The position numbers were made by a program, and so were the translations under genes. This document shows, piece after piece, positions 1-64,000 of a stretch of DNA of 64,000 bases; within the stretch, counting starts at the first letter, position 1, and every line of letters begins with the position of its first letter. Where the stretch lies: NCBI RefSeq assembly GCF_014696385.1, contig NZ_JACJQB010000011.1, forward strand, positions 1-64,000, written 5' to 3'. A model generated the notes under the pieces. The model worked only from the letters and a program-made list of their open reading frames with translations, did no database searches and was not told the origin of the DNA. The DNA is from Pseudanabaena mucicola FACHB-723. GTDB lineage: Bacteria; Cyanobacteriota; Cyanobacteriia; Pseudanabaenales; Pseudanabaenaceae.

Positions 1-2
1 TT

Positions 3-446
3 CCCTATGCTTGGCAAGAGAAAGGGACGGGTTTAAGCTTACCCAGTCAACGCAGTAAGAGGTTAAATGTCGTGGGTTTGATGAATCGAAACAATGACTT
101 ATCTGCTTATGTTTTTGAACGCAGTATCACCAGTGCAGTCATTCTCGCTTGTATCGATGACTTTGCTCGTCAATCTACCAAGCCAACAGTGATTGTTATG
201 GATAAAGCCTCTATTCATACCAGTCAACTGATTCAAGAGAAATTAGAGCAGTGGAAGAACCAGCAAGTTGAGATTTTCCAGTTACCCCCTTATAGTCCCC
301 AGTTGAACTTGATTGAAATTTTGTGGCGTTTCATGAAGTATGAGTGGATTGAACTCAATGCATATGAATCTTGGGAAAGTTTAGTCTCTTATGTTGAAAA
401 AGTTCTTCGAGACTTTGGTTCAACTTATGTAATTAATTTTGCTTAG
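3..446 (+). mobile_element. IS630-family transposase, C-terminal part (5' end outside window)
   Basis: The reading frame is open from the window edge, so this is the 3' part of a gene that starts upstream; an internal ATG at 72 is not the real start. The protein carries the C-terminal half of a DDE transposase of the IS630/Tc1 type: a DKASIHTS segment with a catalytic Asp, then PPYSPQLNLIEILWRFMKY, which holds the last acidic residue and the usual conserved proline/tryptophan context. The upstream stretch GLSLPSQRSKRLNVVGLM is also typical of cyanobacterial IS630 copies. Whether the element is intact cannot be judged because its left end is missing. The stop is normal and no frameshift is seen. 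Confidence 0.85.
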
Positions 447-497
447 CTACTTATGTTTAGGTGGCTTTGGTAAACTTAGGAAAAATCATGATGCTTT

Positions 498-917
498 ATG
501 ATGAACGAGCTAAAAATCTCAACTGAACATCCTGATCGAGCGATCGTCATTCTCCAAAGAACAATTCGTGCTGAAATGTTACGCATAGAACAAGGTAAAT
601 TTCAGATTGAGCAGAAACTGAAAAAATTTGAGCAAAAGTATCAAATTTCATCCATTGAGTTTGCAAACCACTGGACAGCAGAAGACCTAGAAGGGAAAGA
701 TTTAGAGTACATAGAATGGTTCGGGGAATATCGTTGTCTACAAAATATTGAACAAGATTTACAGATTTTGAACAGCTTGCAAAATATTCACCTATTAGGA
801 CTTACGCAGAATTTGCTAAGACCCTCACCCCTAGCCCCTCTCCCATCAAGGGAGAGGGGAACAAGAAAAACCTCTTACTCCCCTTCTCCCAGAACGGGAG
901 AAGGGGTTGGGGGATGA
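498..917 (+). CDS. Small cyanobacterial protein, 3' end replaced by a miniature element
   Basis: About 99 codons look native, with heptad-like charged helices (residues 15-50) and a WTAEDLEGKDLEYIEWFGEY segment. Such short proteins in cyanobacteria often lie upstream of a small toxin-like gene, so an antitoxin-like role is possible; this is inference from memory. From codon 100 the frame runs into an inverted-repeat element (795-946), and the stop at 915-917 lies inside it, so the last ~40 residues (Pro/Ser/Arg-rich) are repeat-derived. No partner gene follows. A second ATG at codon 2 (501) is an equally good start. Probably a damaged gene. Confidence 0.5.
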   Translation: MMNELKISTEHPDRAIVILQRTIRAEMLRIEQGKFQIEQKLKKFEQKYQISSIEFANHWTAEDLEGKDLEYIEWFGEYRCLQNIEQDLQILNSLQNIHLLGLTQNLLRPSPLAPLPSRERGTRKTSYSPSPRTGEGVGG

Positions 918-946
918 GGGCAATTTGGATTTTGTGTAAGTCCTAA
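795..946. repeat. 152-bp MITE-like inverted-repeat element
   Basis: The ends are perfect 11-bp inverted repeats (TTAGGACTTAC at 795-805, complement at 936-946). Inside, a GC-rich pair of arms (CCCTCACCCC... and ...GGGGATGAGGG) forms a nested palindrome around two smaller CTCCC/GGGAG hairpins. No transposase is encoded, which fits a non-autonomous miniature element. It supplies the stop codon of the upstream ORF. Confidence 0.75.
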
Positions 947-988
947 ATATGTTGATCAAGGCGATCGCCCCAATGGAAGTCGAACCCG

Positions 989-1552
989 CTAAAATTCCAC
1001 ATCTTCATAGATGGCTGCGATCGCACATTCAAAATCAATACTAGCAAGTTGTACCAATTCACCTTCCCCATAAGAAGTTAACTCCCACTTACGGCGTTCA
1101 TTTAGACGAAATGCTTCGACAGTAACTTGCTCAGAGCTAACTAATACATATTCACACAAACTCGTTAACTGTCGATAACGCGCAAACTTACCACCTCGGT
1201 TATAAGCCTCTGTGCTAGGCGATAGCACTTCAATGATTAGAGTGGGATAAAACACAGCCTTTGCTGAATTGCGATCGCGATCATCACAAGTCACTAATAG
1301 ATCAGGATAAAAAAACTCACCATTTTTAGAAATCCCCACCTTCGCATCTGAACCTAATACCCGACAGTTGCGCCCTCTCACATGGGGACGTAACAAAGCA
1401 ATTAAATTAGCAGCGATCGTACTATGGTCGATTGTCCCACCTGCCATCGCAAATACTTCACCATTGATGTACTCATATCTGATTTCTTGCTTTGCTTCCC
1501 ATTCAAAATATTCATCAGGGGAAATTTTTGGGTTATTCGGTACAGCAATCAT
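989..1552 (-). CDS. Uma2 family endonuclease (DUF820)
   Basis: A 187-residue protein of the Uma2/DUF820 family, which has a PD-(D/E)XK restriction-endonuclease-like fold and is strongly expanded in cyanobacteria; its biological role is not settled. Visible landmarks are the N-terminal SPDEYFEWE, GGTIDHSTIAANL, the acidic YPDLLVTCDD and the IEVLSPST strand (E-x-L arrangement of the nuclease core), followed by the FARYRQLTSLCEYVLVSS helix-strand. Length is normal. It stands alone: upstream is the start region of udg on the other strand and downstream is the miniature repeat. Confidence 0.88.
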   Translation of the reverse strand: MIAVPNNPKISPDEYFEWEAKQEIRYEYINGEVFAMAGGTIDHSTIAANLIALLRPHVRGRNCRVLGSDAKVGISKNGEFFYPDLLVTCDDRDRNSAKAVFYPTLIIEVLSPSTEAYNRGGKFARYRQLTSLCEYVLVSSEQVTVEAFRLNERRKWELTSYGEGELVQLASIDFECAIAAIYEDVEF

Positions 1553-1681
1553 AATTTTAAGATCCTATAATTTGCTCTAGTTTTAGAATAAGGTTGATTT
1601 TGACCGATTCCCAGTGGATGAGGGGCTTGAAAATTGATATAAGATATTAAGCAAAGATTTTGGGGCGCATATCCTTATTCT

Positions 1682-2464
1682 ATGACCGAAAAAGAACAAA
1701 TGAGCCTGTTTGACCTGACTCCATCGGATGTACCGTTGGCAGATCTTCTCCATGCAGAAGGAGCTATTGCCGAGGTCGCGCCTACCAAAAAGACTGGACG
1801 AGCTTCTAAAAATGCTAGCCTCAAGCCTGCGGCATTAGTACCAGTCCATGAGCAATTTGCGAGCCTAGATGCATTGCGAGAGGCGGCTTGTAACTGCCAG
1901 AAATGTCCCCTTGCCCCCACCCGTACCAACGTTGTCGTCGAGAGAGGCAATCGTAATGCCAAAATTCTGATTATCGGTGAAGCTCCGGGAGAACAAGAGG
2001 ATCTATCGGGCTTGCCCTTTGTTGGTAAATCAGGACAGCTTTTAGACAAAATCTTGCAATCTGTGGGCTTTGACACCGAGAAAGATGTTTATATTTGCAA
2101 CACGGTTAAATGCCGTCCCCCCAATAACCGTGTCCCGACCGAAGTGGAGACCACTACCTGCAAACCCTATTTACTTGAGCAAATTCGACTAGTCGATCCT
2201 AAAATTATTTTGCTAACGGGGGCGACATCTCTCAAGTCAATCATCGGCGAGAAATTGGGAATTACAAAAGTGCGTGGTCAATGGTATGAGTGGGAAGGTC
2301 GATTAGTCATGCCAATTTTCCACCCTTCCTATTTATTGCGAAATCAAAGCCGTGAACAGGGCAGTCCGAAGTGGCTGACATGGCAAGATGTTAAAGCGAT
2401 CAAAGCTAAGTACCTAGAAATTATCGGTGCTGATCGCGTAATTGATGATGATGAGGAGTTTTAG
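1682..2464 (+). CDS. Uracil-DNA glycosylase, family 4 (Fe-S type)
   Basis: A 260-residue family-4 UDG that removes uracil from DNA as the first step of base excision repair. The core begins near residue 60: CNCQKCPL gives the first two Fe-S cysteines, IIGEAPGEQEDLSGLPFVGK holds motif A (GEAPG), VYICNTVKCRPPNNR and the later TTCKPYL supply the other cluster cysteines, and IFHPSYLLRN is the motif B His loop. The first ~55 residues are a poorly conserved Ala/Lys/Pro-rich lead seen in several cyanobacterial members. The stop codon overlaps the GTG start of the next gene by one base, so the two are translationally linked. Confidence 0.9.
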   Translation: MTEKEQMSLFDLTPSDVPLADLLHAEGAIAEVAPTKKTGRASKNASLKPAALVPVHEQFASLDALREAACNCQKCPLAPTRTNVVVERGNRNAKILIIGEAPGEQEDLSGLPFVGKSGQLLDKILQSVGFDTEKDVYICNTVKCRPPNNRVPTEVETTTCKPYLLEQIRLVDPKIILLTGATSLKSIIGEKLGITKVRGQWYEWEGRLVMPIFHPSYLLRNQSREQGSPKWLTWQDVKAIKAKYLEIIGADRVIDDDEEF

Positions 2465-2754
2465 TGAGTAATTCAAGAAAAGAGTTAGAGGAAATGGTGG
2501 ATGTGGCGCTATGGGAATGGTTGTGTCCCCATGCGGCAAGGGCAAGAGTTATTTTAGTTGGGGCAAATCTAGATCTGGTTGATGTGGGCATCGCGCTGAC
2601 GGAGGATAATACCCAGTTAGTCCAATCATGGATCGAGGATGGATGGCTGCGCCATCCGACCGCTGAGGAACTGAGTGCTTGGAATGCCAACAAAGAAAAA
2701 GAATTTACGAGTTTGGTTGTACCACCCTTTGTACTTGCCAGAATTGATGTATAA
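2464..2754 (+). CDS. DUF2288 family protein
   Basis: A 96-residue protein recognised as DUF2288 from ALWEWLCPHAARARVILVG, ALTEDNTQLVQSWIEDG and the C-terminal VVPPFVLARI. The function is unknown. Translation starts at a GTG that shares its first base with the last base of the udg stop codon (TAGTG), so it is the second gene of a two-gene operon with the uracil-DNA glycosylase. A strong hairpin terminator follows within about 10 bases. Confidence 0.85.
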   Translation: MSNSRKELEEMVDVALWEWLCPHAARARVILVGANLDLVDVGIALTEDNTQLVQSWIEDGWLRHPTAEELSAWNANKEKEFTSLVVPPFVLARIDV

Positions 2755-2760
2755 AACATA

Positions 2761-2794
2761 AAAAAGAGAGACGGCATTGCCGTCTCTCTTTTTT
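2761..2794 (+). terminator. Rho-independent terminator after udg-DUF2288
   Basis: Perfect stem AAAGAGAGACGGCA / TGCCGTCTCTCTTT followed by a T-run, seven bases after the DUF2288 stop codon. Confidence 0.9.
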
Positions 2795-2810
2795 ATTAAC
2801 AGTAACTAAA

Positions 2811-2860
2811 AGAAAAAGCCTAGGTTACTTTCCCTGTTTCGTTCCTAGGCTTTTTCTTTT
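2811..2860. terminator. Second hairpin with T-run
   Basis: Perfect 14-bp arms AGAAAAAGCCTAGG / CCTAGGCTTTTTCT around a ~19-base loop, with T-rich and A-rich flanks. It lies between a plus-strand operon and a minus-strand gene end, so it could act on either strand. From 2861 to 3016 no convincing gene is seen. Confidence 0.6.
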
Positions 2861-3016
2861 GTTCGCTCCTCACACTCCTATACTATACATCCATCTTTCT
2901 GAAATGTCTACTAGTTCGTGGAGCAATATTGGCTTTTTTAGTAAGCATTTTGGCTGGGATTTGTGCTTTGAGCGTCATGATGCCCCATCGAGGGGATGCA
3001 AAATGTTACGGTCTGG

Positions 3017-3712
3017 CTAGATTAAATACTGTGACCAAATTGCGATCGCATCGGCAGAACCATACCACTTACCCGATCTGGGCGAATGATAAACCCCATC
3101 GATCGCAATATTAGTTGCGCCATCTAAATATGCCGCCTCAATCGGAATAATGCCATCGCCCCAAGCATCTCCCTGTCCTGTCGTTAGCTCATAGCTGCTA
3201 TAGGCAAGCCACTTTTGTGGTGAAGACTTTGCGCCCTGTACTGATTTACCCGCAATGCAAATATATTCAATATCTGCATAAAAAGCATGGGGGTAATGAT
3301 CATTCACAAATCCTAAATTTCTGACTGCCCAAGGCTCAAGGCTGCGTTGGGGTGTGCCGAGACAGACGAGCTTAACTACCTTTGAGCGTGCATTCCAAAC
3401 CTTGTCGTAATAGGGCTGATCGCCTAGATAAATTCTTGATAACCAGCCCCCCGCCGAATGGGCAATGATGTTTACTTTCGATGCGCCTGTTCTGGCTAAT
3501 TCCTGATTTACAGTTTGGTCAAGCTTTTCTAAAATGGGGGCGATCGAGCGTCCACCCAAGGTCGGAACCCAATCCCACCATTTTAAAGGAACTACCGTTG
3601 CTGACAAATTTTGGGCTTGGAGTATTTTTGCGATCGGCAAGTAGTCAGCCGCACCCGCCAGATATCCAGCCAGAATGATATTGGGAATTTCGGAATTATT
3701 TACAGTCTGCAT
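3017..3712 (-). CDS. Alpha/beta hydrolase, lipase-like
   Basis: A 231-residue alpha/beta-hydrolase. The nucleophile elbow is NIIAHSAGGW (GxSxG-type, Ser near residue 87), next to a long helix and a CLGTPQ strand; an Asp in GDGIIPIEAAYLDG and the late His in VYHSPRSGKWYG are candidate catalytic acid and base. The start GILAGYLAGAADYLPIAKIL resembles plant-plastid and cyanobacterial lipase/PGAP1-like proteins that act on acyl lipids, but the substrate cannot be told from sequence. No signal peptide or membrane helix is seen. It follows the zinc-ribbon gene by about 11 bases on the same strand and probably ends that operon. Confidence 0.8.
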   Translation of the reverse strand: MQTVNNSEIPNIILAGYLAGAADYLPIAKILQAQNLSATVVPLKWWDWVPTLGGRSIAPILEKLDQTVNQELARTGASKVNIIAHSAGGWLSRIYLGDQPYYDKVWNARSKVVKLVCLGTPQRSLEPWAVRNLGFVNDHYPHAFYADIEYICIAGKSVQGAKSSPQKWLAYSSYELTTGQGDAWGDGIIPIEAAYLDGATNIAIDGVYHSPRSGKWYGSADAIAIWSQYLI

Positions 3713-3723
3713 AGTTTTTAGGT

Positions 3724-3936
3724 TTACTCACTCACCTGATCATCGGGCCGTTGACTGAGGCAACTGCCGCCACGCGCCGCATTCCGAAAAGTTTGCACCG
3801 CTTCGACCGTATTAATATGTCCGCAGTAAGGACAATAAACCTGCTCGCCGATTTGTGGCTCGATGTCAGCGCGACTCCACCATTTGCGACAGCGATCGCA
3901 GTGGAAATGATAAAGAAATTCTAGGGAAACTTTCAT
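3724..3936 (-). CDS. Small zinc-ribbon protein
   Basis: A 70-residue protein with two metal-binding knuckles, FHCDRCRKWW and VYCPYCGHIN (CxxC...CxxC), the pattern of a zinc ribbon. The start chosen is the ATG at 3936, which overlaps the TGA of the upstream glycosyltransferase (ATGA); a longer frame beginning at 3990 would run into that gene and adds only basic, unconserved residues. Similar short proteins occur in cyanobacteria without assigned function. Translational coupling puts it in one transcription unit with the glycosyltransferase. Confidence 0.7.
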   Translation of the reverse strand: MKVSLEFLYHFHCDRCRKWWSRADIEPQIGEQVYCPYCGHINTVEAVQTFRNAARGGSCLSQRPDDQVSE

Positions 3937-4847
3937 AGACCTTGCCGCGCTTCTCGATAGGCGGTGTATACGCCTTTGACGTTGTACCAATTTAAGAAGA
4001 TTCTCGCGATTTCCATGGCTAATTGCGGTTTACCTTGATCGATGAGCCACTTAAGTAATGGTTTGAGAGATCGCTCATTAAGTAAACCACCTAACGACAA
4101 TATGCCCCACAAAAACACATGTAGCCATGTCATCTGAATCATCATTTTTACTTCCCATGTCGGATGCTTTTGATAAAACAAAACTCCCATGCGTCCGCGT
4201 TGTGCTTCCACATCGACGAGATGCGGTAATTGATCAATCGTAAAGGCTGGATGCCAGTGATAGCCAACTGCCTCAGGACATTTGATCAGTTTTAAACCCA
4301 AATTTTTGAGGCGCACCCCTAGCTCTAGATCTTCCCAGCCATATTGACGAAAGCTAGGATCAAATTTGCCTGCTTCGATGAGCCAATGTTTTGCGATCGC
4401 AACATTACCAGTCGCAAAAAAAGCATTGGAAATATCTTGGATTTTCAGTTTCTCAGAGGTTGGATGATCAAAATTATTGGTATTAATCACTCGACCATAG
4501 GTGAAGGCACGATCAGCATTGCCAAGGGCATGGGCATGGGCGCACAAAAATACAGGGGTCACCACCAAGTCACTATCAATAAAAACAATAATGTCGCCTT
4601 GGGCAACATCGATACCTGTATTTCTGGCGATGGCAGCGCCTTCATGGTTCTGCTGATATAGCCTCATATGGGGAAATTGCTCAGGATGGGCTTGCAAAAA
4701 TTCCACCGTACCATCGGTAGAGCCATCATCAACCACCACAATTTCATAGGGTTGCGTAAAATCTTGTGCTTCCAGAGCTTGCAAACACTTTTGCAAGATG
4801 GGCAAGCGATTATAGGTTGGGATAATAATTGACCACATAGCAACCAT
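3933..4847 (-). CDS. Glycosyltransferase family 2
   Basis: A 304-residue GT-A glycosyltransferase. The N-terminus IIIPTYNRLPILQKCLQAL with VVDDGSTDGT binds the nucleotide-sugar; DIIVFIDSDLVVTP contains the metal-binding DxD (D-S-D), and the acceptor-side GWEDLELGVRLK has the ED pair typical of inverting GT2 enzymes. The C-terminal ~70 residues include a hydrophobic stretch (MTWLHVFLWGILSLGGLL) that may associate with the membrane. Sugar donor and acceptor are unknown. A second ATG (codon 4, 4838) is also a possible start. The 3' end overlaps the zinc-ribbon gene by four bases. Confidence 0.88.
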   Translation of the reverse strand: MVAMWSIIIPTYNRLPILQKCLQALEAQDFTQPYEIVVVDDGSTDGTVEFLQAHPEQFPHMRLYQQNHEGAAIARNTGIDVAQGDIIVFIDSDLVVTPVFLCAHAHALGNADRAFTYGRVINTNNFDHPTSEKLKIQDISNAFFATGNVAIAKHWLIEAGKFDPSFRQYGWEDLELGVRLKNLGLKLIKCPEAVGYHWHPAFTIDQLPHLVDVEAQRGRMGVLFYQKHPTWEVKMMIQMTWLHVFLWGILSLGGLLNERSLKPLLKWLIDQGKPQLAMEIARIFLNWYNVKGVYTAYREARQGL

Positions 4848-4850
4848 TAT

Positions 4851-4887
4851 AAAATCAGAGGGCAGCTAGCCGCCCTCTGATTTTTTA
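4851..4887 (-). terminator. Hairpin between two glycosyltransferase genes
   Basis: Arms AAATCAGAGGGC and GCCCTCTGATTT around a short loop, with A/T runs on both sides. It is placed to terminate the 541-residue glycosyltransferase gene on the minus strand and separates it from the downstream family-2 gene. Confidence 0.75.
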
Positions 4888-4933
4888 TATTAGTACGTAC
4901 CTCACTTTGCGACACACTCGCGACGTACTAATA
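4888..4933. repeat. Inverted repeat, 11-bp perfect arms
   Basis: TATTAGTACGT at 4888-4898 and its exact complement at 4923-4933, with 24 bases between. It lies directly beside the previous hairpin and five bases from the stop of the larger glycosyltransferase gene. Confidence 0.6.
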
Positions 4934-4937
4934 GAGT

Positions 4938-6563
4938 TTAATTGCGTGACTGTTGCCAAGATTGCCACAGGGTCAGCCCGCCAACATAGCCATAGCTCAA
5001 GGAATATAAGATCATAAATGGTAAGGTGACATATAAGCCTTTGCTGAGTGCTAAGCTCGCTGCGATCGCACTATAGACACATAGCCCCAGCTCAACTAAC
5101 ACATTGGCATCAAGAGGAACTTTGTAGGCCTTATTTGCCCAGCGATCGCTTTTGTGTTTGATGTCAAACTTGGGGGTACGTCGGAAATTTGCACCTGTAT
5201 TCGATAAACCTGCAAATACCGCACGGCTATTGCTCCAAGATATCCCTGTTCCCAAAAGTGCCAAGAGGAAAATTCGACCTAATCGACGCGACCAAGATTG
5301 AGGATATAAATCGCGTTGAGCATGGAAGTATAAAAATGGGGGGCCAAAGGTAGCGGGCAGCATAAAGACCGACCAAATGCCTTCAAAGGAAATCCGTAAT
5401 GAGATGGCACTATCTGGTGTAATCAGCATTAAAGGAATCGCAATGAGGATCAAAATTAGCATCAAAGGATGTGCTGAATATCCTGTTAAGTGCATGGTGG
5501 CTTGAAATTTTACCGCCAAACTGAGATCGGCTTGCCAAATCTGAGCAATCAATTTCTTGGCACATTGAATGCTGCCCTTTGCCCAGCGAAACTGCTGCAA
5601 TTTGAAGGCGAGCATGGCAACAGGTAACTCTGCGGGGGCAACAATTTGATTGTCATAGACAACTTGCCAACCCTTGAGTTGGGCGCGATAGCTCAAGTCC
5701 ATATCTTCAGCGAGGGTGTCGGCGTGCCAACCACCCGCATCAATGATCGCCTGACGATTCCAAATACCCGCCGTACCGTTGAAATTGAGGAAATAGCCGT
5801 TATTAGCTCTAGCTTGTTGCTCGATCGCAAAATGCCCATCAATGCCCGTTGATTGCAACTTGGTTAGTAATGAATATTCCGAGTTGACATGCCCCCAACG
5901 GGTCTGCACAACCGCAACCTTAGCATCAGGAGCCTCGACATAATGACGAATTGTGTCCTTGAGCCAACTGGATGACGGAATAAAATCGGCATCAAAAATC
6001 GCAATATAATTGCCCTGCACTAGAGGCATGGCATCTTGTAAAGCTCCTGCCTTAAAACCAGCCCGATTAACGCGGTGGATATAGTCGATCCAAAAGCCTC
6101 GGCTCTGATATTCTTGGACAGTTTCAATAAGAATTGCCTGAGTATCATCAATAGAGTCGTCGAGAACTTGGATTTGCATCCGATCGCGGGGATAGTCGAG
6201 ATTACAAACTGCATCCACGAGTCGTCGTGATACATAGCGCTCATTGAAGATCGGTAACTGAATCGTCACAACTGGCAAATCTTCTAAGGCGATCGCATGG
6301 TGTTCAGGAGAGCCGATCGCCACAGCATAACTATTAAAGTTATTTGTGAAATTGTTATCAAGGCGAAATTGCTCGAAGTTATCAAAATTATTGACAGCGA
6401 TCGCACTTGAATTAGACGATGCTGCGGCTTGAGCGGTTTGATATTCTCTGGCACGATTAAACTTAGGAACAACTAGCTGTTTCCTTACAGAGCCTTTAGA
6501 CCTATGGACAGCAGTGAGCCAATAAGCATTTAGCCCATAAAGTAGTAGCCACATTGCTGCCAC
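4938..6563 (-). CDS. Membrane glycosyltransferase, cellulose/glucomannan synthase-like (GT2)
   Basis: A processive-type family 2 glycosyltransferase of about 541 residues. After an N-terminal hydrophobic segment and a low-complexity Asn/Ser-rich linker (about 45-85), the catalytic part shows VTIQLPIFNE, QVLDDSIDDT, AIFDADFIPS (DxD), TLAEDMDLSYR (ED) and the QQFRWAKGS Q-x-x-R-W signature that guides the growing chain. Four to five membrane helices follow (for example LMLILILIAIPLMLI and ALSKGLYVTLPFMIL). This is the CslA/BcsA-like architecture, so a beta-linked extracellular glycan is the likely product. The listed start is a GTG at 6563, but the hydrophobic frame continues upstream to an ATT at 6600-6602 nine bases after AAGGAG, which could be the true start. 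Confidence 0.85.
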   Translation of the reverse strand: MAAMWLLLYGLNAYWLTAVHRSKGSVRKQLVVPKFNRAREYQTAQAAASSNSSAIAVNNFDNFEQFRLDNNFTNNFNSYAVAIGSPEHHAIALEDLPVVTIQLPIFNERYVSRRLVDAVCNLDYPRDRMQIQVLDDSIDDTQAILIETVQEYQSRGFWIDYIHRVNRAGFKAGALQDAMPLVQGNYIAIFDADFIPSSSWLKDTIRHYVEAPDAKVAVVQTRWGHVNSEYSLLTKLQSTGIDGHFAIEQQARANNGYFLNFNGTAGIWNRQAIIDAGGWHADTLAEDMDLSYRAQLKGWQVVYDNQIVAPAELPVAMLAFKLQQFRWAKGSIQCAKKLIAQIWQADLSLAVKFQATMHLTGYSAHPLMLILILIAIPLMLITPDSAISLRISFEGIWSVFMLPATFGPPFLYFHAQRDLYPQSWSRRLGRIFLLALLGTGISWSNSRAVFAGLSNTGANFRRTPKFDIKHKSDRWANKAYKVPLDANVLVELGLCVYSAIAASLALSKGLYVTLPFMILYSLSYGYVGGLTLWQSWQQSRN

Positions 6564-6823
6564 AGCGTTGATGACAGCTAAAAAAGCTATTAGTATCAGA
6601 ATGACTTTTGACTCCTTCTTACCACACGAAGCACTTTAAAAAATTTGGTTAAACAGACAAGATTAGACCACTAAGAAATATTACGATGATTGTCGGTGAT
6701 TTATAGAGAAACTTGCAATTTAACTTTAAGTATTTATACGGGCGCTTGTTAATCTCATAATCTTAACAAATTCAAGATAGGCGACACGAAGCAACACCGA
6801 TAGCCAAACTTGCTTTGCTATTC
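6564..6823. other. Intergenic region upstream of the membrane glycosyltransferase
   Basis: About 260 bases, AT-rich, with no credible ORF on either strand. It holds the AAGGAG ribosome-binding sequence (complement at 6612-6617) for the glycosyltransferase and presumably its promoter. The right end grades into the long rnc-proximal hairpin. Confidence 0.5.
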
Positions 6824-6878
6824 AAAACTCAATAATCGGGCAGCGGCGCTTCGCGCCGCTGCCCGATTATTGAGTTTT
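6824..6878. repeat. Long perfect hairpin with GGCGC-TTC-GCGCC core, 3' of rnc
   Basis: Two 26-base arms (6824-6849 and 6853-6878) are exact complements around the triplet TTC. The centre GCGGCGCTTCGCGCCGC is shared with several other intergenic palindromes in the window while the outer arms differ. It begins five bases after the rnc stop codon and ends in T-runs on both strands, so it may also terminate transcription. Confidence 0.8.
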
Positions 6879-6883
6879 CTGTC

Positions 6884-7657
6884 CTATTTTGAATTTGTGT
6901 CCGCTTGCATTTTTTCTAAGGCAATTGCCGCCGCCGCTTGTTGAGCGGCTTTGATACTTTTTCCCTGTCCTTGTCCCCAACAGCGATCGTCAAACCATAC
7001 TTCGACGCAAAAAAGGGGTTGCTTTATCTGATCTGATGTCTGAAGTGCCAGATTGCAATCTACATTGCGATATTCAGGTAAACGTTTCCAGCGTCCTTGA
7101 GTTAGCTCTTGGAGGGCAACTTTATAATTTCCTAAGGCAGGGATCGCGAGTAACTCGGTTGCAAATTTTTGCATATGCGGATCGAGCCATTGCCTGACAA
7201 AGGCTAAATCTTGCGTACTGATATATAGAGCCGCCATTAGTGCTTCGAGGGCATCAGCCAATAGCGATCGCAATGCTTGGGTATCATTACGGGCTGCATT
7301 GGATACGACCACATATTTTTGGAGATTGTAAATACCTGCAATCTGAGCAAGGGTCTGGTCACTCACTAGGTGCGATCGCAGTGCTGCTAAATCCCCCACT
7401 TTGCGATCGCCATAGTGTTCTTTCAAAAATAAACTCACTGATAGTCGCAACACACTATCGCCCACAAACTCTAGTTGATCATTGTTATAGGTTGTTGAAA
7501 AACTGGGATGGACTAGCGCCTGATCAAGCAACATCCAATCAAATCCCTGAGCCTTAACCGATGGATTAGCTTGTTCTAATTTGGCTTGATCTAGTCCCAT
7601 TTGATCTAATAAGCGGACTAATTCTCTGTGGCGACGTGGATCAATGGTGGATGGCAT
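6884..7657 (-). CDS. rnc: Ribonuclease III
   Basis: A double-strand-specific endoribonuclease for rRNA and mRNA processing. The signature NNDQLEFVGDSVL carries the catalytic acidic residues, ALRSHLVSDQTLAQIA and LLADALEALMAALYIS (second acidic cluster, Asp/Glu) follow, and a C-terminal dsRNA-binding domain begins at about NYKVALQELTQGRW and ends with AAQQAAAAIALEKM. The start is placed at the ATG at 7657 (MPSTIDPRR); the upstream in-frame TTG at 7675 overlaps the divergent gene's leader and adds six unconserved residues. Total 257 residues, normal for the family. A separate Mini-RNase III is encoded at 35182. Confidence 0.92.
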   Translation of the reverse strand: MPSTIDPRRHRELVRLLDQMGLDQAKLEQANPSVKAQGFDWMLLDQALVHPSFSTTYNNDQLEFVGDSVLRLSVSLFLKEHYGDRKVGDLAALRSHLVSDQTLAQIAGIYNLQKYVVVSNAARNDTQALRSLLADALEALMAALYISTQDLAFVRQWLDPHMQKFATELLAIPALGNYKVALQELTQGRWKRLPEYRNVDCNLALQTSDQIKQPLFCVEVWFDDRCWGQGQGKSIKAAQQAAAAIALEKMQADTNSK

Positions 7658-7712
7658 GAGACTTTGCAGATACAATTACAGCAACTTTATCAACATGATC
7701 GTAGTTCAAACC

Positions 7713-9029
7713 ATGACTAAAAGGTTTTTCTCTGCACTGTGCTTATCTTTATTAGCCACAGTGACTATGATTGGGATTGTCGCCTGTCAGCCGCCTAGTA
7801 CCACAACTAATAATGCTAATCCTACAGCGACTACTGCTAACACTTCAGGCAGTGGCGGCGTAAAGGATAGCTTGCGACTAGGCGCACTCTTGCCTGTAAC
7901 TGGTGACCTATCTTCGATTGGTGCACCGATGGTCAAATCCATTGATTTTCTTGTCGAAACCGTTAATAGCTGTGGTGGCGTATTAGATAAGCCCATTACT
8001 TTCATTAAAGAAGATGATCGCACTGACCCACCCGCAGGTGCAGAAGCGATGACCAAACTTGTAAAAGTCGATAACGTTGGGGCTGTAGTTGGCGCATTTG
8101 CTAGTAGTGTATCGACCGCCGCTCTTGCGATCGCAGTTCCCAATAAGGTCGTGATGATTTCCCCAGGTAGCACCAGTCCCGTATTTTCAGAACGGGCTAA
8201 AAAAGGTGAATTTAATGGGTATTGGGCGCGTACTGCCCCCCCCGATACCTATCAAGCCCTTGCGCTGGCTAACTTAGCCTACAAAAAAGGTGCTCGCAAA
8301 GTTGCCACTCTGGTCATCAATAATGACTATGGCGTAGGTTTTGAAAAAGCCTTTGTGGAAGCCTTTGAAAAACTTGGTGGCACAATTGTTAACAAGAGTC
8401 GCCCCACCCGTTACGATCCCAAAGCCACTACCTTTGAGGCAGAGGCAAAGGGAGCATTTGGTAGCAAGCCCGATGCCGTTGCGGCAATTCTCTATCCAGA
8501 CTCTGGTGGCGCAGTCATCAAAGCTGCCTATGAGCAAGGCTTGACTAAGGATGTGCAGATTTTACTTACCGATGGCGTGAAAACTGAAGATTTTCCTAAG
8601 CTGATTGGTAATGCCCCTGACGGTAAATTGATTTTGGCGGGTGCAATCGGTACTGTACCTGGTGCTGATGGTAAGTCCCTTGAGACTTTTGCGAAGAACT
8701 TCAAAGCGAAAACAGGTGAAGAACTTGGCGCTTTTGTTCCCCATTCCTATGATGCGGCTGCCCTAGTTGCGATCGCAGCCGAAGCTGCCAAGGATGGTAC
8801 TGGCGACGGTATTAAGAGCAAAATTCGTGAAGTTGCTAATGCCCCCGGTCAAGAAGTCAGTGATGTCTGTGAAGCGATTAAGTTAGTGAAAGCAGGTACA
8901 GAAATTGATTACCAAGGCGCAAGCGGGAATGTTGATATTGATGAATTCGGCGATGTGAAGGGTAGCTATGATGTTTGGGAAGTCCAAGCGGATGGCAAGA
9001 TTACCGTCATAGATCGTGTTTCTCCTTAG
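7713..9029 (+). CDS. Branched-chain/neutral amino-acid-type ABC transporter substrate-binding lipoprotein
   Basis: A periplasmic type-I binding protein (LivJ/NatB/UrtA-like) of 438 residues. The chosen start at 7713 (MTKRFFSALCLSLLATVTM) gives a classical lipoprotein signal: basic n-region, hydrophobic core and a GIVAC lipobox whose Cys would be lipidated; upstream in-frame ATGs (7644, 7695) would put extra polar residues before it. A Thr/Asn-rich linker leads to LRLGALLPVTGDLSSIG and VVGAFASSVSTAALAIAVP, where the ligand backbone is bound. No permease or ATPase genes are adjacent, so it is an orphan component here. The ligand cannot be assigned from sequence. Confidence 0.88.
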   Translation: MTKRFFSALCLSLLATVTMIGIVACQPPSTTTNNANPTATTANTSGSGGVKDSLRLGALLPVTGDLSSIGAPMVKSIDFLVETVNSCGGVLDKPITFIKEDDRTDPPAGAEAMTKLVKVDNVGAVVGAFASSVSTAALAIAVPNKVVMISPGSTSPVFSERAKKGEFNGYWARTAPPDTYQALALANLAYKKGARKVATLVINNDYGVGFEKAFVEAFEKLGGTIVNKSRPTRYDPKATTFEAEAKGAFGSKPDAVAAILYPDSGGAVIKAAYEQGLTKDVQILLTDGVKTEDFPKLIGNAPDGKLILAGAIGTVPGADGKSLETFAKNFKAKTGEELGAFVPHSYDAAALVAIAAEAAKDGTGDGIKSKIREVANAPGQEVSDVCEAIKLVKAGTEIDYQGASGNVDIDEFGDVKGSYDVWEVQADGKITVIDRVSP

Positions 9030-9053
9030 TACATAAGTACATAGAGCCTAACA

Positions 9054-9090
9054 GCAAAACTAAAAATGGCGTAGCCATTTTTAGTTTTGC
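9054..9090 (+). terminator. Terminator hairpin after the binding-protein gene
   Basis: Perfect 17-bp stem (9054-9070 with 9074-9090), loop GTA, 24 bases after the stop codon. The stem is AT-rich with TTTTTAGTTTT in the 3' arm. Confidence 0.75.
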
Positions 9091-9157
9091 AAATCATTAC
9101 TGGGTTTTGCTCAAAACCTGATAACCTTTCATTACATTTTTTAGAGACAAGATACCT

Positions 9158-9547
9158 ATGGCGATCGAACTCAAACAGGCTTCGCCGCAAGAAGTTTCCA
9201 TTTATATGCCCTACTACCGAGAGCCTAATAAGCGCATGGCACTACCCTATGCCATCTCTCTGTATAAGCAAGCTGAACTGGCGGGTGAACGTCATATAGA
9301 AGGTAGTCCTCCGATTTCATTTGTAGCAGTGTGGCGAGTTGCTAACTTACCATCAGATATCACTCTCTGTCGTGTCACCTTTGCAGGAGATGATGACATG
9401 AGCTATGAAATGACCTTAGAAAATTCTGAATTTATGGGATATCTAATTGAGGTAGTGGCTAGCATTCGCGACAAAAACTGTATTGATTTCCCGCAAATTT
9501 TTTATAGCAAGTTGTTTAGGCTGAAACTATCTGGTGGTGAGCTATAG
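9158..9547 (+). CDS. Hypothetical protein
   Basis: A 129-residue protein that I do not recognise. It starts at an ATG at 9158 (MAIELKQASPQE). It looks like a soluble mixed alpha/beta protein: a predicted helix KRMALPYAISLYKQAELAG, a beta-rich middle FVAVWRVANLP and ITLCRVTFAG, and a C-terminal ENSEFMGYLIEVVASI helix. It has no signal peptide or membrane helix. It could share a transcript with the small gene at 9670, although 120 bases separate them. Codon use and HIP1 sites match the neighbours. Confidence 0.65.
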   Translation: MAIELKQASPQEVSIYMPYYREPNKRMALPYAISLYKQAELAGERHIEGSPPISFVAVWRVANLPSDITLCRVTFAGDDDMSYEMTLENSEFMGYLIEVVASIRDKNCIDFPQIFYSKLFRLKLSGGEL

Positions 9548-9669
9548 TCCTAGTCTGCAATCTTGCTAAAAAAAACAAAGTCAGCTAAAGTCCTGATGCT
9601 ACTTTTGTTAACAAACAAATAGCAATCAATTTAAATCAATTTAACAGTCAAATTTAAGGGGTTGATATT

Positions 9670-9933
9670 GTGTCATATGCCGCCCAACGCTTTGAACCAC
9701 AAGAAAAACAATCGGAGTCTCTAATTTCTAAAATTGATCCGATGGTCGTCAGGTCTGCCAAACAGATTTATCGCTATTATGCCGACTCCTATGCTGCCCA
9801 GATGCCTCGTCCTAAAGGAGTTGCCATTAATCGAGTTGATATGTCAGGCAAGCTAATTTTTTCACAGTTGATTTTGCTGCCACAGGAAAGTTTTGTGCCG
9901 ATGGAGTTGATTGAATTGTCGGAATACCATTAA
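9670..9933 (+). CDS. Hypothetical small protein
   Basis: An 87-residue protein with a GTG start at 9670, preceded by AAGGGG at a good distance (about 9657-9662). The central RSAKQIYRYYADSYAAQMPRP is probably helical, and the C-terminal KLIFSQLILLPQESFVPMELIEL is hydrophobic but not long enough for a clear membrane helix. Not recognised; short proteins of this look are common in cyanobacteria. It is followed 44 bases later by the GH19 gene on the same strand. Confidence 0.6.
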   Translation: MSYAAQRFEPQEKQSESLISKIDPMVVRSAKQIYRYYADSYAAQMPRPKGVAINRVDMSGKLIFSQLILLPQESFVPMELIELSEYH

Positions 9934-9977
9934 CAAATGGTGTTAATTAAATTGGAAAGCAACACCCGATTAAGGTC

Positions 9978-11228
9978 ATGAAACAAGTTGAGATTTGGCG
10001 CTCACAGGCTGCCGCAACCCTTGCATTTCTAGTTCCCAAAATCGTCGGCAATACCACCAATGAGCGTGATGGACTTGTGGATGATCTCATGCGTGCGCTC
10101 AATAACTTACCCCCACGTCCTGCCAATCGCCAACCCTACGCAGGGCTTTTGCCTGCCGCCGATATTGCCACATGGCGCAGTCGGGCTGCCCTAGTCCTCC
10201 AAAACTCAGTTCCTAAAATCCCTAATGTTGAGGGTAGTGTTTTTGACGGCGCGATTGATGACTTGATTCGTTTTTTAAAAAATTTACCAGCCCGTCCCAC
10301 AGGACGCGCACCCTATGCAGGTCTATTTGCACCCGCTGATTTGACCACATGGCGCAAACAAGCTGCCCAAACTCTAGTAGCCGATATTTCGCGAATTACT
10401 GATCCAAAACATACGAGTGCTGATGGCAAAGTGGATGACCTAGTAAGAGCGATTAGTGGTTTACCTTTGCGCCCAATTATGCGTAAACCCTACGAAGGTT
10501 TATATGAAGCTCCTAACCTGATTGATTTACGGAAGTTAGTTGCCAAACGACTGGGGCAGTTGATTACGAATTTAAAAGATGACTTTAATCCTAAGGATGT
10601 GCTAGTCGATCGCACAATTCGCGTGCTTAATAATTTGCCACCCCGCAGTGCCGATCAAGAACCCTATGCAGGTTTGTATCCACCTGCGACGGCAACCCCA
10701 ACTTTGATTACGCAAGAGCAACTAATTGCGATCGCACCCTATTCCCGCCGCGATCGCCTTGCTAGTTTGCTGCCGCACCTGAATACAACTATGCAGCGCT
10801 ATGCCATCACCACACCTCTGCGTAAGGCGCATTTTTTAGCCCAAGTCGGACATGAAAGCGATGGCTTTAATACCAACGAGGAATACGCCTCTGGGTCTGA
10901 CTATGAATGGCGTGATGATTTAGGGAATACGCAGTCAGGGGATGGTGTGCGCTTTAAAGGTCGGGGACTGATTCAGGTAACAGGGCGAGCTAATTATGCT
11001 GAATGTGGACGTGCCTTGGGCGTGGACTTGATTAGCAACCCGCGCCGCTTAGCGGATTATGACCTCGCTTGTCTTAGTGCAGGTTGGTATTGGGATACGC
11101 GCAAACTAAATGTCTATGCCGATCGCGATGATATTCTCACGGTCACCCGCATCATCAACGGTGGCACTAATGGTTTAGCCGATCGCCAGTCCTATTTGGT
11201 CAGAGCCAAGCGTGTATTTGGAATTTAG
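9978..11228 (+). CDS. Four-repeat protein with C-terminal GH19 (chitinase/endolysin-like) domain
   Basis: A 416-residue protein in two parts. Residues 1-236 hold four tandem repeats of about 59 residues, each starting W/L-R-x-x-A-A and ending P-x-R-P-x-x-x-x-PY-x-GL (PYAGL-type ends at 53, 112, 171 and 229). Residues ~243-416 are a GH19 hydrolase: KAHFLAQVGHESDGF contains the catalytic Glu region (near 293), and RFKGRGLIQVTGRANY plus AGWYWDTRKLN are family hallmarks also seen in phage endolysins. The domain should cleave chitin or peptidoglycan glycan chains. No signal peptide is seen, which is odd for a wall hydrolase. The repeat unit is not a family I know. Confidence 0.85.
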   Translation: MKQVEIWRSQAAATLAFLVPKIVGNTTNERDGLVDDLMRALNNLPPRPANRQPYAGLLPAADIATWRSRAALVLQNSVPKIPNVEGSVFDGAIDDLIRFLKNLPARPTGRAPYAGLFAPADLTTWRKQAAQTLVADISRITDPKHTSADGKVDDLVRAISGLPLRPIMRKPYEGLYEAPNLIDLRKLVAKRLGQLITNLKDDFNPKDVLVDRTIRVLNNLPPRSADQEPYAGLYPPATATPTLITQEQLIAIAPYSRRDRLASLLPHLNTTMQRYAITTPLRKAHFLAQVGHESDGFNTNEEYASGSDYEWRDDLGNTQSGDGVRFKGRGLIQVTGRANYAECGRALGVDLISNPRRLADYDLACLSAGWYWDTRKLNVYADRDDILTVTRIINGGTNGLADRQSYLVRAKRVFGI

Positions 11229-11244
11229 GCTTATTTAGACTTAT

Positions 11245-11805
11245 ATGATCAATGGCAATCTAGGTCTCTGTGGTGCTCATCGCACTGGCAAAACTACTCT
11301 TGCGATCGCAATTGCCGATCGGCTCAATATCCCCTTTATCCGCACCACCACCAGTCAAGTTTTCGCAAATTTAGGGCTAGATCCTGCCGAGTCGATGGAT
11401 TTTCAGACAAGGCTATTTGTGCAGAACCATGTGCTTGATGCAGCTGAACAGATTTGGCAAAATTCAGCGACCAACTTTATTAGCGATCGCACTCCGATTG
11501 ACATGATTGCCTATACGCTTGGTGATATTCAGGGAAAAACTGAGGTTGACTTTGATTTGCTTAGTCAATATATAAATCGTTGCTTTGCGAGTACCAATAG
11601 TTTTTTTCAAAAGCTCGCGATCATTCAACCGGGTATTCCCCTTGTGTACGAGCAAGGCAAGGCGGCGTTAAATGCTGCCTATATTGAGCATATTAATGTT
11701 TTGGTGATGGGGTTATGTGGCGATCAAAGACTTAAGGTAAATGTGTTTTGTAATCCAAGGGATGCGATCGCAATGGATGTAAGAATTAGCAATATCTTGG
11801 GCTAG
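11245..11805 (+). CDS. P-loop NTPase / nucleoside-kinase-like protein
   Basis: A 186-residue P-loop protein. GLCGAHRTGKTTLAIAIAD is the Walker A region; NFISDRTPIDMIAY carries a DR-type motif like that of deoxynucleoside and related small-molecule kinases. The middle VDFDLLSQYINRCFAS... is helical. Similar AAA/kinase proteins turn up in phage and mobile regions with unknown substrates. It starts 17 bases after the GH19 gene on the same strand, so the two probably form one transcript; this pairing with a lysozyme-like domain suggests an old phage or competition cassette, which is an inference. Confidence 0.65.
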   Translation: MINGNLGLCGAHRTGKTTLAIAIADRLNIPFIRTTTSQVFANLGLDPAESMDFQTRLFVQNHVLDAAEQIWQNSATNFISDRTPIDMIAYTLGDIQGKTEVDFDLLSQYINRCFASTNSFFQKLAIIQPGIPLVYEQGKAALNAAYIEHINVLVMGLCGDQRLKVNVFCNPRDAIAMDVRISNILG

Positions 11806-11807
11806 TG

Positions 11808-12605
11808 TTACTCAGGAATGGCATCCATTTTCGCAAACCCAATTACCTGCATCGAGCCATCAACCAGCTCCAGTTTGATTACCCTTGCGGTAATTCCTGC
11901 ACTTTCTAGCTGCCGTAAATCCAAGACCCTATTTAAACCTTCCGTAAAAGCATTGGCAATTTGAGCAGGTACAGGTATTTTGGACAGTTCAATTTTAGGA
12001 TTGATAATTTGTAATTTTGTACCGCCAACGGTTTTTAATTCAGCGTTTACCGAGACATCAAGCTTAGTTGGTTCAGGGTTAGTTGCGGTGGGTTTTGCCT
12101 GTAAAGAAGCCGTCAAACGGATGCGATTGTCGCTTAAAAAAGTGACCTCTGGGTCAGCAAGGTCAAGCACTTCTGCTTTGTTCGGATTAGAACCAGTAAT
12201 ATCAATACTGAGGTTTTTGAACGAAGATTGTACCGTTGGCGATCGCAAGGCGTAATTAATATCTTCAGAGCGTAAGCGCACACGTACCGCAGCCTGTAAT
12301 GGTCGACGCAGAACAACCTTGCCCGACTGTACAGAATTGGGATCGATGCTAATTGGGTCAGTTTCTAGATCAACTTCATCGATGCGGAGAAACTCTAAAA
12401 TGTAAACCCCCCGTCCCGCAACACGAATTCGAACAACATTACCCAGCAGGATTTGATAGTTAGGAGCATTATCAACACGCACCTCTAGGACATCTGCCTT
12501 GACAATTTGTCCACGCAAAAAGTCGGTTGCCACCTTATCGATCGCAATTCCTGGCGCACCAGCTAAACCTAAAAATGTTGTTAGTAAACCAGCCAGTAAT
12601 TCCAT
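11808..12605 (-). CDS. DUF2993 / LmeA-like phospholipid-binding protein
   Basis: A 265-residue DUF2993 protein, the family that includes mycobacterial LmeA, which binds phospholipids. The start is set at the ATG at 12605 (MELLAGLLTTFLG), giving a short hydrophobic N-terminus that may be a membrane anchor; the upstream TTG adds only two residues. Further cues are ADVLEVRVDNAPNYQILLG, VRIAGRGVYILEFLRIDEVD and the repeated beta-strand pattern of a lipid-binding sheet. The 3' end converges on the P-loop gene with only two bases between the stop codons and no terminator between. Confidence 0.82.
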   Translation of the reverse strand: MELLAGLLTTFLGLAGAPGIAIDKVATDFLRGQIVKADVLEVRVDNAPNYQILLGNVVRIRVAGRGVYILEFLRIDEVDLETDPISIDPNSVQSGKVVLRRPLQAAVRVRLRSEDINYALRSPTVQSSFKNLSIDITGSNPNKAEVLDLADPEVTFLSDNRIRLTASLQAKPTATNPEPTKLDVSVNAELKTVGGTKLQIINPKIELSKIPVPAQIANAFTEGLNRVLDLRQLESAGITARVIKLELVDGSMQVIGFAKMDAIPE

Positions 12606-12673
12606 AATCAATCTGCGGCAGTATCCTTGCGATCATAAACCAAAATACTGAATTACGGCTTGCGAATCTCCTA

Positions 12674-12720
12674 TGACGAGTGGCGGCGCGTAGCGCCGCC
12701 ATTCGTTTTCTGGTTTTATG
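12674..12720. repeat. Decayed palindromic repeat, GGCGC-GTA-GCGCC core
   Basis: Core GGCGGCGCGTAGCGCCGCC with imperfect outer arms (ACGAGT/ATTCGT) and the flank TTCTGGTTTTATGTCCT, which matches the right side of the copies at 13404 and 23676. It appears to be a shortened member of that family. Confidence 0.65.
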
Positions 12721-12767
12721 TCCTCAGCAAAACTTTTTTTGCTATATAAGTAGCTAGGCATAATTAA

Positions 12768-12823
12768 AACCCAAAGCTAAAACCTGTGACGCACGCGCAG
12801 CGTGCGCCACAGGTTTTAGGGTT
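12768..12823. repeat. Inverted repeat with GCGCACGC-type core
   Basis: AAAACCTGTG and CACAGGTTTT form perfect outer arms around ACGCACGCGCAGCGTGCGC, itself palindromic, with AAACCC/GGGTTTT further out. A fragment of a similar core (CGCACGCGCAGCG) recurs at 32661, so this is a second palindrome family. Confidence 0.65.
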
Positions 12824-12886
12824 TTATATTTAATTGCGCCCAGTTATTTAAAACATATCTTCAAGAAAATTAAGGCATTTTTATCC

Positions 12887-13399
12887 ATGCAAATTCGGTT
12901 GGCAATAGAGGCAGATTTGCCTACGATTATCGAAATTTATAATGCTTCTATACCTAGCCGTCTTGCCACCGCAGACCTTGAGCCGATCACTGTAGAGAGT
13001 CGTCGTACTTGGTTCCGATCCCATGACGATCGCTATCCTGTGTGGGTAGCAACCATTGGCGATCGCAACATTCAAGGCGATCAAAATGAGCAAATTATTG
13101 GTTGGCTAAGTTTGCAGATGTTTTACGGTCGCCCTGCCTATCACAAAACCGCAGAGGTCAGTATTTATATAGATCCTAACTATCAAGGTCAAGGTATTGG
13201 CAAACAGTTACTCGATTTTGCGATCGCACAATGCCCTAAGCTTGGCATTTCTAAACTAGTCGGCTTCATCTTTGCCCACAATGCCGCTAGCTGTCATTTA
13301 TTTCAAAAATTTGGGTTTCAACAATGGGGATTGTTGCCACAGGTGGCGGAATTAGATGGCCAAGAACAAAGTTTACTGATTCTTGGCAAAAGTATTTAG
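12887..13399 (+). CDS. GNAT-family N-acetyltransferase, phosphinothricin-acetyltransferase type
   Basis: A 170-residue GNAT enzyme. It opens with the characteristic MQIRLAIEADLPTIIEIYN and shows TVESRRTWFRSHD, the acyl-CoA binding motif YQGQGIGKQLLDFAI (Q-x-x-G-x-G), and HNAASCHLFQKFGF, the C-terminal elements shared with PAT/bar-like enzymes that acetylate phosphinothricin or methionine sulfone/sulfoximine. The real substrate in this organism is unknown. Length is normal. A member of the dispersed palindrome family begins five bases after the stop. Confidence 0.88.
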   Translation: MQIRLAIEADLPTIIEIYNASIPSRLATADLEPITVESRRTWFRSHDDRYPVWVATIGDRNIQGDQNEQIIGWLSLQMFYGRPAYHKTAEVSIYIDPNYQGQGIGKQLLDFAIAQCPKLGISKLVGFIFAHNAASCHLFQKFGFQQWGLLPQVAELDGQEQSLLILGKSI

Positions 13400-13403
13400 C
13401 TTA

Positions 13404-13518
13404 TATAGTTACTGCTATTTGGATTAAGACCAATCAAAACCCAAGAAGCGAGTTGCGGCGCGAAGCGCCGCAACTCGTCTTCTGGTTTTGTGTCTTAACA
13501 AGACTGGCGACAGCTATA
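13404..13518. repeat. Palindromic MITE, TATAG ends (family copy 1)
   Basis: About 115 bases. Imperfect terminal repeats TATAGTTACTGC... and ...GCGACAGCTATA enclose GTTAAGACA/AAAACCC-type arms and a perfect core stem GAGTTGCGGCGC-GAA-GCGCCGCAACTC. It shares a long near-identical stretch with the copy at 23676 (including TCTTAACAAGACTGGCGACAG). It fills the gap between the GNAT and methyltransferase genes. Confidence 0.8.
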
Positions 13519-13537
13519 ACAGTGCTATCTATATAAA

Positions 13538-14314
13538 ATGATGAACATGCAGAAAATAAATAGATTGCATCAATTTGGTAAAGTCTTTGGTTCTTGGTTG
13601 CTGATTCTCCTGATTAGTATTCTAGGCATCACTTCCGTTAATAACGAAACTGCGATCGCAAGTATTGGTCAAGATGTCATCTATCAATACAAAACTCCCC
13701 ACAGTCCCGATGGTATCGGCAAATTTTATATGGGACGTGAAATCGCGCAAGTTATGGGACATCTTGGTGCAGGATGGCTAGAACGCTCTAGTCGTGAGCG
13801 AGAAGAGAAACCAAGTCAACTAATTGCCGATCTAGACCTCAAACCCACCGATATCGTGGCGGACATTGGTGCAGGCACAGGTTATCTCAGCTTTAAAATT
13901 GCATCATTCTTAACCTCTGGCAAGGTTTTGGCAGTAGATATTCAACCTGAAATGATTGATATTTTAGGTCTCTTCAAACAAGAAACCAAACTCAGCAATG
14001 TTGAGCCAGTTTTGGGTACTGTGAGCAATCCTAACTTGCCAGCATCGAGCATTGATCTAGCGCTCATGGTTGATGCCTACCACGAATTTGACTATCCCCA
14101 AGAGATGATGCAAAACATCGTCAAGGCTTTGAAGCCTAATGGAAGAGTTGTCTTGGCAGAATATAAAGCTGAAAATCCTTTTGTGGCGATCAAGAAATTA
14201 CATAAGATGACTGAAAAACAGGTCAAAAAAGAAATGGCAGCCGTGGGACTCACTTGGCAAGAAACCAAACAAAGTCTGCCCCAACAACATCTGATGATCT
14301 TTCAGAAGAATTAG
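13538..14314 (+). CDS. Exported class I SAM-dependent methyltransferase
   Basis: A 258-residue protein with a membrane-spanning or signal segment at 18-40 (SWLLILLISILGITSV, then an AIAS-type cleavage site), followed by a Rossmann methyltransferase: VADIGAGTGYLSFKIA is motif I, VLAVDIQPEMIDIL motif II, IDLALMVDAYHEFDYP motif IV and LKPNGRVVLAEYK motif V. The preceding YMGREIAQVMGHLGAGWLER is typical of a bacterial group with exported members of unknown substrate. SAM is cytoplasmic, so an exported enzyme is puzzling; the helix may instead be an uncleaved anchor with the catalytic domain inside. Confidence 0.82.
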   Translation: MMNMQKINRLHQFGKVFGSWLLILLISILGITSVNNETAIASIGQDVIYQYKTPHSPDGIGKFYMGREIAQVMGHLGAGWLERSSREREEKPSQLIADLDLKPTDIVADIGAGTGYLSFKIASFLTSGKVLAVDIQPEMIDILGLFKQETKLSNVEPVLGTVSNPNLPASSIDLALMVDAYHEFDYPQEMMQNIVKALKPNGRVVLAEYKAENPFVAIKKLHKMTEKQVKKEMAAVGLTWQETKQSLPQQHLMIFQKN

Positions 14315-14316
14315 AA

Positions 14317-14355
14317 GAAGATTGTGCCGCCTGCGTAGCAGGAAGCGCAATCTTC
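14317..14355. terminator. Hairpin between convergent genes
   Basis: GAAGATTG at 14317-14324 pairs with CAATCTTC at 14348-14355, with an inner GCCTGC-GTA-GCAGG stem and a small mismatch. It lies between the convergent methyltransferase and thiD ends and may stop transcription from both sides, although T-runs are weak. Confidence 0.5.
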
Positions 14356-14376
14356 AAGTAAAGACAAAGCACTGGA

Positions 14377-15195
14377 CTACTTTGATAACAAAGGGAAAAA
14401 ATGCCCCACTGGCCCCTGACCTTTACCGATCGCAAGGGCATATTTCAAAGCTTCCGTGACATAGTTTTTTGCATCGACAACTGCTTGAAATCTTGGTTTC
14501 CCTAATGCCAAATTTGCCGCGATTGCCGCCGATAGGGTGCAGCCAGTCCCATGGGTATGGTTTGTATCAATCACCTCAGTTTTTAGCACCTCAAAGCCTT
14601 CGCCATCGAACCAAACATCTACGGCTCTGAGATCTTGCAGCATCCCACCACCCTTTACCAAGACCGATCGCGCTCCCAATTTATAAATTTTCTGCGCCGC
14701 CGTTTGCATATCCGCCAGTGTTTTGATTTCCATATCCGCGAGAATCTGTGCCTCATAGCGGTTTGGCGTGGCGATCGCCGCGAGAGGAATTAACAGCTCA
14801 CGGATCGTTTTTACGGCTTCATCATCAATTAGTTGTGCTCCTGCCCGTGAAACCATCACAGGATCAACCACCACATTTCCAAATCCAAAAGCGACTAATT
14901 TCTTGGCAACGGTTTTAATGATGTCCTGATTGAGCAACATCCCCGTTTTGATTGCTCCCACTTGCATATCAGTCATCACTGCTTCAAATTGAGCCGTTAC
15001 TGATTCTGCCGACATCGCATCTACTCGCGTTACGCCCTGTGTGTTTTGGGCGGTGATGCAAGTCAGCACACTAGTTCCATGGACACAATGAAAGGCAAAA
15101 GTACGGAGATCAGCCTGTATGCCTGCGCCGCCACCACTATCTGAGCCTGCAATCGTCATTGCGATCGGTATTGACGAATTATGCGAGTTAACCAT
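14377..15195 (-). CDS. thiD: Bifunctional hydroxymethylpyrimidine kinase / phosphomethylpyrimidine kinase
   Basis: Phosphorylates HMP and then HMP-P in thiamine biosynthesis. The 272-residue protein has the family start IAMTIAGSDSGGGAGIQADL, the VVDPVMVSRAGAQLI strand, TPNRYEAQIL, VLVKGGG and the C-terminal HTHGTGCTLSAAIAA anion hole whose Asp equivalent is replaced in the usual THGTGC context. The length is standard. It is a single gene with no thi neighbours, and I see no TPP-riboswitch signature in the 190 bases upstream. Confidence 0.93.
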   Translation of the reverse strand: MVNSHNSSIPIAMTIAGSDSGGGAGIQADLRTFAFHCVHGTSVLTCITAQNTQGVTRVDAMSAESVTAQFEAVMTDMQVGAIKTGMLLNQDIIKTVAKKLVAFGFGNVVVDPVMVSRAGAQLIDDEAVKTIRELLIPLAAIATPNRYEAQILADMEIKTLADMQTAAQKIYKLGARSVLVKGGGMLQDLRAVDVWFDGEGFEVLKTEVIDTNHTHGTGCTLSAAIAANLALGKPRFQAVVDAKNYVTEALKYALAIGKGQGPVGHFFPLLSK

Positions 15196-15240
15196 GATTT
15201 ATTGAAAATTTATACAAAGCCAGTAATTAAGTTTAAAACT

Positions 15241-15283
15241 TAGATTGTCATCCTGCCCGCTACGCGGGCGGGATGACAATCTA
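15241..15283. repeat. Hairpin repeat, 20-bp stem
   Basis: Arms 15241-15260 and 15264-15283 pair with a single G-U-type mismatch around TAC; the centre CCCGC-TAC-GCGGG resembles hairpins at 52069 and, less closely, 16063. It lies upstream of both thiD and the divergent TerB-domain gene. Confidence 0.65.
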
Positions 15284-15384
15284 GGTGCAGTTACTACCAA
15301 ACATTAAACTTTCTTTAACGCATAACCGATCCTAATTACAGACAAAGCAATCTATGATTTAGTCAACCTGTAGACTGACTGGTT

Positions 15385-16032
15385 ATGCAAACAGATCATC
15401 CAATTTATACACAAGCACAGATTTCAGCTTGGTTGCGGGGACTCATGAGTGTTGCCCTCGCGGACAATGATTACAGCGACCAAGAGCGCACCTTATTTGA
15501 CCAAATTAGTCATAGCGATGAGTGGGGTGAGGACTTAAGCAATAGTACCTTTGACCCAATTAGCGCCCAAGAATTAGCAGAAGCATTAGGTTGCGATCGC
15601 GATATTGGACAGAATTTTTTACGCATGGCAGTGATGATGGCACTTGCCGACGGCAAATATACCGATGCCGAAGACGATATTATTCAAGGCTTTTGCAAAG
15701 CCCTTGGTCAAGAAGTTAAACCAATCAATGATTTACGTCAAAACTTAGAAGCTGCATCCCACCATGGCGAACATCATCCCGATCTTCTCAATCCTGTCAA
15801 AGAATGGCTAGACCATATGGAAATCCATGATTCACGACTGGCGAATCTCATTTGTAAAGTGATTCCTGCCCAATGTCCTTTTGAGCGTGACGTTGTTTTG
15901 TTTGGGCGCAAAATCATGCATATTCCCGCAATGTGTGAAATTAACCCGCTCTACGATCAGCTAGTCGGTTTACGTTTTCGCTCCCTTAGCTATCTCGCCG
16001 ACAAAGGCGAAGATGTCTCGAAATATTGCTAA
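15385..16032 (+). CDS. TerB-like domain fused to Mo-dependent nitrogenase C-terminal-type domain
   Basis: A 215-residue protein. Residues ~10-115 resemble the TerB/TerB-N helical fold (GLMSVALADNDYSDQERTLF and MAVMMALADGKYTDAEDDII, two similar acidic helical hairpins). Residues ~135-210 match the small Mo-dependent nitrogenase C-terminal family found in cyanobacteria: LANLICKVIPAQCPFERDV, FGRKIMHIPAMCEINPLYDQL and LRFRSLSYLADKGED, with conserved cysteines. Despite the family name these proteins are not nitrogenase subunits, and no nif gene lies in the window. Function unknown. Confidence 0.78.
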   Translation: MQTDHPIYTQAQISAWLRGLMSVALADNDYSDQERTLFDQISHSDEWGEDLSNSTFDPISAQELAEALGCDRDIGQNFLRMAVMMALADGKYTDAEDDIIQGFCKALGQEVKPINDLRQNLEAASHHGEHHPDLLNPVKEWLDHMEIHDSRLANLICKVIPAQCPFERDVVLFGRKIMHIPAMCEINPLYDQLVGLRFRSLSYLADKGEDVSKYC

Positions 16033-16062
16033 GTAATTCAGTATATTTAAAAATTAAAATCA

Positions 16063-16172
16063 GAGCTTGTGCTGCTCGCTATGCGGACGGCACAAGCTTT
16101 TAGGCTTGCTGAAATACCTGAAATCAGGGCGCTCTGCGCTCTCTTACTTTTTGGGATAAAAGCGCAAAGCGC
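16063..16172. repeat. Two adjacent imperfect hairpins upstream of DUF3611 gene
   Basis: The first (16063-16100) pairs AGAGCTTGTGC... with ...GCACAAGCTTT around a GCTATGCGG centre; the second (about 16129-16172) pairs GGGCGCTCTGCGCT with AGCGCAAAGCGCT. They make a longer upstream reading frame for the next gene unlikely to be real coding sequence. Confidence 0.5.
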
Positions 16173-16212
16173 TATAGTATTTACAGTTTTTACTAGCCAA
16201 ACCTCGACAGCT

Positions 16213-16830
16213 ATGCCCAGAGAACTCAAAAATGCCCAAAAAGAAGACGATAACAGTGATGTCTCGCCTAACGTGTTGCGAGTTGTCTTAGCATTTCGGC
16301 GCTGGGGCTGGACTGCTTTTTGGACGCAGGTTGTCCTGTGCATAGTTTCATCGGTTGTGTTACTCCAGCTTTTCCTATTTCCCAGAACTGGTCAAATCCC
16401 TAATAACACAGGCTTAGATACTAGTCCAGCCACATTGCCAGGGCTAAGTTTTGCATGGGCGGGTGTAGCCGTGTTAGGCGCAAGTATTTTTTGGCATTAT
16501 CGCTATACCCAAATGGCAAAGAAATTGCGATCGCCCGATCGACCCACCAAAAGTCAAACCATCTTGCAAATCAAAATCGGACTCATCATTAACCTAATTG
16601 GGATGTTTGTCACTCTAGTGGGAGCCTTCGCCATTATTGGCGCATTAACTCTCAGAGCAGGACAAGGACAAGCGATGTTACCGGGGGCAGGTACATTTAA
16701 CTCCGTCATTCAGCCCCTCGATTTTCAAATTATTCAAGCTAGTTTCAATATTATTTTTGCCCACTTTGTCGGGCTAGTCGCCTCACTCTGTCTGCTCAAC
16801 CGTGCCGCCGACAAACCCAATCGGGAGTAA
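16213..16830 (+). CDS. DUF3611 family membrane protein
   Basis: A 205-residue protein of the DUF3611 family, found in cyanobacteria and plant plastids, function unknown. It has four hydrophobic segments, including FWTQVVLCIVSSVVLLQLFL, LSFAWAGVAVLGASIFW, IGLIINLIGMFVTLVGAFAII and IIFAHFVGLVASLCLL, and an FRRWGWTAFW N-terminal cue. The ATG at 16213 (MPRELKNAQ) is preferred: the frame is open back to 16069 but that part is made of hairpin repeats. A perfect terminator follows. Confidence 0.82.
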   Translation: MPRELKNAQKEDDNSDVSPNVLRVVLAFRRWGWTAFWTQVVLCIVSSVVLLQLFLFPRTGQIPNNTGLDTSPATLPGLSFAWAGVAVLGASIFWHYRYTQMAKKLRSPDRPTKSQTILQIKIGLIINLIGMFVTLVGAFAIIGALTLRAGQGQAMLPGAGTFNSVIQPLDFQIIQASFNIIFAHFVGLVASLCLLNRAADKPNRE

Positions 16831-16872
16831 CAAGTAATCATAGGCAAGTGGCTTAAGCCCCTTGTTCTAATT

Positions 16873-16911
16873 AAAAAGGAGAGGGGATGCTTTGCATCCC
16901 CTCTCCTTTTT
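16873..16911. terminator. Strong terminator hairpin
   Basis: Perfect 18-bp arms (16873-16890 and 16894-16911) around TTT, with AAAAAGG and CCTTTTT at the base. It follows DUF3611 by about 40 bases and precedes the DUF1350 gene. Confidence 0.85.
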
Positions 16912-16944
16912 AGACAGTAGAATGATTATAAAGAAATGTAAATA

Positions 16945-17718
16945 GTGGCAAAAACAATGGAGTGGAAGCAAATCGAAGAAAACTGGGTGTTGACCCCGCC
17001 CAAGCCTAAGGGCGTAATTCACTTTTTGGGTGGGGCATTTTTTGCCGCAGCACCTCACCTTACCTATAGTCGAGTGTTAGAGCAACTAGCCAACAATAAC
17101 TATGCAATTGTCGCCACACCATTTCTGAATAACACCTTTGACCATCGTCAAATTGCTCGCGATGTTCACACTTCATTTCGCAAAGCTCGCAGCAAACTAT
17201 TCCTTGATTACTTTCCCGTCTTTGGGATGGGGCATAGTATGGGTTGTAAAATCCATCTCTTAATCAATAGTCTGTATAGACCCACCCGTGCTGGCAATAT
17301 CTACATCGCCTACAACAACTACAGTGCCGATCGCTCAATTCCTTTCTTTAAAAATCTCGCTAGCACCATCCCTGAAATGTCTGCTATGGAGTTCACTCCC
17401 AATCCTAGAGAAACTGAGCAATTGGTCATTGACAATTACCAAGCCACTCACAACTTACTCGTCAAATTTATTGACGATGACATTGACGAAATTTCCACCC
17501 TAGCGAAGTTGCTTCAATCTAAATTCCCGAAAACTGTTAACTTGCAGACTCTCCAAGGCACTCACCTCACCTCTATGGGGATTGATATGAAATGGCAAGC
17601 GGGTTCCAATTTCTCTGCGATTGATGCGATCGCCCAATGGGTTAAGCAAGAAATCCACAAAAATAATCAGACCTTGGAGCAAGTTTTACTAACATGGCTT
17701 GCCCAACATACCGCTTAG
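16945..17718 (+). CDS. DUF1350 family alpha/beta-hydrolase-like protein
   Basis: A 257-residue protein starting at GTG 16945 (MAKTMEWKQIEENW). It belongs to DUF1350, an alpha/beta-hydrolase-like family shared by cyanobacteria and plastids: KGVIHFLGGAFFAAAPHLTYS near the N-terminus, FGMGHSMGCKIHLLIN as the nucleophile-elbow region (G-H-S-M-G), and LQGTHLTSMG near the C-terminus, where a catalytic His would lie. The enzymatic activity is unproven. The stop codon lies in a short tandem repeat. Confidence 0.83.
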   Translation: MAKTMEWKQIEENWVLTPPKPKGVIHFLGGAFFAAAPHLTYSRVLEQLANNNYAIVATPFLNNTFDHRQIARDVHTSFRKARSKLFLDYFPVFGMGHSMGCKIHLLINSLYRPTRAGNIYIAYNNYSADRSIPFFKNLASTIPEMSAMEFTPNPRETEQLVIDNYQATHNLLVKFIDDDIDEISTLAKLLQSKFPKTVNLQTLQGTHLTSMGIDMKWQAGSNFSAIDAIAQWVKQEIHKNNQTLEQVLLTWLAQHTA

Positions 17719-17747
17719 ATGCTCTGTAGATGCTCTGTAGATGCTCT
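17716..17747 (+). repeat. Three tandem copies of an 11-bp unit
   Basis: TAGATGCTCTG repeated about three times head to tail, beginning at the DUF1350 stop codon (TAG). Each unit begins with an in-frame or near-frame TAG. Confidence 0.7.
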
Positions 17748-17893
17748 TAAGGCATTGCACTGAAATGACGAAGGAAAAGTTTCAAACTATCAACGGGTAG
17801 CATCAATGAGTAAAAATACTCTATTCAGATTAATAGCAACCCTAACAAAAAAGTCAGATCAAAACTAACTCATTTTGTATTTGAATACGAGTG

Positions 17894-17908
17894 ATTAGGA
17901 TTTCTAAT
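17894..17908. promoter_or_regulatory. Candidate RbcR (LysR-type) binding site
   Basis: ATTAGGATTTCTAAT is a perfect dyad of the form ATTA(G/A)-N5-(C/T)TAAT, the motif described for RbcR, the LysR-type activator of the rbc operon in Synechocystis. It lies 550 bases before the rbcL start codon. A second near match (ATTAG-N4-TTAAT) is at about 18330. The regulator gene is not in the window. Confidence 0.6.
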
Positions 17909-18217
17909 ATTGTTTTAATCTTATAAAGATTCCTGACCATTCATATTAGTTTTTGTATCACTGTGTAGCAAACAACTTCTAAAAAAGATCAATAGATAGA
18001 GGTTTTTCTTAATATCAACCTCAAGGTGAGCATCGTAAGCAAAGCCATCTCTACAAAGCTTTGGAAGGTTTGCTTTACTCAAATACTCCCCCAACAACTG
18101 CTAGAGGATATATCTAACTTATTAAAGCTATATAAATTTTTTATATAAATTCATTGCTTATAAATAGGCGATTTCCAAAAACTTTTTTCAAAAAAAGTAA
18201 ATGTGGATACGCACTTT

Positions 18218-18352
18218 ATGTTTAAATTAGAGACATCGCTCAAGGGATTCGCACGAAGGATTCCTGATAGGATTAACTTATATAAAGCAAAAAAATATTT
18301 AAACGAAGAAGCAGATATCAAAGGACTAATTAGATCTTTAATGGATTTTTAA
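18218..18352 (+). CDS. Small ORF in the rbcL leader (uncertain)
   Basis: A 44-codon ORF with ATG at 18218 and TAA at 18350-18352, encoding a basic, probably helical peptide (MFKLETSLKGFARRIP at the start, DIKGLIRSLMDF at the end). No strong ribosome-binding sequence precedes it. It ends 105 bases before the rbcL ATG. It may be a chance ORF, or a leader peptide or small protein made from the rbc transcript. Confidence 0.25.
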   Translation: MFKLETSLKGFARRIPDRINLYKAKKYLNEEADIKGLIRSLMDF

Positions 18353-18457
18353 TCTCTTTTTAATTTTCGATTTGGCTATTGACTCTGACTCTTAGAATTT
18401 TTTGCAGCGCTCCGTGCGGTTTACCGATTCTCATTTAACTATAGTAAGGAGATATTA

Positions 18458-19888
18458 ATGTCTTACTCGAAAACACAGTCTAAAGCCAAGGCTGGCTATG
18501 ACGCAGGTGTACAGGACTACAAACTAAAGTACTATACTCCCGATTACACTCCTAGAGATACTGACCTTCTCGCCGCTTTCCGCTTTGTGCCTCAACCAGG
18601 CGTACCTCCAGAAGAAGCTGCTGCTGCGGTAGCTGCTGAATCTTCTACAGGTACTTGGACAACTGTATGGACAGACTTGTTGACCGACCTCGATCGCTAC
18701 AAAGGTCGTTGCTATGATGTCGAACCAGTACCCAACGAAGACAATCAATATATTGCATACATTGCATATCCTCTCGACTTGTTCGAGGAAGGTTCTGTAA
18801 CCAACTTGCTCACCTCATTGGTTGGTAACGTATTCGGTTTCAAAGCTCTTCGCGCACTTCGTCTAGAAGACATCCGCGTACCCATCGCATACTTGAAGAC
18901 TTTCCAAGGTCCTCCTCACGGTATTCAAGTTGAACGCGACAAGTTGAACAAGTACGGTCGTCCTCTCTTGGGTTGTACCATTAAGCCCAAACTAGGTCTA
19001 TCTGCTAAGAACTACGGTCGTGCAGTATACGAATGTCTACGCGGTGGTTTGGACTTCACCAAAGACGACGAAAACATCAACTCTCAGCCTTTCATGCGTT
19101 GGCGCGATCGCTTCCTGTTTGTACAAGAAGCAATTGAAAAAGCTCAAGCTGAAACTGGCGAAATCAAGGGTCACTACTTGAACGTAACTGCTCCTACCTG
19201 TGAGCAAATGATGGAACGTGCAGCTTTCGCTAAGGAAATCGGCACGCCAATCATCATGCATGACTTCTTGACTGGTGGTTTCACAGCAAACACCTCTCTT
19301 GCTAAGTATTGCCGTGACAATGGCTTGCTATTGCACATTCACCGCGCTATGCACGCAGTTATCGACCGTCAAAAAACCCACGGGATTCACTTCCGCGTTT
19401 TGGCTAAGTGTCTGCGTATGTCTGGTGGTGATCACCTCCACTCTGGAACCGTTGTTGGTAAGCTCGAAGGCGAAAAGGGCATCACCATGGGCTTTGTTGA
19501 CCTAATGCGTGAAGACCACATTGAACTTGATCGCTCTCGTGGCATTTACTTCACTCAAGATTGGGCTTCTATGCCTGGGGTACTTCCAGTTGCTTCTGGT
19601 GGTATCCACGTATGGCACATGCCTGCTCTTGTTGAAATCTTCGGTGATGATTCTTGCTTACAGTTCGGTGGTGGTACTTTGGGTCACCCATGGGGCGCAG
19701 CTCCTGGTGCAGCAGCTAACCGTGTTGCTCTCGAAGCTTGTATCCAAGCACGTAACGAAGGTCGCGACATGATGCGTGAAGGTGGCGATATCCTTCGTGA
19801 AGCTGGTCGTTGGTCTCCTGAATTGAATGCAGCTCTTGAACTCTGGAAAGAAATCAAGTTTGAGTTTGAAGCAATGGATACCGTCTAA
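18458..19888 (+). CDS. rbcL: Ribulose bisphosphate carboxylase large subunit (form I)
   Basis: The CO2-fixing catalytic subunit, 476 residues. Landmarks: [11 protein letters not shown] in the N-terminal domain, [18 protein letters not shown] (Lys near 176), [17 protein letters not shown] where Lys202 is carbamylated and Asp204/Glu205 bind Mg2+, HIHRAMHAV, loop 6 [12 protein letters not shown] and [10 protein letters not shown] for phosphate binding. The sequence type is form IB. A good AAGGAG precedes the ATG. It is the first gene of rbcL-rbcX-rbcS. Codon use is strongly biased to C-ending codons (AAC, TTC), as expected of a very highly expressed gene and unlike most neighbours. Confidence 0.99.
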
Positions 19889-19960
19889 TCGATTAGCTCT
19901 ATTACCATAAGATTTGGCATTGCCAAACCTTATGGTAGTCATTCTTGGTTAACTCAGCCT

Positions 19961-20389
19961 ATGGATATCAAGCGCAGCACTAAGTCCACTGCTAGGATGC
20001 TCATGAATTTTGTGACATACGAAGCAATTAAGACGGTCTCCGAGCAACTGCAAGAAACAGATTTGTTAAAAGCTCACTGGTTTAATCAGTTCTCGACGCG
20101 CGAGAAGGTACAAAATGGCGAGCTTTATATTCAAGAACTTTTAGAGGTTCACCAAGATTTAGCTTTTCGGGTGATGACTGTGAGAGAGCATCTGGCTAAT
20201 GAAATTTTAGATTTCTTACCAGAGATGACTCGTACAGGAATTCAGCAATCAAATATGCAACTTCGTTGTCAGCACCTCGAACGCATGATGAATGTTCAGG
20301 CTTCGCAGGGATATGCGGAATGCGAAAATCTAGATCCTAATTTGGAAGCAGGTTTAGATCTAGATGCTGATTGCGATCGCAAACTCTAA
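19961..20389 (+). CDS. rbcX: Rubisco assembly chaperone RbcX
   Basis: A helical homodimeric chaperone that binds the C-terminal tail of RbcL and stabilises RbcL dimers during holoenzyme assembly. The 142-residue sequence shows the conserved helices MDIKRSTKSTARMLMNFVTYEAIK, ARMLMNFVTYEAIKTV with the substrate groove tyrosine/glutamine region, and TMREHL-like VMTVREHLANEILDFLPEM followed by QHLERM. The C-terminal tail (ECENLDPNLEAGLDL) is acidic and variable, as usual. It sits 72 bases after rbcL, the normal place between rbcL and rbcS. Confidence 0.95.
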   Translation: MDIKRSTKSTARMLMNFVTYEAIKTVSEQLQETDLLKAHWFNQFSTREKVQNGELYIQELLEVHQDLAFRVMTVREHLANEILDFLPEMTRTGIQQSNMQLRCQHLERMMNVQASQGYAECENLDPNLEAGLDLDADCDRKL

Positions 20390-20478
20390 ATAATCAAATC
20401 GGTATGGGTGGATGTCGCGGAGCGCTGCACATCATGACCCTAAATCAATAGAAATATAACTGTAATCGCGAGGAAATC

Positions 20479-20814
20479 ATGCAAACTTTACCAAAAGAGC
20501 GTCGTTACGAAACTCTTTCTTACCTTCCCCCTTTGAGCGATGCTCAAATCACTCGTCAAATCGAGTACACCTTGAGACAAGGTTTCTATCCTGCGATCGA
20601 ATTTAACGAAGATTCCGATCCTGCTGTTCACTACTGGACTCTTTGGAAGTTGCCTTTGTTCAACGCCAGAACTCCTCAAGAAGTTTTGAGCGAAGTTCAA
20701 GCCTGCCGTTCTAGCTACCCTGGTTCTTTTATCCGTGTTGTTGCTTTCGACAACATCAAGCAATGCCAAGTCCAAAGCTTCATCGTACACAAGCCTAACA
20801 GCGCTCGTTACTAA
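20479..20814 (+). CDS. rbcS: Ribulose bisphosphate carboxylase small subunit
   Basis: A 111-residue small subunit that caps the RbcL octamer. It begins [20 protein letters not shown] and holds [28 protein letters not shown] and [14 protein letters not shown], all standard. A GAGGA ribosome-binding sequence lies just upstream. Codon use is as biased as in rbcL. A perfect terminator 12 bases later ends the operon. Confidence 0.99.
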
Positions 20815-20826
20815 GCTTTAACAACC

Positions 20827-20855
20827 AAAAAAGCCCCGCAATGCGGGGCTTTTTT
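20827..20855 (+). terminator. rbc operon terminator
   Basis: Perfect 13-bp stem AAAAAAGCCCCGC / GCGGGGCTTTTTT, loop AAT, then T-rich. It lies just past the rbcS stop codon. Confidence 0.95.
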
Positions 20856-20881
20856 GTTATTTGCTATATTGATAGACAGCA

Positions 20882-21166
20882 ATGCCAAATCCCCAAATTA
20901 AAACTATGACAATTTCTTTGGATTTGCCTCAAGAATTGGAACAAGAGCTATCTGTGGAAGCAAGAAAAATTAGTTTATCCTTACCAGAATATATCCTTCA
21001 ACTTCTAGCTGTTAGAAAATTTTCAGAGGGTCAGCTTAGAACTGGTGCAGAATTAGTGAGTTATTGGCAAAGTGAAGGACTAATTAACTCGCATCCTGAG
21101 ATTAAGGATAGTCAGGAATATGCTCGTCAAATTCGCCATGCAGCAGAACATCGTCAACATTTATAA
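20882..21166 (+). CDS. VapB-like antitoxin candidate
   Basis: A 94-residue protein starting MPNPQIKTMTISLDLPQELEQEL; a second ATG at 20906 is possible. The first part looks like a ribbon-helix-helix-type DNA-binding N-terminus (beta strand TISLDLP followed by helices with EARKISLSLPEYILQLL), and the C-terminus DSQEYARQIRHAAEHR is a charged helix that could wrap a toxin. The gene lies nine bases before a PIN-domain gene, the usual antitoxin-toxin order. Assignment rests mostly on this context. Confidence 0.65.
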   Translation: MPNPQIKTMTISLDLPQELEQELSVEARKISLSLPEYILQLLAVRKFSEGQLRTGAELVSYWQSEGLINSHPEIKDSQEYARQIRHAAEHRQHL

Positions 21167-21175
21167 AGTGATTTT

Positions 21176-21556
21176 ATGTATGTTTTAGATACTGATATTC
21201 TGATCGATGTTTTGCGAGGGCATCAACCTGCGATCGCATGGTTTACCACTTTATCAGAATTGCCCAGTGTTTCAGGTTTTGTGGTGATGGAGTTAATCCA
21301 AAACTGTCAAAATAAACAAGAAGTTAATCAAGTTTTTAGGCTGACTGCACCTTTATCATTAATTTGGTTGACTGAGGCTGATTGCGATAATGCTTTATCA
21401 GATTTTAGTAAATATCGCCTTTCTGATGGAGTAGGTCTATTAGACGCATTAATTGCTCATTGTGCCATTAGCAAAAATAAAACTCTTTGTACTTTTAATG
21501 TCAAACATTATCGGATTATCCCTAATCTAAAAATTATTCAACCCTATGAGCGCTGA
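21176..21556 (+). CDS. vapC: PIN-domain ribonuclease, VapC-like toxin
   Basis: A 126-residue PIN-domain protein. MYVLDTDILIDVLRG has the first catalytic Asp pair, GFVVMELIQNC the conserved Glu, and GLLDALIAHCAI the third Asp; the terminal motif is TFNVKHYRII, where many VapC proteins have an Asp but cyanobacterial ones often have this form. Such toxins cleave tRNA or rRNA when freed from VapB. The upstream small gene is the candidate antitoxin. Confidence 0.82.
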   Translation: MYVLDTDILIDVLRGHQPAIAWFTTLSELPSVSGFVVMELIQNCQNKQEVNQVFRLTAPLSLIWLTEADCDNALSDFSKYRLSDGVGLLDALIAHCAISKNKTLCTFNVKHYRIIPNLKIIQPYER

Positions 21557-21584
21557 TTACAAAGATAATTAGAGGACTTTCATT

Positions 21585-22130
21585 ATGGAGCCGTCAGTAA
21601 TATTTGGATCGCTTAAATTAGCAAGATCTATAGCTGAGTTTGCTGGTTTAATTGAAACTATCGGAACAAAAATTGATCGTCTTGCAAATGCAGAGTTTGA
21701 AGCGGGTTTCCGTGCGCTAGAGCAAGCTGCTATCAGTAGTTCTGAAAAAGATAGTTTACTTAGAGAATCCAGATATCGATTTAATAAAGCCATTTCTTTT
21801 GAGAAAGAAGAACGCTTATTTTTATGCCATGTTGGACTCGCTATATGTCATAAAGAGCTAGGTGATCATCCTAACTTTAAGATATCTTTATTACAAGCTT
21901 CTGAGGTTCAAATTCATTCAGCTATCGAAGAAGTAGCTAATAGCCTAAGTAGCAAGGTAAAGAGTAATAAGGTTGCTTCAATAGTAGCTATAGGATTATT
22001 CCTTTATCCCCCTATTACGGCAGGTGTGCTTTACACTACATCTGAATTAGAAAAAATTAAATCGAGGCGATCAGGTTTAGAAAGTCAGAAGAAAAAGATA
22101 AAAGGATATCTTTCAAATATTGGTATTTAG
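21585..22130 (+). CDS. Hypothetical protein with C-terminal membrane segment
   Basis: A 181-residue protein of unknown family. Residues 1-115 are helical and TPR-like in texture (LANAEFEAGFRALEQAA, RESRYRFNKAISFEKEERLFLCHVGLAICHKEL); residues ~128-150 form one hydrophobic stretch (SIVAIGLFLYPPITAGVLYTT), followed by a charged helical tail with KIKSRRSGLESQKKKIKGYL. It begins 28 bases after vapC on the same strand. It is more AT-rich than the rbc operon and shares the islet with two toxin-antitoxin pairs, so it may be accessory. Confidence 0.6.
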   Translation: MEPSVIFGSLKLARSIAEFAGLIETIGTKIDRLANAEFEAGFRALEQAAISSSEKDSLLRESRYRFNKAISFEKEERLFLCHVGLAICHKELGDHPNFKISLLQASEVQIHSAIEEVANSLSSKVKSNKVASIVAIGLFLYPPITAGVLYTTSELEKIKSRRSGLESQKKKIKGYLSNIGI

Positions 22131-22157
22131 GAATTGACTGTAACTAATCTACTCTTT

Positions 22158-22497
22158 GATGTCTGGTTGGGTGTGATCGCTTTGTGGTAGGGAGATGATG
22201 TTGATTTTGATTGGGGACGATCGCAGTATTGTTGATTTTAAATTGGTGGCGATCGCTTTGTTGTGAGGGGATGAAGGGGCGATCGCGGGTTGTTGATACT
22301 TGGTTAGATGCGATCGCTTTGTGGTGATGAGATGGAAGGGCGATCGCTGTTTATTGATTTTGATTAGGGTGATCGCTTTGTGGAGAGAAGATGAAAGGGG
22401 CGATCGCTGTTTATTGATATTGGGTTAGGGGTGATCGCTGTTTGTTGAGGGAGATGAATGGGCGATCGCTGTTTGTTGGTATTGATTAGTGGCAAGT
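22158..22497 (+). repeat. HIP1-containing tandem repeat array, left part
   Basis: About 340 bases of degenerate direct repeats. Each unit combines a GATCGC core (usually GCGATCGC), then TTTGTGGTGAGGAGATGA- or TGTTTATTGATTTTGATTAGG-like text. Ten GATCGC cores occur here. There is no ORF. The gap between the hypothetical gene and brnT consists almost entirely of this array. Confidence 0.8.
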
Positions 22498-22545
22498 CGT
22501 GATATGGTTCAAAACCTAATTTTTGTAATTATTTGAAGATGAACC

Positions 22546-22809
22546 ATGAGGAACTTTGAATATGATGAAAATAAGAGTCAATCTAATTTTGCTAAACATG
22601 GAATTGACTTTGTTGAAGCTCAAAAACTATGGAACGATCCAAATTTGCTAGAAATCCCTAGTAGAATTCAAGATGAACCGCGATTTGTAGTTATTGGTAA
22701 AATAAATAATAAACATTGGTCTGGAGTTATCACCTACCGCGATCAAAATATTCGGATTATATCTGTCCGCCGATCACGCACACAAGAGGTTGCCCTGTAT
22801 GAACGCTAA
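22546..22809 (+). CDS. brnT: BrnT family toxin
   Basis: An 87-residue type II toxin, a RelE-like ribonuclease. Family cues are FEYDENKSQSNFAKHGIDF, the Glu/Asp-rich helix VEAQKLWNDPN, RFVVIGKINNKHWSGVITYR and the basic IRIISVRRSRTQEVALYER, whose Arg and Tyr residues are needed for RNA cleavage in characterised BrnT. The stop codon overlaps the next gene by 11 bases, the normal toxin-first brnTA arrangement. Confidence 0.9.
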   Translation: MRNFEYDENKSQSNFAKHGIDFVEAQKLWNDPNLLEIPSRIQDEPRFVVIGKINNKHWSGVITYRDQNIRIISVRRSRTQEVALYER

Positions 22810-23032
22810 AGACTTTGATCAAAAATTTGATGATGGGGAAGAAGATATTATCGAAATGCTCGATCTATCTCAATCTAAACGTCCCTTAGCTGCTCAAAAA
22901 AGGCTTAGCATTGAGTTACCGATCTGGATGATCGAGCTAATTAATCAAGAAGCAAAACGTTTAGGAGTAACCCCCCAAACAGTTGTTCAAACCTCCCTTG
23001 CTGAACATTTAGCAGTTAGTAACTTCAATTAA
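22799..23032 (+). CDS. brnA: BrnA-like antitoxin
   Basis: A 77-residue partner of BrnT. The ATG at 22799 is chosen because it gives MNAKDFDQKFDDGEEDIIEM, the usual acidic N-terminus; an earlier in-frame start at 22790 lies deeper inside brnT. The C-terminal part, KRLSIELPIWMIELINQEAKRLG followed by TPQTVVQTSLAEHL, is the ribbon-helix-helix DNA-binding fold that represses the operon. The pair is flanked on both sides by the HIP1-type repeat array. Confidence 0.85.
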   Translation: MNAKDFDQKFDDGEEDIIEMLDLSQSKRPLAAQKRLSIELPIWMIELINQEAKRLGVTPQTVVQTSLAEHLAVSNFN

Positions 23033-23134
23033 GTGCGATCGCTGTTTTTGATATTTGATTAGGGGCGATCGCGTTGTTTTGGGAGATGAATTTGCGATCG
23101 CGGGTTGTTGATATTTGGTTAGATGCGATCGCAG
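23033..23134 (+). repeat. HIP1-containing tandem repeat array, right part
   Basis: The same repeat text resumes directly at the brnA stop codon, with four GCGATCGC cores in about 100 bases. The segment around 23094-23132 is nearly identical to 22280-22320 in the left part (GCGATCGCGGGTTGTTGATA, then TTGGTTAGATGCGATCGC). Confidence 0.8.
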
Positions 23135-23190
23135 ATTCATAATAATTCATATTTTCATCAAATGCCTCGATTCACTTCTCAAACATGATC

Positions 23191-23634
23191 TTATGACACT
23201 CTTTCTTCGCAAACCCATCGCCATAGGGGATGACTCTTTCCTTTTGTCTGAATCTTTTTGATCTGCTTAATTAAAGATTGCCTTTCACTCGCACTAATTC
23301 CCCACAAAATAATTGAACTCTGCCATACCAAAGTTGCTAGAGTCATCGCCACACACAAACCGATACCCATCATCGGCAAACGGTTATATGCCAAGGTAAT
23401 GCGAACTGCTGCCCATGTAAACGCAGCTATCCATAACTCAATATCCGATCGCAAAGCCCAGATACTCGCTGCGCCCACTGTTAACCACAAACATCCATCA
23501 AATAGCCACCGCAGATAAGTCTGTACTTCGATCAGACGTTGAATTTGTCTCTCTAGTAAAGGGTCTTCTGCCAACTTTTCAGGGCTAGATTCCGAGAGAG
23601 ATTCCGAGAGAGAATCACTATTATCAGCATTCAT
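23191..23634 (-). CDS. Hypothetical membrane protein
   Basis: A 147-residue protein. The start is set at the ATG at 23634 (MNADNSDSLSESLSESS), because the longer open frame to 23745 runs into the palindromic repeat at 23676. A Ser/Glu-rich start is followed by a helix LLERQIQRLIEVQTYLRW and three hydrophobic segments (LFDGCLWLTVGAASIWAL, LWIAAFTWAAVRITLAY, MGIGLCVAMTLATLVW). The basic tail IKKIQTKGKSHPLWRWVCEE is likely cytoplasmic. Not recognised; perhaps a small cyanobacterial membrane family. Confidence 0.6.
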   Translation of the reverse strand: MNADNSDSLSESLSESSPEKLAEDPLLERQIQRLIEVQTYLRWLFDGCLWLTVGAASIWALRSDIELWIAAFTWAAVRITLAYNRLPMMGIGLCVAMTLATLVWQSSIILWGISASERQSLIKQIKKIQTKGKSHPLWRWVCEERVS

Positions 23635-23675
23635 CGTCAAATTCCCAATGTTAGATTTAAGCCAGAGTATGTGTT

Positions 23676-23788
23676 TATAGCTATTGTCACTTGGATTAGG
23701 AAAACACAAAACCCAAGAAGAGAGTTGCGGCGCGAAGCGCCGCAACTCGTCTTCTGGTTTTGCGTCTTAACAAGACTGGCGACAGACA
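23676..23788. repeat. Palindromic MITE, TATAG ends (family copy 2)
   Basis: Starts TATAGCTATTGTCACTTGGAT, has core stem GAGTTGCGGCGC-GAA-GCGCCGCAACTC, and ends TCTTAACAAGACTGGCGACAG. Nearly identical to the copy at 13404 over most of its length; the far right end has decayed (no clear CTATA). It separates secF from the small membrane-protein gene. Confidence 0.8.
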
Positions 23789-23802
23789 CACATGCTTTGA
23801 TC

Positions 23803-24771
23803 TTAGCTAACTTCAATACTTGGGGTACTGTCGTTGTAATTATTGCCACGACCGCGCCACCATGCTAGGAAAATGCAGGCATTAAAGATACTGGAATAAA
23901 CTCCAGACAGGAATCCGATGATCAGAGCAAGGGCAAAAAAGCGTAAGGTTGCGCCACCAAATAAGAAGATAGCAATCAAGGGCAAAGTAGAAGTCAATGT
24001 CGTATTCATCGAACGCCCCAAGGTCTGATTGACCGAAGCATTAACCAGATCATTAAACTTAGTTGCCCCTCCGTCGAGTTTGACATTCTCACGGATGCGA
24101 TCGTAAATAACTACGGTGTCATTCACCGAAAAGCCACAAATCGTTAGCATAGCTACAATAAACAAGCTATCAATTTCTATGCCTAAGGTTAGCCCCAGAA
24201 TCGAGAACAGACCTGCGGTTACGAAAATATCGTGAAATAGGGCGATAATGGCAAAGCTAGCATAATCTGATTGAAAGCGAAAGGCTAGGAAAATGCCAAT
24301 GCCAGCAAAAGAAATTGCCAAGGCTAGCAAACCGTTATTAAGGGCTTGCTGACCAATTGCAGGGCCCACATCATCAATTTGTGATTTTTTAGGATCAATC
24401 TCACCATATTTCTTGAGAGCATCGGTGAGGGTAACTCGCAAATCTTCTCGTTGTTCTGGAGATAGTCTGGCGGTGCGAACTGATACTCCCTTGAGATCTT
24501 TACCTTCAACCGATTGAATCACACTATTCGTAAAGCCCTTGCTTTCGATTGCTTGACGCACTCCGCCAATATCGATATTTTTGCCGCAATTATTGGCACT
24601 ATCGCAAGCTAATCCGAGGGTAATACTAGAACCGCCTGTAAAGTCAATTCCCAATCGCAATGGTGAACCAAACTGCTGAAATGACAGCACCATCGCCACG
24701 ATTCCTGCCAAAATGACGGCAGAAGAAATGGAAACATAGAGGCGAGCATTTTTAATTACATCTAATTTCAT
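23803..24771 (-). CDS. secF: Protein translocase subunit SecF
   Basis: A 322-residue inner/thylakoid membrane subunit that helps drive protein export through SecYEG using the proton gradient. Six membrane helices with the SecD_SecF core: FGSPLRLGIDFTGGSSITLGL, ALNNGLLALAISFAGIGIFLAF, ALFHDIFVTAGLFSILGL, FSVNDTVVIYDRIREN and NTTLTSTLPLIAIFLFGG. The start ATG overlaps the secD stop (ATGA), so the pair is one operon. Length is typical. Confidence 0.95.
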   Translation of the reverse strand: MKLDVIKNARLYVSISSAVILAGIVAMVLSFQQFGSPLRLGIDFTGGSSITLGLACDSANNCGKNIDIGGVRQAIESKGFTNSVIQSVEGKDLKGVSVRTARLSPEQREDLRVTLTDALKKYGEIDPKKSQIDDVGPAIGQQALNNGLLALAISFAGIGIFLAFRFQSDYASFAIIALFHDIFVTAGLFSILGLTLGIEIDSLFIVAMLTICGFSVNDTVVIYDRIRENVKLDGGATKFNDLVNASVNQTLGRSMNTTLTSTLPLIAIFLFGGATLRFFALALIIGFLSGVYSSIFNACIFLAWWRGRGNNYNDSTPSIEVS

Positions 24772-26249
24772 AACACTGCACCTGTTGTATTGTCGTTTTT
24801 CTTGTCTTCTACTACTGCTTCAGAAATTGCTGTATCTATATCGGCTGTCGAGATTTTGCCAAAGGATTTCATGCCGTAATATTCGGGCTTACGGAAGTTG
24901 GGGTTGCTAATCATCGCCAGCATCAATGAGCGGCTTAAGGTCACTGCCGTAAACATGCTTGTTAATACACCCACGCCAAGGGTAACTGCAAATCCTTTCA
25001 CAAAACCAGATCCGAGCCAAAACAAAGCACCACAAGCGATCAATGTGGTCACGTTGCTATCGAGGATACTCGACCATGCACGGTAAAAACCTGCCTCAAC
25101 GGATTTATAAAGGGTGCGTCCTGCCTTTAATTCCTCCTTCGTCCGCTCAAAAATCAGTACGTTAGCATCCACTGCCATACCGATACTGAGGATGAAGCCA
25201 GCAATTCCTGGTAAGGTCAAGACCACTCCGACCAAACTAAATAGCGCAAAGGTAATGATTGCATAGGTAATCAGGGCAATATCGGCAACTACACCTAAAA
25301 TGCGGTAGTACACCACCATAAAAATCAGGACTAAAGCTAAACCTGCTGTACCTGCATAAATGCTGCTGAGGATGCTATCTGCGCCAAGGGTTGCCCCAAC
25401 GGTTCGGTTTTCGACGATTTCCACAGGTACGGGTAAAGCACCTGCGCGTAGTTGCAAGGCTAATTCATTAGCAGTATCAAGATTAAAGTTACCTGTAATT
25501 ACAGCACGATTGCCTGTGATCCCCTTGCCTTGAAATTCTGGACCAACGGAGGGATAGCTGATCAATTTGTCATCGAGAAAAATACCGAGAACACGTCCAG
25601 TACCACCAATTTCACCTGTGGTTTGGGCGAATAGGTTGCCGCCTTCGTCATTAAAGGTGAGGGCAACTTGCCAAGAGTCGGGGCCATTCCCTGTTGGTGA
25701 AGCAACGGCATCTCTGAGCATATTACCTGTTAAGCCTGTGCGCTCAAAGATCCCTTTTAAGTCTTCAATACTCTTTTTGTAAGCTACTTCATTCTCTGCG
25801 ATCGCATTTTTATCGCCAGAAGTTTTGAGGATTTCACGCTGAATCGCCGCCGCATCGCGTATTTGCAATCTTGCCCTTAGTTCACTTTCCGTACCTTTTT
25901 TTTGCTTACGAAAATCAAGCTGAGCGGTAGTACCAATTACCCGTTCTGCTTGGGCAGGATCATTGACCCCCGGTAGCTGAACGATCAGTTGGTCATTACC
26001 TGATATTAAGATTGTTGCTTCGGAGACTCCCAAGCCATTAATACGCTGTTCCACCACGAATTTGGCAGTTTCCATGATGCGCGGCGTAATTTCATTAATC
26101 CCTTGCTCAGGGTTAGTTTTTGCTTGGAGTGTAAGCTGTGCGCCACCTCGCAAATCCAGTCCCAACTTGGGTGGATTGCTAATGCTGAGATACACAGCCC
26201 CGATTAAAATTGCCAATACAAAGGCAAGCAGGCGGCTTTGTTTACCCAT
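24768..26249 (-). CDS. secD: Protein translocase subunit SecD
   Basis: A 493-residue export motor subunit. It begins with a membrane helix (LLAFVLAILIGAVYLSI) and LGLDLRGGAQLTLQA, then a large periplasmic region with VVEQRINGLGVSEATI and QLPGVNDPAQAERVIG, and ends with five helices carrying GFILSIGMAVDANVLIFERTKEE, with the conserved Asp in the proton path. The P1 head domain is intact. SecD and SecF are separate, as in other cyanobacteria. Confidence 0.95.
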   Translation of the reverse strand: MGKQSRLLAFVLAILIGAVYLSISNPPKLGLDLRGGAQLTLQAKTNPEQGINEITPRIMETAKFVVEQRINGLGVSEATILISGNDQLIVQLPGVNDPAQAERVIGTTAQLDFRKQKKGTESELRARLQIRDAAAIQREILKTSGDKNAIAENEVAYKKSIEDLKGIFERTGLTGNMLRDAVASPTGNGPDSWQVALTFNDEGGNLFAQTTGEIGGTGRVLGIFLDDKLISYPSVGPEFQGKGITGNRAVITGNFNLDTANELALQLRAGALPVPVEIVENRTVGATLGADSILSSIYAGTAGLALVLIFMVVYYRILGVVADIALITYAIITFALFSLVGVVLTLPGIAGFILSIGMAVDANVLIFERTKEELKAGRTLYKSVEAGFYRAWSSILDSNVTTLIACGALFWLGSGFVKGFAVTLGVGVLTSMFTAVTLSRSLMLAMISNPNFRKPEYYGMKSFGKISTADIDTAISEAVVEDKKNDNTTGAVL

Positions 26250-26292
26250 ATTTTTATAGATTTTGCGATCGCTATTTTTGCAAAGCTGAAAG

Positions 26293-26400
26293 TATAGCTA
26301 TAGTCAAGTAAGACAAAACCCAAAAGAGAGTTGCGGCGCTTCGCGCCGCAACTCTCTTTTGGGTTTTGGTTTTGTCTTAACATAGATGGCTACAGTTATA
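26293..26400. repeat. Palindromic MITE, TATAG ends (family copy 3, best preserved)
   Basis: A 108-base near-perfect inverted repeat: TATAGCTATAGTC at the left, complement of TATAACTGTAGCC at the right, then AAGACAAAACCCAAAAGAGA-type arms and the core GTTGCGGCGC-TTC-GCGCCGCAAC. It lies upstream of secD and contains no ORF. The rest of the 26250-26585 gap holds only this element, AT-rich text and the mscS terminator. Confidence 0.85.
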
Positions 26401-26539
26401 GCTTTAATATAAATTCATAAAATCCACAATGAACTTAGAGGATTTTGAGACATCTGCCATCATAGCTCACTAACTGTATTTGTGATGATATGGAAGCTGT
26501 TGCCACTTGGCTTATATCGCATCCAAGTACCCAGACAAT

Positions 26540-26569
26540 AAAAAAAGAGGGCATCTGCCCTCTTTTTTT
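26540..26569 (-). terminator. Terminator of the mscS gene
   Basis: Arms AAAAAAAGAGGGCA / TGCCCTCTTTTTTT with a two-base loop, 17 bases past the mscS stop on the minus strand. A/T runs on both sides would let it work in either direction. Confidence 0.85.
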
Positions 26570-26585
26570 ATCCTTAGTTTTGGGA

Positions 26586-27401
26586 TTAAGACTGACGGAC
26601 TTGAAAATGCTGTTGAGGAACGGCAAAACCAGAATCACTAAAGCTTTCGCGAATTATGCGATTGGTATCGAAATAAACTTGCCAATAGTGAGCATTGTTG
26701 CAGAAAGGTCTGACTGCTAAAACTGGCCCCATGGGTGTGAAGGAAATAATTTCAATGGAAGGTGCGGGATTACTCATGACGTTGGGAATATTCGCAATTC
26801 TATCTTGCAGAATTCTGATAGCCTCATTGGGATTAACCGAGTGATCTAATTGCGCCTGTAACTCAACACGACGATAGGGGTTAGCCGAGTAATTTTGAAT
26901 ATTGTCAGAGAATAGCTTGTTATTACCAACAAAGGTACGCACGTTATCAGGGGTATCAATGGTCGTTACAAATAACCCAATTTCCACGACCGTACCTGTG
27001 ATTCCTCCCGCACAGATAAAGTCGCCCACTTGGAAAGGGCGCAAAATAATCAAAAATGCCCCTGCGGCAAAATTTGCCAACAATCCGCTCCATGCTGCAC
27101 CGATCGCAATACCAGCCGCCGCCAAGAGAGCCGCAAAGGAAGTAGTTTCAACTCCAAAGTATCCGAGAATTGCAACAACTAAGACGATATTTAAGAGCAC
27201 GGATAGACTGGCAAGCATATAGCCAATCAGGGTGGGATCAATCCTTTGCTTGGTGAGGGCGCGAGATGTCAGGCTACCTGCAATTTCAATCAATTTACGC
27301 CCGACAAACCAGAGAATAATTGCTGCAAGAACCTTAAATACTGCACCAGATATCAGATTTAAGTTGGTTGACAACACATTTTGTAAAGTTTGAGTATCCA
27401 T
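26586..27401 (-). CDS. Small-conductance mechanosensitive channel (MscS family)
   Basis: A 271-residue MscS-type channel that opens under membrane tension to release solutes. Three N-terminal helices (LISGAVFKVLAAIILWFVG, MLASLSVLLNIVLVVAIL and the pore helix AALLAAAGIAIGAAWSGLLANFAAG with its Ala/Gly packing), then FLIILRPFQVGDFI, VVEIGLFVTTIDTPDN and VGNNKLFSDNIQNYS of the beta domain. The ATG at 27401 is preferred over the upstream frame to 27443. Length and motifs match the E. coli MscS size class. Confidence 0.9.
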   Translation of the reverse strand: MDTQTLQNVLSTNLNLISGAVFKVLAAIILWFVGRKLIEIAGSLTSRALTKQRIDPTLIGYMLASLSVLLNIVLVVAILGYFGVETTSFAALLAAAGIAIGAAWSGLLANFAAGAFLIILRPFQVGDFICAGGITGTVVEIGLFVTTIDTPDNVRTFVGNNKLFSDNIQNYSANPYRRVELQAQLDHSVNPNEAIRILQDRIANIPNVMSNPAPSIEIISFTPMGPVLAVRPFCNNAHYWQVYFDTNRIIRESFSDSGFAVPQQHFQVRQS

Positions 27402-27895
27402 TTTGTAAGATTTCACTCCAATCGTAATGAAGACAGTTATCAATATAAATCAAGAAATGATCTAGTCACAACATAGATTCTGATGCATATTAAGAACGAT
27501 TTAATCGTGTTTATTAATATAAATTTAATTAATAAATAATACAGGGATAATTATAGAATTAAGCGACATATAAACAAGCTAATTAGTGCGACATCGTTAA
27601 AGGTGAAATCCAGAGCTTAGATTAACTACTATGCTGACAGTGTAAGTCTTTAAACTTTAAGTTTGCTTGTGCTGAGATACTTTCAAGTTACAAATCCAGC
27701 ATTATTTAAAATTAATTTTAAATAATGCTGGATTTGTAGCAATCCTCAATAGTTTATAGCAAGATAAAAATATTCAGTACCATTGTTTGGCAAGATTTAC
27801 ATTCCATCAATGATGTAAAGATACTGTATTTATGGAAACTTAAAATAAGATAATATTAATGCAAACTTATTTATCTATTCTTTTATAATGTCTTT
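27402..27895. other. Intergenic region between divergent mscS and kinase genes
   Basis: About 490 strongly AT-rich bases without a credible ORF. The notable feature is a perfect 48-bp palindrome at 27690-27737 (listed separately). The promoters of both divergent genes must lie here. CTTTAT is next to the kinase start, and no clear ribosome-binding sequence is seen. Confidence 0.5.
27690..27737. repeat. 48-bp perfect palindrome without a loop
   Basis: The two 24-base halves are exact complements meeting at AATT: left half ACAAATCCAGCATTATTTAA then AATT, right half its mirror. It is AT-rich in the centre with GC in CCAGC/GCTGG near the ends. Confidence 0.85.
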
Positions 27896-29398
27896 ATGTT
27901 AGGTAAGTTACTAGATCACCGCTATCGCATTATTAAAGAGTTAGCTGAGGGAGGTTTTTCACAAACTTACCTTGCCGAAGATACGCGCCTGCCCAAAAAT
28001 CCACCCTGTGTGGTTAAGCATCTTAATCCCACTATTGATGATCCTGTATTCACCAAAAAGGCTCTAGAGCTATTTAAATCAGAGGCGGAAACTCTGCAAG
28101 AGTTAGGTAAGCATGATTTAATTCCGCAGCTTTATGCTTATTTTGAGGAAAATCAAGAATTTTATCTTGTGCAAGAGTTTATTGCTGGTCATCCTCTGAG
28201 TACCGAGATGCCTGCGGGTAGCCAAATGGCAGAGTCAAGAGTTGCTCAGATTATTAAAGAAGTTCTCGAAATTCTGCAATTTGTCCATACATATCATGTG
28301 ATTCACCGTGACATTAAGCCTAGTAACTTAATTCGTCGGCATCGGGATGGCAAACTCGTATTAATTGATTTTGGGACAGTCAAGCAAGTGCAGATGGAAG
28401 TTGCCAACGCCCATCACAAATCTAGGGTGACGTTGCCCATTGGCACGCTCGGATATATGTCCTATGAGCAGGAGCGTGGACAGTCGGTTCCCTCCAGTGA
28501 TATTTATGCGCTAGGGATGTTGGCTTTACAAGCTTTAACAGGCAAACATCCTAGTCAGTTTCCGAGAGATCGCGATAATGAGGTGAACTGGCGGAGCTAT
28601 GTAAAGGTCAGTCGTGAATTTGCGATCATTTTAGATCTAATGACGCGCTGTAATCCTCGCGATCGCTATCAGAGTGTGGATGAAGTGCTAAAGGATATTT
28701 CTAAACTTCCCAAACTCAGTCAGGAATCACCAAGAATCAGTGATGATCGGGTGGCTGAACAATTTAAACCGAGTTGGTTAGTTATGCCATCGGTGGTTGC
28801 ATTGTTCATATTTGGTGGTGTTTATCTCGTAAATCGTCAGGTTAATGGCAATCTATTAAATGCTAATCGCCCAAGTAATCAACCAACTGCGATCGCAAGT
28901 CCATCTCCTACAGATCCCACTCAAACTACTAGCAAATCTAGCTATAGCCAATTAAGTAGCTATCTCAAAGCCAAAGACTGGCAAGCGGCGGATCAGGAAA
29001 CCTATTTACTGCTGCTCAAGGCGGCGGGTAAGCGCTCCTATGCTGATGGCACGTTCCATCCTGATGAGTTAAGTCGCATTCCCTGTGCAGATTTGGTGCT
29101 AATTGATCAGCTATGGACAAGGGCAAGTAATAGCAAGCAAGGACTGACCGCCCAAAGAAAAATCTATGAAAATTTAGCTCAGGATATTCGCAATACCTAT
29201 ACTAATGTCGGCTGGCTGAATGAGTCGGGTGTATTTGCGATCGCAACCATCTACAATCGCCAAACTGCACGTTGGGAATATCTTGAGGGTAGTCAACCAA
29301 ATTTTAAGAATCCCCCTGTTGGACATTTGCCGTTCTTACTTCGCGCTCCTAGCAAGAATCTAGAGCAGATGACTACTTTATATCGCTGTAGCTCTTAA
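27896..29398 (+). CDS. Serine/threonine protein kinase with C-terminal GUN4-like domain
   Basis: A 500-residue membrane protein. Residues 1-275 are a Hanks-type kinase: LAEGGFSQTYLAED (glycine loop), VVKHLNP (ATP Lys), VIHRDIKPSNLI (catalytic loop), LIDFGTVKQV (DFG) and GTLGYMSYEQ in place of the APE motif. A single helix follows (WLVMPSVVALFIFGGVYLV, ~297-316), then a Ser/Thr/Pro linker and residues ~355-500 with a GUN4 fold: YLKAKDWQAADQETYLLLLKA, FHPDELSRIPCADLVLIDQLW, FAIATIYNRQTARWEYLE. GUN4 binds porphyrins and assists Mg-chelatase, so the domain may sense tetrapyrroles outside the kinase; this is inference. Confidence 0.9.
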   Translation: MLGKLLDHRYRIIKELAEGGFSQTYLAEDTRLPKNPPCVVKHLNPTIDDPVFTKKALELFKSEAETLQELGKHDLIPQLYAYFEENQEFYLVQEFIAGHPLSTEMPAGSQMAESRVAQIIKEVLEILQFVHTYHVIHRDIKPSNLIRRHRDGKLVLIDFGTVKQVQMEVANAHHKSRVTLPIGTLGYMSYEQERGQSVPSSDIYALGMLALQALTGKHPSQFPRDRDNEVNWRSYVKVSREFAIILDLMTRCNPRDRYQSVDEVLKDISKLPKLSQESPRISDDRVAEQFKPSWLVMPSVVALFIFGGVYLVNRQVNGNLLNANRPSNQPTAIASPSPTDPTQTTSKSSYSQLSSYLKAKDWQAADQETYLLLLKAAGKRSYADGTFHPDELSRIPCADLVLIDQLWTRASNSKQGLTAQRKIYENLAQDIRNTYTNVGWLNESGVFAIATIYNRQTARWEYLEGSQPNFKNPPVGHLPFLLRAPSKNLEQMTTLYRCSS

Positions 29399-29399
29399 G

Positions 29400-29436
29400 G
29401 ATCTTATGTCTCTCGCATCGCGAGAGACATAAGATC
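29400..29436. terminator. Bidirectional terminator-like hairpin
   Basis: A 17-bp perfect stem (ATCTTATGTCTCTCGC / GCGAGAGACATAAGAT plus one flanking pair), loop ATC, between the convergent kinase and DUF genes. Confidence 0.7.
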
Positions 29437-29442
29437 TAGCTT

Positions 29443-29742
29443 CTAATCTTCAACGGTAGATACTAATCTCAATTCACGGGGGATTGCCTCTGTTTCCGCA
29501 GCGAATTCTAATTGAGTCTCGCGTGTTGGTAAATAACCTGACTCCGCAAAGGAAATCAACATTCTTTGCAAAGCAATCCATACTTCCGATTCAAATTCCC
29601 AATCATGACGTGAATTGGCGCGACCAGCAATTGATCGCAAAGCCCAAAAGTAACTATTACGGACAATTGAGCCTTGTTTATTATATTTCGGTACATCCTC
29701 ACGATGAATAAATAGAACTTCATTCTCAATCTTGACGCGCAT
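29443..29742 (-). CDS. Hypothetical protein
   Basis: A 99-residue protein starting MRVKIENEVLFIHREDVPKY. It is soluble and acidic, with a Trp/Arg-rich middle (YFWALRSIAGRANSRHDWEF) and a helix EVWIALQRMLISFAESGY. No known family is recognised, and no motif suggests an enzyme. It lies 23 bases downstream of the thioredoxin-fold gene on the same strand and probably shares its transcript. Confidence 0.6.
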   Translation of the reverse strand: MRVKIENEVLFIHREDVPKYNKQGSIVRNSYFWALRSIAGRANSRHDWEFESEVWIALQRMLISFAESGYLPTRETQLEFAAETEAIPRELRLVSTVED

Positions 29743-29765
29743 TTTAATTCTTTCGATCTGCTGAA

Positions 29766-31109
29766 CTACTTACTGATTCCCGTATAGATATTCTCATTTA
29801 CTAAGCCCAACCAAGGATCACTTGCTGGAGTAAGAAAAAGTTGATCATATACACGTCGATTCAGTAAAACAAGGGGGCTTTCATCACGCCTCGGCTCGCC
29901 ATTTAGATAATTATCTATAAACTCGCCATTAGCAAACCAACTGTGAATCTGGGCATGGAATACATATTCATTACGAACTGTATCCTGTGCGATCGCAGTT
30001 TCAAAACTGCTAACTACCGTAGGCAAAGAAGCACTTGCTGGCAATTTACGCTGCATTAATTTCAAGCTACCTTGATCGAGGTAAACACGATTTTGATACA
30101 GCCTTGCCAATCTCGCCCAATTCGTATCACTGAGCTTTGAAAAGGGATCGGTGGGTGTGACTTCTGGTAATGGCTCACTGCTAGTGCGGGTCAAGGTGGG
30201 CATCTCAACCATCATCTTTCCTACGGTCAATCGGCTAGCTAGCATAGCACTTGGAGTATTCGCTGTTGTCGCTGGACGCTCTAATAATGGTTGCAGTGGT
30301 AAGCGTAACCTTGTGAGATCCGAGCGCCAACTTTGTTCGAGCTTAGCAAGTTGCTCACGATGGTATGTAACTAGGGTTTCCCGACGCAGGCTAGGGTTAT
30401 TTGACTTGCTCAACAATTTGGCGACATTCTCAGCATCCTTGAGTTGTTCGATAAATGCTTGAGGACTATATAGCCCCGGAATCGCATCAATCGGCAAACC
30501 ATCGGCATCTAAAACATAGTGAATGCTGTTGCCTGTAATTGTTTGCTCTAACTTACGACCATCGCCAAAATCAATTGTCACCTTAGGGACAGGACGCTCT
30601 GACTGCCAGTGCAAAATAAAGCGATCGCGTAATAGTTGTGACACCGCCGTATTAGGATAAAGCGCCGTGCGGAAAAATCGACTATTGGCACAACTTAGCT
30701 CATCACTGAGATTGCCCAACAAGCGCAAAGACAAAATCGGCTTACCTGTATTTTTAGCAGCAGTTTTGGCAGCTTCTAGATCTGTGTACCAATACAAGCG
30801 CGAGGCATCACAATCCTTTTGTTGACAAATGGCATCAAGAGTTGCTCTTAATTGCGGATTATTGGGCAGATCCTTTTGATAGGCATTGAGAAAAGCCGAC
30901 ACCCCCGCATCTTTAAAATCTCTTAAATTTGCGATCGCAGTTTTTGCTGTAGCGGGATCGCTGAAAGTTGCTTTTTGTAATAAACTAGCCAAATTTTGCG
31001 GCGAATTGGCAATAGCTGTCTGTGGCGAAGCGATGACCGTAATTGCGATCGCACCCAAGCCCATGAGTGCAACAGATGAATTAGCCAGCATTTGTTTCAC
31101 AAGCATCAT
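29766..31109 (-). CDS. Exported thioredoxin-fold protein lacking a CXXC
   Basis: A 447-residue protein with a signal peptide (VALMGLGAIAITVIASPQTAIA, likely cleavage after AIAN). After a helical region (Asp/Ala repeats to ~125), a thioredoxin-like domain appears at ~135-255: AAKNTGKPILSLRLLG, then NLSDELSCANSRFFRTALYP in place of the active-site loop, and FILHWQSERP; GNSIHYVLDADGLPIDAIPG is the last core strand with the cis-Pro region. Only one Cys is at the site, so it is unlikely to be a classic dithiol reductase. The C-terminal ~190 residues are unrecognised and end with DPWLGLVNENIYTGI. Such proteins occur in cyanobacteria and planctomycetes. Confidence 0.72.
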   Translation of the reverse strand: MMLVKQMLANSSVALMGLGAIAITVIASPQTAIANSPQNLASLLQKATFSDPATAKTAIANLRDFKDAGVSAFLNAYQKDLPNNPQLRATLDAICQQKDCDASRLYWYTDLEAAKTAAKNTGKPILSLRLLGNLSDELSCANSRFFRTALYPNTAVSQLLRDRFILHWQSERPVPKVTIDFGDGRKLEQTITGNSIHYVLDADGLPIDAIPGLYSPQAFIEQLKDAENVAKLLSKSNNPSLRRETLVTYHREQLAKLEQSWRSDLTRLRLPLQPLLERPATTANTPSAMLASRLTVGKMMVEMPTLTRTSSEPLPEVTPTDPFSKLSDTNWARLARLYQNRVYLDQGSLKLMQRKLPASASLPTVVSSFETAIAQDTVRNEYVFHAQIHSWFANGEFIDNYLNGEPRRDESPLVLLNRRVYDQLFLTPASDPWLGLVNENIYTGISK

Positions 31110-31201
31110 AAAACTTTCCTACTACAGTCAGTCACATTTGGCTTCACTTTACCCCGCCCGACGTGTTGATATGACATCTTGTTCCCAAAGTTAATTTTTC
31201 C

Positions 31202-31224
31202 AGATAGTTACGCCGTAACTATCT
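31202..31224. repeat. Small perfect hairpin
   Basis: AGATAGTTACG / CGTAACTATCT around a single base, in the gap between the divergent thioredoxin-fold gene and glgC. It could mark a regulatory dyad; nothing else is seen in this 245-base gap. Confidence 0.5.
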
Positions 31225-31354
31225 CTATTAATTAGCCCTACGACTTTATGCGTTTGTGTTCTTACATTACTTGCCACGATCCCCGCAAAGATAGACAATG
31301 TTTGCATTCAGAAAAAATATGCAAATAAAAAAGCCAAGATAATCCGAATAATTT

Positions 31355-32644
31355 ATGAAAAATGTACTGGCTATCATTCTGGGCGGCGGACAGGGAAGCC
31401 GACTATATCCCCTCACTAAGACACGCGCTAAACCCGCCGTCCCCGTAGCAGGAAAATATCGCCTGATCGATATTCCTGTAAGTAACTGCATCAACTCAGG
31501 CATTGAAAAGATTTACATCCTGACCCAGTTTAACTCCGCCTCACTAAATCGCCACGTTAATCAAGCCTATCGTCCTGCGTCTTACTCTGATGGCTTTGTC
31601 GAAATTTTGGCGGCGCAGCAAACTCCCGATAGCCCAGACTGGTTCCAAGGTACTGCCGACGCTGTACGTCGATATTCATGGCTTTTAGAATCTTGGGATG
31701 TAAGCGAATACTTAATCCTATCTGGTGATCATCTGTACAACATGGACTATGAAAAGTTCGTCCAACATCACCGCGAAACTGGTGCAGATATTACCCTATC
31801 AGTCTTACCCGTCGATCAGAAAAAAGCTTCAGCCTTTGGTCTGCTCAAAACTGATGACTCTGGCAAAGTGATTAATTTCCTAGAGAAGCCCAAGGGTGAA
31901 GCCCTAGAGGCAATGCGTGTTGATACAACTAAACTGGGTTTAGATCAAGCCTCTGCGATCGCAAATCCTTTTATTGCCTCAATGGGTATCTATGTATTTA
32001 ACAAGCAAGCAATGTTAAAGCTGCTTAGTGCCAATCCTGAACACACAGATTTCGGCAAAGAAATTATTCCTAATGCCATCAATAGTTTGAATGTTCAAGC
32101 TTATCTCTATAAAGGATATTGGGAAGATATCGGAACTATCGAGTCATTCTATCAAGCCAATCTAGAATTGACTCGTCATCCAGCTACAGGTTTTAATTTC
32201 TACGAAACCAAAAAACCGATTTACACCCGCGCCCGCTATTTACCCCCCAGTAAAGTTCATGATTCTAAGGTCAAGGACTCTGTAATTGGCGAAGGCTGCC
32301 TCATTAATCAAGCAACTGTCAACAATTCTGTTGTCGGTATTCGGATGCACATTGATGCTAACTGTGTGATTGAAGACACCCTACTCATGGGCTGTGACTT
32401 CTATCAACCTCAAGAAGACCGACAAGATGATCTAGAAAACAATCGAGTTCCCATGGGAATCGGAGAAAACACGATTATTCGTCATGCGATCATCGACAAG
32501 AATGCTCGCATTGGTAAGAATGTGCAGATCATTAACAAAGATCACGTTCAAGATGTAAATCGTGAAGATCAAGGCTATTGCATCTGTAACGGTATTGTCG
32601 TCGTTGTCAAAAATGCCGTTATTCCTGATAACACCATTATCTAA
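31355..32644 (+). CDS. glgC: Glucose-1-phosphate adenylyltransferase
   Basis: Makes ADP-glucose for glycogen synthesis; allosterically activated by 3-phosphoglycerate in cyanobacteria. The 429-residue protein has [35 protein letters not shown] (split: nucleotide-binding loop GGGQGSRL, then the substrate Lys), [25 protein letters not shown] and FLEKPKGE of the catalytic domain, and a C-terminal left-handed beta-helix ([14 protein letters not shown]). The C-terminal IICNGI-like [18 protein letters not shown] holds the lysine bound by the activator. Alone in its unit. Confidence 0.96.
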
Positions 32645-32688
32645 ACCCTAAAAACCATGGCGCACGCGCAGCGTTCGTCTACAGATTT

Positions 32689-32756
32689 TATAGCTGTAAG
32701 CCCAAAAAGCGAGTTGCGGCGCTTCGCGCCGCAACTCGCTTTTTGGGTTTTATATA
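32689..32756. repeat. Palindromic MITE, TATAG ends (family copy 4)
   Basis: TATAGCTGTAAGCCCAAAAA, core GCGAGTTGCGGCGC-TTC-GCGCCGCAACTCGC, then TTTTTGGGTTTTATATAG. The perfect stem is over 20 bp. The right end overlaps the gatA stop codon (32750-32752, complement TAA). A broken GCGCACGCGCAGCG piece of the other palindrome family lies just to the left. Confidence 0.8.
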
Positions 32757-34210
32757 GCAGGCTGTTGTTGATGCCATGCCGTTGACTGCTCATAGCCATA
32801 GGCAACTTGCAATAACACATCTTCCCGCAATACATTGGCAATCATCTGCAAACCAATGGGCATTCCTTTAGAATCAAATCCACAGGGAATACTAATTCCC
32901 GGTAAACCTGCCAAGTTTACAGGAATGGTCATCAAGTCAGACAAATACATGCCAAGGGGATCTTCAGTTTTACTACCTGCCTTAAAAGCCGTAGTTGGGG
33001 CGGTTGGGCAAACAAGTACATCGACTTGTTCAAAGGCTTTTTGGAAATCTTGAACAATCAACGTTCTCACTTTTTGCGCCTTGAGGTAATAGGCATCGTA
33101 ATAACCTGCCGACAAAACATATGTACCGATCATGATCCGTCGCTTTACTTCTGCACCGAAGCCTTGCTCACGTGTATTTTCGTACATCTTTAGCAAGTTA
33201 TCCGCATTCTCATCACGGAAACCATACTTTACGCCATCATAGCGAGCAAGGTTTGCAGACGCTTCCGAAGGCGCAATGATGTAGTAGGTGGGCAAGCCAT
33301 AGCGGAAGCGAGGACAAGAGATTTCATAGACCTCTGCACCCATACTCTCCATATGTGCGATCGCATTTCTGACTGCGGTTTCCACTTCGCTATCTAGCCC
33401 TTCGCCAAAGGTTTCGGTAATCACACCAACTTTTTTGCCCTTAAGGGATTGGGTTAAATCGGGTGTTAATAATGAAGCGTAGTCAGGAATTTTAGTGTTA
33501 ATGCTGGTGGAATCTTTAGGGTCATAGCCCGCGATCGCACCCAAGAAAATTGCCGCATCTTCAACGGTATTGGCAAAAGGCCCGATCTGGTCAAGGGACG
33601 AGGCAAAAGCAACTAGTCCAAAGCGAGAGACTAAACCATAGGTCGGCTTGAGCCCAACCACACCACAGTAAGAAGCAGGTTGCCGAATCGAACCACCTGT
33701 ATCAGAACCCGTGGCAATTACACATTCGCCACTTGATACTGCTGCCGCCGAACCACCTGATGACCCACCGGGTACATAGTCAGTATTCCAAGGATTAGCG
33801 GTTAAGGCGATCGCCGAGTTTTCGGTGGAGCTACCCATGGCGAATTCATCGAGGTTGGTTTTGCCTACCATCACTGTGCCCGATGCTCTCAACTTGGCGG
33901 TAATGGTGGCTTCGTAGGGGGGCGCAAAATTTTTCAGCATCTTCGAGCCGCAGGTGGTGGGCATTCCCTTGACACACATGTTGTCTTTCATGCCCAGTGG
34001 CACACCCGCCAGTGCAGGCAAATTTTCCCCTGCGGCGATGGCGGCATCAATAACTTTTGCCTGTGCGATCGCAACTTCTGGGGTAACGGTCACAAAACTA
34101 TGTAATTTCGGCTCTAACCGATCAATCCGATCTAAAAAATCTTGAGCAATTTCGGTTGCTGATCGCTCTTTATTTAATAAGGTTTGGCGAATTTGGGCGA
34201 TCGACATCAT
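32750..34210 (-). CDS. gatA: Glutamyl-tRNA(Gln)/aspartyl-tRNA(Asn) amidotransferase subunit A
   Basis: Releases ammonia from glutamine and, with GatB and GatC, converts Glu-tRNA(Gln) to Gln-tRNA(Gln). The 486-residue amidase has the Ser-cisSer-Lys site: [12 protein letters not shown] (Lys), [20 protein letters not shown], and [19 protein letters not shown] (both Ser). Family markers [23 protein letters not shown] and [13 protein letters not shown] follow. Two ATGs are adjacent at the start. The last two or three codons and the stop lie in the end of a palindromic element, so the natural C-terminus may have been altered slightly. Confidence 0.95.
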
Positions 34211-34320
34211 AAAGAATCTAATATGTCATTGGGCTAAGCTCTTAAGTATAAAACTAAACCCTAGCGACTTGAGATCCGATTTCTATTCCCTGAGCCAATC
34301 AAACATCATTAATAGTATAC

Positions 34321-34367
34321 AGATTCAAAAAATAAAGGGGGCTAAACCCCCTTTATTTTTTGAATCT
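34321..34367. repeat. 21-bp perfect hairpin between divergent genes
   Basis: AGATTCAAAAAATAAAGGGG plus G (34321-34341) is the exact complement of 34347-34367, loop CTAAA. It looks like a terminator (GGGGG/CCCCC next to A/T-runs), yet it lies between the divergent gatA and STAS genes rather than after a gene. Confidence 0.75.
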
Positions 34368-34429
34368 TCTGGACAAGTGCGGAGAAAGCAAATAGAATAT
34401 ATCCGCAAATTAAGGTACGCTCGCACCAC

Positions 34430-34813
34430 TTGGAGGTTATTATTCCTGAACCGCTAACCCTGACTGTGAGTTTAAGAGGCAGCCGCGAAGTCAAGGACAC
34501 CTATCAATTAATCCGCCTCACAGGTCTTCTCGACGCTTTTTCTGAGCCAGCCTTTAAAAAGGTCATTGGCAAATGCGTTGAGGATGGGCCTTTTAACGTG
34601 ATTTTAGATCTGTCAACCATTGATTTTGTTGATAGTTCTGGATTGGGGGTTTTAGTCCAGATGGCAAAAAAGACACAAACCCTAAACGGTACGCTGCAAA
34701 TCATCACCAACGCTAGAGTTACCCAGACTGTGAAATTGGTGAGACTCGACCAGTTCTTGTCACTTCAGACATCCATTGACGAAGCGCTAGCAAAGCTGAA
34801 TCAATCTAAGTAG
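34430..34813 (+). CDS. STAS-domain protein, anti-sigma factor antagonist type
   Basis: A single STAS domain of about 123-127 residues, like SpoIIAA/RsbV, which bind anti-sigma kinases and are controlled by serine phosphorylation. The signature is FNVILDLSTIDFVDSSGLGVLVQMAKK, with DFVDSSGLG containing the phosphorylatable Ser; before it TYQLIRLTGLLDAFSEPAF and after it LQIITNARVTQTVKLVRLD. The start is uncertain: the ORF begins at a TTG at 34430, but GGAGG at 34432-34436 would place initiation at an ATT at 34442. A GTG is at 34466. The cognate kinase is not nearby. Confidence 0.85.
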   Translation: MEVIIPEPLTLTVSLRGSREVKDTYQLIRLTGLLDAFSEPAFKKVIGKCVEDGPFNVILDLSTIDFVDSSGLGVLVQMAKKTQTLNGTLQIITNARVTQTVKLVRLDQFLSLQTSIDEALAKLNQSK

Positions 34814-35181
34814 ACATTCTGTAAATTTATTAAAATTTATTAGTGAATTTAAGTGTAGTTAGAACAGGCTAGATATACAAAAACTAAGCACAATCGATCG
34901 ATTAACAACCACTAGGACTCAATAGGTAGGCAAATTAAGCGGGGCAATTTTTTCTGAATGAACTACCCGTCAAGGATTTGTAGATCTTGACAGCCTAGAC
35001 CGATTTTGATTAAGTCCAATTGCGTTTGATTTTGTCAAAATCTGCCGCAATCAACCTATGATGTAAGTAAGATAAAATTTAGAGATCAAGGGGCAAGCAT
35101 AACTTACTCCTTGGTCTCTAATTGTCTGAAGTTCTTTCAAGCCAATCATCCCAATATATTTTGTGATGGCATTATCCTGTA
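34814..35181. other. Intergenic region upstream of Mini-RNase III
   Basis: About 370 bases with no credible ORF, tRNA or known riboswitch. It contains small inverted repeats: TCAAGGATTTGTAGATCTTGA near 34972 and an AGAGATCAAGG/CCTTGGTCTCT pair at 35081-35119 (one G-U pair). A structured 5' leader or small RNA is possible, but no known family was recognised. Confidence 0.4.
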
Positions 35182-35577
35182 ATGTCCTTTAGCCCAGTAT
35201 TTAACAATATCGCTGAGATCCCTGTCTCTGCCCTAGCTTATATTGGAGATGCTGTGTATGAAATGCAGATGCGGTTGCATTACTTATTGCCGCCGCGCAC
35301 AGCCAAACAGTATCACCAACTTGTAGTTAGTCAAGTTAGAGCAGAGCAGCAAGCACACCTTCTCGAAAAACTCGATCTCACAGATTTTGAGTGCGATCTG
35401 GTCAAACGCGGGCGCAATGCTGCGGGATCTGCACCACGTAAAGTTGATCCTCGTATTTACCAAAAGGCAACAGGATTTGAAACACTGATTGGTTATCTTT
35501 ATCTAACCGATCGCGATCGCCTTGACCAAATTTTTACCCAGCTAATTAGCCACATCGATACACCAGCGCCGCTATGA
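35182..35577 (+). CDS. mrnC: Mini-ribonuclease III
   Basis: A 131-residue RNase III catalytic domain without a dsRNA-binding domain; Mini-III matures 23S rRNA ends in bacteria that have it. ALAYIGDAVYEMQMRLHYL is the signature helix with the catalytic Asp, KRGRNAAGSAPRKVDPRIYQ the RNA-contact loop and GFETLIGYLYLTDRDRL the second acidic cluster. The stop overlaps the rlmB ATG (ATGA), so the two rRNA-acting genes are translationally coupled. Full RNase III is encoded separately at 6884. Confidence 0.92.
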   Translation: MSFSPVFNNIAEIPVSALAYIGDAVYEMQMRLHYLLPPRTAKQYHQLVVSQVRAEQQAHLLEKLDLTDFECDLVKRGRNAAGSAPRKVDPRIYQKATGFETLIGYLYLTDRDRLDQIFTQLISHIDTPAPL

Positions 35578-37127
35578 CAACGCAACCTAGACTCAAATCT
35601 AAAGAAAATTCTGATCGCACCAATTCTGATCGCCCTAGCCGAGACACCGATCGCAAATTTGAAAAGCGTTCTGACAAGTCTTTTGATAAACCCTTTGATA
35701 AGTATGCCGATAAGCGCTCTGACCGTAGCGCAGGAAAATATTCAGACAATAAGTACGGTGACAAGCAAAGATCGGACAGTCGTCCTGAGCGTGGTGGTGA
35801 AAGCTCTTTTGAGAAACCTTACAAGTCCGCTGATAAATCCGATAGGTACTCAGACAAGCGTTCTGATAGTCGTTCCGATTCCAAGTATTCTGGCAAGTCT
35901 GATAAATATGCAGGTAAATATGCAGACAAGCGCTCTGACTCCAAGTATGGCGGCGATCGTCGTCCTGAAAAGAGCTATGAGAAGCGCTCCGATTCTTCGT
36001 CAGAGCCAAGGTTTGATCGCAAATTTGATAAACCCATTGGCAAGAAGTTTGGCGACAAGTTCGCTGAGAAGAAGTTCGGCGATAAAAAATTTGCTGATAA
36101 GAAATTCGGTGATAAAAAGTTCGGCGATAAAAAGTTTGAACGCAGCGATCGTCCCGAACGCTCAGATCGCTCTGATCGTGGGGATCGCAATTTTGGAGAT
36201 CGTCCTGAGCGCAACTTTGGCGATCGCAAATTTGATCGCGATCGCAATTTCGGGGATCGTCCATCCGTTCCTAATTTTGAGCGGCGCTCGTTGCCGCCAA
36301 TTTCCCGCAATGTTGATCCCGATGGCGAACTAGGGATTGCTGCGCCAGTCCATAATCCAGACAATCCTGATATTGTTTACGGTCGTCATGCCGTTGAAGC
36401 AGTACTAAATAGCGATCGCAGCATCAACCGCGTGTGGGTAACCCCCAGATTGCGTTATGCTCCCGACTTCTTGCCGCTCATTGATGCCGCCAAGTCATCG
36501 GGGGCAGTTGTCGATGAAGTCGATAACCTGCGCCTTGATCGGATTACCGACAATGGCAGACACCAAGGTATTGCCGTACAGGTTTCCGCCTATGAATACA
36601 CTGACATTGATTTGTTAATTGCTAGTGCTAAAGAAAAATCTGCACAGCCCGTGATCGTTATTGCTGATAGCATCACCGATCCCCACAACTTAGGCGCGAT
36701 TATTCGCAGTGCCGCCGCCTTGGGCGCACAAGGTCTAGTCATTCCCCAGCGTCGCGCCGCAGGCATTACTGCCACAGTTGCCAAGGTTGCCGCAGGTACA
36801 TTGGAAGTCCTGCCCGTTGCCCGTGTTGTTAACCTCAACCGCGCCCTTGAAAAGATCAAAGAAGCGGGCTTCTGGGTCTATGGCACTATGGCAGGCGCGA
36901 GTGAACCGATTCATAAAGCCAAATTTTCAGGCGCGATTGCCTTGGTAATCGGCGCAGAAGATGAAGGCTTGAGTCTTTCTGTTCAGAAAAACTGTGATTT
37001 TCTGGTGTCTATACCTTTAGAGGGAAAAGTAGAAAGCCTGAATGCTTCAGTTGCCACGGGAATGGCGCTGTATGAGATTTTTAGACAACGTTGGGTGAAT
37101 ACGTTAAACCTGAACAATTTGTCTTGA
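35574..37127 (+). CDS. rlmB: 23S rRNA (guanosine-2'-O)-methyltransferase RlmB with long repetitive N-terminus
   Basis: A 517-residue SpoU/TrmH-family methyltransferase. The enzymatic part starts near residue 262: NPDIVYGRHAVEAVLNSD (substrate-binding domain), then HNLGAIIRSAAALGAQGL (motif 1), LVIGAEDEGLS (motif 2) and IPLEGKVESLNASVATGMALYEI (motif 3), forming the SAM-binding trefoil knot. The first ~260 residues are low-complexity and rich in Asp, Lys, Arg and Ser, with many short repeats of the type DKKFGDKKF and RSDRSDRG. That tail is very long for the family and should be disordered. It is coupled to mrnC by a four-base overlap. Confidence 0.9.
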   Translation: MTTQPRLKSKENSDRTNSDRPSRDTDRKFEKRSDKSFDKPFDKYADKRSDRSAGKYSDNKYGDKQRSDSRPERGGESSFEKPYKSADKSDRYSDKRSDSRSDSKYSGKSDKYAGKYADKRSDSKYGGDRRPEKSYEKRSDSSSEPRFDRKFDKPIGKKFGDKFAEKKFGDKKFADKKFGDKKFGDKKFERSDRPERSDRSDRGDRNFGDRPERNFGDRKFDRDRNFGDRPSVPNFERRSLPPISRNVDPDGELGIAAPVHNPDNPDIVYGRHAVEAVLNSDRSINRVWVTPRLRYAPDFLPLIDAAKSSGAVVDEVDNLRLDRITDNGRHQGIAVQVSAYEYTDIDLLIASAKEKSAQPVIVIADSITDPHNLGAIIRSAAALGAQGLVIPQRRAAGITATVAKVAAGTLEVLPVARVVNLNRALEKIKEAGFWVYGTMAGASEPIHKAKFSGAIALVIGAEDEGLSLSVQKNCDFLVSIPLEGKVESLNASVATGMALYEIFRQRWVNTLNLNNLS

Positions 37128-37271
37128 AGTCTTGTTTTAAGTTATATAAAGATATAGAAAAGCTTTAATATCTGGTGAGGTTTGCAATATCTGGTTTACC
37201 GAAGATATTGCAACTCCCTACAGTTAAAGCTTTTTCCTCCCCTAAACCATTCACTCTAGTTATGTAAAATC

Positions 37272-37568
37272 ATGGGTGGTAATTTGTTTAAGAATATATT
37301 TACCTCAGCTCTCGAAACATTTGGTCTCGCGGTATGGGTCGAAATCGTTACTGATTCGCCCCGTTGTACTTACTACTTTGGACCATTTGCTAGCACATCT
37401 GATGCTGAGGAAGCCAAAGTTGGCTACATCGAAGATTTGGAAGCAGAAGGTTCTAAGGGTATGACAGTGATGGTTAAACGCTGTAAGCCCGAAAAATTGA
37501 CTATTTACGATGATTCACTGGATTTTAAGTTAGACCGTTTTTTTGCATTTAGCGGTCAGACTCTATAG
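37272..37568 (+). CDS. DUF1816 family protein
   Basis: A 98-residue cyanobacterial protein of the DUF1816 family. The diagnostic core is AVWVEIVTDSPRCTYYFGPF followed by SDAEEAKVGYIEDLEAEGSK and VMVKRCKPEKLTIYDD. Some members are associated with phycobilisome-type linker (CpcD-like) proteins, but the function of this one is unknown. It is a single-gene unit about 145 bases after rlmB. Confidence 0.82.
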   Translation: MGGNLFKNIFTSALETFGLAVWVEIVTDSPRCTYYFGPFASTSDAEEAKVGYIEDLEAEGSKGMTVMVKRCKPEKLTIYDDSLDFKLDRFFAFSGQTL

Positions 37569-37700
37569 TCATCATTTTGATGAATGAATTGGGGGGCTAT
37601 AGCCCCTAATTTTTTGTGAGATAAATGCATAATTTAAGATTTGCAAAAATCTATAAATTTTCAAATTTTCAATCAATTTTTTAATTTTTAAAACAACCGT

Positions 37701-38354
37701 ATGTTATTTGGATTTGGTAAAAAACTAACCCTTCCCACGGCAGCAGATGCTCTCCCTGGAAGGACAACCAGCATCCCTACCGCTTCACACCATTTTGTGA
37801 ATGGTCATGCTTTAAAGCCACCTTTTCCTGAAGGTATGGAAATAGCTGTATTTGGTTTAGGTTGTTTTTGGGGGGCAGAGCGCAAGTTTTGGCAACAAAA
37901 TGGGGTTTATGTGACGGCGGTGGGCTATGCCGCAGGACTAACACCCAACCCCACTTACGAAGAAGTTTGTTCGGGGATGACAGGACATAACGAAGTTGTT
38001 TTAGTTGTGTTTGATCCTAAGTTGATCAGCTATGCCGATCTGCTCAAAGTATTTTGGGAATCGCACAACCCTACCCAAGGAATGCAACAGGGCAACGACA
38101 AAGGTACTCAATATCGGTCGGGCATTTACGTGTATAACGATAACCAAAGAAAACTTGCTGAAGAATCGAGGGAGATTTATCAGGATGCTCTCAAATCGTC
38201 GGGAATGAAACAGGGCATCACTACAGAAATTCGTGATGCTGGTGAGTTTTATTATGCTGAGGGCTATCATCAGCAATACCTTGCCAAGAATCCAGGGGGA
38301 TATTGCGGCTTAGGCGGTACAAATGTTTGTTACCCCACTGCCGTAGCATCCTAA
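37701..38354 (+). CDS. msrA: Peptide-methionine (S)-S-oxide reductase
   Basis: Repairs oxidised methionine in proteins. In the 217-residue protein, [16 protein letters not shown] contains the catalytic Cys in the GCFWG motif; [31 protein letters not shown] and [23 protein letters not shown] are the family core. The C-terminal [12 protein letters not shown] carries the resolving cysteines. The N-terminal 45 residues are a low-complexity extension common in cyanobacteria. The bidirectional terminator follows immediately. Confidence 0.95.
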
Positions 38355-38366
38355 AACTCAAATAAC

Positions 38367-38395
38367 AAAAAATCCTCGCAAAGCGAGGATTTTTT
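38367..38395. terminator. Bidirectional terminator, msrA and LpxB-like gene
   Basis: Perfect stem AAAAAATCCTCGC / GCGAGGATTTTTT, loop AAA, in the 43 bases between convergent stop codons. Confidence 0.9.
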
Positions 38396-38397
38396 GT

Positions 38398-39657
38398 TTA
38401 AAGCATAGAAATCGCCATCTCAGCAAGTTTAGTAGCTGCACCTGCCTCACCACACACTTGCTTTAAGCGATCGCAAATTTTGGTCAGCTCATCAGGATGC
38501 TCAAGATAAAAACTAATTTTTTCGGCAACTTGGGTCGGCGTTAATTTACCTAGCATCTCTGGCACAACCATCTCACCTGCCCAGATATTTGGCCAAGCTA
38601 ACAGTTGCCCTTTCTTTTCAATTTGGGCAATCAGGATAGCATTAATGACCATCCCTAAGGATTTGCCTAGCAATGGCGTAGCTGCCAATAGCCCCAGAAT
38701 GCCATCCCAGCCAACCTTCATATCCGTAAAGTTTGTGGGTAATAGTACGATCATCGGCTGATTTAGTGCTGCTAACTCGGCGGTATTTGCGCCAACTGTC
38801 GTCACACAGATCTGACTACTTTTGATTAGCTCATGGGCAGGGAAAGCGCGATGAAGTTTAATCACAGTACCTTTAGCGGTGACTAGGTTCCCATCATCAG
38901 TTAAGTTGGCTGTAGAGCCTGTACTGTCAGAAGTCGGGAAAACATTTTGAGCATATTCTGCAAGAACTTCAGGGGTGGTGGTTGGCGCAAGGGCAATTAC
39001 AAACTCTAACTCAGGACGTTGTTGTTGCAAAATATCTGCGATCGCAACGACCAGAGGTACACCGATTTTAAGCTTGTGTCCCTTAGACCCGGGCATAAAA
39101 CAAATTCTTTGGTTAGATGCAGGATCTCTAACGACATCTTGTCCCGATTGATCGACCATCAAATCACCAATCACCCGTGCCTTGTCACGAAATGGAGACG
39201 GGATGCGATCGGCAATCGTTTGATTCCTGACGGCAAAGCTATCTGCCCAGCGATACCATCGTGCTTCCCATTCGGCATAAATCAGGGTTTTATAGCCCAG
39301 TCTTTTTGCGATCGCAAGGGCAAAAAATTGATCGCCGCCCAAGAAAATGACAATCCCCTGCTTTGCCCATGCCCAATCGGGAGTTCTGCCCCACAGCAAA
39401 AAATCAAAAAACTGATCCTGCGGTAAAACCCGTGCCACATTAGGGAAACTTTTGGCTAGTTGTGCTTCCTGACCACTAGCATTTTGGCAAGGGGATAGGG
39501 CGATCGAAATGCGAATTGAGGATCTATGGGAATCTGTTGGCGATGCTGTTTCTAAAGCGCGTAGAAATGGATATACCCATGTAGTTAGTTCCCCAGGACC
39601 ATTCGACAGAATCAAAATATCTGCGGAAACATCAGTGGAGAAAGGGATATTAGCCAT
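38398..39657 (-). CDS. Lipid-A-disaccharide-synthase-related glycosyltransferase-fold protein
   Basis: A 419-residue protein related to LpxB by its GT-B fold. The start at 39657 (MANIPFSTDVSADILILS) is preferred to a TTG five codons upstream. NGPGELTTWVYPFLRAL at the N-terminus, FLGGDQFFALAIAKRLGYKT, RVIGDLMVDQSG and CFMPGSKGHKLKIGVPLVV resemble this cyanobacterial/plant family. Cyanobacteria usually lack the rest of the lipid A pathway, so the substrate is probably not the E. coli one. No lpx neighbours are present. Confidence 0.78.
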   Translation of the reverse strand: MANIPFSTDVSADILILSNGPGELTTWVYPFLRALETASPTDSHRSSIRISIALSPCQNASGQEAQLAKSFPNVARVLPQDQFFDFLLWGRTPDWAWAKQGIVIFLGGDQFFALAIAKRLGYKTLIYAEWEARWYRWADSFAVRNQTIADRIPSPFRDKARVIGDLMVDQSGQDVVRDPASNQRICFMPGSKGHKLKIGVPLVVAIADILQQQRPELEFVIALAPTTTPEVLAEYAQNVFPTSDSTGSTANLTDDGNLVTAKGTVIKLHRAFPAHELIKSSQICVTTVGANTAELAALNQPMIVLLPTNFTDMKVGWDGILGLLAATPLLGKSLGMVINAILIAQIEKKGQLLAWPNIWAGEMVVPEMLGKLTPTQVAEKISFYLEHPDELTKICDRLKQVCGEAGAATKLAEMAISML

Positions 39658-39833
39658 GTATAACGTAGACAAATGATTGCGGACTATGTTTACTTTAAGG
39701 GACTTGATCGGTTTATCGGTAGAAATTGAAATGAGGGGATCGAATTCACGATAAAATTATGCACTCATAATCAAGTTAAATTAAAAGTTAGTTACCCAGC
39801 TTTTTACCCAAATTTTTTATAAGCGTCACGCAT

Positions 39834-40700
39834 GTGGATTTAAGTAGTTTATTTGATACACCGAAACCCGTAATTGGGGTCATCCATCTTCTGCCCTTGC
39901 CGACTTCACCACGTTGGGGTAGCAGCCTCAAAGAGGTCATGGATCGAGCAGAACAGGAAGCAACCGCACTCGCCGCAGGTGGAGTGCATGGAATTATTGT
40001 TGAGAATTTTTTTGATGCACCATTTACTAAGGATCATGTTGATCCTGCGGTAGTTAGCGCCATGAGTCTGATTGTCCATCGGGTCAAGCAGATGGTTGGT
40101 ATTCCTGTCGGCATTAATGTTTTGCGGAACGATGGTCATAGTGCCCTTGCGATCGCCTCCTGTGTTGGTGCAAAGTTTATCCGTGTCAATGTGCTGATGG
40201 GTGTCATGGCAACTGACCAAGGCATTATTGAAGGTGATGCTTACAAACTCTTACGCTATCGCCGCGAACTAGGCTCAGATGTCAAAATCTTTGCTGATGT
40301 GTTGGTCAAGCACGCCCAACCTATTTCTGTACCGCAAATATCTGCGGCTGTTCACGATACGATCCATCGTGGGCTAGCCGATGCCGTGATTTTGTCAGGA
40401 TGGGCTACGGGGCAAGCACCAATATCAGAAGACCTCAAGGAAGCAAAAATTGCTTGCGGTGATACACCTCTATTTGTTGGTTCTGGCGCAACTTGGGAAA
40501 ATGTACCGCAGTTGATGGAATATGCAGATGGTGTAATTGTCTCTAGTTCGCTCAAACGTAATGGTCAAATTCAACAGTCGATTGATCCCATCAGAGTTAG
40601 TCGTTTTGTCGATGCGGTGCGACTAGATATTGCCAATAAAAAAAACAAGCATCTTGCTGAAGAGCAAATATTGCGATCGCCACCCGTATCAATTGGTTAA
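39834..40700 (+). CDS. btpA: BtpA/SgcQ family protein (photosystem I biogenesis factor type)
   Basis: A TIM-barrel protein of 288 residues. BtpA is needed for stable accumulation of photosystem I reaction-centre proteins in Synechocystis. The family features are PVIGVIHLLPLPTSPRWG, GVHGIIVENFFDAPF, GIPVGINVLRNDGHSAL, FIRVNVLMGVMATDQGIIEG and VILSGWATGQAP. The start is a GTG at 39834 (MDLSSLFDTPK). The VKOR-thioredoxin gene follows about 70 bases later on the same strand, separated by a small hairpin. Confidence 0.92.
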   Translation: MDLSSLFDTPKPVIGVIHLLPLPTSPRWGSSLKEVMDRAEQEATALAAGGVHGIIVENFFDAPFTKDHVDPAVVSAMSLIVHRVKQMVGIPVGINVLRNDGHSALAIASCVGAKFIRVNVLMGVMATDQGIIEGDAYKLLRYRRELGSDVKIFADVLVKHAQPISVPQISAAVHDTIHRGLADAVILSGWATGQAPISEDLKEAKIACGDTPLFVGSGATWENVPQLMEYADGVIVSSSLKRNGQIQQSIDPIRVSRFVDAVRLDIANKKNKHLAEEQILRSPPVSIG

Positions 40701-40715
40701 AATTTTATAGAGGGT

Positions 40716-40740
40716 CATCACCTCGTCATTGGAGGTGATG
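40716..40740 (+). repeat. Small hairpin between btpA and VKOR genes
   Basis: CATCACCTC / GAGGTGATG, 9-bp perfect arms around seven bases. No T-run follows, so termination is uncertain; partial attenuation between the two genes is possible. Confidence 0.45.
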
Positions 40741-40771
40741 CTCGCAAGTTTTATTAGTAGGTAGGTACAAA

Positions 40772-41659
40772 TTGTCAGGAACTATGCGAAAACGATCTGA
40801 GCCGTGGTTGCATCGGTGGTCGCGCCCTGCGATCGTCGCTTTGACTTTATTTGGTTTTTCTCTAACCACTTATTTGACCGTAACTCATTTTTTTGGACAA
40901 AAAGTTGCCCTATGTGATGTCCAAGGTAGTGGCTGTGACTTAGTGCTAAGCAGTGAATACGCCAAGATTTTCGGAATTCCTCTGACAATTTTTGGGGCGC
41001 TAGGCTACCTCACGCTAGGTCTATTGGCGGGATTACCCTTAATCTTAAAAAAGGATGATCCCAAAGCTCAAGCCCAACTCAAAGAAACCGCCAACTTCTT
41101 GATGTTTATGGTGTCTTCGGCAACCTTTGTTTTTAGCGGCTACTTGATGTATCTATTAGCATCAGGCAGTATTGGCGGTCAGCCACAGGTTTGCCTTTAC
41201 TGCATTTCTTCAGCAGTGACGATGACCACAATTTGGTTGCTGACCATTTTTGGCAATGCTTGGAAAGATATAGGCAATCTATTTTTTACAGGGGCGATCG
41301 TGGCAATCGTCACGCTGACGGGGACACTCGGTGTTTATGCTAGCCAGGGCAAACTCTCGGCTCAGAGTAACTCGTTTGCAGGACGATTAGCCCAACACTT
41401 AACTACCACTAATGCCAAGATGTATGGCGCATATTGGTGTTCACATTGTGAAAACCAAAAGAGAAAGTTTGGTGAAGCTCAAAAGCTAATTCCCTATATT
41501 GAATGCGACCCTAATGGGGAAAAGTCCCAAACTGCGTTGTGCCAACAAAAAGGAATTAAAGGATTTCCTACTTGGGAAATCAACGGCAAGATGCTTTCGG
41601 GTGAGAGAAGTTTAGAAGAATTAGCTAATGAGTCTGGATATACAGGCGATCGCAGCTAA
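40772..41659 (+). CDS. Vitamin K epoxide reductase-like protein fused to thioredoxin
   Basis: A thylakoid or plasma-membrane disulfide-forming enzyme of up to 295 residues. The VKOR domain has four or five helices, loop cysteines C48 and C55 (ALCDVQGSGCDLVLSS) and the quinone-side pair C141/C144 in VCLYCISSAV. A lumenal/periplasmic thioredoxin domain at ~213-288 has YWCSHCENQK (C223/C226) and GFPTWEINGK. It oxidises target cysteines and passes electrons to quinone, replacing DsbB/DsbA. The start may be the TTG at 40772 or the ATG at 40784. A plausible link to photosystem biogenesis comes from btpA upstream. Confidence 0.93.
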   Translation: MSGTMRKRSEPWLHRWSRPAIVALTLFGFSLTTYLTVTHFFGQKVALCDVQGSGCDLVLSSEYAKIFGIPLTIFGALGYLTLGLLAGLPLILKKDDPKAQAQLKETANFLMFMVSSATFVFSGYLMYLLASGSIGGQPQVCLYCISSAVTMTTIWLLTIFGNAWKDIGNLFFTGAIVAIVTLTGTLGVYASQGKLSAQSNSFAGRLAQHLTTTNAKMYGAYWCSHCENQKRKFGEAQKLIPYIECDPNGEKSQTALCQQKGIKGFPTWEINGKMLSGERSLEELANESGYTGDRS

Positions 41660-41690
41660 AAAAAGAGAGTGCCAAGCACTCTCTTTTTTT
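41658..41690. terminator. Bidirectional terminator
   Basis: Perfect 15-bp stem AAAAAAAGAGAGTGC / GCACTCTCTTTTTTT, loop CAA, lying over the junction of the convergent VKOR and solute-binding-protein stop codons. Confidence 0.9.
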
Positions 41691-42504
41691 ATAAGCCCCA
41701 AAAATTTGCGCGTTCCTTTAGCCAGTCATTTTTGCGCCATTTTTCAACAATCGCCATCACCTTTTCGCGTAAGTCTAAATGTTGCAGTCCACGCGGCATT
41801 GCGATCGCAAAACTATGCACTGCCAAGGGTTGTCCAACCACTGAAAATTCAGGATTTTCGGTCAGCCATTGCGTTAGGTTGATGCGATCGCCCACAAAAG
41901 CGGCAATCTGCCCATTTTGCAAAGCAGCTAATCCCTCTGCATAGGAATTTGCACCGATAATTGCCGCTTTGGGGAATTGCGATTGAATGGCGGCAATCGC
42001 TGCTGAATTTTTGAGAGCACCAATTGCAGAGGTTTGCTTGATTTCTTGAGTCGTGATGTCACGCTTCCCGATCGCCACCGTACTGTCGGTGTAGTAGGGC
42101 AATGAAAAATCTATTAGACGTGAGCGATTTGTTGTGACCGTAATTTGAGCAATTGCTACGTCAATTTGATTATTTTGCAAGGTAGATAGGCGATCGCGAT
42201 TTTGGACTGGGACTAGCTCAACGGGGATATTTAGTTCCTTGGCTAATTCACGGGCAATATCAATTTCTAGCCCTACTAAGTTGCCACTGCGATCGCGAAA
42301 TCCCAAAGGCGATAGATTATCTTTGACCCCAATTCGTAACTTACCGCGTTTTTGGATTTTTTCGAGGGTATTAACTTCTGGAGTGATCGATGATGGCGAT
42401 TCTGTTGCGATCGCAAATTCCTCATGAAAGAAAAGTTGTAGAAAATTTGCACTACTAAATAAAGCGAAGCCATTCAGGAAGGCGATAAAAATTAGCCAAT
42501 TCAT
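41689..42504 (-). CDS. ABC transporter substrate-binding protein, family 3 (polar amino acids)
   Basis: A 271-residue binding protein. Start at 42504 (MNWLIFIAFLNGFALF) with a strong GAGGTGATC ribosome-binding context; the TTG eight codons upstream is less likely. A signal sequence or anchor covers ~1-25, followed by LEKIQKRGKLRIGVKDNLSPLGFRDRSG, LVGLEIDIARELAKELN, LQNNQIDVAIAQITVT, RSRLIDFSLPYYT and AFVGDRINLTQWL, the type-II binding fold. No permease or ATPase lies nearby, so the partner is elsewhere. Ligand unknown. Confidence 0.85.
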   Translation of the reverse strand: MNWLIFIAFLNGFALFSSANFLQLFFHEEFAIATESPSSITPEVNTLEKIQKRGKLRIGVKDNLSPLGFRDRSGNLVGLEIDIARELAKELNIPVELVPVQNRDRLSTLQNNQIDVAIAQITVTTNRSRLIDFSLPYYTDSTVAIGKRDITTQEIKQTSAIGALKNSAAIAAIQSQFPKAAIIGANSYAEGLAALQNGQIAAFVGDRINLTQWLTENPEFSVVGQPLAVHSFAIAMPRGLQHLDLREKVMAIVEKWRKNDWLKERANFWGL

Positions 42505-42559
42505 GATCACCTCTAGAGACAATAACAATGATTACAGCGCTTTGCACTTACTTAAAACC

Positions 42560-42600
42560 CAGAAATATTTTTAAAAGCGTCGCTTTTAAAAATATTTCTG
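42560..42600. repeat. 20-bp perfect hairpin
   Basis: CAGAAATATTTTTAAAAGCG (42560-42579) with its exact complement at 42581-42600 around one T. The same AGAAATTTTTAAAAG theme recurs in the hairpin at 57437-57489. It sits between the binding-protein gene and the glycosyltransferase cluster. Confidence 0.75.
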
Positions 42601-42765
42601 TACTACATAAAGCCTCAATAGGCTGTATGTGTAGTTTAAGCAGTAAACCTAGACTTTCTTACTAATTTTATATGATGAAATAAGCTTTTCTGATATAGCA
42701 TTAGTTATAGTTACTTTAATTTTTAGTTACTACTTGTTTAGTTGTTTAGGTAAGTTAGAGCGAAA

Positions 42766-43599
42766 ATGACTCGTTGCTACATTCTTTTGCCAGTTCACAA
42801 TCGACGCGATATCACTCAAAATTTTATAGAATGTCTAAAATCTCAAACTTATCAAAACTATGAACTAATCTTGATTGATGATGGCTCCATTGATGGAACA
42901 GCACAAATGGTAGCGAGTCAAATATCTAATTTAAAGATAATTACGGGGAAAGGTAATTGGTGGTGGGCAGGTGGATTGCAACAAGGTATTAACTGGCTAA
43001 AAACTAATATTCCTGACTCCAAAGACGTGGTTTTGATGATTAATGATGATGTATTTATAAAGCCAGATTTTCTAGAAATAGGCTTAAAACTTCTACAAAG
43101 AATGCCCAATACATTATTACAAGCTCAATGCTACAGTATGCAGACAGAGAACTGTTTGGATGTGGGAATAAACGCTGATTTTAATACCTTTACTTTTAGT
43201 ACGCCTAATTCCTATCAAGCGATTAATTGTTTGTCAACGCGAGGCTTATTTATTAGTTGGCAAGACCTGCAAAAGGTAGGAGATTTTTATCCAAGACTAT
43301 TACCACATTATTTGTCAGATTACGAATTCACAATTCGGGCATACCGTAAAGGCTTAACTTTATGCACCCAATCAGACCTGAAAGTCTGGCTCAACGAAGA
43401 GACAACAGGATTTCATCCTAGGGGGAAACTTCAATTCACCTCTATACTAAAAAGATATTTCTCTAGACGCTCTTCATCAAATAAAATTGACTGGACAATG
43501 TTTGTCTTATTAGCTTGTCCCAGAGACAAAATATTAATAAACCTAGGACGAATTTGGATAAATGGGCTAGTTAAGTTATTTGCAGGGAGGGGCGCATGA
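42766..43599 (+). CDS. Glycosyltransferase family 2
   Basis: A 277-residue GT-A enzyme and the first gene of the AT-rich surface-polysaccharide cluster. CYILLPVHNRRDITQNFIEC and LILIDDGSIDGTAQ form the nucleotide-sugar site; NWWWAGGLQQGINW and VVLMINDDVFIKPDFLE (N-D-D at the DxD position) resemble rhamnosyl- or N-acetylglucosaminyl-type GT2 proteins with a lowered tryptophan-rich loop. LPHYLSDYEFTIRAYRKGL is the acceptor-side segment. The stop overlaps the next gene by four bases (ATGA). Confidence 0.87.
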   Translation: MTRCYILLPVHNRRDITQNFIECLKSQTYQNYELILIDDGSIDGTAQMVASQISNLKIITGKGNWWWAGGLQQGINWLKTNIPDSKDVVLMINDDVFIKPDFLEIGLKLLQRMPNTLLQAQCYSMQTENCLDVGINADFNTFTFSTPNSYQAINCLSTRGLFISWQDLQKVGDFYPRLLPHYLSDYEFTIRAYRKGLTLCTQSDLKVWLNEETTGFHPRGKLQFTSILKRYFSRRSSSNKIDWTMFVLLACPRDKILINLGRIWINGLVKLFAGRGA

Positions 43600-44531
43600 C
43601 CACTTGGCAGTTAAACACTCCAGTCGCCTTTATCATTTTTAATCGCCCAAATACAACTAGTCGAGTGTTTGAAGTAATCCGTCAAGCTAAACCACCTAAG
43701 TTGCTGGTTATCGCTGATGGAGCAAGAAATAATCATCTTAACGATCAGCAAAATTGTGCTGCAACTAGAGCAATAATTGACAAAATTGATTGGAATTGTG
43801 AATTACTAAAGAATTACAGTGACTATAACTTAGGTTGTCGTGATCGTGTCTCCTCTGGACTAAATTGGGTGTTTGAACAGGTTTCTGAAGCAATTATCTT
43901 AGAAGATGACTGTTTACCCCATCCTAGTTTCTTTCGATTTTGCGAAGAGCTACTCACTAAATACAGAGATGATTCGAGAATCATGCACATCTCTGGTGAT
44001 AACTTTCAATTAGGTAAAAAGCGTACTCAAGCTAGTTATTACTTCTCTCGCTACAACCATTGTTGGGGATGGGCAAGTTGGAGACGCGCTTGGCATTACT
44101 ATGATGTAGATATGAAGCTATGGAGCCATATTCGTGATGGCAATTGGCTATATGACATTCTTGGTAATAGTAATTATGTTAAGGATTGGCACAAAAATTT
44201 TCAAGGAAGTTGCGATCGCATCATCGACTCTTGGGATTACCAATGGGCTTTTGCCTGTTGGGTACAAAGTGGGTTGAGCATTTTACCTAATCAAAATTTA
44301 GTAAGCAACATTGGTTTCAGCCGTGGGGGAACGCATACATTACGCAAAAACCTATTAGCAGACCTGCCACTAAATGCAATGGAATTTCCTTTAAATCATC
44401 CAATTGCTATAGCTAGAGATTTAAAAGCAGATGACTACACACAAAAGCTTTTATTTAGCCGTAGCTTGATTTCTAAAATACGTCGAAGACTATGGGTTAA
44501 CTCAAGTAGAAATATTTTTTCTAGACTTTAA
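43596..44531 (+). CDS. Glycosyltransferase (GT-A, hemolysin-related/methyltransferase-cluster type)
   Basis: A 311-residue GT-A protein: TPVAFIIFNRPNTTSRVFEVI and LLVIADGARNN at the donor site, SEAIILEDDCLPHPSFFRF with the E-D-D metal site, and HCWGWASWRRAWHYYD, the strongly conserved motif of a family often annotated as glycosyltransferase family A or nucleotide-diphosphosugar transferase in O-antigen-like clusters. Coupled to the preceding gene by ATGA. The sugar is unknown. Confidence 0.82.
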   Translation: MTTWQLNTPVAFIIFNRPNTTSRVFEVIRQAKPPKLLVIADGARNNHLNDQQNCAATRAIIDKIDWNCELLKNYSDYNLGCRDRVSSGLNWVFEQVSEAIILEDDCLPHPSFFRFCEELLTKYRDDSRIMHISGDNFQLGKKRTQASYYFSRYNHCWGWASWRRAWHYYDVDMKLWSHIRDGNWLYDILGNSNYVKDWHKNFQGSCDRIIDSWDYQWAFACWVQSGLSILPNQNLVSNIGFSRGGTHTLRKNLLADLPLNAMEFPLNHPIAIARDLKADDYTQKLLFSRSLISKIRRRLWVNSSRNIFSRL

Positions 44532-44533
44532 AT

Positions 44534-45322
44534 TTATTTGTGTAAGTGTCGCAAAATGTAAAAGTAAGTCTTCTGAGAAAGATATTCTATTGTACGGATG
44601 ATTTTCCAGTTTGTTGGTCTTTTATGTATTTTTTGATAGATTGTTGCATGTTTGCCTTTGCATTTACCTAACACTTTCAAACCCATCAATCTAGCAAACA
44701 GATTAAACGTATATCTAAAGTGGAAAGTTGAAGGGAGGTGACATTTAATTACAGGGCGGAAGCAATTAGCAATTATTAAGTACCCATTTAGAGATACAGT
44801 TTCTATCATGTTTTCAAAAATCTGAAGAGGATCAGTTACATGTTCTAGAACATCGGTGCTTACTAAACAATCATATTTTTTGTGTAAATTATGCACGAAC
44901 TGAATTAATGGATAATCTTTACATTCTTCAATAGCAAAATTATTAGGATATGGCTCATAAATATCAATCTCAATATTCCCAGACTTATTAGCAATTATCC
45001 TAGCTAGTGTTCCAAATCCACCACCAAAGTCCAAAACATGTTTAACTGATAATTGAACAATCAAATCTGCAATAATATGACGATGTTGTAAAGATACTTC
45101 ATGCTGTTCAATAAAGAAGCCATTTAGCAACCAAACTGGATGCTTATAAAAAGCAGTAATTTTTTCTTGATCTAGTATTAGATTGTCACAACCTAGATCA
45201 TCCCAAACCTGATCCATCAGTTGCCACATTTGAGAAAGGCTAACAGATTTGTCTGGCAAAGTTGCAAGCAACCTTTGTATTTCTTGATATTCTTCAGAAG
45301 CTAAGGTATTGCTAATCTGCAT
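44534..45322 (-). CDS. Class I SAM-dependent methyltransferase
   Basis: A 262-residue methyltransferase with VKHVLDFGGGFGTLARII (motif I), IEIDIYEPYP (motif II), YDCLVSTDVLEHVTDPLQIFEN (motif IV) and LNGYLIIANCFRPV (motif V). In a polysaccharide cluster such enzymes commonly O-methylate sugars, a plausible but unproven role. It converges on the upstream glycosyltransferase with two bases between stop codons. AT-rich like its neighbours. Confidence 0.83.
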   Translation of the reverse strand: MQISNTLASEEYQEIQRLLATLPDKSVSLSQMWQLMDQVWDDLGCDNLILDQEKITAFYKHPVWLLNGFFIEQHEVSLQHRHIIADLIVQLSVKHVLDFGGGFGTLARIIANKSGNIEIDIYEPYPNNFAIEECKDYPLIQFVHNLHKKYDCLVSTDVLEHVTDPLQIFENMIETVSLNGYLIIANCFRPVIKCHLPSTFHFRYTFNLFARLMGLKVLGKCKGKHATIYQKIHKRPTNWKIIRTIEYLSQKTYFYILRHLHK

Positions 45323-45365
45323 AAATTTTAGTGGTTATTTGTGTAGTTGGTTTTACAAGCAATTT

Positions 45366-46265
45366 TTATTTGAATTGACTTTTACTTTCCCATCTTAATG
45401 TTATAAATCTCTGAATTAACATCCATAAAGTCAATATTTTTTTATTGTTGGGACAATACATAATAAATATATAAGTTAATGGTACGATAAATAGATGTGA
45501 TTTTTTGTGAAATAGTGCATAGATGAATCCTTGAATATGATTAAGATTTAGTTTCTTCTGTTCATTATGAAAATCATTTAATAAAATAATAGATGGAGCA
45601 ACAAAAACTTTGATTTCCTGAGAATTAGCACGAATAGTAAGCTCAGAATCAGCATGATAATGAGGTAAAAATGACTCGTTGTATAGCCCGATTTTAGTAA
45701 ACACTTGGTGATGGATTAAAACACCATTACCTGCCAATGCATCTACCTGAATTATTTCATTATTCTTTATATGTTCGGGAATCTTTTCTAGTTCTAGATT
45801 GTGATAATTCAATTGTAAAAAATTCGCAGTTCCCCAATAATTAGTAGTCCCTATAGACCAGATTAAGTTGGGATTAGACAGATAGTTAATAGAATTTCCT
45901 AAAATAAGTGCTTGATGTTTTTTTGCGATCGCAACCATTTTTGAAATATGATCGACCTTCACGACTGAATCATCATTGATAGTAAAAATATATTCACATT
46001 TATCCTTTAAAGCTATTTTTATCCCTGAATTAGTAGCACCTGCCCAATACTCATTATCTGTCACCATAACTAAAGTCACTTGCGGAAAGCGTTTTAGAAG
46101 CTCTTCCCTTGTACCATCAGTAGAATTAGAGTCAACAACTATAATCTGAAGATTTGGGTAAGTTTGCAAAATAAATTGTCCTAAAAATCGAAACAATTTA
46201 TCTTTACGATTACGAGTTGGAACCACTGCTGAAACTTTTGGGAATTCTATAAAACTACAATCCAT
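45366..46265 (-). CDS. Glycosyltransferase family 2
   Basis: A 299-residue GT-A protein. Start at 46265 (MDCSFIEFPKVSAVVPTRN); a longer frame runs back into the next gene and is not used. KVSAVVPTRNRKDKLFRFLG, IIVVDSNSTDGTREELL, YWAGATNSGIKIA and YIFTINDDSVVKVDHI (NDD at the metal site) place it in the same subgroup as the gene at 42766. LPHYHADSELTIRANSQE is the acceptor-side segment. It starts seven bases after the upstream GT4 gene's stop. Confidence 0.85.
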   Translation of the reverse strand: MDCSFIEFPKVSAVVPTRNRKDKLFRFLGQFILQTYPNLQIIVVDSNSTDGTREELLKRFPQVTLVMVTDNEYWAGATNSGIKIALKDKCEYIFTINDDSVVKVDHISKMVAIAKKHQALILGNSINYLSNPNLIWSIGTTNYWGTANFLQLNYHNLELEKIPEHIKNNEIIQVDALAGNGVLIHHQVFTKIGLYNESFLPHYHADSELTIRANSQEIKVFVAPSIILLNDFHNEQKKLNLNHIQGFIYALFHKKSHLFIVPLTYIFIMYCPNNKKILTLWMLIQRFITLRWESKSQFK

Positions 46266-46272
46266 AGTGAAT

Positions 46273-47529
46273 TTAGCGAGACAGCTCCAAAATATTCTCA
46301 AACAAAGCTTGGTATCGCTGAGCTTGAGTCGATTGATCAAACTCTTGCAATGCTTTTTGTCGAGATTTATATTGTAAATCTCGACAGCGCTCAGCATCTC
46401 TTAATACCCAATCTATTCCATTTGCTAAATCCTGACAATCAAAAGGTTTTGCCAAATACCCTTGAAGTTTATGCTGAATCATATCGGGAATACCTCCGAT
46501 GTCAAAAGCAACGCAGGGAGTTCCACAGCTAATTGCTTCCATTACAGTATTGGGCAAATTGTCTTGAGTAGAAGGGACTAATAATAAATCAACGGCTGCA
46601 TACATAATTGATAGGGAAACGTCATCATGTAATTCCCCAAGATAATGACAGGGAAAACCCAGATTAATAGGAGTTTTAGGTTCTGATGCACCAAATACTA
46701 CCAACTCTAAATCCTCACATAACCCAGAGTTTTTTAAATATTGCAGAGTTGGCTGAAGAAATTGCCAGCCCTTACGAGGATCACTGGTTGCACGCATTGC
46801 CCCAAATAAAATCAATTGTTTATTTTGAGGTAACTGTAATCGGTCTCTAGCTAGCTTAGATTCCAATGGCTTATAAGTCTTAGTGTCCAAGCCATTAGGA
46901 ATAACCTGAATGGAGCAATTCCCTAAGAGAGAACTTGCTCTAGTAACATCGGCTAGCCAATTGCTAGGGGTGACAATTGTTAAATCCAATGCTTGCCAAG
47001 CTTTTGCTTTGCGTTCCCATACCCACTTGGACAAATCTTTTTCTCGCCTACTGTGTAATTGAGGACACTTACCACAATTAATAATGTAGCGATCACATCC
47101 TTGACTATAGTGGCACCCCCCTGTAAAAGCCCACATATCGTGAAGGGTTAATACTAATGGTTGTCGCAACTTCTTTAAAGACTCGATTTGTATAAATCCA
47201 CCCGAAATCCAATGCAGGTTAAGAATATCAGGATTAATTTGTTTTACTTCACTGGGTATGGAATCAGGAATCCATTGAGGAAAAAAAGCGCCGTAGTTAT
47301 CAAATTTACGGTAGGTATACAATGGAAGAGAATCAATTGTTGCTCTTGTCTTCGCAATTCCAATCTTTAGTTTTGTCTCAGGGGCTATTACTGTCCAGTC
47401 ATCACTAGATTTCTCCTGTACTAGCATTTGTGATTCTAGACCAATGTTCCGTAATCCTCGGTGCAATCTATAGGCAGCGCGAGCAGCTCCACCACGAGTA
47501 TCAAAAGTGCTTAACAACAAAGGTTTCAA
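46273..47529 (-). CDS. Glycosyltransferase family 4
   Basis: A 418-residue GT-B enzyme. STFDTRGGAARAAYRLHRGL at the N-terminus, LHWISGGFIQIE and HDMWAFTGGCHYSQGCDRY with cysteines in CGKCPQL are typical of the wbaZ/colanic-acid-like GT4 subgroup; VIPNGLDTKTYKPL, FGAMRATSDPRKGWQ and the donor motif VPSTQDNLPNTVMEAISCGTPCVAF with the E-x7-E follow. The start codon is a TTG at 47527-47529 with no clear ribosome-binding sequence, so the true start is uncertain by a few codons. Confidence 0.87.
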   Translation of the reverse strand: MKPLLLSTFDTRGGAARAAYRLHRGLRNIGLESQMLVQEKSSDDWTVIAPETKLKIGIAKTRATIDSLPLYTYRKFDNYGAFFPQWIPDSIPSEVKQINPDILNLHWISGGFIQIESLKKLRQPLVLTLHDMWAFTGGCHYSQGCDRYIINCGKCPQLHSRREKDLSKWVWERKAKAWQALDLTIVTPSNWLADVTRASSLLGNCSIQVIPNGLDTKTYKPLESKLARDRLQLPQNKQLILFGAMRATSDPRKGWQFLQPTLQYLKNSGLCEDLELVVFGASEPKTPINLGFPCHYLGELHDDVSLSIMYAAVDLLLVPSTQDNLPNTVMEAISCGTPCVAFDIGGIPDMIQHKLQGYLAKPFDCQDLANGIDWVLRDAERCRDLQYKSRQKALQEFDQSTQAQRYQALFENILELSR

Positions 47530-48156
47530 AACAACAAATACTGTATATTACAAGAAAAATTTTCATATGCTTTTATTCCAAACCCCAAAAATCATAAAGA
47601 CGTTTATTGACTATTTAAGTAGGAAATACAACAATCTAATGAACCAAAGAATACTTCGTAAGGAGTGAGATAGTCAAGAGATTGTCTCAGTCTATGATTT
47701 ATTACTAATGTTCCGTGGAACAGTTTGGCTAGGTGTACAAATTTATAAGATTTACAGGCAATCAACACTTTGGACTCTCATCCTAAAGTTGAGAATATGT
47801 AAGCTTTTTAAGATCTCCACATAACACCATTTATGGAAGTGTTGAATTAAAAGGGCATTGGTTAATCGGGGATAGGGTCTAAAAAGTCCATTTCATGACG
47901 ACAGATTATCTCTGTGAGTTCTTTTCTGAAAAGATCTCTAGACACTGCATTTCATTTGAATTGGTGTTCTTACCCCAATATTGCCTAAATATTGATTTTT
48001 ACGCAGAGCGCAAAGCGCTGTAATATTAACCAGTAAGCAATTATTGTGATCTTAGTGTGTCTAAGCTGCGTAATATCTAGCGTTAAACATGCGCCTAGGA
48101 TTTAGAGCGTAGCCGCAAACCCTCCGCTACAGGCACTGGTACATTTTTTAATCGTT
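47530..48156. other. Intergenic region with transposase remnant, upstream of serA
   Basis: About 630 bases. 47604-47775 is a decayed transposase piece (listed separately). 47780-48000 shows no ORF of note. A GCGCAAAGCGC dyad lies at 48007. The serA promoter must be in the right-hand part; no clear motif was recognised and no strong ribosome-binding sequence precedes serA. Confidence 0.5.
47604..47775 (-). pseudogene. Transposase C-terminal remnant
   Basis: Read on the minus strand, an uninterrupted frame of about 57 codons ends at TAA (complement 47604-47606). It contains VINHRLRQSLDYLTPYEVFF, the C-terminal pattern of IS30/IS3/IS481-class transposases (N-x-R-x-x-x-L-x-Y-x-TP-x-EVF). No start and no catalytic residues remain. 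It borders the AT-rich glycosyltransferase cluster. Confidence 0.5.
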
Positions 48157-49740
48157 ATGCCCAAAGTTCTCGTTTCTGACCCCATCGATCAAGTTGGTAT
48201 CGATATCCTTTCTCAAGTCGCCACCGTTGACGTAAAGACGACCCTCAGCCCCGAAGAATTGATCCAGATTCTTCCTGAATATGATGCAATCATGATTCGC
48301 TCTGGTACAAAATTAACCAAAGAAGCGATCGAAGCTGGTAAAAACCTCAAAATCATCGGTCGTGCTGGTGTTGGGGTCGATAACGTGGATGTTCCCACTG
48401 CTACTCGTATGGGTATTGTTGTGGTTAACTCCCCTGAAGGCAATACAATTGCAGCAGCAGAGCATACCCTCGCCATGATGATGTCGCTATCACGCTTTAT
48501 ACCTGCGGCGAATCAATCGCTTAAGGGTGGTAAGTGGGATCGTAAGAGCTTTACTGGTGTCGAAGTTTACAAGAAAAATCTTGGTATTCTCGGCTTAGGT
48601 AAAATTGGCTCCCATGTGGCATCTGTTGCCAAGTCTTTAGGGATGCGTGTCCTCGCCTATGATCCATTTTTGACCGCAGAACGTGCTGAAAAATTAGGTG
48701 TAAATCTAGTAGATCTAGAAATCCTATTGCGTGAAGCTGATTACATCACTTTACACTTGCCTAAAACTAAAGATACTGCTCACTTAATTAATGCTGAACG
48801 TATTGCTATCATGAAGGATGGTGTCAGAATCATTAACTGTGCTAGAGGCGGCATTATTGACGAAGTTGCGATCGCAGATGCGATCAAGAGTGGCAAAATC
48901 GCAGGTATCGCCCTTGATGTATTTGAAAATGAGCCTCTCGAAGCTGACTCTGGCTTGCGCGAACTCGGTGATAACGTTATTTTGACCCCTCACCTCGGTG
49001 CATCAACCGAAGAAGCCCAAACTAACGTTGCCGTTGATGTGGCTGAACAAATCCGTGATGTCCTGCTTGGCTTGCCAGCCCGCTCAGCGGTGAATATCCC
49101 TGGACTGCGTCCCGATGTATGGCAGAAACTTAAGCCTTATCTTCAACTTGCCGAAATGCTCGGTAACTTGGTTGGACAATTGGCAGGCGGTCGCGTTGAC
49201 ACTCTCAATGTCAAGCTCCAAGGTGAAATCGCTAATAGTGAAAGCCAACCGATCGTGGTGGCAGCTCTCAAAGGTTTGCTATCCCCTGCGCTCCGTGAGC
49301 GCGTTAACTTTGTGAACGCCAGCATTGAAGCAAAGGAGCGTGGTATTCACGTTACCGAAACTCGCGATCCTTCCGTTGAAGACTACAGCGGCTCGATTCA
49401 CCTCACCGCCCATGGCAACCAAGGTCAGCAGTCGGTAACTGGTGCATTGCTAGGCAAATCCGAAATTCGCATCACAAGCATCAATGAGTTCCCCATCAAT
49501 GTGGCTCCAACCCATTACATGCTGTTAACCTTACACCGTGATATGCCAGGTATTATCGGTCGCATTGGTTCTTTGCTTGGTAACTTTAACGTCAATATTG
49601 CCAGTATGCAAGTTGGTCGCCGTATGGTACGCGGTGAGGCGGTGATGGTCTTAAATATTGACGATCCATTGCCTAGTGGTTTGCTCGATGAAATCGTGCA
49701 TATTCAAGGCGTAACCGATGCTTTTGTGGTGAAGCTGTAG
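48157..49740 (+). CDS. serA: D-3-phosphoglycerate dehydrogenase
   Basis: Catalyses the first step of serine synthesis from 3-phosphoglycerate. The 527-residue long form has the substrate domain (IMIRSGTKLTKEAIEAG), NAD domain (LGILGLGKIGSHVASVAKSLGM), catalytic NCARGGIIDEVAI (Arg) and LTPHLGASTEEAQ (His), an intervening ASB domain, and a C-terminal ACT domain (YMLLTLHRDMPGIIGRIGSLLGN) that binds serine in many homologues. Single gene; the small ORF at 49795 follows on the same strand. Confidence 0.96.
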   Translation: MPKVLVSDPIDQVGIDILSQVATVDVKTTLSPEELIQILPEYDAIMIRSGTKLTKEAIEAGKNLKIIGRAGVGVDNVDVPTATRMGIVVVNSPEGNTIAAAEHTLAMMMSLSRFIPAANQSLKGGKWDRKSFTGVEVYKKNLGILGLGKIGSHVASVAKSLGMRVLAYDPFLTAERAEKLGVNLVDLEILLREADYITLHLPKTKDTAHLINAERIAIMKDGVRIINCARGGIIDEVAIADAIKSGKIAGIALDVFENEPLEADSGLRELGDNVILTPHLGASTEEAQTNVAVDVAEQIRDVLLGLPARSAVNIPGLRPDVWQKLKPYLQLAEMLGNLVGQLAGGRVDTLNVKLQGEIANSESQPIVVAALKGLLSPALRERVNFVNASIEAKERGIHVTETRDPSVEDYSGSIHLTAHGNQGQQSVTGALLGKSEIRITSINEFPINVAPTHYMLLTLHRDMPGIIGRIGSLLGNFNVNIASMQVGRRMVRGEAVMVLNIDDPLPSGLLDEIVHIQGVTDAFVVKL

Positions 49741-49794
49741 TGTAGATGTGGCGCAATGCGTTACCCTATGAACTAGATTTAGTGGGTATGTATT

Positions 49795-49941
49795 ATGTCA
49801 ACTTCAAAGCAATATATTCCGTCAGAAAAGTATCGTCAAATGTTGGTGCAGGATGCCAATCGCCGTTTTCAGGAATGGCATAATCGCTTTCTCAGCTACC
49901 AACAGGCTTATCTCGAAGACATGAATAAGCGTAAAAAATAA
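49795..49941 (+). CDS. Small protein, 48 residues
   Basis: Starts ATG at 49795 and stops TAA at 49939-49941. The peptide is helical and charged, with aromatic spacing (SEKYRQMLVQDANRRFQEWH, then RFLSYQQAYLEDMNKRKK). It lies 54 bases after serA and is followed directly by a perfect terminator, which supports it being the true end of the serA transcription unit. Not recognised by family. Codon use and the lack of rival frames favour real coding sequence. Confidence 0.55.
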   Translation: MSTSKQYIPSEKYRQMLVQDANRRFQEWHNRFLSYQQAYLEDMNKRKK

Positions 49942-49943
49942 CA

Positions 49944-49968
49944 AAAAGGCTCGCAATGCGAGCCTTTT
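49944..49968 (+). terminator. Terminator after the 48-residue gene
   Basis: Perfect 11-bp stem AAAAGGCTCGC / GCGAGCCTTTT, loop AAT, then TCTTTG. Two bases after the small gene's stop codon. Confidence 0.85.
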
Positions 49969-49995
49969 CTTTGCGATATTTTTTGAAATATAACT

Positions 49996-50871
49996 ATGGA
50001 TTTTTGGGAATGGTACGATCGCAATTTTGTTGCTGCTAAGGAACAGGATGTCCCCGTATATGAATTAGAGTGGCTGATTTTAAAGCTCACAGGTTTAGAT
50101 AAACTTGACCTGCGATTGCGATCGCAAAACATATCTCACAAAATTTCCCCAGAGCTATTTACCCAACTTGAGCAACTTTGGCAACAACGACTTTGCGATC
50201 GCATTCCCGTGCAGTATTTAGCAGGATCGGTAACATGGCGTAATTTGGAATTACAAGTTTCTCCCGCCGTTTTAATTCCCCGTCCTGAAACCGAACTAAT
50301 CATTGATATTGTCGTGGAGAATTGCCAAGCTTTGAGCTATCAGCAGGGAATTTGGGTTGATCTGGGAACTGGCAGTGGCGCGATTGCGATCGCCATGGCG
50401 AAACAGTTTCCCCTAGCCGAGATCCATGCTGTTGATTGCAGTGTGGCTGCCCTAGATATCGCCAAACTGAATGCTAGCCACAACCATCAAAATCATCAAA
50501 CAATTCAATTCCATCAGGGCAGTTGGTTTGAGCCATTGGCTAACTTAAATTTGCAAAACCAGCTAGCAGGCATGGTTTCCAATCCTCCCTATATTCCCAG
50601 TCGCGAGGTTCTCAAACTTCAGCCAGAAGTTACTAAACATGAGCCACATCTAGCCCTTGATGGTGGGGAAGATGGTCTTGATGATCTGTGGGAGTTAGTG
50701 GATACAGCCCCGCAATATTTGATGTCAGGAGGCTTTTGGATCGTGGAACTGATGGCAGGTCAAGCGCCCCTATTGCGATCGCAATTAGCAGCAGATGGCA
50801 GATATACAAATATGCAAATCCATCAAGATTATGCAGGTATTGAGAGATTTGTGTCAGCTTTTAGGAAGTAA
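49996..50871 (+). CDS. prmC: Peptide chain release factor N5-glutamine methyltransferase
   Basis: Methylates the GGQ glutamine of release factors RF1 and RF2. In the 291-residue protein the N-terminal helical domain recognises the factor, and the catalytic domain has VDLGTGSGAIAIAMAKQFP (motif I), IHAVDCSVAALDIAKLN and MVSNPPYIPS, the NPPY motif that holds the glutamine. LIPRPETELIIDIVVEN is another family mark. Length normal. Confidence 0.95.
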   Translation: MDFWEWYDRNFVAAKEQDVPVYELEWLILKLTGLDKLDLRLRSQNISHKISPELFTQLEQLWQQRLCDRIPVQYLAGSVTWRNLELQVSPAVLIPRPETELIIDIVVENCQALSYQQGIWVDLGTGSGAIAIAMAKQFPLAEIHAVDCSVAALDIAKLNASHNHQNHQTIQFHQGSWFEPLANLNLQNQLAGMVSNPPYIPSREVLKLQPEVTKHEPHLALDGGEDGLDDLWELVDTAPQYLMSGGFWIVELMAGQAPLLRSQLAADGRYTNMQIHQDYAGIERFVSAFRK

Positions 50872-50937
50872 TGTCAATTCATGAATTGCTGCTACCCAAA
50901 ACCAGAGATTGTGCTGACCGCTAAGCGGACGTTGGCT

Positions 50938-51429
50938 TTAGGGAATCTGATGATACGCAGCCTCAGATATCACGGGTATTTCTGCATATTTGCCACGCAC
51001 ACATTGAAATACTGAATAGAGGAATGCGGCGGTGATTCCTAAGAACGTAACATTGATCAGAATCTCTAGGATAAAGTTCAAAAATGAGGCTTGTGCTAGC
51101 AATCTCACGATCACGCTGACCAGTACCACCACAATATCTAGTAATAAAGCTTGAATGGTGTTAAACCTGACGAAATGATTAATTTTATGGTTTCTGACTA
51201 CGCCAATAAATAGGCTAAACCAAACCACAAGACGTATGGAAATAAAATCAATAATTGAAGTTGATAAAATGTCTTCTATAAAGATTGCGGGTAAAAAGAT
51301 TTTCTCTAAGATCGGGATTTGTGGAAACAGTGAAAGTCTACCAAACAAAACTACTGATGCGAGGGGTAGCAGGTAAGGCAAACTACCATAGAGTCGATCG
51401 AGATAATTAACGGAACTGCGTCTTGCCAT
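50938..51429 (-). CDS. Tic20 family protein (copy 2)
   Basis: A 163-residue protein of the cyanobacterial Tic20 family, related to the plastid inner-envelope translocon component. It has YGSLPYLLPLASVVLFG, IRLVVWFSLFIGVVRN, KINHFVRFNTIQALLLDIVVVLV (the family's HFVRFNTxQALL mark) and VTFLGITAAFLYSVFQCVRGKYAEIP, giving four membrane helices. The next gene upstream on the same strand is a paralogue, 71 bases away. A hairpin remnant of the type GTGCTGACCGCTAAGCGGAC lies around 50890-50935. Confidence 0.85.
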   Translation of the reverse strand: MARRSSVNYLDRLYGSLPYLLPLASVVLFGRLSLFPQIPILEKIFLPAIFIEDILSTSIIDFISIRLVVWFSLFIGVVRNHKINHFVRFNTIQALLLDIVVVLVSVIVRLLAQASFLNFILEILINVTFLGITAAFLYSVFQCVRGKYAEIPVISEAAYHQIP

Positions 51430-51499
51430 AAATGATGTTCTATTACTGAGATGATATAGTTTTGGCTAAAGCTAATAACTCGCGGCTAAATTAATGTGC

Positions 51500-52009
51500 C
51501 TACAATTCACACTGGACTAAAGCTGATTGAGAAAGAGTGGGAATATCGGAATATTCGCCTTTAATGCTGTGATAAATGGCATAGCCCGCTAGTAACATCG
51601 TTCCCATAAATAGAGTGTTGGCAAAGGTGCTACTAATGATTGATGGCAAGCTATTTCTAGATACCTGTTCCGTGACTTGAAATAAAAGCTGGGCAATGAA
51701 TAATACAATCTGCATCAGTAGAGCTTGCATTGTATTAAAGCGAATAAAGTGGGGTACTCTTGTGTCTCTCACCACTAAAAAAAATAATCCCATAAATAGA
51801 AAAAATTCACCAGTCAAGCCCAGTATAGGCACTAAGGGAAATGTCAAAACATTACCATAGAGCCAGATCAGTGGAAAAAATGGCAGAATCAGGATTGGAA
51901 ACTGCTGGAATAAAACGGCTCCATAAATCACGCCTGCCGCCATCGGCAGTAAGTAAGGCAAGCAACTATAAAAGCGATGCAGAGGTGTTACAGATTGCTG
52001 CCATGCCAT
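51500..52009 (-). CDS. Tic20 family protein (copy 1)
   Basis: A 169-residue paralogue of the gene at 50938, with the same four-helix plan: FYSCLPYLLPMAAGVIYG, FFLFMGLFFLVVRDTRVPHFIRFNTMQALLMQIVL (hallmark HFIRFNTMQALL) and MLLAGYAIYHSIKGEYSDIP. Cyanobacteria usually encode one or more Tic20 proteins; their role there is not proven to be protein import. The tandem arrangement suggests a local duplication with marked divergence. Confidence 0.85.
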   Translation of the reverse strand: MAWQQSVTPLHRFYSCLPYLLPMAAGVIYGAVLFQQFPILILPFFPLIWLYGNVLTFPLVPILGLTGEFFLFMGLFFLVVRDTRVPHFIRFNTMQALLMQIVLFIAQLLFQVTEQVSRNSLPSIISSTFANTLFMGTMLLAGYAIYHSIKGEYSDIPTLSQSALVQCEL

Positions 52010-52068
52010 AACGATTTCCTTGAGTTTCTAAGACTTGGATAGGTATGCCTTCAATTTTAGCTCATCCT

Positions 52069-52110
52069 ATAGGCTAGTGCTGCCCGCTATGCGGGCAAGC
52101 ACTAGCCTAT
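52069..52110. repeat. Hairpin with CCCGC-TAT-GCGGG centre
   Basis: ATAGGCTAGTGCTGCCCGC pairs with the complement at 52091-52110, with one extra A as a bulge, around TAT. It is a few bases after the oxidoreductase stop codon and may terminate it. The centre is like those at 15241 and 16063. Confidence 0.65.
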
Positions 52111-52112
52111 AA

Positions 52113-53096
52113 TTACCGCACAAAAGCGGGCATTACTTCCGCAGCAGTCATCAGACCATAGATACTGCGTCGGTGAAATTGAGTACCAGCCTTGAGATAA
52201 CCAAAGGCTGGACCACATACATTAGCTGCCATGCTGGTTTCATCACCGAGGGTGAAGGTGTGGGTAGAGATTTTGCCCTCAAAGGTGCGACCTGTCAGCT
52301 TCATGTTGGTGCTGAGGGGCTTCTTCGGATTGCGGGTATCAACTACGCCGCCAACGGTGACACGATCGCGATCGCAAATTCCTGCTCGCTCGAGCATGAT
52401 GTCATCGGCATGTTCCATATTTTCCAACGAGATTAAACCATTGGTGGTTTCCAGCAATGCTTCCACTTCGGCATCGGTCATCGCTTGAGCCATATCGACG
52501 GTATAACCCGACATATGCGCGATATCTTCGCGGATAGTGGCGCGATAGGCATTCCAGTTGGCAATCCCGACTCCAAAGGTAATCTCAACCTTGTGAACTT
52601 CGGCAAAGCTCTGAGCGGCAATCGCTGCGGCTGCGGTTAACAATCCAGGGGTTGCACCACAACCAGACATATAGGTAATCCCTGCGGCTTCGAGTTCTGG
52701 GGCAAGGGCAATCATTTGCTCAACGGCGCTAGTACGTTTAATCGCATCGACTAGTACGCCCCTCCAACCTGAAGCGATGAATTGCTTAGCCACACTTGCC
52801 ATGAAGGTATTGGGTAGGTTTGGCAAGGCGAGGAAATAACCATCAACATCCATTGCCGCAGCAATTGCTGCGGCAATGCTGTCTTGGCTTAGCGTGCCTG
52901 CACCTCCGAGATAGCCCAATGAGCCTTGTTTTTGGTAAATTGCGATCGCAGCATTAGCATCTAGCCCCTGTGGATCATAGGCAAAGCCTTCTTTATCCGC
53001 CGCCACGACTAGTTGCATTTCCTGCTTAGCGCTCAGCAACTTTGCTGCCGCTTGACCTAATCCACCAAATCCTAAAATTCCAACTTTTAATGTCAT
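52113..53096 (-). CDS. Saccharopine-dehydrogenase-like oxidoreductase
   Basis: A 327-residue NAD(P)-binding oxidoreductase. [19 protein letters not shown] is the Rossmann dinucleotide loop and [20 protein letters not shown] a following core helix; [21 protein letters not shown] and [18 protein letters not shown] are marks of a cyanobacterial saccharopine-dehydrogenase-like family. The substrate is unknown. It is a single gene upstream of the Tic20 pair and separated from it by the hairpin. Confidence 0.78.
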
Positions 53097-53208
53097 TAAG
53101 TTTAACTTCGTTTATCGTTATGGTAATTTACAATGCTGATGCGATCCTTTAATTTGCCATATTTTCGGACTCATTGGCATAGAGAATTTATGAACTTATA
53201 CATCGGAG

Positions 53209-53288
53209 TTTGCAGCATCGCAGGTGCTGCAAACTCTAAAATAGTTTTTTGAAAGTCAGCAGGCGGCGGACTTTCAAAAAACTATTTT
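53209..53288. repeat. Two adjacent hairpins downstream of accA
   Basis: AGTTTGCAGCA / TGCTGCAAACT (53209-53237), then AAAATAGTTTTTTGAAAGTC (53238-53257) with its exact 20-base complement at 53269-53288. The second has a GC-rich loop and TTTT ends and lies 18 bases from the accA stop, so it is probably the accA terminator. Confidence 0.75.
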
Positions 53289-53305
53289 TATAATGATGCT
53301 GATAC

Positions 53306-54271
53306 TTATGACTCCAAAAATACACCCATCTTGCGAAACTTTTGATAACGCAATTCCTGTAAATCCTCTGGAGATAACTTGCTGAGGCGTTCAAGATTTT
53401 TGACAATGGCAGCTTTGAGATTTTCGGCTGCTTGCAAGGGCGCACGATGCGCTCCACCGAGCGGCTCATCAATTACATAGTCCACAATGCCCAACTCCAA
53501 CAGGTCAGGAGCTGTAATTTTTAGAGCTTCGGCGGCTTTACCTGCCTTAGCGGAGTCGCGCCACAAAATTGCGGCACAAGCTTCTGGCGTTGCTACCGTG
53601 TAAACGGAATTCTCAAACATCATGATCTGATCCCCAATGCCGATGCCTAATGCGCCACCAGAGCCACCTTCCCCAATTACAGTGCAGATAATCGGCACAC
53701 GCAAACCAAACATTTGGCGTAAATTGGCGGCGATCGCTTCCCCTTGTCCTTGCTCTTCTGCCGATACCCCCGGATATGCGCCGGGTGTGTCAATGAGGGT
53801 AATGATTGGCAAACCAAAACGATTGGCATGATCCATCAGTCTCGCCGCTTTGCGATAGCCGCCGGGGGATGCCATCCCAAAATTACGGGTCATATTGTCC
53901 TTAGTATCGCGTCCCTTTTGATGTCCCAAAATCAAAACGGGGCGATCGCCAATTCTGGCAATGCCACCGACGAGCGCAGGATCATCATTCCCTCTACGAT
54001 CGCCATGCAGTTCCATCCATTCATCGGTAATCGCCTGCACATAGTCAAGGGTGCTAGGCCGACGGGGATGCCTCGCGATCTGCATCCGTTGCATCGCGCC
54101 TAATCCCGAAAAAATCTCTCGCCGCAAAAGCTCGGCTCGTTGCTCTAAAAGGTGAATCTGCCCCACCATATCAACATCGTTGTCATTCGCGAGTTCGCGG
54201 ATTTGGGCGATACGGTTTTCTAGTTCAACAATGGGCTTTTCAAAGTCAAGCAGGATTTGGCGATCGGCCAT
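53306..54271 (-). CDS. accA: Acetyl-CoA carboxylase carboxyltransferase subunit alpha
   Basis: With AccD it transfers carboxyl from biotin to acetyl-CoA, giving malonyl-CoA for fatty acids. The start at 54271 ([20 protein letters not shown]) is preferred over the ATG nine codons upstream. [78 protein letters not shown] and [19 protein letters not shown] are the crotonase-fold core. 321 residues, normal size. Its accD partner is elsewhere. Confidence 0.96.
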
Positions 54272-54389
54272 GATGCAATTTTGTATAGTAGATACCAAAT
54301 CTCAGATTAGCAGACAAAGCGCTAGTTATATCACATGGGCAGCGCCAAACTGCCGCCATTCATCTTCTGGGTTGCTAGAAAAGCCAAAC

Positions 54390-54455
54390 TATAGCCTTTA
54401 AAATCCAAGAGTAGGGTTGCGGCGCGAAGCGCCGCAACCCTCTATCTTAGCTATA
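54390..54455. repeat. Palindromic MITE, TATAGC/GCTATA ends (family copy 5)
   Basis: TATAGC at 54390 and GCTATA ending at 54455 enclose a perfect core AGGGTTGCGGCGC-GAA-GCGCCGCAACCCT. A second, more decayed fragment of the family (TGCCGCCATTCATCTTCTGGG) lies just to the left at about 54350. It sits between accA and the TPR gene. Confidence 0.75.
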
Positions 54456-54463
54456 AATTGCAA

Positions 54464-55561
54464 TTATTTGATTTCCGCTAATACCTTCCGAGTTTGCGCT
54501 AAACCATCAACATTGCCCTGTTGATTAAAGAATCGCTCGGCATTTTGCAACATTTTTCTCGCTTCATCTAAACGCTGTTGCTCTGCCAATAATTTTCCTA
54601 ATGCCAAATAAGTACCTGCATCCTCTGGCAATGTATCAAGGACTTGGCGATAGGCAACAATTGCCCCCGACAGTTGCCCTTGTTGTATATAAATCTTGGC
54701 AATTTCTTTTTGAATATTTGCCGAAGTTGCAGGAGCCATGCTGCGATTGAGTGCGGCTCGACGCAGTGATGTAATTGCTTCGGTATAGTTACCTTGAGAT
54801 TGAAAAACTTTTGCGATCGCAAGATTAGCTTGAGGATGACGAGGATTAACATCTAGCGCCCGTTTGTATTTAGCAATTGCCTCCTCTTGTTGGTTTCTCT
54901 CGGCAAATAAATCAGCAATCGCCACCAAGACATCGGCATTGAAGGGGGCAACTTGATCGGCTTGTTGATAGGCAGCAAAGGCGGCTTGACTGTCCCCTGC
55001 CAACTTCAGCACATAGCCTAAATTGAGGTGATTTTTGGCTTCCCTCGGTGCAATGGCGATTGCTTGGCGATATATTTTCGCCGCCTCGGTATAGTTTTTC
55101 TGTTCCGTCAATAAAAAGCCAATGCTGTTATAGGCATCAATATTATTGCGATCGAGGGCAATCACACGGCGATAAGCTGCGATCGCATTGGGATAGTCAT
55201 TAACCCTGACATACACAAAACCCAACGCACTAAAAGCCCTCGTGTTTTTAGCATCTATTTGAGTAGCCCTTTCTAAGGCACTAATCGCACCTGAATAGTT
55301 TTGTTGCTGCGTTAGTAAAAAACCAAGACTCGTCAGAATGCGAGAATTTTTTGGCTCCAAATTCGCAGCCTGCTGATAGGCGGCGGTTGCGCCTGTAATG
55401 TCATTTTTTTTCCAAAGATCCCGCCCCTGCTTAATCCATTCCGTGGCATCTTTTTTAGCCTGAGCATAGGCAGTTTGGATCGGCATCGCAGTGATCGTCC
55501 CAGCGATCATTGTCGCTAATGACAGGCGAGCGAGTGTAGTTACTGAGCGAAACAAGCGCAT
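54464..55561 (-). CDS. Exported tetratricopeptide-repeat protein
   Basis: A 365-residue TPR protein. A signal peptide covers residues 1-33 (LARLSLATMIAGTITAMPIQTAYAQ, likely cut after AYA). At least eight 34-residue TPRs follow, such as AYQQAANLEPKNSRILTSLGFL, YPNAIAAYRRVIALDRNNIDAYNSIG and YRQAIAIAPREAKNHLNLGYVL. TPR arrays scaffold protein complexes; the partners are unknown. The next gene upstream encodes a pentapeptide-repeat protein 13 bases away on the same strand, so they may be co-expressed. Confidence 0.9.
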   Translation of the reverse strand: MRLFRSVTTLARLSLATMIAGTITAMPIQTAYAQAKKDATEWIKQGRDLWKKNDITGATAAYQQAANLEPKNSRILTSLGFLLTQQQNYSGAISALERATQIDAKNTRAFSALGFVYVRVNDYPNAIAAYRRVIALDRNNIDAYNSIGFLLTEQKNYTEAAKIYRQAIAIAPREAKNHLNLGYVLKLAGDSQAAFAAYQQADQVAPFNADVLVAIADLFAERNQQEEAIAKYKRALDVNPRHPQANLAIAKVFQSQGNYTEAITSLRRAALNRSMAPATSANIQKEIAKIYIQQGQLSGAIVAYRQVLDTLPEDAGTYLALGKLLAEQQRLDEARKMLQNAERFFNQQGNVDGLAQTRKVLAEIK

Positions 55562-55574
55562 AAGCTTTTCAGAT

Positions 55575-56282
55575 CTATGTATCAGAATTCAGCTCCTCCA
55601 TACTAACAAGACCAACTAAATTCGGTGCATTACGAGAATCCGTGAAATCAGTGCCTTCAATACTCTTGAGCGTAGATAGATAAGTTCCTGTCAAATCTGC
55701 ACCAATTAGCTTGGCATTAGCCAGATTTACCCAATTTAACTTGGCATCAGTCAAGTTAGCACGACTAAGATCCGCTCCTGCCAGATTTGCGCCTGTCAAA
55801 TTAGCTCTGGTCAGATCTGCTTCAGTGAGATTTGCCCCGCGCAGATCTGCCCCATTCAGGCAAGCACCTGTCAAAAAGGCATTGCTCAAGTTAGCGCGGC
55901 ATAAACGCGATCGCGTCAGATTTGCGCCTGTCAGAAATGCCTTACTAAAATTGGCTTCTACTAGCACCGCATCGCTGAGATCGGCTTCAATCAAAAATGC
56001 CTCTGACAAATTTGCCCCAATTAATGAGGACTGTTCCAAAATTGTGCCATTGAGATTGGCTTGAATGAGGATAGAGCCGCTTAAATTTGCTCTGGTCAAA
56101 TTAGCCAGATTTAGCTCTGCATCCTCTAAATTCGCAATGTCCAGAGTAATCTCTTCGAGATCGGCTTCAATGAAATTGACCCCAGCTAAGTTTGCCCCAG
56201 TCAAAATCAAACCAATGAGCGATCGCTTACTAAAATCGCGATCGCCCAAAGCGTAACTTTCGAGAAGTTCTTTTGCGTTCAT
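55575..56282 (-). CDS. Pentapeptide-repeat protein
   Basis: A 235-residue protein made almost entirely of A(D/N)LXX pentapeptide repeats (about residues 25-215, e.g. GANLAGVNFIEADLEEITLD, ANLTRANLSGSILIQANLNG), which fold as a right-handed quadrilateral beta-helix. The N-terminal MNAKELLESYALGDRDFSKRS is a non-repeat cap often seen in cyanobacterial members. No signal peptide. The function is unknown; other family members act in stress or membrane processes. Confidence 0.9.
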   Translation of the reverse strand: MNAKELLESYALGDRDFSKRSLIGLILTGANLAGVNFIEADLEEITLDIANLEDAELNLANLTRANLSGSILIQANLNGTILEQSSLIGANLSEAFLIEADLSDAVLVEANFSKAFLTGANLTRSRLCRANLSNAFLTGACLNGADLRGANLTEADLTRANLTGANLAGADLSRANLTDAKLNWVNLANAKLIGADLTGTYLSTLKSIEGTDFTDSRNAPNLVGLVSMEELNSDT

Positions 56283-56308
56283 TACTGCCAGTAGATTTAA
56301 AGAAGCGA

Positions 56309-57657
<1,349 letters not shown>

Positions 57658-59628
57658 ATGTCCAAACCTACGATTGAATCAGTTTTACAAGAAAAACGAT
57701 TATTTGAGCCGTCGGCAGAGTTCTCCCAATCGGCCCATATTAAAACTCTAGAAGAATATCAACAAATTTACGATCGCGCTAAAGCTGATCCTGCTGCCTT
57801 CTGGGCAGACCTTGCCGATCAGGAATTGGATTGGTTTGAGAAATGGCACACTGTGCTTGATTGGCAACCGCCTGCGGTCAGATGGTTTGATGGTGGCAAG
57901 ATTAATATTTCCTATAACTGCCTCGATCGGCATCTCAAAACATGGCGCAAAAATAAAGCCGCCCTAATTTGGGAAGGCGAAAATGGCGATTCGCGCACGC
58001 TTACCTATGCCCAATTGCATCGCGAAGTTTGTCAGTTTGCCAATGCCCTCAAACAATTAGGAGTCAAAAAAGGCGATCGCGTTGGTATCTATATGCCAAT
58101 GATTCCTGAAGCGGCTGTCGCCATGCTCGCCTGTGCCAGAATCGGTGCAGTGCATGGTGTTGTTTTTGGTGGCTTTAGTGCCGAGGCTCTGCGCGATCGC
58201 CTCGTTGATGCTGAGGCAAAACTGGTAATTACTGCCGATGGTGGATGGCGTAAGGATACGATTGTGCCGCTAAAGGAACAGGTCGATAAAGCCCTAGAGC
58301 ATGGTGCAGTTCCATCTGTTACCGATGTGCTAGTGGTTAAACGCACAGGACAGAATATCCACATGAGCGCAGGTCGTGACCATTGGTGGCATGATTTGCA
58401 GCAAGGAGTTTCCGCTAAGTGCGAAGCTGAACCCATGGATAGCGAAGATATGCTGTTCGTTCTCTATACTTCGGGCAGCACTGGTAAGCCGAAGGGAGTT
58501 GTGCATACCACGGCAGGCTACAACCTCTATAGCCACATGACTACCAAATGGATTTTCGATCTCAAGGATACCGATGTTTATTGGTGTACGGCTGACGTGG
58601 GTTGGATTACAGGACATAGTTATATTGTCTATGGACCATTGTCCAATGGTGCAACTACCTTGATGTATGAAGGAGCGCCACGAGCTTCTAATTTGGGGTG
58701 TTTCTGGGATGTAATTGAGAAGTATCAAGTCACGATTTTTTATACCGCACCTACGGCAATTCGTTCCTTTATCAAAATGGGCGAGCATCATCCGAATACC
58801 CGCGATTTAACTTCCCTGCGTTTATTAGGAACTGTTGGTGAACCGATTAATCCTGAAGCTTGGATGTGGTATCACCGTGTCATTGGCGGTGGTCGCTGCC
58901 CAATTGTTGATACATGGTGGCAAACGGAAACGGGAGGGATTATGATTACCGCACTGCCCGGGGCAATTCCCACTAAACCGGGTTCCGCTACGCTTCCATT
59001 TCCCGGAATCATTCCCGATATTGTTGATCTTGATGGAAATCCTGCCCATGATAATGAAGGTGGCTATCTGATCGTGCGGCATCCTTGGCCGGGAATGATG
59101 CGAACTGTTTATGGTGATCCCGAAAGATTCCGTAAAAGCTATTGGGAACATATTCCACCTAAGGATGGTAACTATGTTTACTTTGCGGGAGATGGCGCTC
59201 GTAAAGATGAAGATGGCTATTACTGGGTGATGGGTCGTGTGGATGATGTGATTAATGTCGCTGGTCACCGACTAGGCACGATGGAAATCGAGTCGGCGTT
59301 GGTATCCCACCCTGCGGTTGCCGAGGCGGCAGTAGTTGGTAAACCCGATGAACTCAAGGGTGAGGACATCTTTGCTTTTGTGATTCTGGAGGGAGAGCAT
59401 CAGCCTAGTGAAGAGTTGTCGAAGGCATTGAAAAAGCATGTGGTCGCGGAAATTGGTGCGATCGCTAGACCTAATGAAATTCGCTTTGCCGAAGCATTAC
59501 CAAAAACGCGATCTGGCAAAATCATGCGGCGTTTATTGCGATCGCTAGCGGCTGGTCAAGAAATCACTAGCGATACTTCGACCTTGGAGGATCGTTCAAT
59601 TCTTGATAAGTTAAGAGAAGGAGCTTAA
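57658..59628 (+). CDS. acs: Acetyl-coenzyme A synthetase
   Basis: Activates acetate to acetyl-CoA through acetyl-AMP. The 656-residue protein has [22 protein letters not shown] (P-loop-like A3 motif), [10 protein letters not shown] (A5), [26 protein letters not shown] (A8, A9) and the C-terminal [15 protein letters not shown] with the Lys that is acetylated to switch the enzyme off. [22 protein letters not shown] is the family N-domain. Length normal. It is a single gene divergent from hemB. Confidence 0.97.
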
Positions 59629-59640
59629 ATCGGCCTCAAT

Positions 59641-59671
59641 TTAATTCCTCTCCCATTGGGAGAGGAATTAA
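59641..59671. terminator. Hairpin between convergent acs and channel genes
   Basis: TTAATTCCTCTCCCA / TGGGAGAGGAATTAA, 15-bp perfect stem around one T, placed 13 bases after the acs stop and 14 before the channel stop. T-runs are short. Confidence 0.7.
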
Positions 59672-59684
59672 TCAAAAGAGAAAC

Positions 59685-61376
59685 TTAACTAACGGCAACT
59701 TGAAATGGGGCGACTCGCCAGAGTTGCTCTAATTTTGCGGCTGGCATCGTCAAATAGAGAATATCGCCCGCACTGAGAGAAGCTTCTAGCAAATTCCATC
59801 CGTGAATTGTTTGACAAGCAGTTTCGATATAGAGCGGTACAAAATCCGCAGTCATTGAGGCTTCGCGAACGGGTTTGCCACAAAATGGATGATTAGGAGT
59901 AATCATCGTGGCGATTGCCACCCACAGACTATCGGCGACAATGCCATTGCCAAGAATGCGTCCACCTAATGCCGAGGAAGCAAAGGCAGGAGCGGCAATT
60001 TCGGGAGGACTGAGAACGGCTTCAAAATCAAATACTTCCTGTGCCATGCTGGCGTAGTAAGGGTCGTCATAGCGCACGACGACCCGACAACGGGGTGCGA
60101 TGCCTTTGGCATTCAAGGCAATTTCTAAATTAGCGGTGTCATTACTGGTGACGGCAAGTAAACTTTCGGCTTTGTCGAGGTTTGCTGCTTTGAGGGTGGT
60201 GGGTAGACTGGCATCACCATGAATAACAGGGATATTTTGCGATCGCACTGTATCTAAAAAGCGATTATTGAGATCACGCTCAATGACGAGAACTTCATAG
60301 CCATAGCTCACTAGTTGCAACGCGGTCTGCACCCCGACACTACCCAAACCACAAATGACAATGTGATTGCGTTGTGGTACTCGTGCCGCATCCCAGAAGT
60401 TGCGTAACCTTGAACCGAGAATAAAATCATTTAAAATCGCGTAGAAAATACCAATTACCGCCGTACCGATCAGCATCATGATGATTGTGAAAACCTTGAT
60501 ACTGTCATCCGAGCTTTCCACTACCATCTCATTGCCCCCTGCCCCCGTAATCATCCCCACTGCAAAGTACATTGCATTCACAAGGGAAATGTTTTTTTGG
60601 AAACTGGTATAAACCACCGTCGCTGAAAAAATTGTTAGCAACAATGCGATCGCAGTAAATAGAACCGAGCGACCATGGATATGGAAATGACGAAAGCCCA
60701 TGAACAATTTGGAGATTTTTTGCAAAATTGGGCGTGATGCGGTACGAACGCTAGGTTGTGAACCTAGTAATAGGCGATCGCCAAATTGCAAAGTGCGACC
60801 ATTAAGAACGGCACTGACCAGATCAACATTACTATCGTCGCAGGGCAGGTAATAGATCAGCATTCTTGAGCGATCTTCCCAAAATTCGGAGAGGGGTTTG
60901 CCCAACCAAGGATGGCGATCGTCAATGTATTCCTCATGAATCGGCCAAGTCTGGTTGAATAGGCGCAACTGACCAATTGCTTGACTGCCCATGGCACTAA
61001 AGGCAAATACGGGGGCTGCAAGGGCGGCGACACTCATCGTTAAATGGTTGGGTAAGGTCAAGTCAAGACGCACGCCCAAACTGGAGTTAAACAAGCGATT
61101 TATAATTCTGACATTCGGATTGAGAACTCGCGCCTGCATCAAAATCGTTAGATTACGGGTTTCATCCGCTCCTGCCAAAATGAGTGTCTGGGCATCCCGA
61201 ATCCCCGCCGCTAGTAAAGTTTCTGCTGCGGCTAAGTCTCCGATCACAATTTCCCCACCAGCTTGATGAATTGGTCGGTCATGAATGCCAATCACAAAGC
61301 AACCTTGCTGCTTCAGCAGGCTCAAAATTTTGTAACCCGTTCGATCTAAACCACAGACGATAATGCGGGGTTTCAT
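59685..61376 (-). CDS. Cation channel with two RCK/TrkA-N domains and degenerate filter
   Basis: A 563-residue protein arranged RCK - two membrane helices - RCK. The first NAD-binding domain opens with RIIVCGLDRTGYKILSLLKQ and GDLAAAETLLAAGI; the second with HIVICGLGSVGVQTALQLVSY and VIHGDASLPTTLKAANLDKA. Between them SVLFTAIALLLTIFSATVVY and DSIKVFTIIMMLIGTAVIGIFY flank a pore loop AMYFAVGMITGAGGNEMV. The usual K+ filter T-V-G-Y-G is not present; TGAGG occupies the place. It may be a cation channel with altered selectivity or a regulator. Not the two-gene Trk type. Confidence 0.8.
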   Translation of the reverse strand: MKPRIIVCGLDRTGYKILSLLKQQGCFVIGIHDRPIHQAGGEIVIGDLAAAETLLAAGIRDAQTLILAGADETRNLTILMQARVLNPNVRIINRLFNSSLGVRLDLTLPNHLTMSVAALAAPVFAFSAMGSQAIGQLRLFNQTWPIHEEYIDDRHPWLGKPLSEFWEDRSRMLIYYLPCDDSNVDLVSAVLNGRTLQFGDRLLLGSQPSVRTASRPILQKISKLFMGFRHFHIHGRSVLFTAIALLLTIFSATVVYTSFQKNISLVNAMYFAVGMITGAGGNEMVVESSDDSIKVFTIIMMLIGTAVIGIFYAILNDFILGSRLRNFWDAARVPQRNHIVICGLGSVGVQTALQLVSYGYEVLVIERDLNNRFLDTVRSQNIPVIHGDASLPTTLKAANLDKAESLLAVTSNDTANLEIALNAKGIAPRCRVVVRYDDPYYASMAQEVFDFEAVLSPPEIAAPAFASSALGGRILGNGIVADSLWVAIATMITPNHPFCGKPVREASMTADFVPLYIETACQTIHGWNLLEASLSAGDILYLTMPAAKLEQLWRVAPFQVAVS

Positions 61377-61500
61377 GACTTGTGTACGATCGCGATCGCA
61401 ATTTAGAGACTATTGCAACTATTGTGATCTATAAACGAGATCGCGACTGTAGCTGATAACACGAATCATCTGGCTCGAATCACTTGACTATGCAGATTCA

Positions 61501-62007
61501 TCAATCCTTTGCTGAGCTAAATGCGGAAATCCATTGGTGATGAATTGCAGTTTCAAGGATGCTTTGCACAATTGCTAACCATGCGACATTTTCGAGTAGC
61601 GAGATGGCGATCGCAAATGCTATTTGAGTTAGTGGCAATAGGCTGAGATTAGGTAAGTCGTGATCAATTGCGCCAAAACCGTGGATAAATGCGAAGGCTA
61701 AAATCGCTCCTGATTTGAGATGGGAATTGCGATCACGCCGCACGATGTAGCGGTAGGTGACGGCAAACAAAAATCCTGAAAAGCCAATCATGCCTAGTTT
61801 GACAAACAAAATGAAGGGGTTGCCAAGGGCAAAGCTGTTAATCAGTGGTAATTGCGGTAAAACTTGCTGGGCAAAGTGGTGTAAAACTGCGATCGTAAAA
61901 AAGGCAAAAACACTGGCGATAGAACCAAGGGAACCAGCTTTAAGAGACTCAATGCGATCAGCGAGAGTGAGATGCTCGGATTCGGTGACTGGATGAGAAG
62001 ATTGCAC
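61501..62007 (-). CDS. Conserved membrane protein of unknown function
   Basis: A 168-residue protein starting at GTG 62007 (MQSSHPVTESEHLTLADRIESL). Four or so hydrophobic segments are visible: IASVFAFFTIAVLHHFAQQV, LFVKLGMIGFSGFLFAVTYRYIV, SGAILAFAFIHGFGAI and IAFAIAISLLENVAWLAIVQSI. Not recognised by name; similar small membrane proteins are found in cyanobacteria. It is divergent from uvrC, about 120 bases away. Confidence 0.65.
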   Translation of the reverse strand: MQSSHPVTESEHLTLADRIESLKAGSLGSIASVFAFFTIAVLHHFAQQVLPQLPLINSFALGNPFILFVKLGMIGFSGFLFAVTYRYIVRRDRNSHLKSGAILAFAFIHGFGAIDHDLPNLSLLPLTQIAFAIAISLLENVAWLAIVQSILETAIHHQWISAFSSAKD

Positions 62008-62127
62008 GCTCGTTAACTATATTGGGGGGTACAGCAATCCTACCGCAAACATCACGCATCTACCCCACAATCAAATTGCGATCGCCCCTGACTTAGGAGT
62101 TACTATCATTCTGATATTATTAAGTTT

Positions 62128-64000
62128 ATGACTGAGCCGCTACTACAAAATCCTGAAAAATTACAAGCAAGATTGAAGGAGATTCCCATAGAGGCAGGGG
62201 TTTATTTTATGCGCGATCGCAATGATGGCGTGATTTATATTGGTAAGTCCAAAGCGTTACGCAATCGGGTACGATCGTACTTTCGCAGTAGTCAGGACTT
62301 GTCGCCACGCATTGCGATGATGGTGCAGTTAGTCCATGAAATTGAGTTTATTGTCACGGATTCGGAAGCGGAAGCCCTTGCCCTAGAAGCGAACTTAATT
62401 AAGCAATACCAGCCCTATTACAATGTTCTTCTCAAGGATGATAAAAAGTATCCCTATGTTTGTATCACTTGGTCAGAGGACTATCCGCGTATTTTTATCA
62501 CTCGCAAGCGGCGCATGGGTGGCACAAAGGATAAATATTATGGGCCCTATGTCGATGTTTTTAATCTCAAACGAACCTTAGGCATTATCAAACGTGCCTT
62601 TCCTTTGCGGCAAAGACCAATGCCAATGTTTAAAGATCGTCCCTGCTTGAATTATGACATGGGGCTATGTCCGGGTGTGTGTCAGGAGAAGATATCACCT
62701 GAAGAGTATCGTAAAACGATGCTGCGCGTGGCGATGATTTTTCAGGGACGTTCTAGCGAGTTAGTGGAAAGCTTTACCGAAAAGATGGAAGCGGCGGCAG
62801 AGAATTTGGAGTTTGAGAAGGCTGCCGAATTACGCGATCGCATTCAGGTATTACAAAATCTTGGCGCTAATCAAAAAGTATCTCTGCCCGATGATACCGT
62901 TTCCCGCGATGCGATTGCTTTAGCCTATGACGAACAGCATACTTGCATTCAGTTATTTCAAATCAGGGCTGGGCGTTTGGTGGGACGTTTGGCTTTTGTG
63001 GCAGATAGTCAGAGCGATAACCCAGAAGCAATTTTGCAACGTACTCTAGAAGCCCATTATCAAAATTGTGACTCTGTGGAAATTCCCAATGAATTACATA
63101 CGCAATTGGAACTGCCTGAAGTTGAGATTTTGCAAGCATGGCTCAGCGATCGCAAAGGGCGTAAGGTGACGATCGCTACACCACAACGTCAGCTAAAGGC
63201 GGAATTGATCGAGATGGTGGAACGCAATGCCCAGTACGAGTTAGCGCGGATTCAAAAGCAATGCGATCGCAATTTGCAAGGACTAGAGGATCTCGCCGAG
63301 ATTCTCAATCTTGAGAGTTTGCCGCGCCGCATTGAGGGCTATGACATTTCACATATTCAAGGCTCGGATGCGGTGGCGAGTCAGGTCGTTTTTATTGATG
63401 GTATTCCTGCTAAGCAGCATTATCGTCATTACAAAATCCGTAATCCTGATATTCAGACTGGTCATTCCGACGACTTTGCGAGTTTAGCGGAAGTTATTGC
63501 GCGAAGGTTTCGGAAGTATTCGGCATTTGAAGCCCTCACCAATACCCCCTCTTCTCCTTTGGGAGAGAGCGATAAGACTGGGGATGATTTTCCTGATGTG
63601 GTGATGATTGATGGGGGGAAGGGACAACTTTCGGCGGTGATGAAAATTATCGATAAGTTGGGTTTGCGCGATCGTCTGACGGTGATTAGCCTTGCGAAAA
63701 AACGTGAGGAAATATTTTTGCCTGAACAGTCTGAGCCTTTGATTGGTGGTGATCCAGAGCGGGCAGGTGTGCAAGTATTACGGCGTTTGCGGGATGAGGC
63801 GCACCGTTTTGCAATTACGTTCCACCGCAAAAAACGTAGTCAAAGAATGCAGCGATCACATCTTGATCAAATCAATGGGCTTGGTCATCATCGCCAAAAG
63901 GTGTTACTAGAGAAGTTCCATTCTGTGGAATATATTCGCCAAGCGACGGTAGAACAGATTGCGGAGACTGATGGTATCGGCAAGAAGTTAGCGCAGCATA
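62128..64000 (+). CDS. uvrC: Excinuclease ABC subunit C, 3' end beyond window
   Basis: The incision subunit of nucleotide excision repair. ATG at 62128; the frame is open for 624 codons to the window edge. The N-terminal GIY-YIG nuclease shows [20 protein letters not shown] (GVY...YIG) and [10 protein letters not shown]; next [34 protein letters not shown], the UvrB-interacting [20 protein letters not shown], and the RNase H-like [17 protein letters not shown]. The start of the helix-hairpin-helix region ([18 protein letters not shown]) is at the edge. A Pro/Ser-rich insertion at residues ~468-487 looks repeat-derived. Confidence 0.96.
63533..63589. repeat. Repeat-like insertion inside uvrC
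   Basis: CCCTCACC...CCCCCTCT...CTCC...GGGAGAG text resembles the inner arms of the element at 795-946 (CCCTCACCCCTAGCCCCTCT and CCC...GGGAGAGGGG). It is in frame with uvrC and codes for a Thr/Pro/Ser-rich stretch between two conserved blocks. Confidence 0.5.

What the first reader, a model, noticed from the sequence alone, without database searches (positions are those of the whole stretch)
26293..26400. Dispersed palindromic miniature elements with TATAG ends and a GGCGC-N3-GCGCC core
Seen directly: copies at 13404-13518, 23676-23788, 26293-26400, 32689-32756 and 54390-54455, plus core-only relatives at 6824-6878 and 12674-12720. The core GTTGCGGCGC-(GAA/TTC)-GCGCCGCAAC is nearly constant, the ends are TATAGC-like, and copies 1 and 2 share over 90 bases. 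Every copy is intergenic. That is at least seven in 64 kb, so hundreds per genome may exist. Inference: a non-autonomous element family mobilised in trans, or REP-like hairpins with a role in mRNA ends. No transposase with matching ends is seen here.
Basis: partly seen in the sequence, partly recalled or inferred. Interest (0 to 1): 0.6.

Follow-up and report, generated by a model that had tools for sequence, protein, structure and literature searches.

The report
Capped hairpins: mobile elements and terminators
In one genus of cyanobacteria the same 17-letter hairpin tip sits, in tens to hundreds of copies per genome, both on small mobile DNA elements and on hairpins placed right behind genes, where it probably helps to stop transcription.

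Summary
The constant part is a 17-nt hairpin tip, GCGGCGC-N3-GCGCCGC: 7 exact copies in the window, 120 in the 3.96-Mb genome, 36-614 in each of 26 Pseudanabaena genomes searched, 0 in 9 genomes of other genera of the family.

Two populations share the tip. (1) MITE-like elements of about 115 bp with TATAGC...GCTATA ends. They insert at TA (two empty sites read, one with both TA copies) and show no gene-orientation preference. (2) Bare hairpins with many different stems, base a median 4 nt from a stop codon, 32 between convergent genes and 1 between divergent ones: terminator-like.

RAYT and DNA-uptake-sequence explanations fail. IS630-family elements with TATAGC ends occur in the genus; no exact parent was found.

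In the best MITE family, stem changes hit both arms together (11, against 0.2 expected; one-arm 4, against 37). Some copies differ only by an inverted triloop: the known footprint of DNA template switching. Paired changes are nearly five times rarer in the tip than in the outer stem.

Best reading: mobile and resident terminators share a selected cap while template switching rewrites their stems. Termination is inferred; why different stems carry one cap is open.

The parts
6824..6878 (.). stand-alone capped hairpin, 26-bp perfect stem, 5 nt from the stop of the gene at 6884-7675 (-)
12676..12746 (.). capped hairpin with only the right element end (GCTATA), between divergent genes
13404..13518 (.). 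MITE-like copy, TATAG...CTATA ends, 4 nt behind the gene at 12887-13399 (+)
23676..23788 (.). MITE-like copy with left TATAGC end and decayed right end; no exact cap at this place in 13 relatives read
26293..26400 (.). MITE-like copy (the finding), TATAGC...TTATA ends, hairpin 26314-26368
32689..32756 (.). capped hairpin 32701-32747 between convergent genes, 2 nt from the stop of the gene at 32750-34210 (-); 10 relatives read here have an ordinary terminator-type hairpin
54390..54455 (.). short copy with TATAGC and GCTATA ends, behind the gene at 54464-55561 (-)
6843..6859 (.). 17-nt cap of the first copy; the other caps start at 12683, 13455, 23727, 26333, 32716, 54419

Best explanation
One hairpin tip is shared by two populations. 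(1) Foldback MITEs of about 115 bp (TA|TAGC-N17-(G)GACA...GCTA|TA) that insert at TA, probably moved in trans by IS630/Tc1-mariner-type transposases, and carry a 24-26-bp hairpin with A-rich and T-rich arms that could end transcription on both strands. (2) Stand-alone hairpins, with stems differing from gene to gene, directly behind stop codons, acting as intrinsic terminators or 3'-end stabilisers in a phylum without Rho. During replication the hairpins undergo template switching, which copies one arm onto the other and flips the triloop, so stems drift fast while staying paired. Selection, most simply for quick and stable folding of the GC-rich tip, holds the 7-bp cap. Shown: the counts, the two populations, insertion at TA, concerted arm change, loop-only differences, slower change of the cap. 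Inferred: termination, IS630 as the mover, template switching as the agent, selection on the cap, and descent of some stand-alone hairpins from MITEs.
For: Counts and genus restriction. Cap in 66 of 297 triloop hairpins against 1.8 or 6.8 expected by two models. Own genome, copies without ends: 32 tail-tail, 16 tandem, 1 head-head; 43 of 49 within 30 nt of a stop; tail-tail against head-head differs from random intergenic points, p about 2e-9, while ended copies do not differ. The same split in unbiased stretches and in G023. Empty sites at TA. IS630-type elements with TATAGC ends. F1 copies: 11 both-arm against 4 one-arm changes, 0.2 and 37 expected; two groups identical outside the loop hold both GAA and TTC. 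Paired changes in the cap 8 of 518 cells, outer stem 98 of 1362.
Against: No RNA data. IS ends match MITE ends no better than shuffled ones beyond the hexamer. In family F2 distinct one-arm changes (26) are as many as distinct both-arm ones (23), and F3 has 5 against 1. Loop orientation shows no bias to the sense strand and mismatches no G-U excess, so nothing in the sequence proves an RNA role. In other genomes the no-end copies lie farther from stops (median 22 nt, 0.49 within 30 nt, against 0.88 here; that set was fetched with a MITE-like pattern). At one of the two empty sites the right-hand TA and three bases are missing. Drafts may contain assembly errors at palindromes.
Confidence: 0.6

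Rival explanations
1. All copies descend from the MITEs: stand-alone hairpins are old insertions that lost their ends and were kept because they terminate transcription; the cap is shared by descent only.
For: A graded series of both, one and no ends (15, 40, 49 of 104); template switching can rewrite stems quickly; some no-end stems still begin AAAACCC.
Against: Many no-end stems have no likeness to MITE stems, and G023, with 37 copies, is mainly stand-alone (18 of 29 placed).
Confidence: 0.3
2. The cap is gained again and again on ordinary terminators by selection, for fold stability or for an unknown cap-binding factor, without transfer.
For: Capped gene ends differ between distant species (3 of 26 G023 records, two sites, have a capped hairpin at the same gene end among 105 own records, with different stems); the tip is held while the stem drifts.
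Against: One exact 7-mer far ahead of all other GC-rich tips (66 against 19 for the next) is more than stability needs.
Confidence: 0.3
3. REP/REPIN palindromes moved by RAYT (Y1) transposases.
For: Intergenic palindromes in high copy; 22 of 26 genus genomes have some Y1_Tnp match.
Against: No match in this genome (120 exact copies), G024 (614), G007 (396) or G021 (195); no constant tag beside the hairpin; insertion at TA.
Confidence: 0.03
4. An uptake-signal-like 7-mer that happens to pair up in terminators, as in Neisseria.
For: One short motif in many terminators.
Against: Outside hairpins the half-site is not over-represented: 111 against 113.5 expected.
Confidence: 0.02
5. Concerted arm changes come from compensatory selection on RNA, or from conversion between MITE copies, not from template switching.
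For: Paired changes are also the classical sign of RNA selection; many related copies are present to convert one another; whole stem blocks are shared between copies.
Against: Loop-only inversions in copies identical at 113 other positions; one-arm intermediates rare in F1 (4); no G-U excess. Conversion from an inverted copy could still flip loops.
Confidence: 0.25

Closest known systems
RUP and SPRITE repeats of Streptococcus pneumoniae (PMC3049150, passages read)
   Same: Small intergenic repeats; RUP is thought to be moved in trans by IS630-Spn1; SPRITE is terminator-like and lies near 3' ends of genes.
   Different: Here one fixed tip occurs on many stems and on both mobile and stand-alone hairpins, the stems are longer and perfectly paired, and TA insertion was seen at empty sites.
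DUS/USS terminators of Neisseria and Pasteurellaceae (PMC1852404 and PMC2397512, passages read)
   Same: One short conserved motif makes up many terminator stems.
   Different: There the motif is also common singly; here the half-site is not enriched outside hairpins. Here it is the tip that is constant.
REP/REPIN and RAYT (PMC3116915 and PMC3733652, passages read)
   Same: High-copy intergenic palindromes.
   Different: No RAYT needed, no GTAG-type tag seen, TA insertion.
Template-switch mutations at hairpins (PMC8794818 passages; PMC8604942 abstract)
   Same: Arm homogenisation, multi-base compensatory change, loop or spacer inversion.
   Different: Seen here in a bacterial mobile element family, including copies identical but for the flipped loop.
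GCGAAGC mini-hairpin DNA (PMC4686876, passages)
   Same: The GAA form of the cap contains GCGAAGC.
   Different: Described there in oligonucleotides; whether it matters in the cell is untested.

Membership tests
MITE (copies with ends) | Short, non-coding, with terminal inverted repeats | tested here: met
   about 115 bp, TATAGC...GCTATA ends in families F1-F3
MITE (copies with ends) | Target-site duplication and empty sites | tested here: met
   two empty sites at TA; both TA copies at one, right copy missing at the other
MITE (copies with ends) | Ends match an autonomous element | tested here: inconclusive
   IS630-type elements share only TATAGC; six IS ends against 226 MITE ends were no better than shuffled
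IS630-derived | TA target and IS630 transposase in the same genus | tested here: met
   NF033545 for the two proteins tested
REP/REPIN | Associated RAYT (Y1) transposase | tested here: not met
   no match in 4 of 26 genomes, this one and G024 among them
Intrinsic terminator (copies without ends) | Hairpin then T-tract just behind genes | tested here: met
   position; window hairpins flagged by a pattern scan
Intrinsic terminator (copies without ends) | Transcripts end there | not testable with these tools
   no RNA data
DUS/USS | Single motif over-represented on its own | tested here: not met
   111 observed, 113.5 expected outside hairpins
SPRITE / RUP | Sequence membership of those families | not tested
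   other phylum; only the way of working is compared
Rfam family | Match above gathering score | tested here: not met
   0 matches in the window

The most novel reading that the evidence does not exclude
The 17-nt tip is itself the unit that spreads: hairpin tips are copied between unrelated hairpins in trans, by template switching between extruded hairpins, or are re-selected by a cap-recognising termination factor peculiar to Pseudanabaena. Gene terminators and mobile elements would then share one exchangeable cap, a termination or 3'-end code in bacteria without Rho.
Probability: 0.2. Interest if true: 0.85.

Novelty: new variant of a known kind. Interest (0 to 1): 0.58.

Why it matters
How cyanobacteria, which lack Rho, end most transcripts is open: in S. 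elongatus only 22% of transcription units have canonical intrinsic features (PMC13289151, abstract and passages). In the stretches sampled, this genus has about ten times more long perfect hairpins per kb than other cyanobacteria, many with one fixed tip behind genes: a large natural set of candidate terminators, with a mobile source of them. The near-identical element copies also record arm homogenisation and loop flipping, so template switching at palindromes could be measured directly in a bacterium.

Tried and rejected
RAYT-moved REP: rejected. DNA-uptake-like motif: rejected. Known RNA family: none in the window. Viral spread: the stricter 23-nt pattern had 0 hits in viral contigs; the bare cap was not searched there. 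Insertion of only the cap into an existing hairpin: no clean case; the one candidate (L407:2712 against G012) proved to be a capped hairpin in both, with one base different in the cap and a drifted stem. RNA-level signatures (loop orientation, G-U excess): none. G012 and G022 are little syntenic, so most of the 20 stretches gave no site comparison. An exact parent IS was sought in 30 DDE_3 loci and in these plus 20 further stretches, a part of the hits, and not found. Sharing of capped gene ends between G023 and this genome: 3 of 26 records, two sites. The end classes rest on short matches within 75 bp, so some 'one end' labels are chance: TATAGC lay within 150 bp of about 5% of random points per side. 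The backward control pattern gave 3 and 1 hits in two distant genomes of the class, 0 in the genus. In print: the listings showed no account of this hairpin in Pseudanabaena, and two REP surveys do not name the genus; subscription papers are not held. Elhai 2008 on very small repeats of cyanobacteria was not seen.

Full report
WHERE AND HOW MANY. The window lies in a 3.96-Mb draft genome of 94 contigs. The genome has 120 exact copies and 193 with up to one mismatch; the backward-read control has none there. Each of 26 genus genomes, this one included, has copies (36 to 614); 0 of 9 genomes of other genera in the family and 2 of 23 others in the class (one copy each) do; the backward control gave 3 and 1 hits in two other genomes of the class. 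A stricter 23-nt pattern had 0 hits in viral contigs.

WHAT IS CONSTANT. I compared 107 distinct own copies, then 106 with longer flanks and 205 from other genomes. Only the inner 7 bp and a triloop position are constant (the copies were chosen by them). The five pairs outside are Watson-Crick in 97-99% of own and 96-100% of other copies, falling to background past about 27 bp, yet the 106 own copies show 69 different 8-mers there. In stretches not chosen for copies, the genus has 203 long hairpins in 387 kb (0.525/kb) against 19 in 346 kb of other cyanobacteria (0.055/kb; three of the 20 control stretches are under 6 kb). In 838 kb of genus sequence, partly orthologous stretches of close genomes, 297 triloop hairpins have 229 GC-N3-GC tips and 66 GCGGCGC tips; the next 7-mer, AAATGGC, has 19. 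A position model of the other tips predicts 1.8 and a first-order model 6.8. Loops of capped hairpins are GAA/TTC in 45 of 66; GCGAAGC is reported as an extraordinarily stable DNA mini-hairpin (PMC4686876, passages).

TWO POPULATIONS. With a simple codon-usage gene finder (66 genes in the window) I placed 104 own copies. Forty-nine have no element-like end within 15-90 bp: 32 tail-to-tail, 16 tandem, 1 head-to-head, hairpin base median 4 nt from a stop, 43 of 49 within 30 nt. Forty have one end (7/26/7; median 22 nt) and 15 both (3/6/6; median 48 nt). Random intergenic points fall 93/252/114. For tail-tail against head-head, no-end copies differ from these (p about 2e-9) and ended copies do not (p = 1). 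Elsewhere: other genomes, no ends 21/36/8 of 65, farther from stops (median 22 nt); unbiased stretches 9/19/2 of 30; the low-copy genome G023 11/5/2 of 18 (29 of the 30 copies read were placed, 1 fell in a predicted gene; it has 37). At window site 32716 the hairpin ends 2 nt from the convergent gene's stop; the 10 relatives read there all have an ordinary terminator-type hairpin, and one, G003, has a different capped hairpin besides. At site 23727 none of 13 relatives read has an exact cap.

THE ENDED COPIES ARE MITE-LIKE. Ends read TATAGC-N17-GGACA or close to it: the follow-on motif lies at spacing 17 in 169 cases, the next commonest spacing having 36, over 358 TATAGC ends. Two filled/empty comparisons (G012 filled, G005 empty) show insertion at TA; at one both TA copies are there, at the other the right-hand TA and three neighbours are missing. 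Of four ended sites comparable in close pairs three were absent from the partner and one present; three no-end sites were kept as hairpins, one with a one-base change in the cap: small numbers. One MITE of a G012 stretch has 30 further copies of 91-97% identity in G005. IS630-type elements of 1.02-1.11 kb with TATAGC ends occur in G003, G012, G022 and G024; the two proteins tested match NF033545; in three of the four the frame is split. Beyond the hexamer their ends match MITE ends no better than shuffled ones, so the mover is inferred.

HOW STEMS CHANGE. Family F1: 24 of 32 full-length copies (end divergence up to 12%, mean 3.1% per site) were kept. Stem pairs changed on both arms to another Watson-Crick pair 11 times and on one arm 4 times; independent change at the end rate predicts 0.2 and 37; distinct changes 9 and 4. 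F2 (44 of 53 kept): 92 and 39 cells after leaving out one pair not paired in the consensus, distinct 23 and 26, predicted 2.5 and 166. F3 (6 of 8 kept): 3 and 5 cells, distinct 1 and 5, predicted 0.1 and 14. Copies are related, so cells are not independent events. Two groups of F1 copies (six and three) are identical at all 113 other positions and hold both GAA and TTC loops. A no-end hairpin shared by G012, G005 and G022 shows one paired T-A to C-G change and loops ATT, ATC and AAT, the first and last being reverse complements. Another hairpin keeps its outer stem AAATTAATATA while the inner stem differs between species and stays largely paired. Arm homogenisation, multi-base compensation and loop inversion are the described footprint of template switching (PMC8794818 passages; PMC8604942 abstract). 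Against RNA selection as the driver: 13 GAA and 12 TTC loops on the sense strand, 8 G-U against 6 A-C among 49 mismatches. Caveat: most of these genomes are drafts, and assemblers can flip or smooth palindromes. Near-perfect stems are also seen in G023, a single contig; loop flips were not checked there.

WHAT IT MOST LIKELY IS. A genus-specific set of mobile and resident terminator-like hairpins with a shared, selected tip, whose stems are rewritten by template switching. A pattern scan flags the window hairpins at 23722-23748, 26319-26363 and 32701-32747 as terminator-like, a consensus match only. Cyanobacteria lack Rho (PMC13289151, abstract), so a heavy investment in hairpins is plausible. 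I cannot show termination, nor say whether stand-alone copies are worn MITEs, terminators that MITEs captured, or repeated gains; capped gene ends mostly sit at different genes in distant species.

NEAREST KNOWN. It works like pneumococcal RUP plus SPRITE (PMC3049150, passages) and, in putting one motif into many terminators, like neisserial DUS terminators (PMC1852404, passages). It is not DUS nor REP/RAYT. New here, as far as the searches named above go: one cap shared by mobile elements and gene-end hairpins, and a record of loop flipping and arm copying in near-identical copies.

Noticed in passing
window 3-446 (+) and contig ends of G000: An IS630-type (DDE_3) element sits at about 30 contig ends of this genome, the window's left edge among them; its right end reads ...TTAGCTACTTA. 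It may be the parent of another palindromic MITE, AGTAGCTA...TAGCTACT.
   Followed up: partly
window about 12747-12840; L315/L320: Another palindromic MITE-like family with AGTAGCT...AGCTACT ends and CGCACGC-type tips; an empty site in G012 against a filled one in G022 suggests a TTA or TA duplication.
   Followed up: partly
window 42560-42600 and 57437-57489: Hairpins with the stem CAGAAATATTTTTAAAA or close to it but other tips; elsewhere the same stem carries the GCGGCGC cap and TACAGC ends.
   Followed up: partly
genus loci: AAATGGC-N3-GCCATTT is the second commonest hairpin tip of the genus and may be a family of its own.
   Followed up: no
L274:13452-13568: In G012 a capped MITE has landed in the arm of what is an intact hairpin in G005.
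   Followed up: no
near L268:17036 (G005) and orthologues in L235, L237, L239: A hairpin whose outer stem is kept while the inner stem and tip are replaced in each species, still largely paired.
   Followed up: no
window: GCGATCGC (the HIP1 palindrome, name recalled) occurs 101 times in 64 kb.
   Followed up: no
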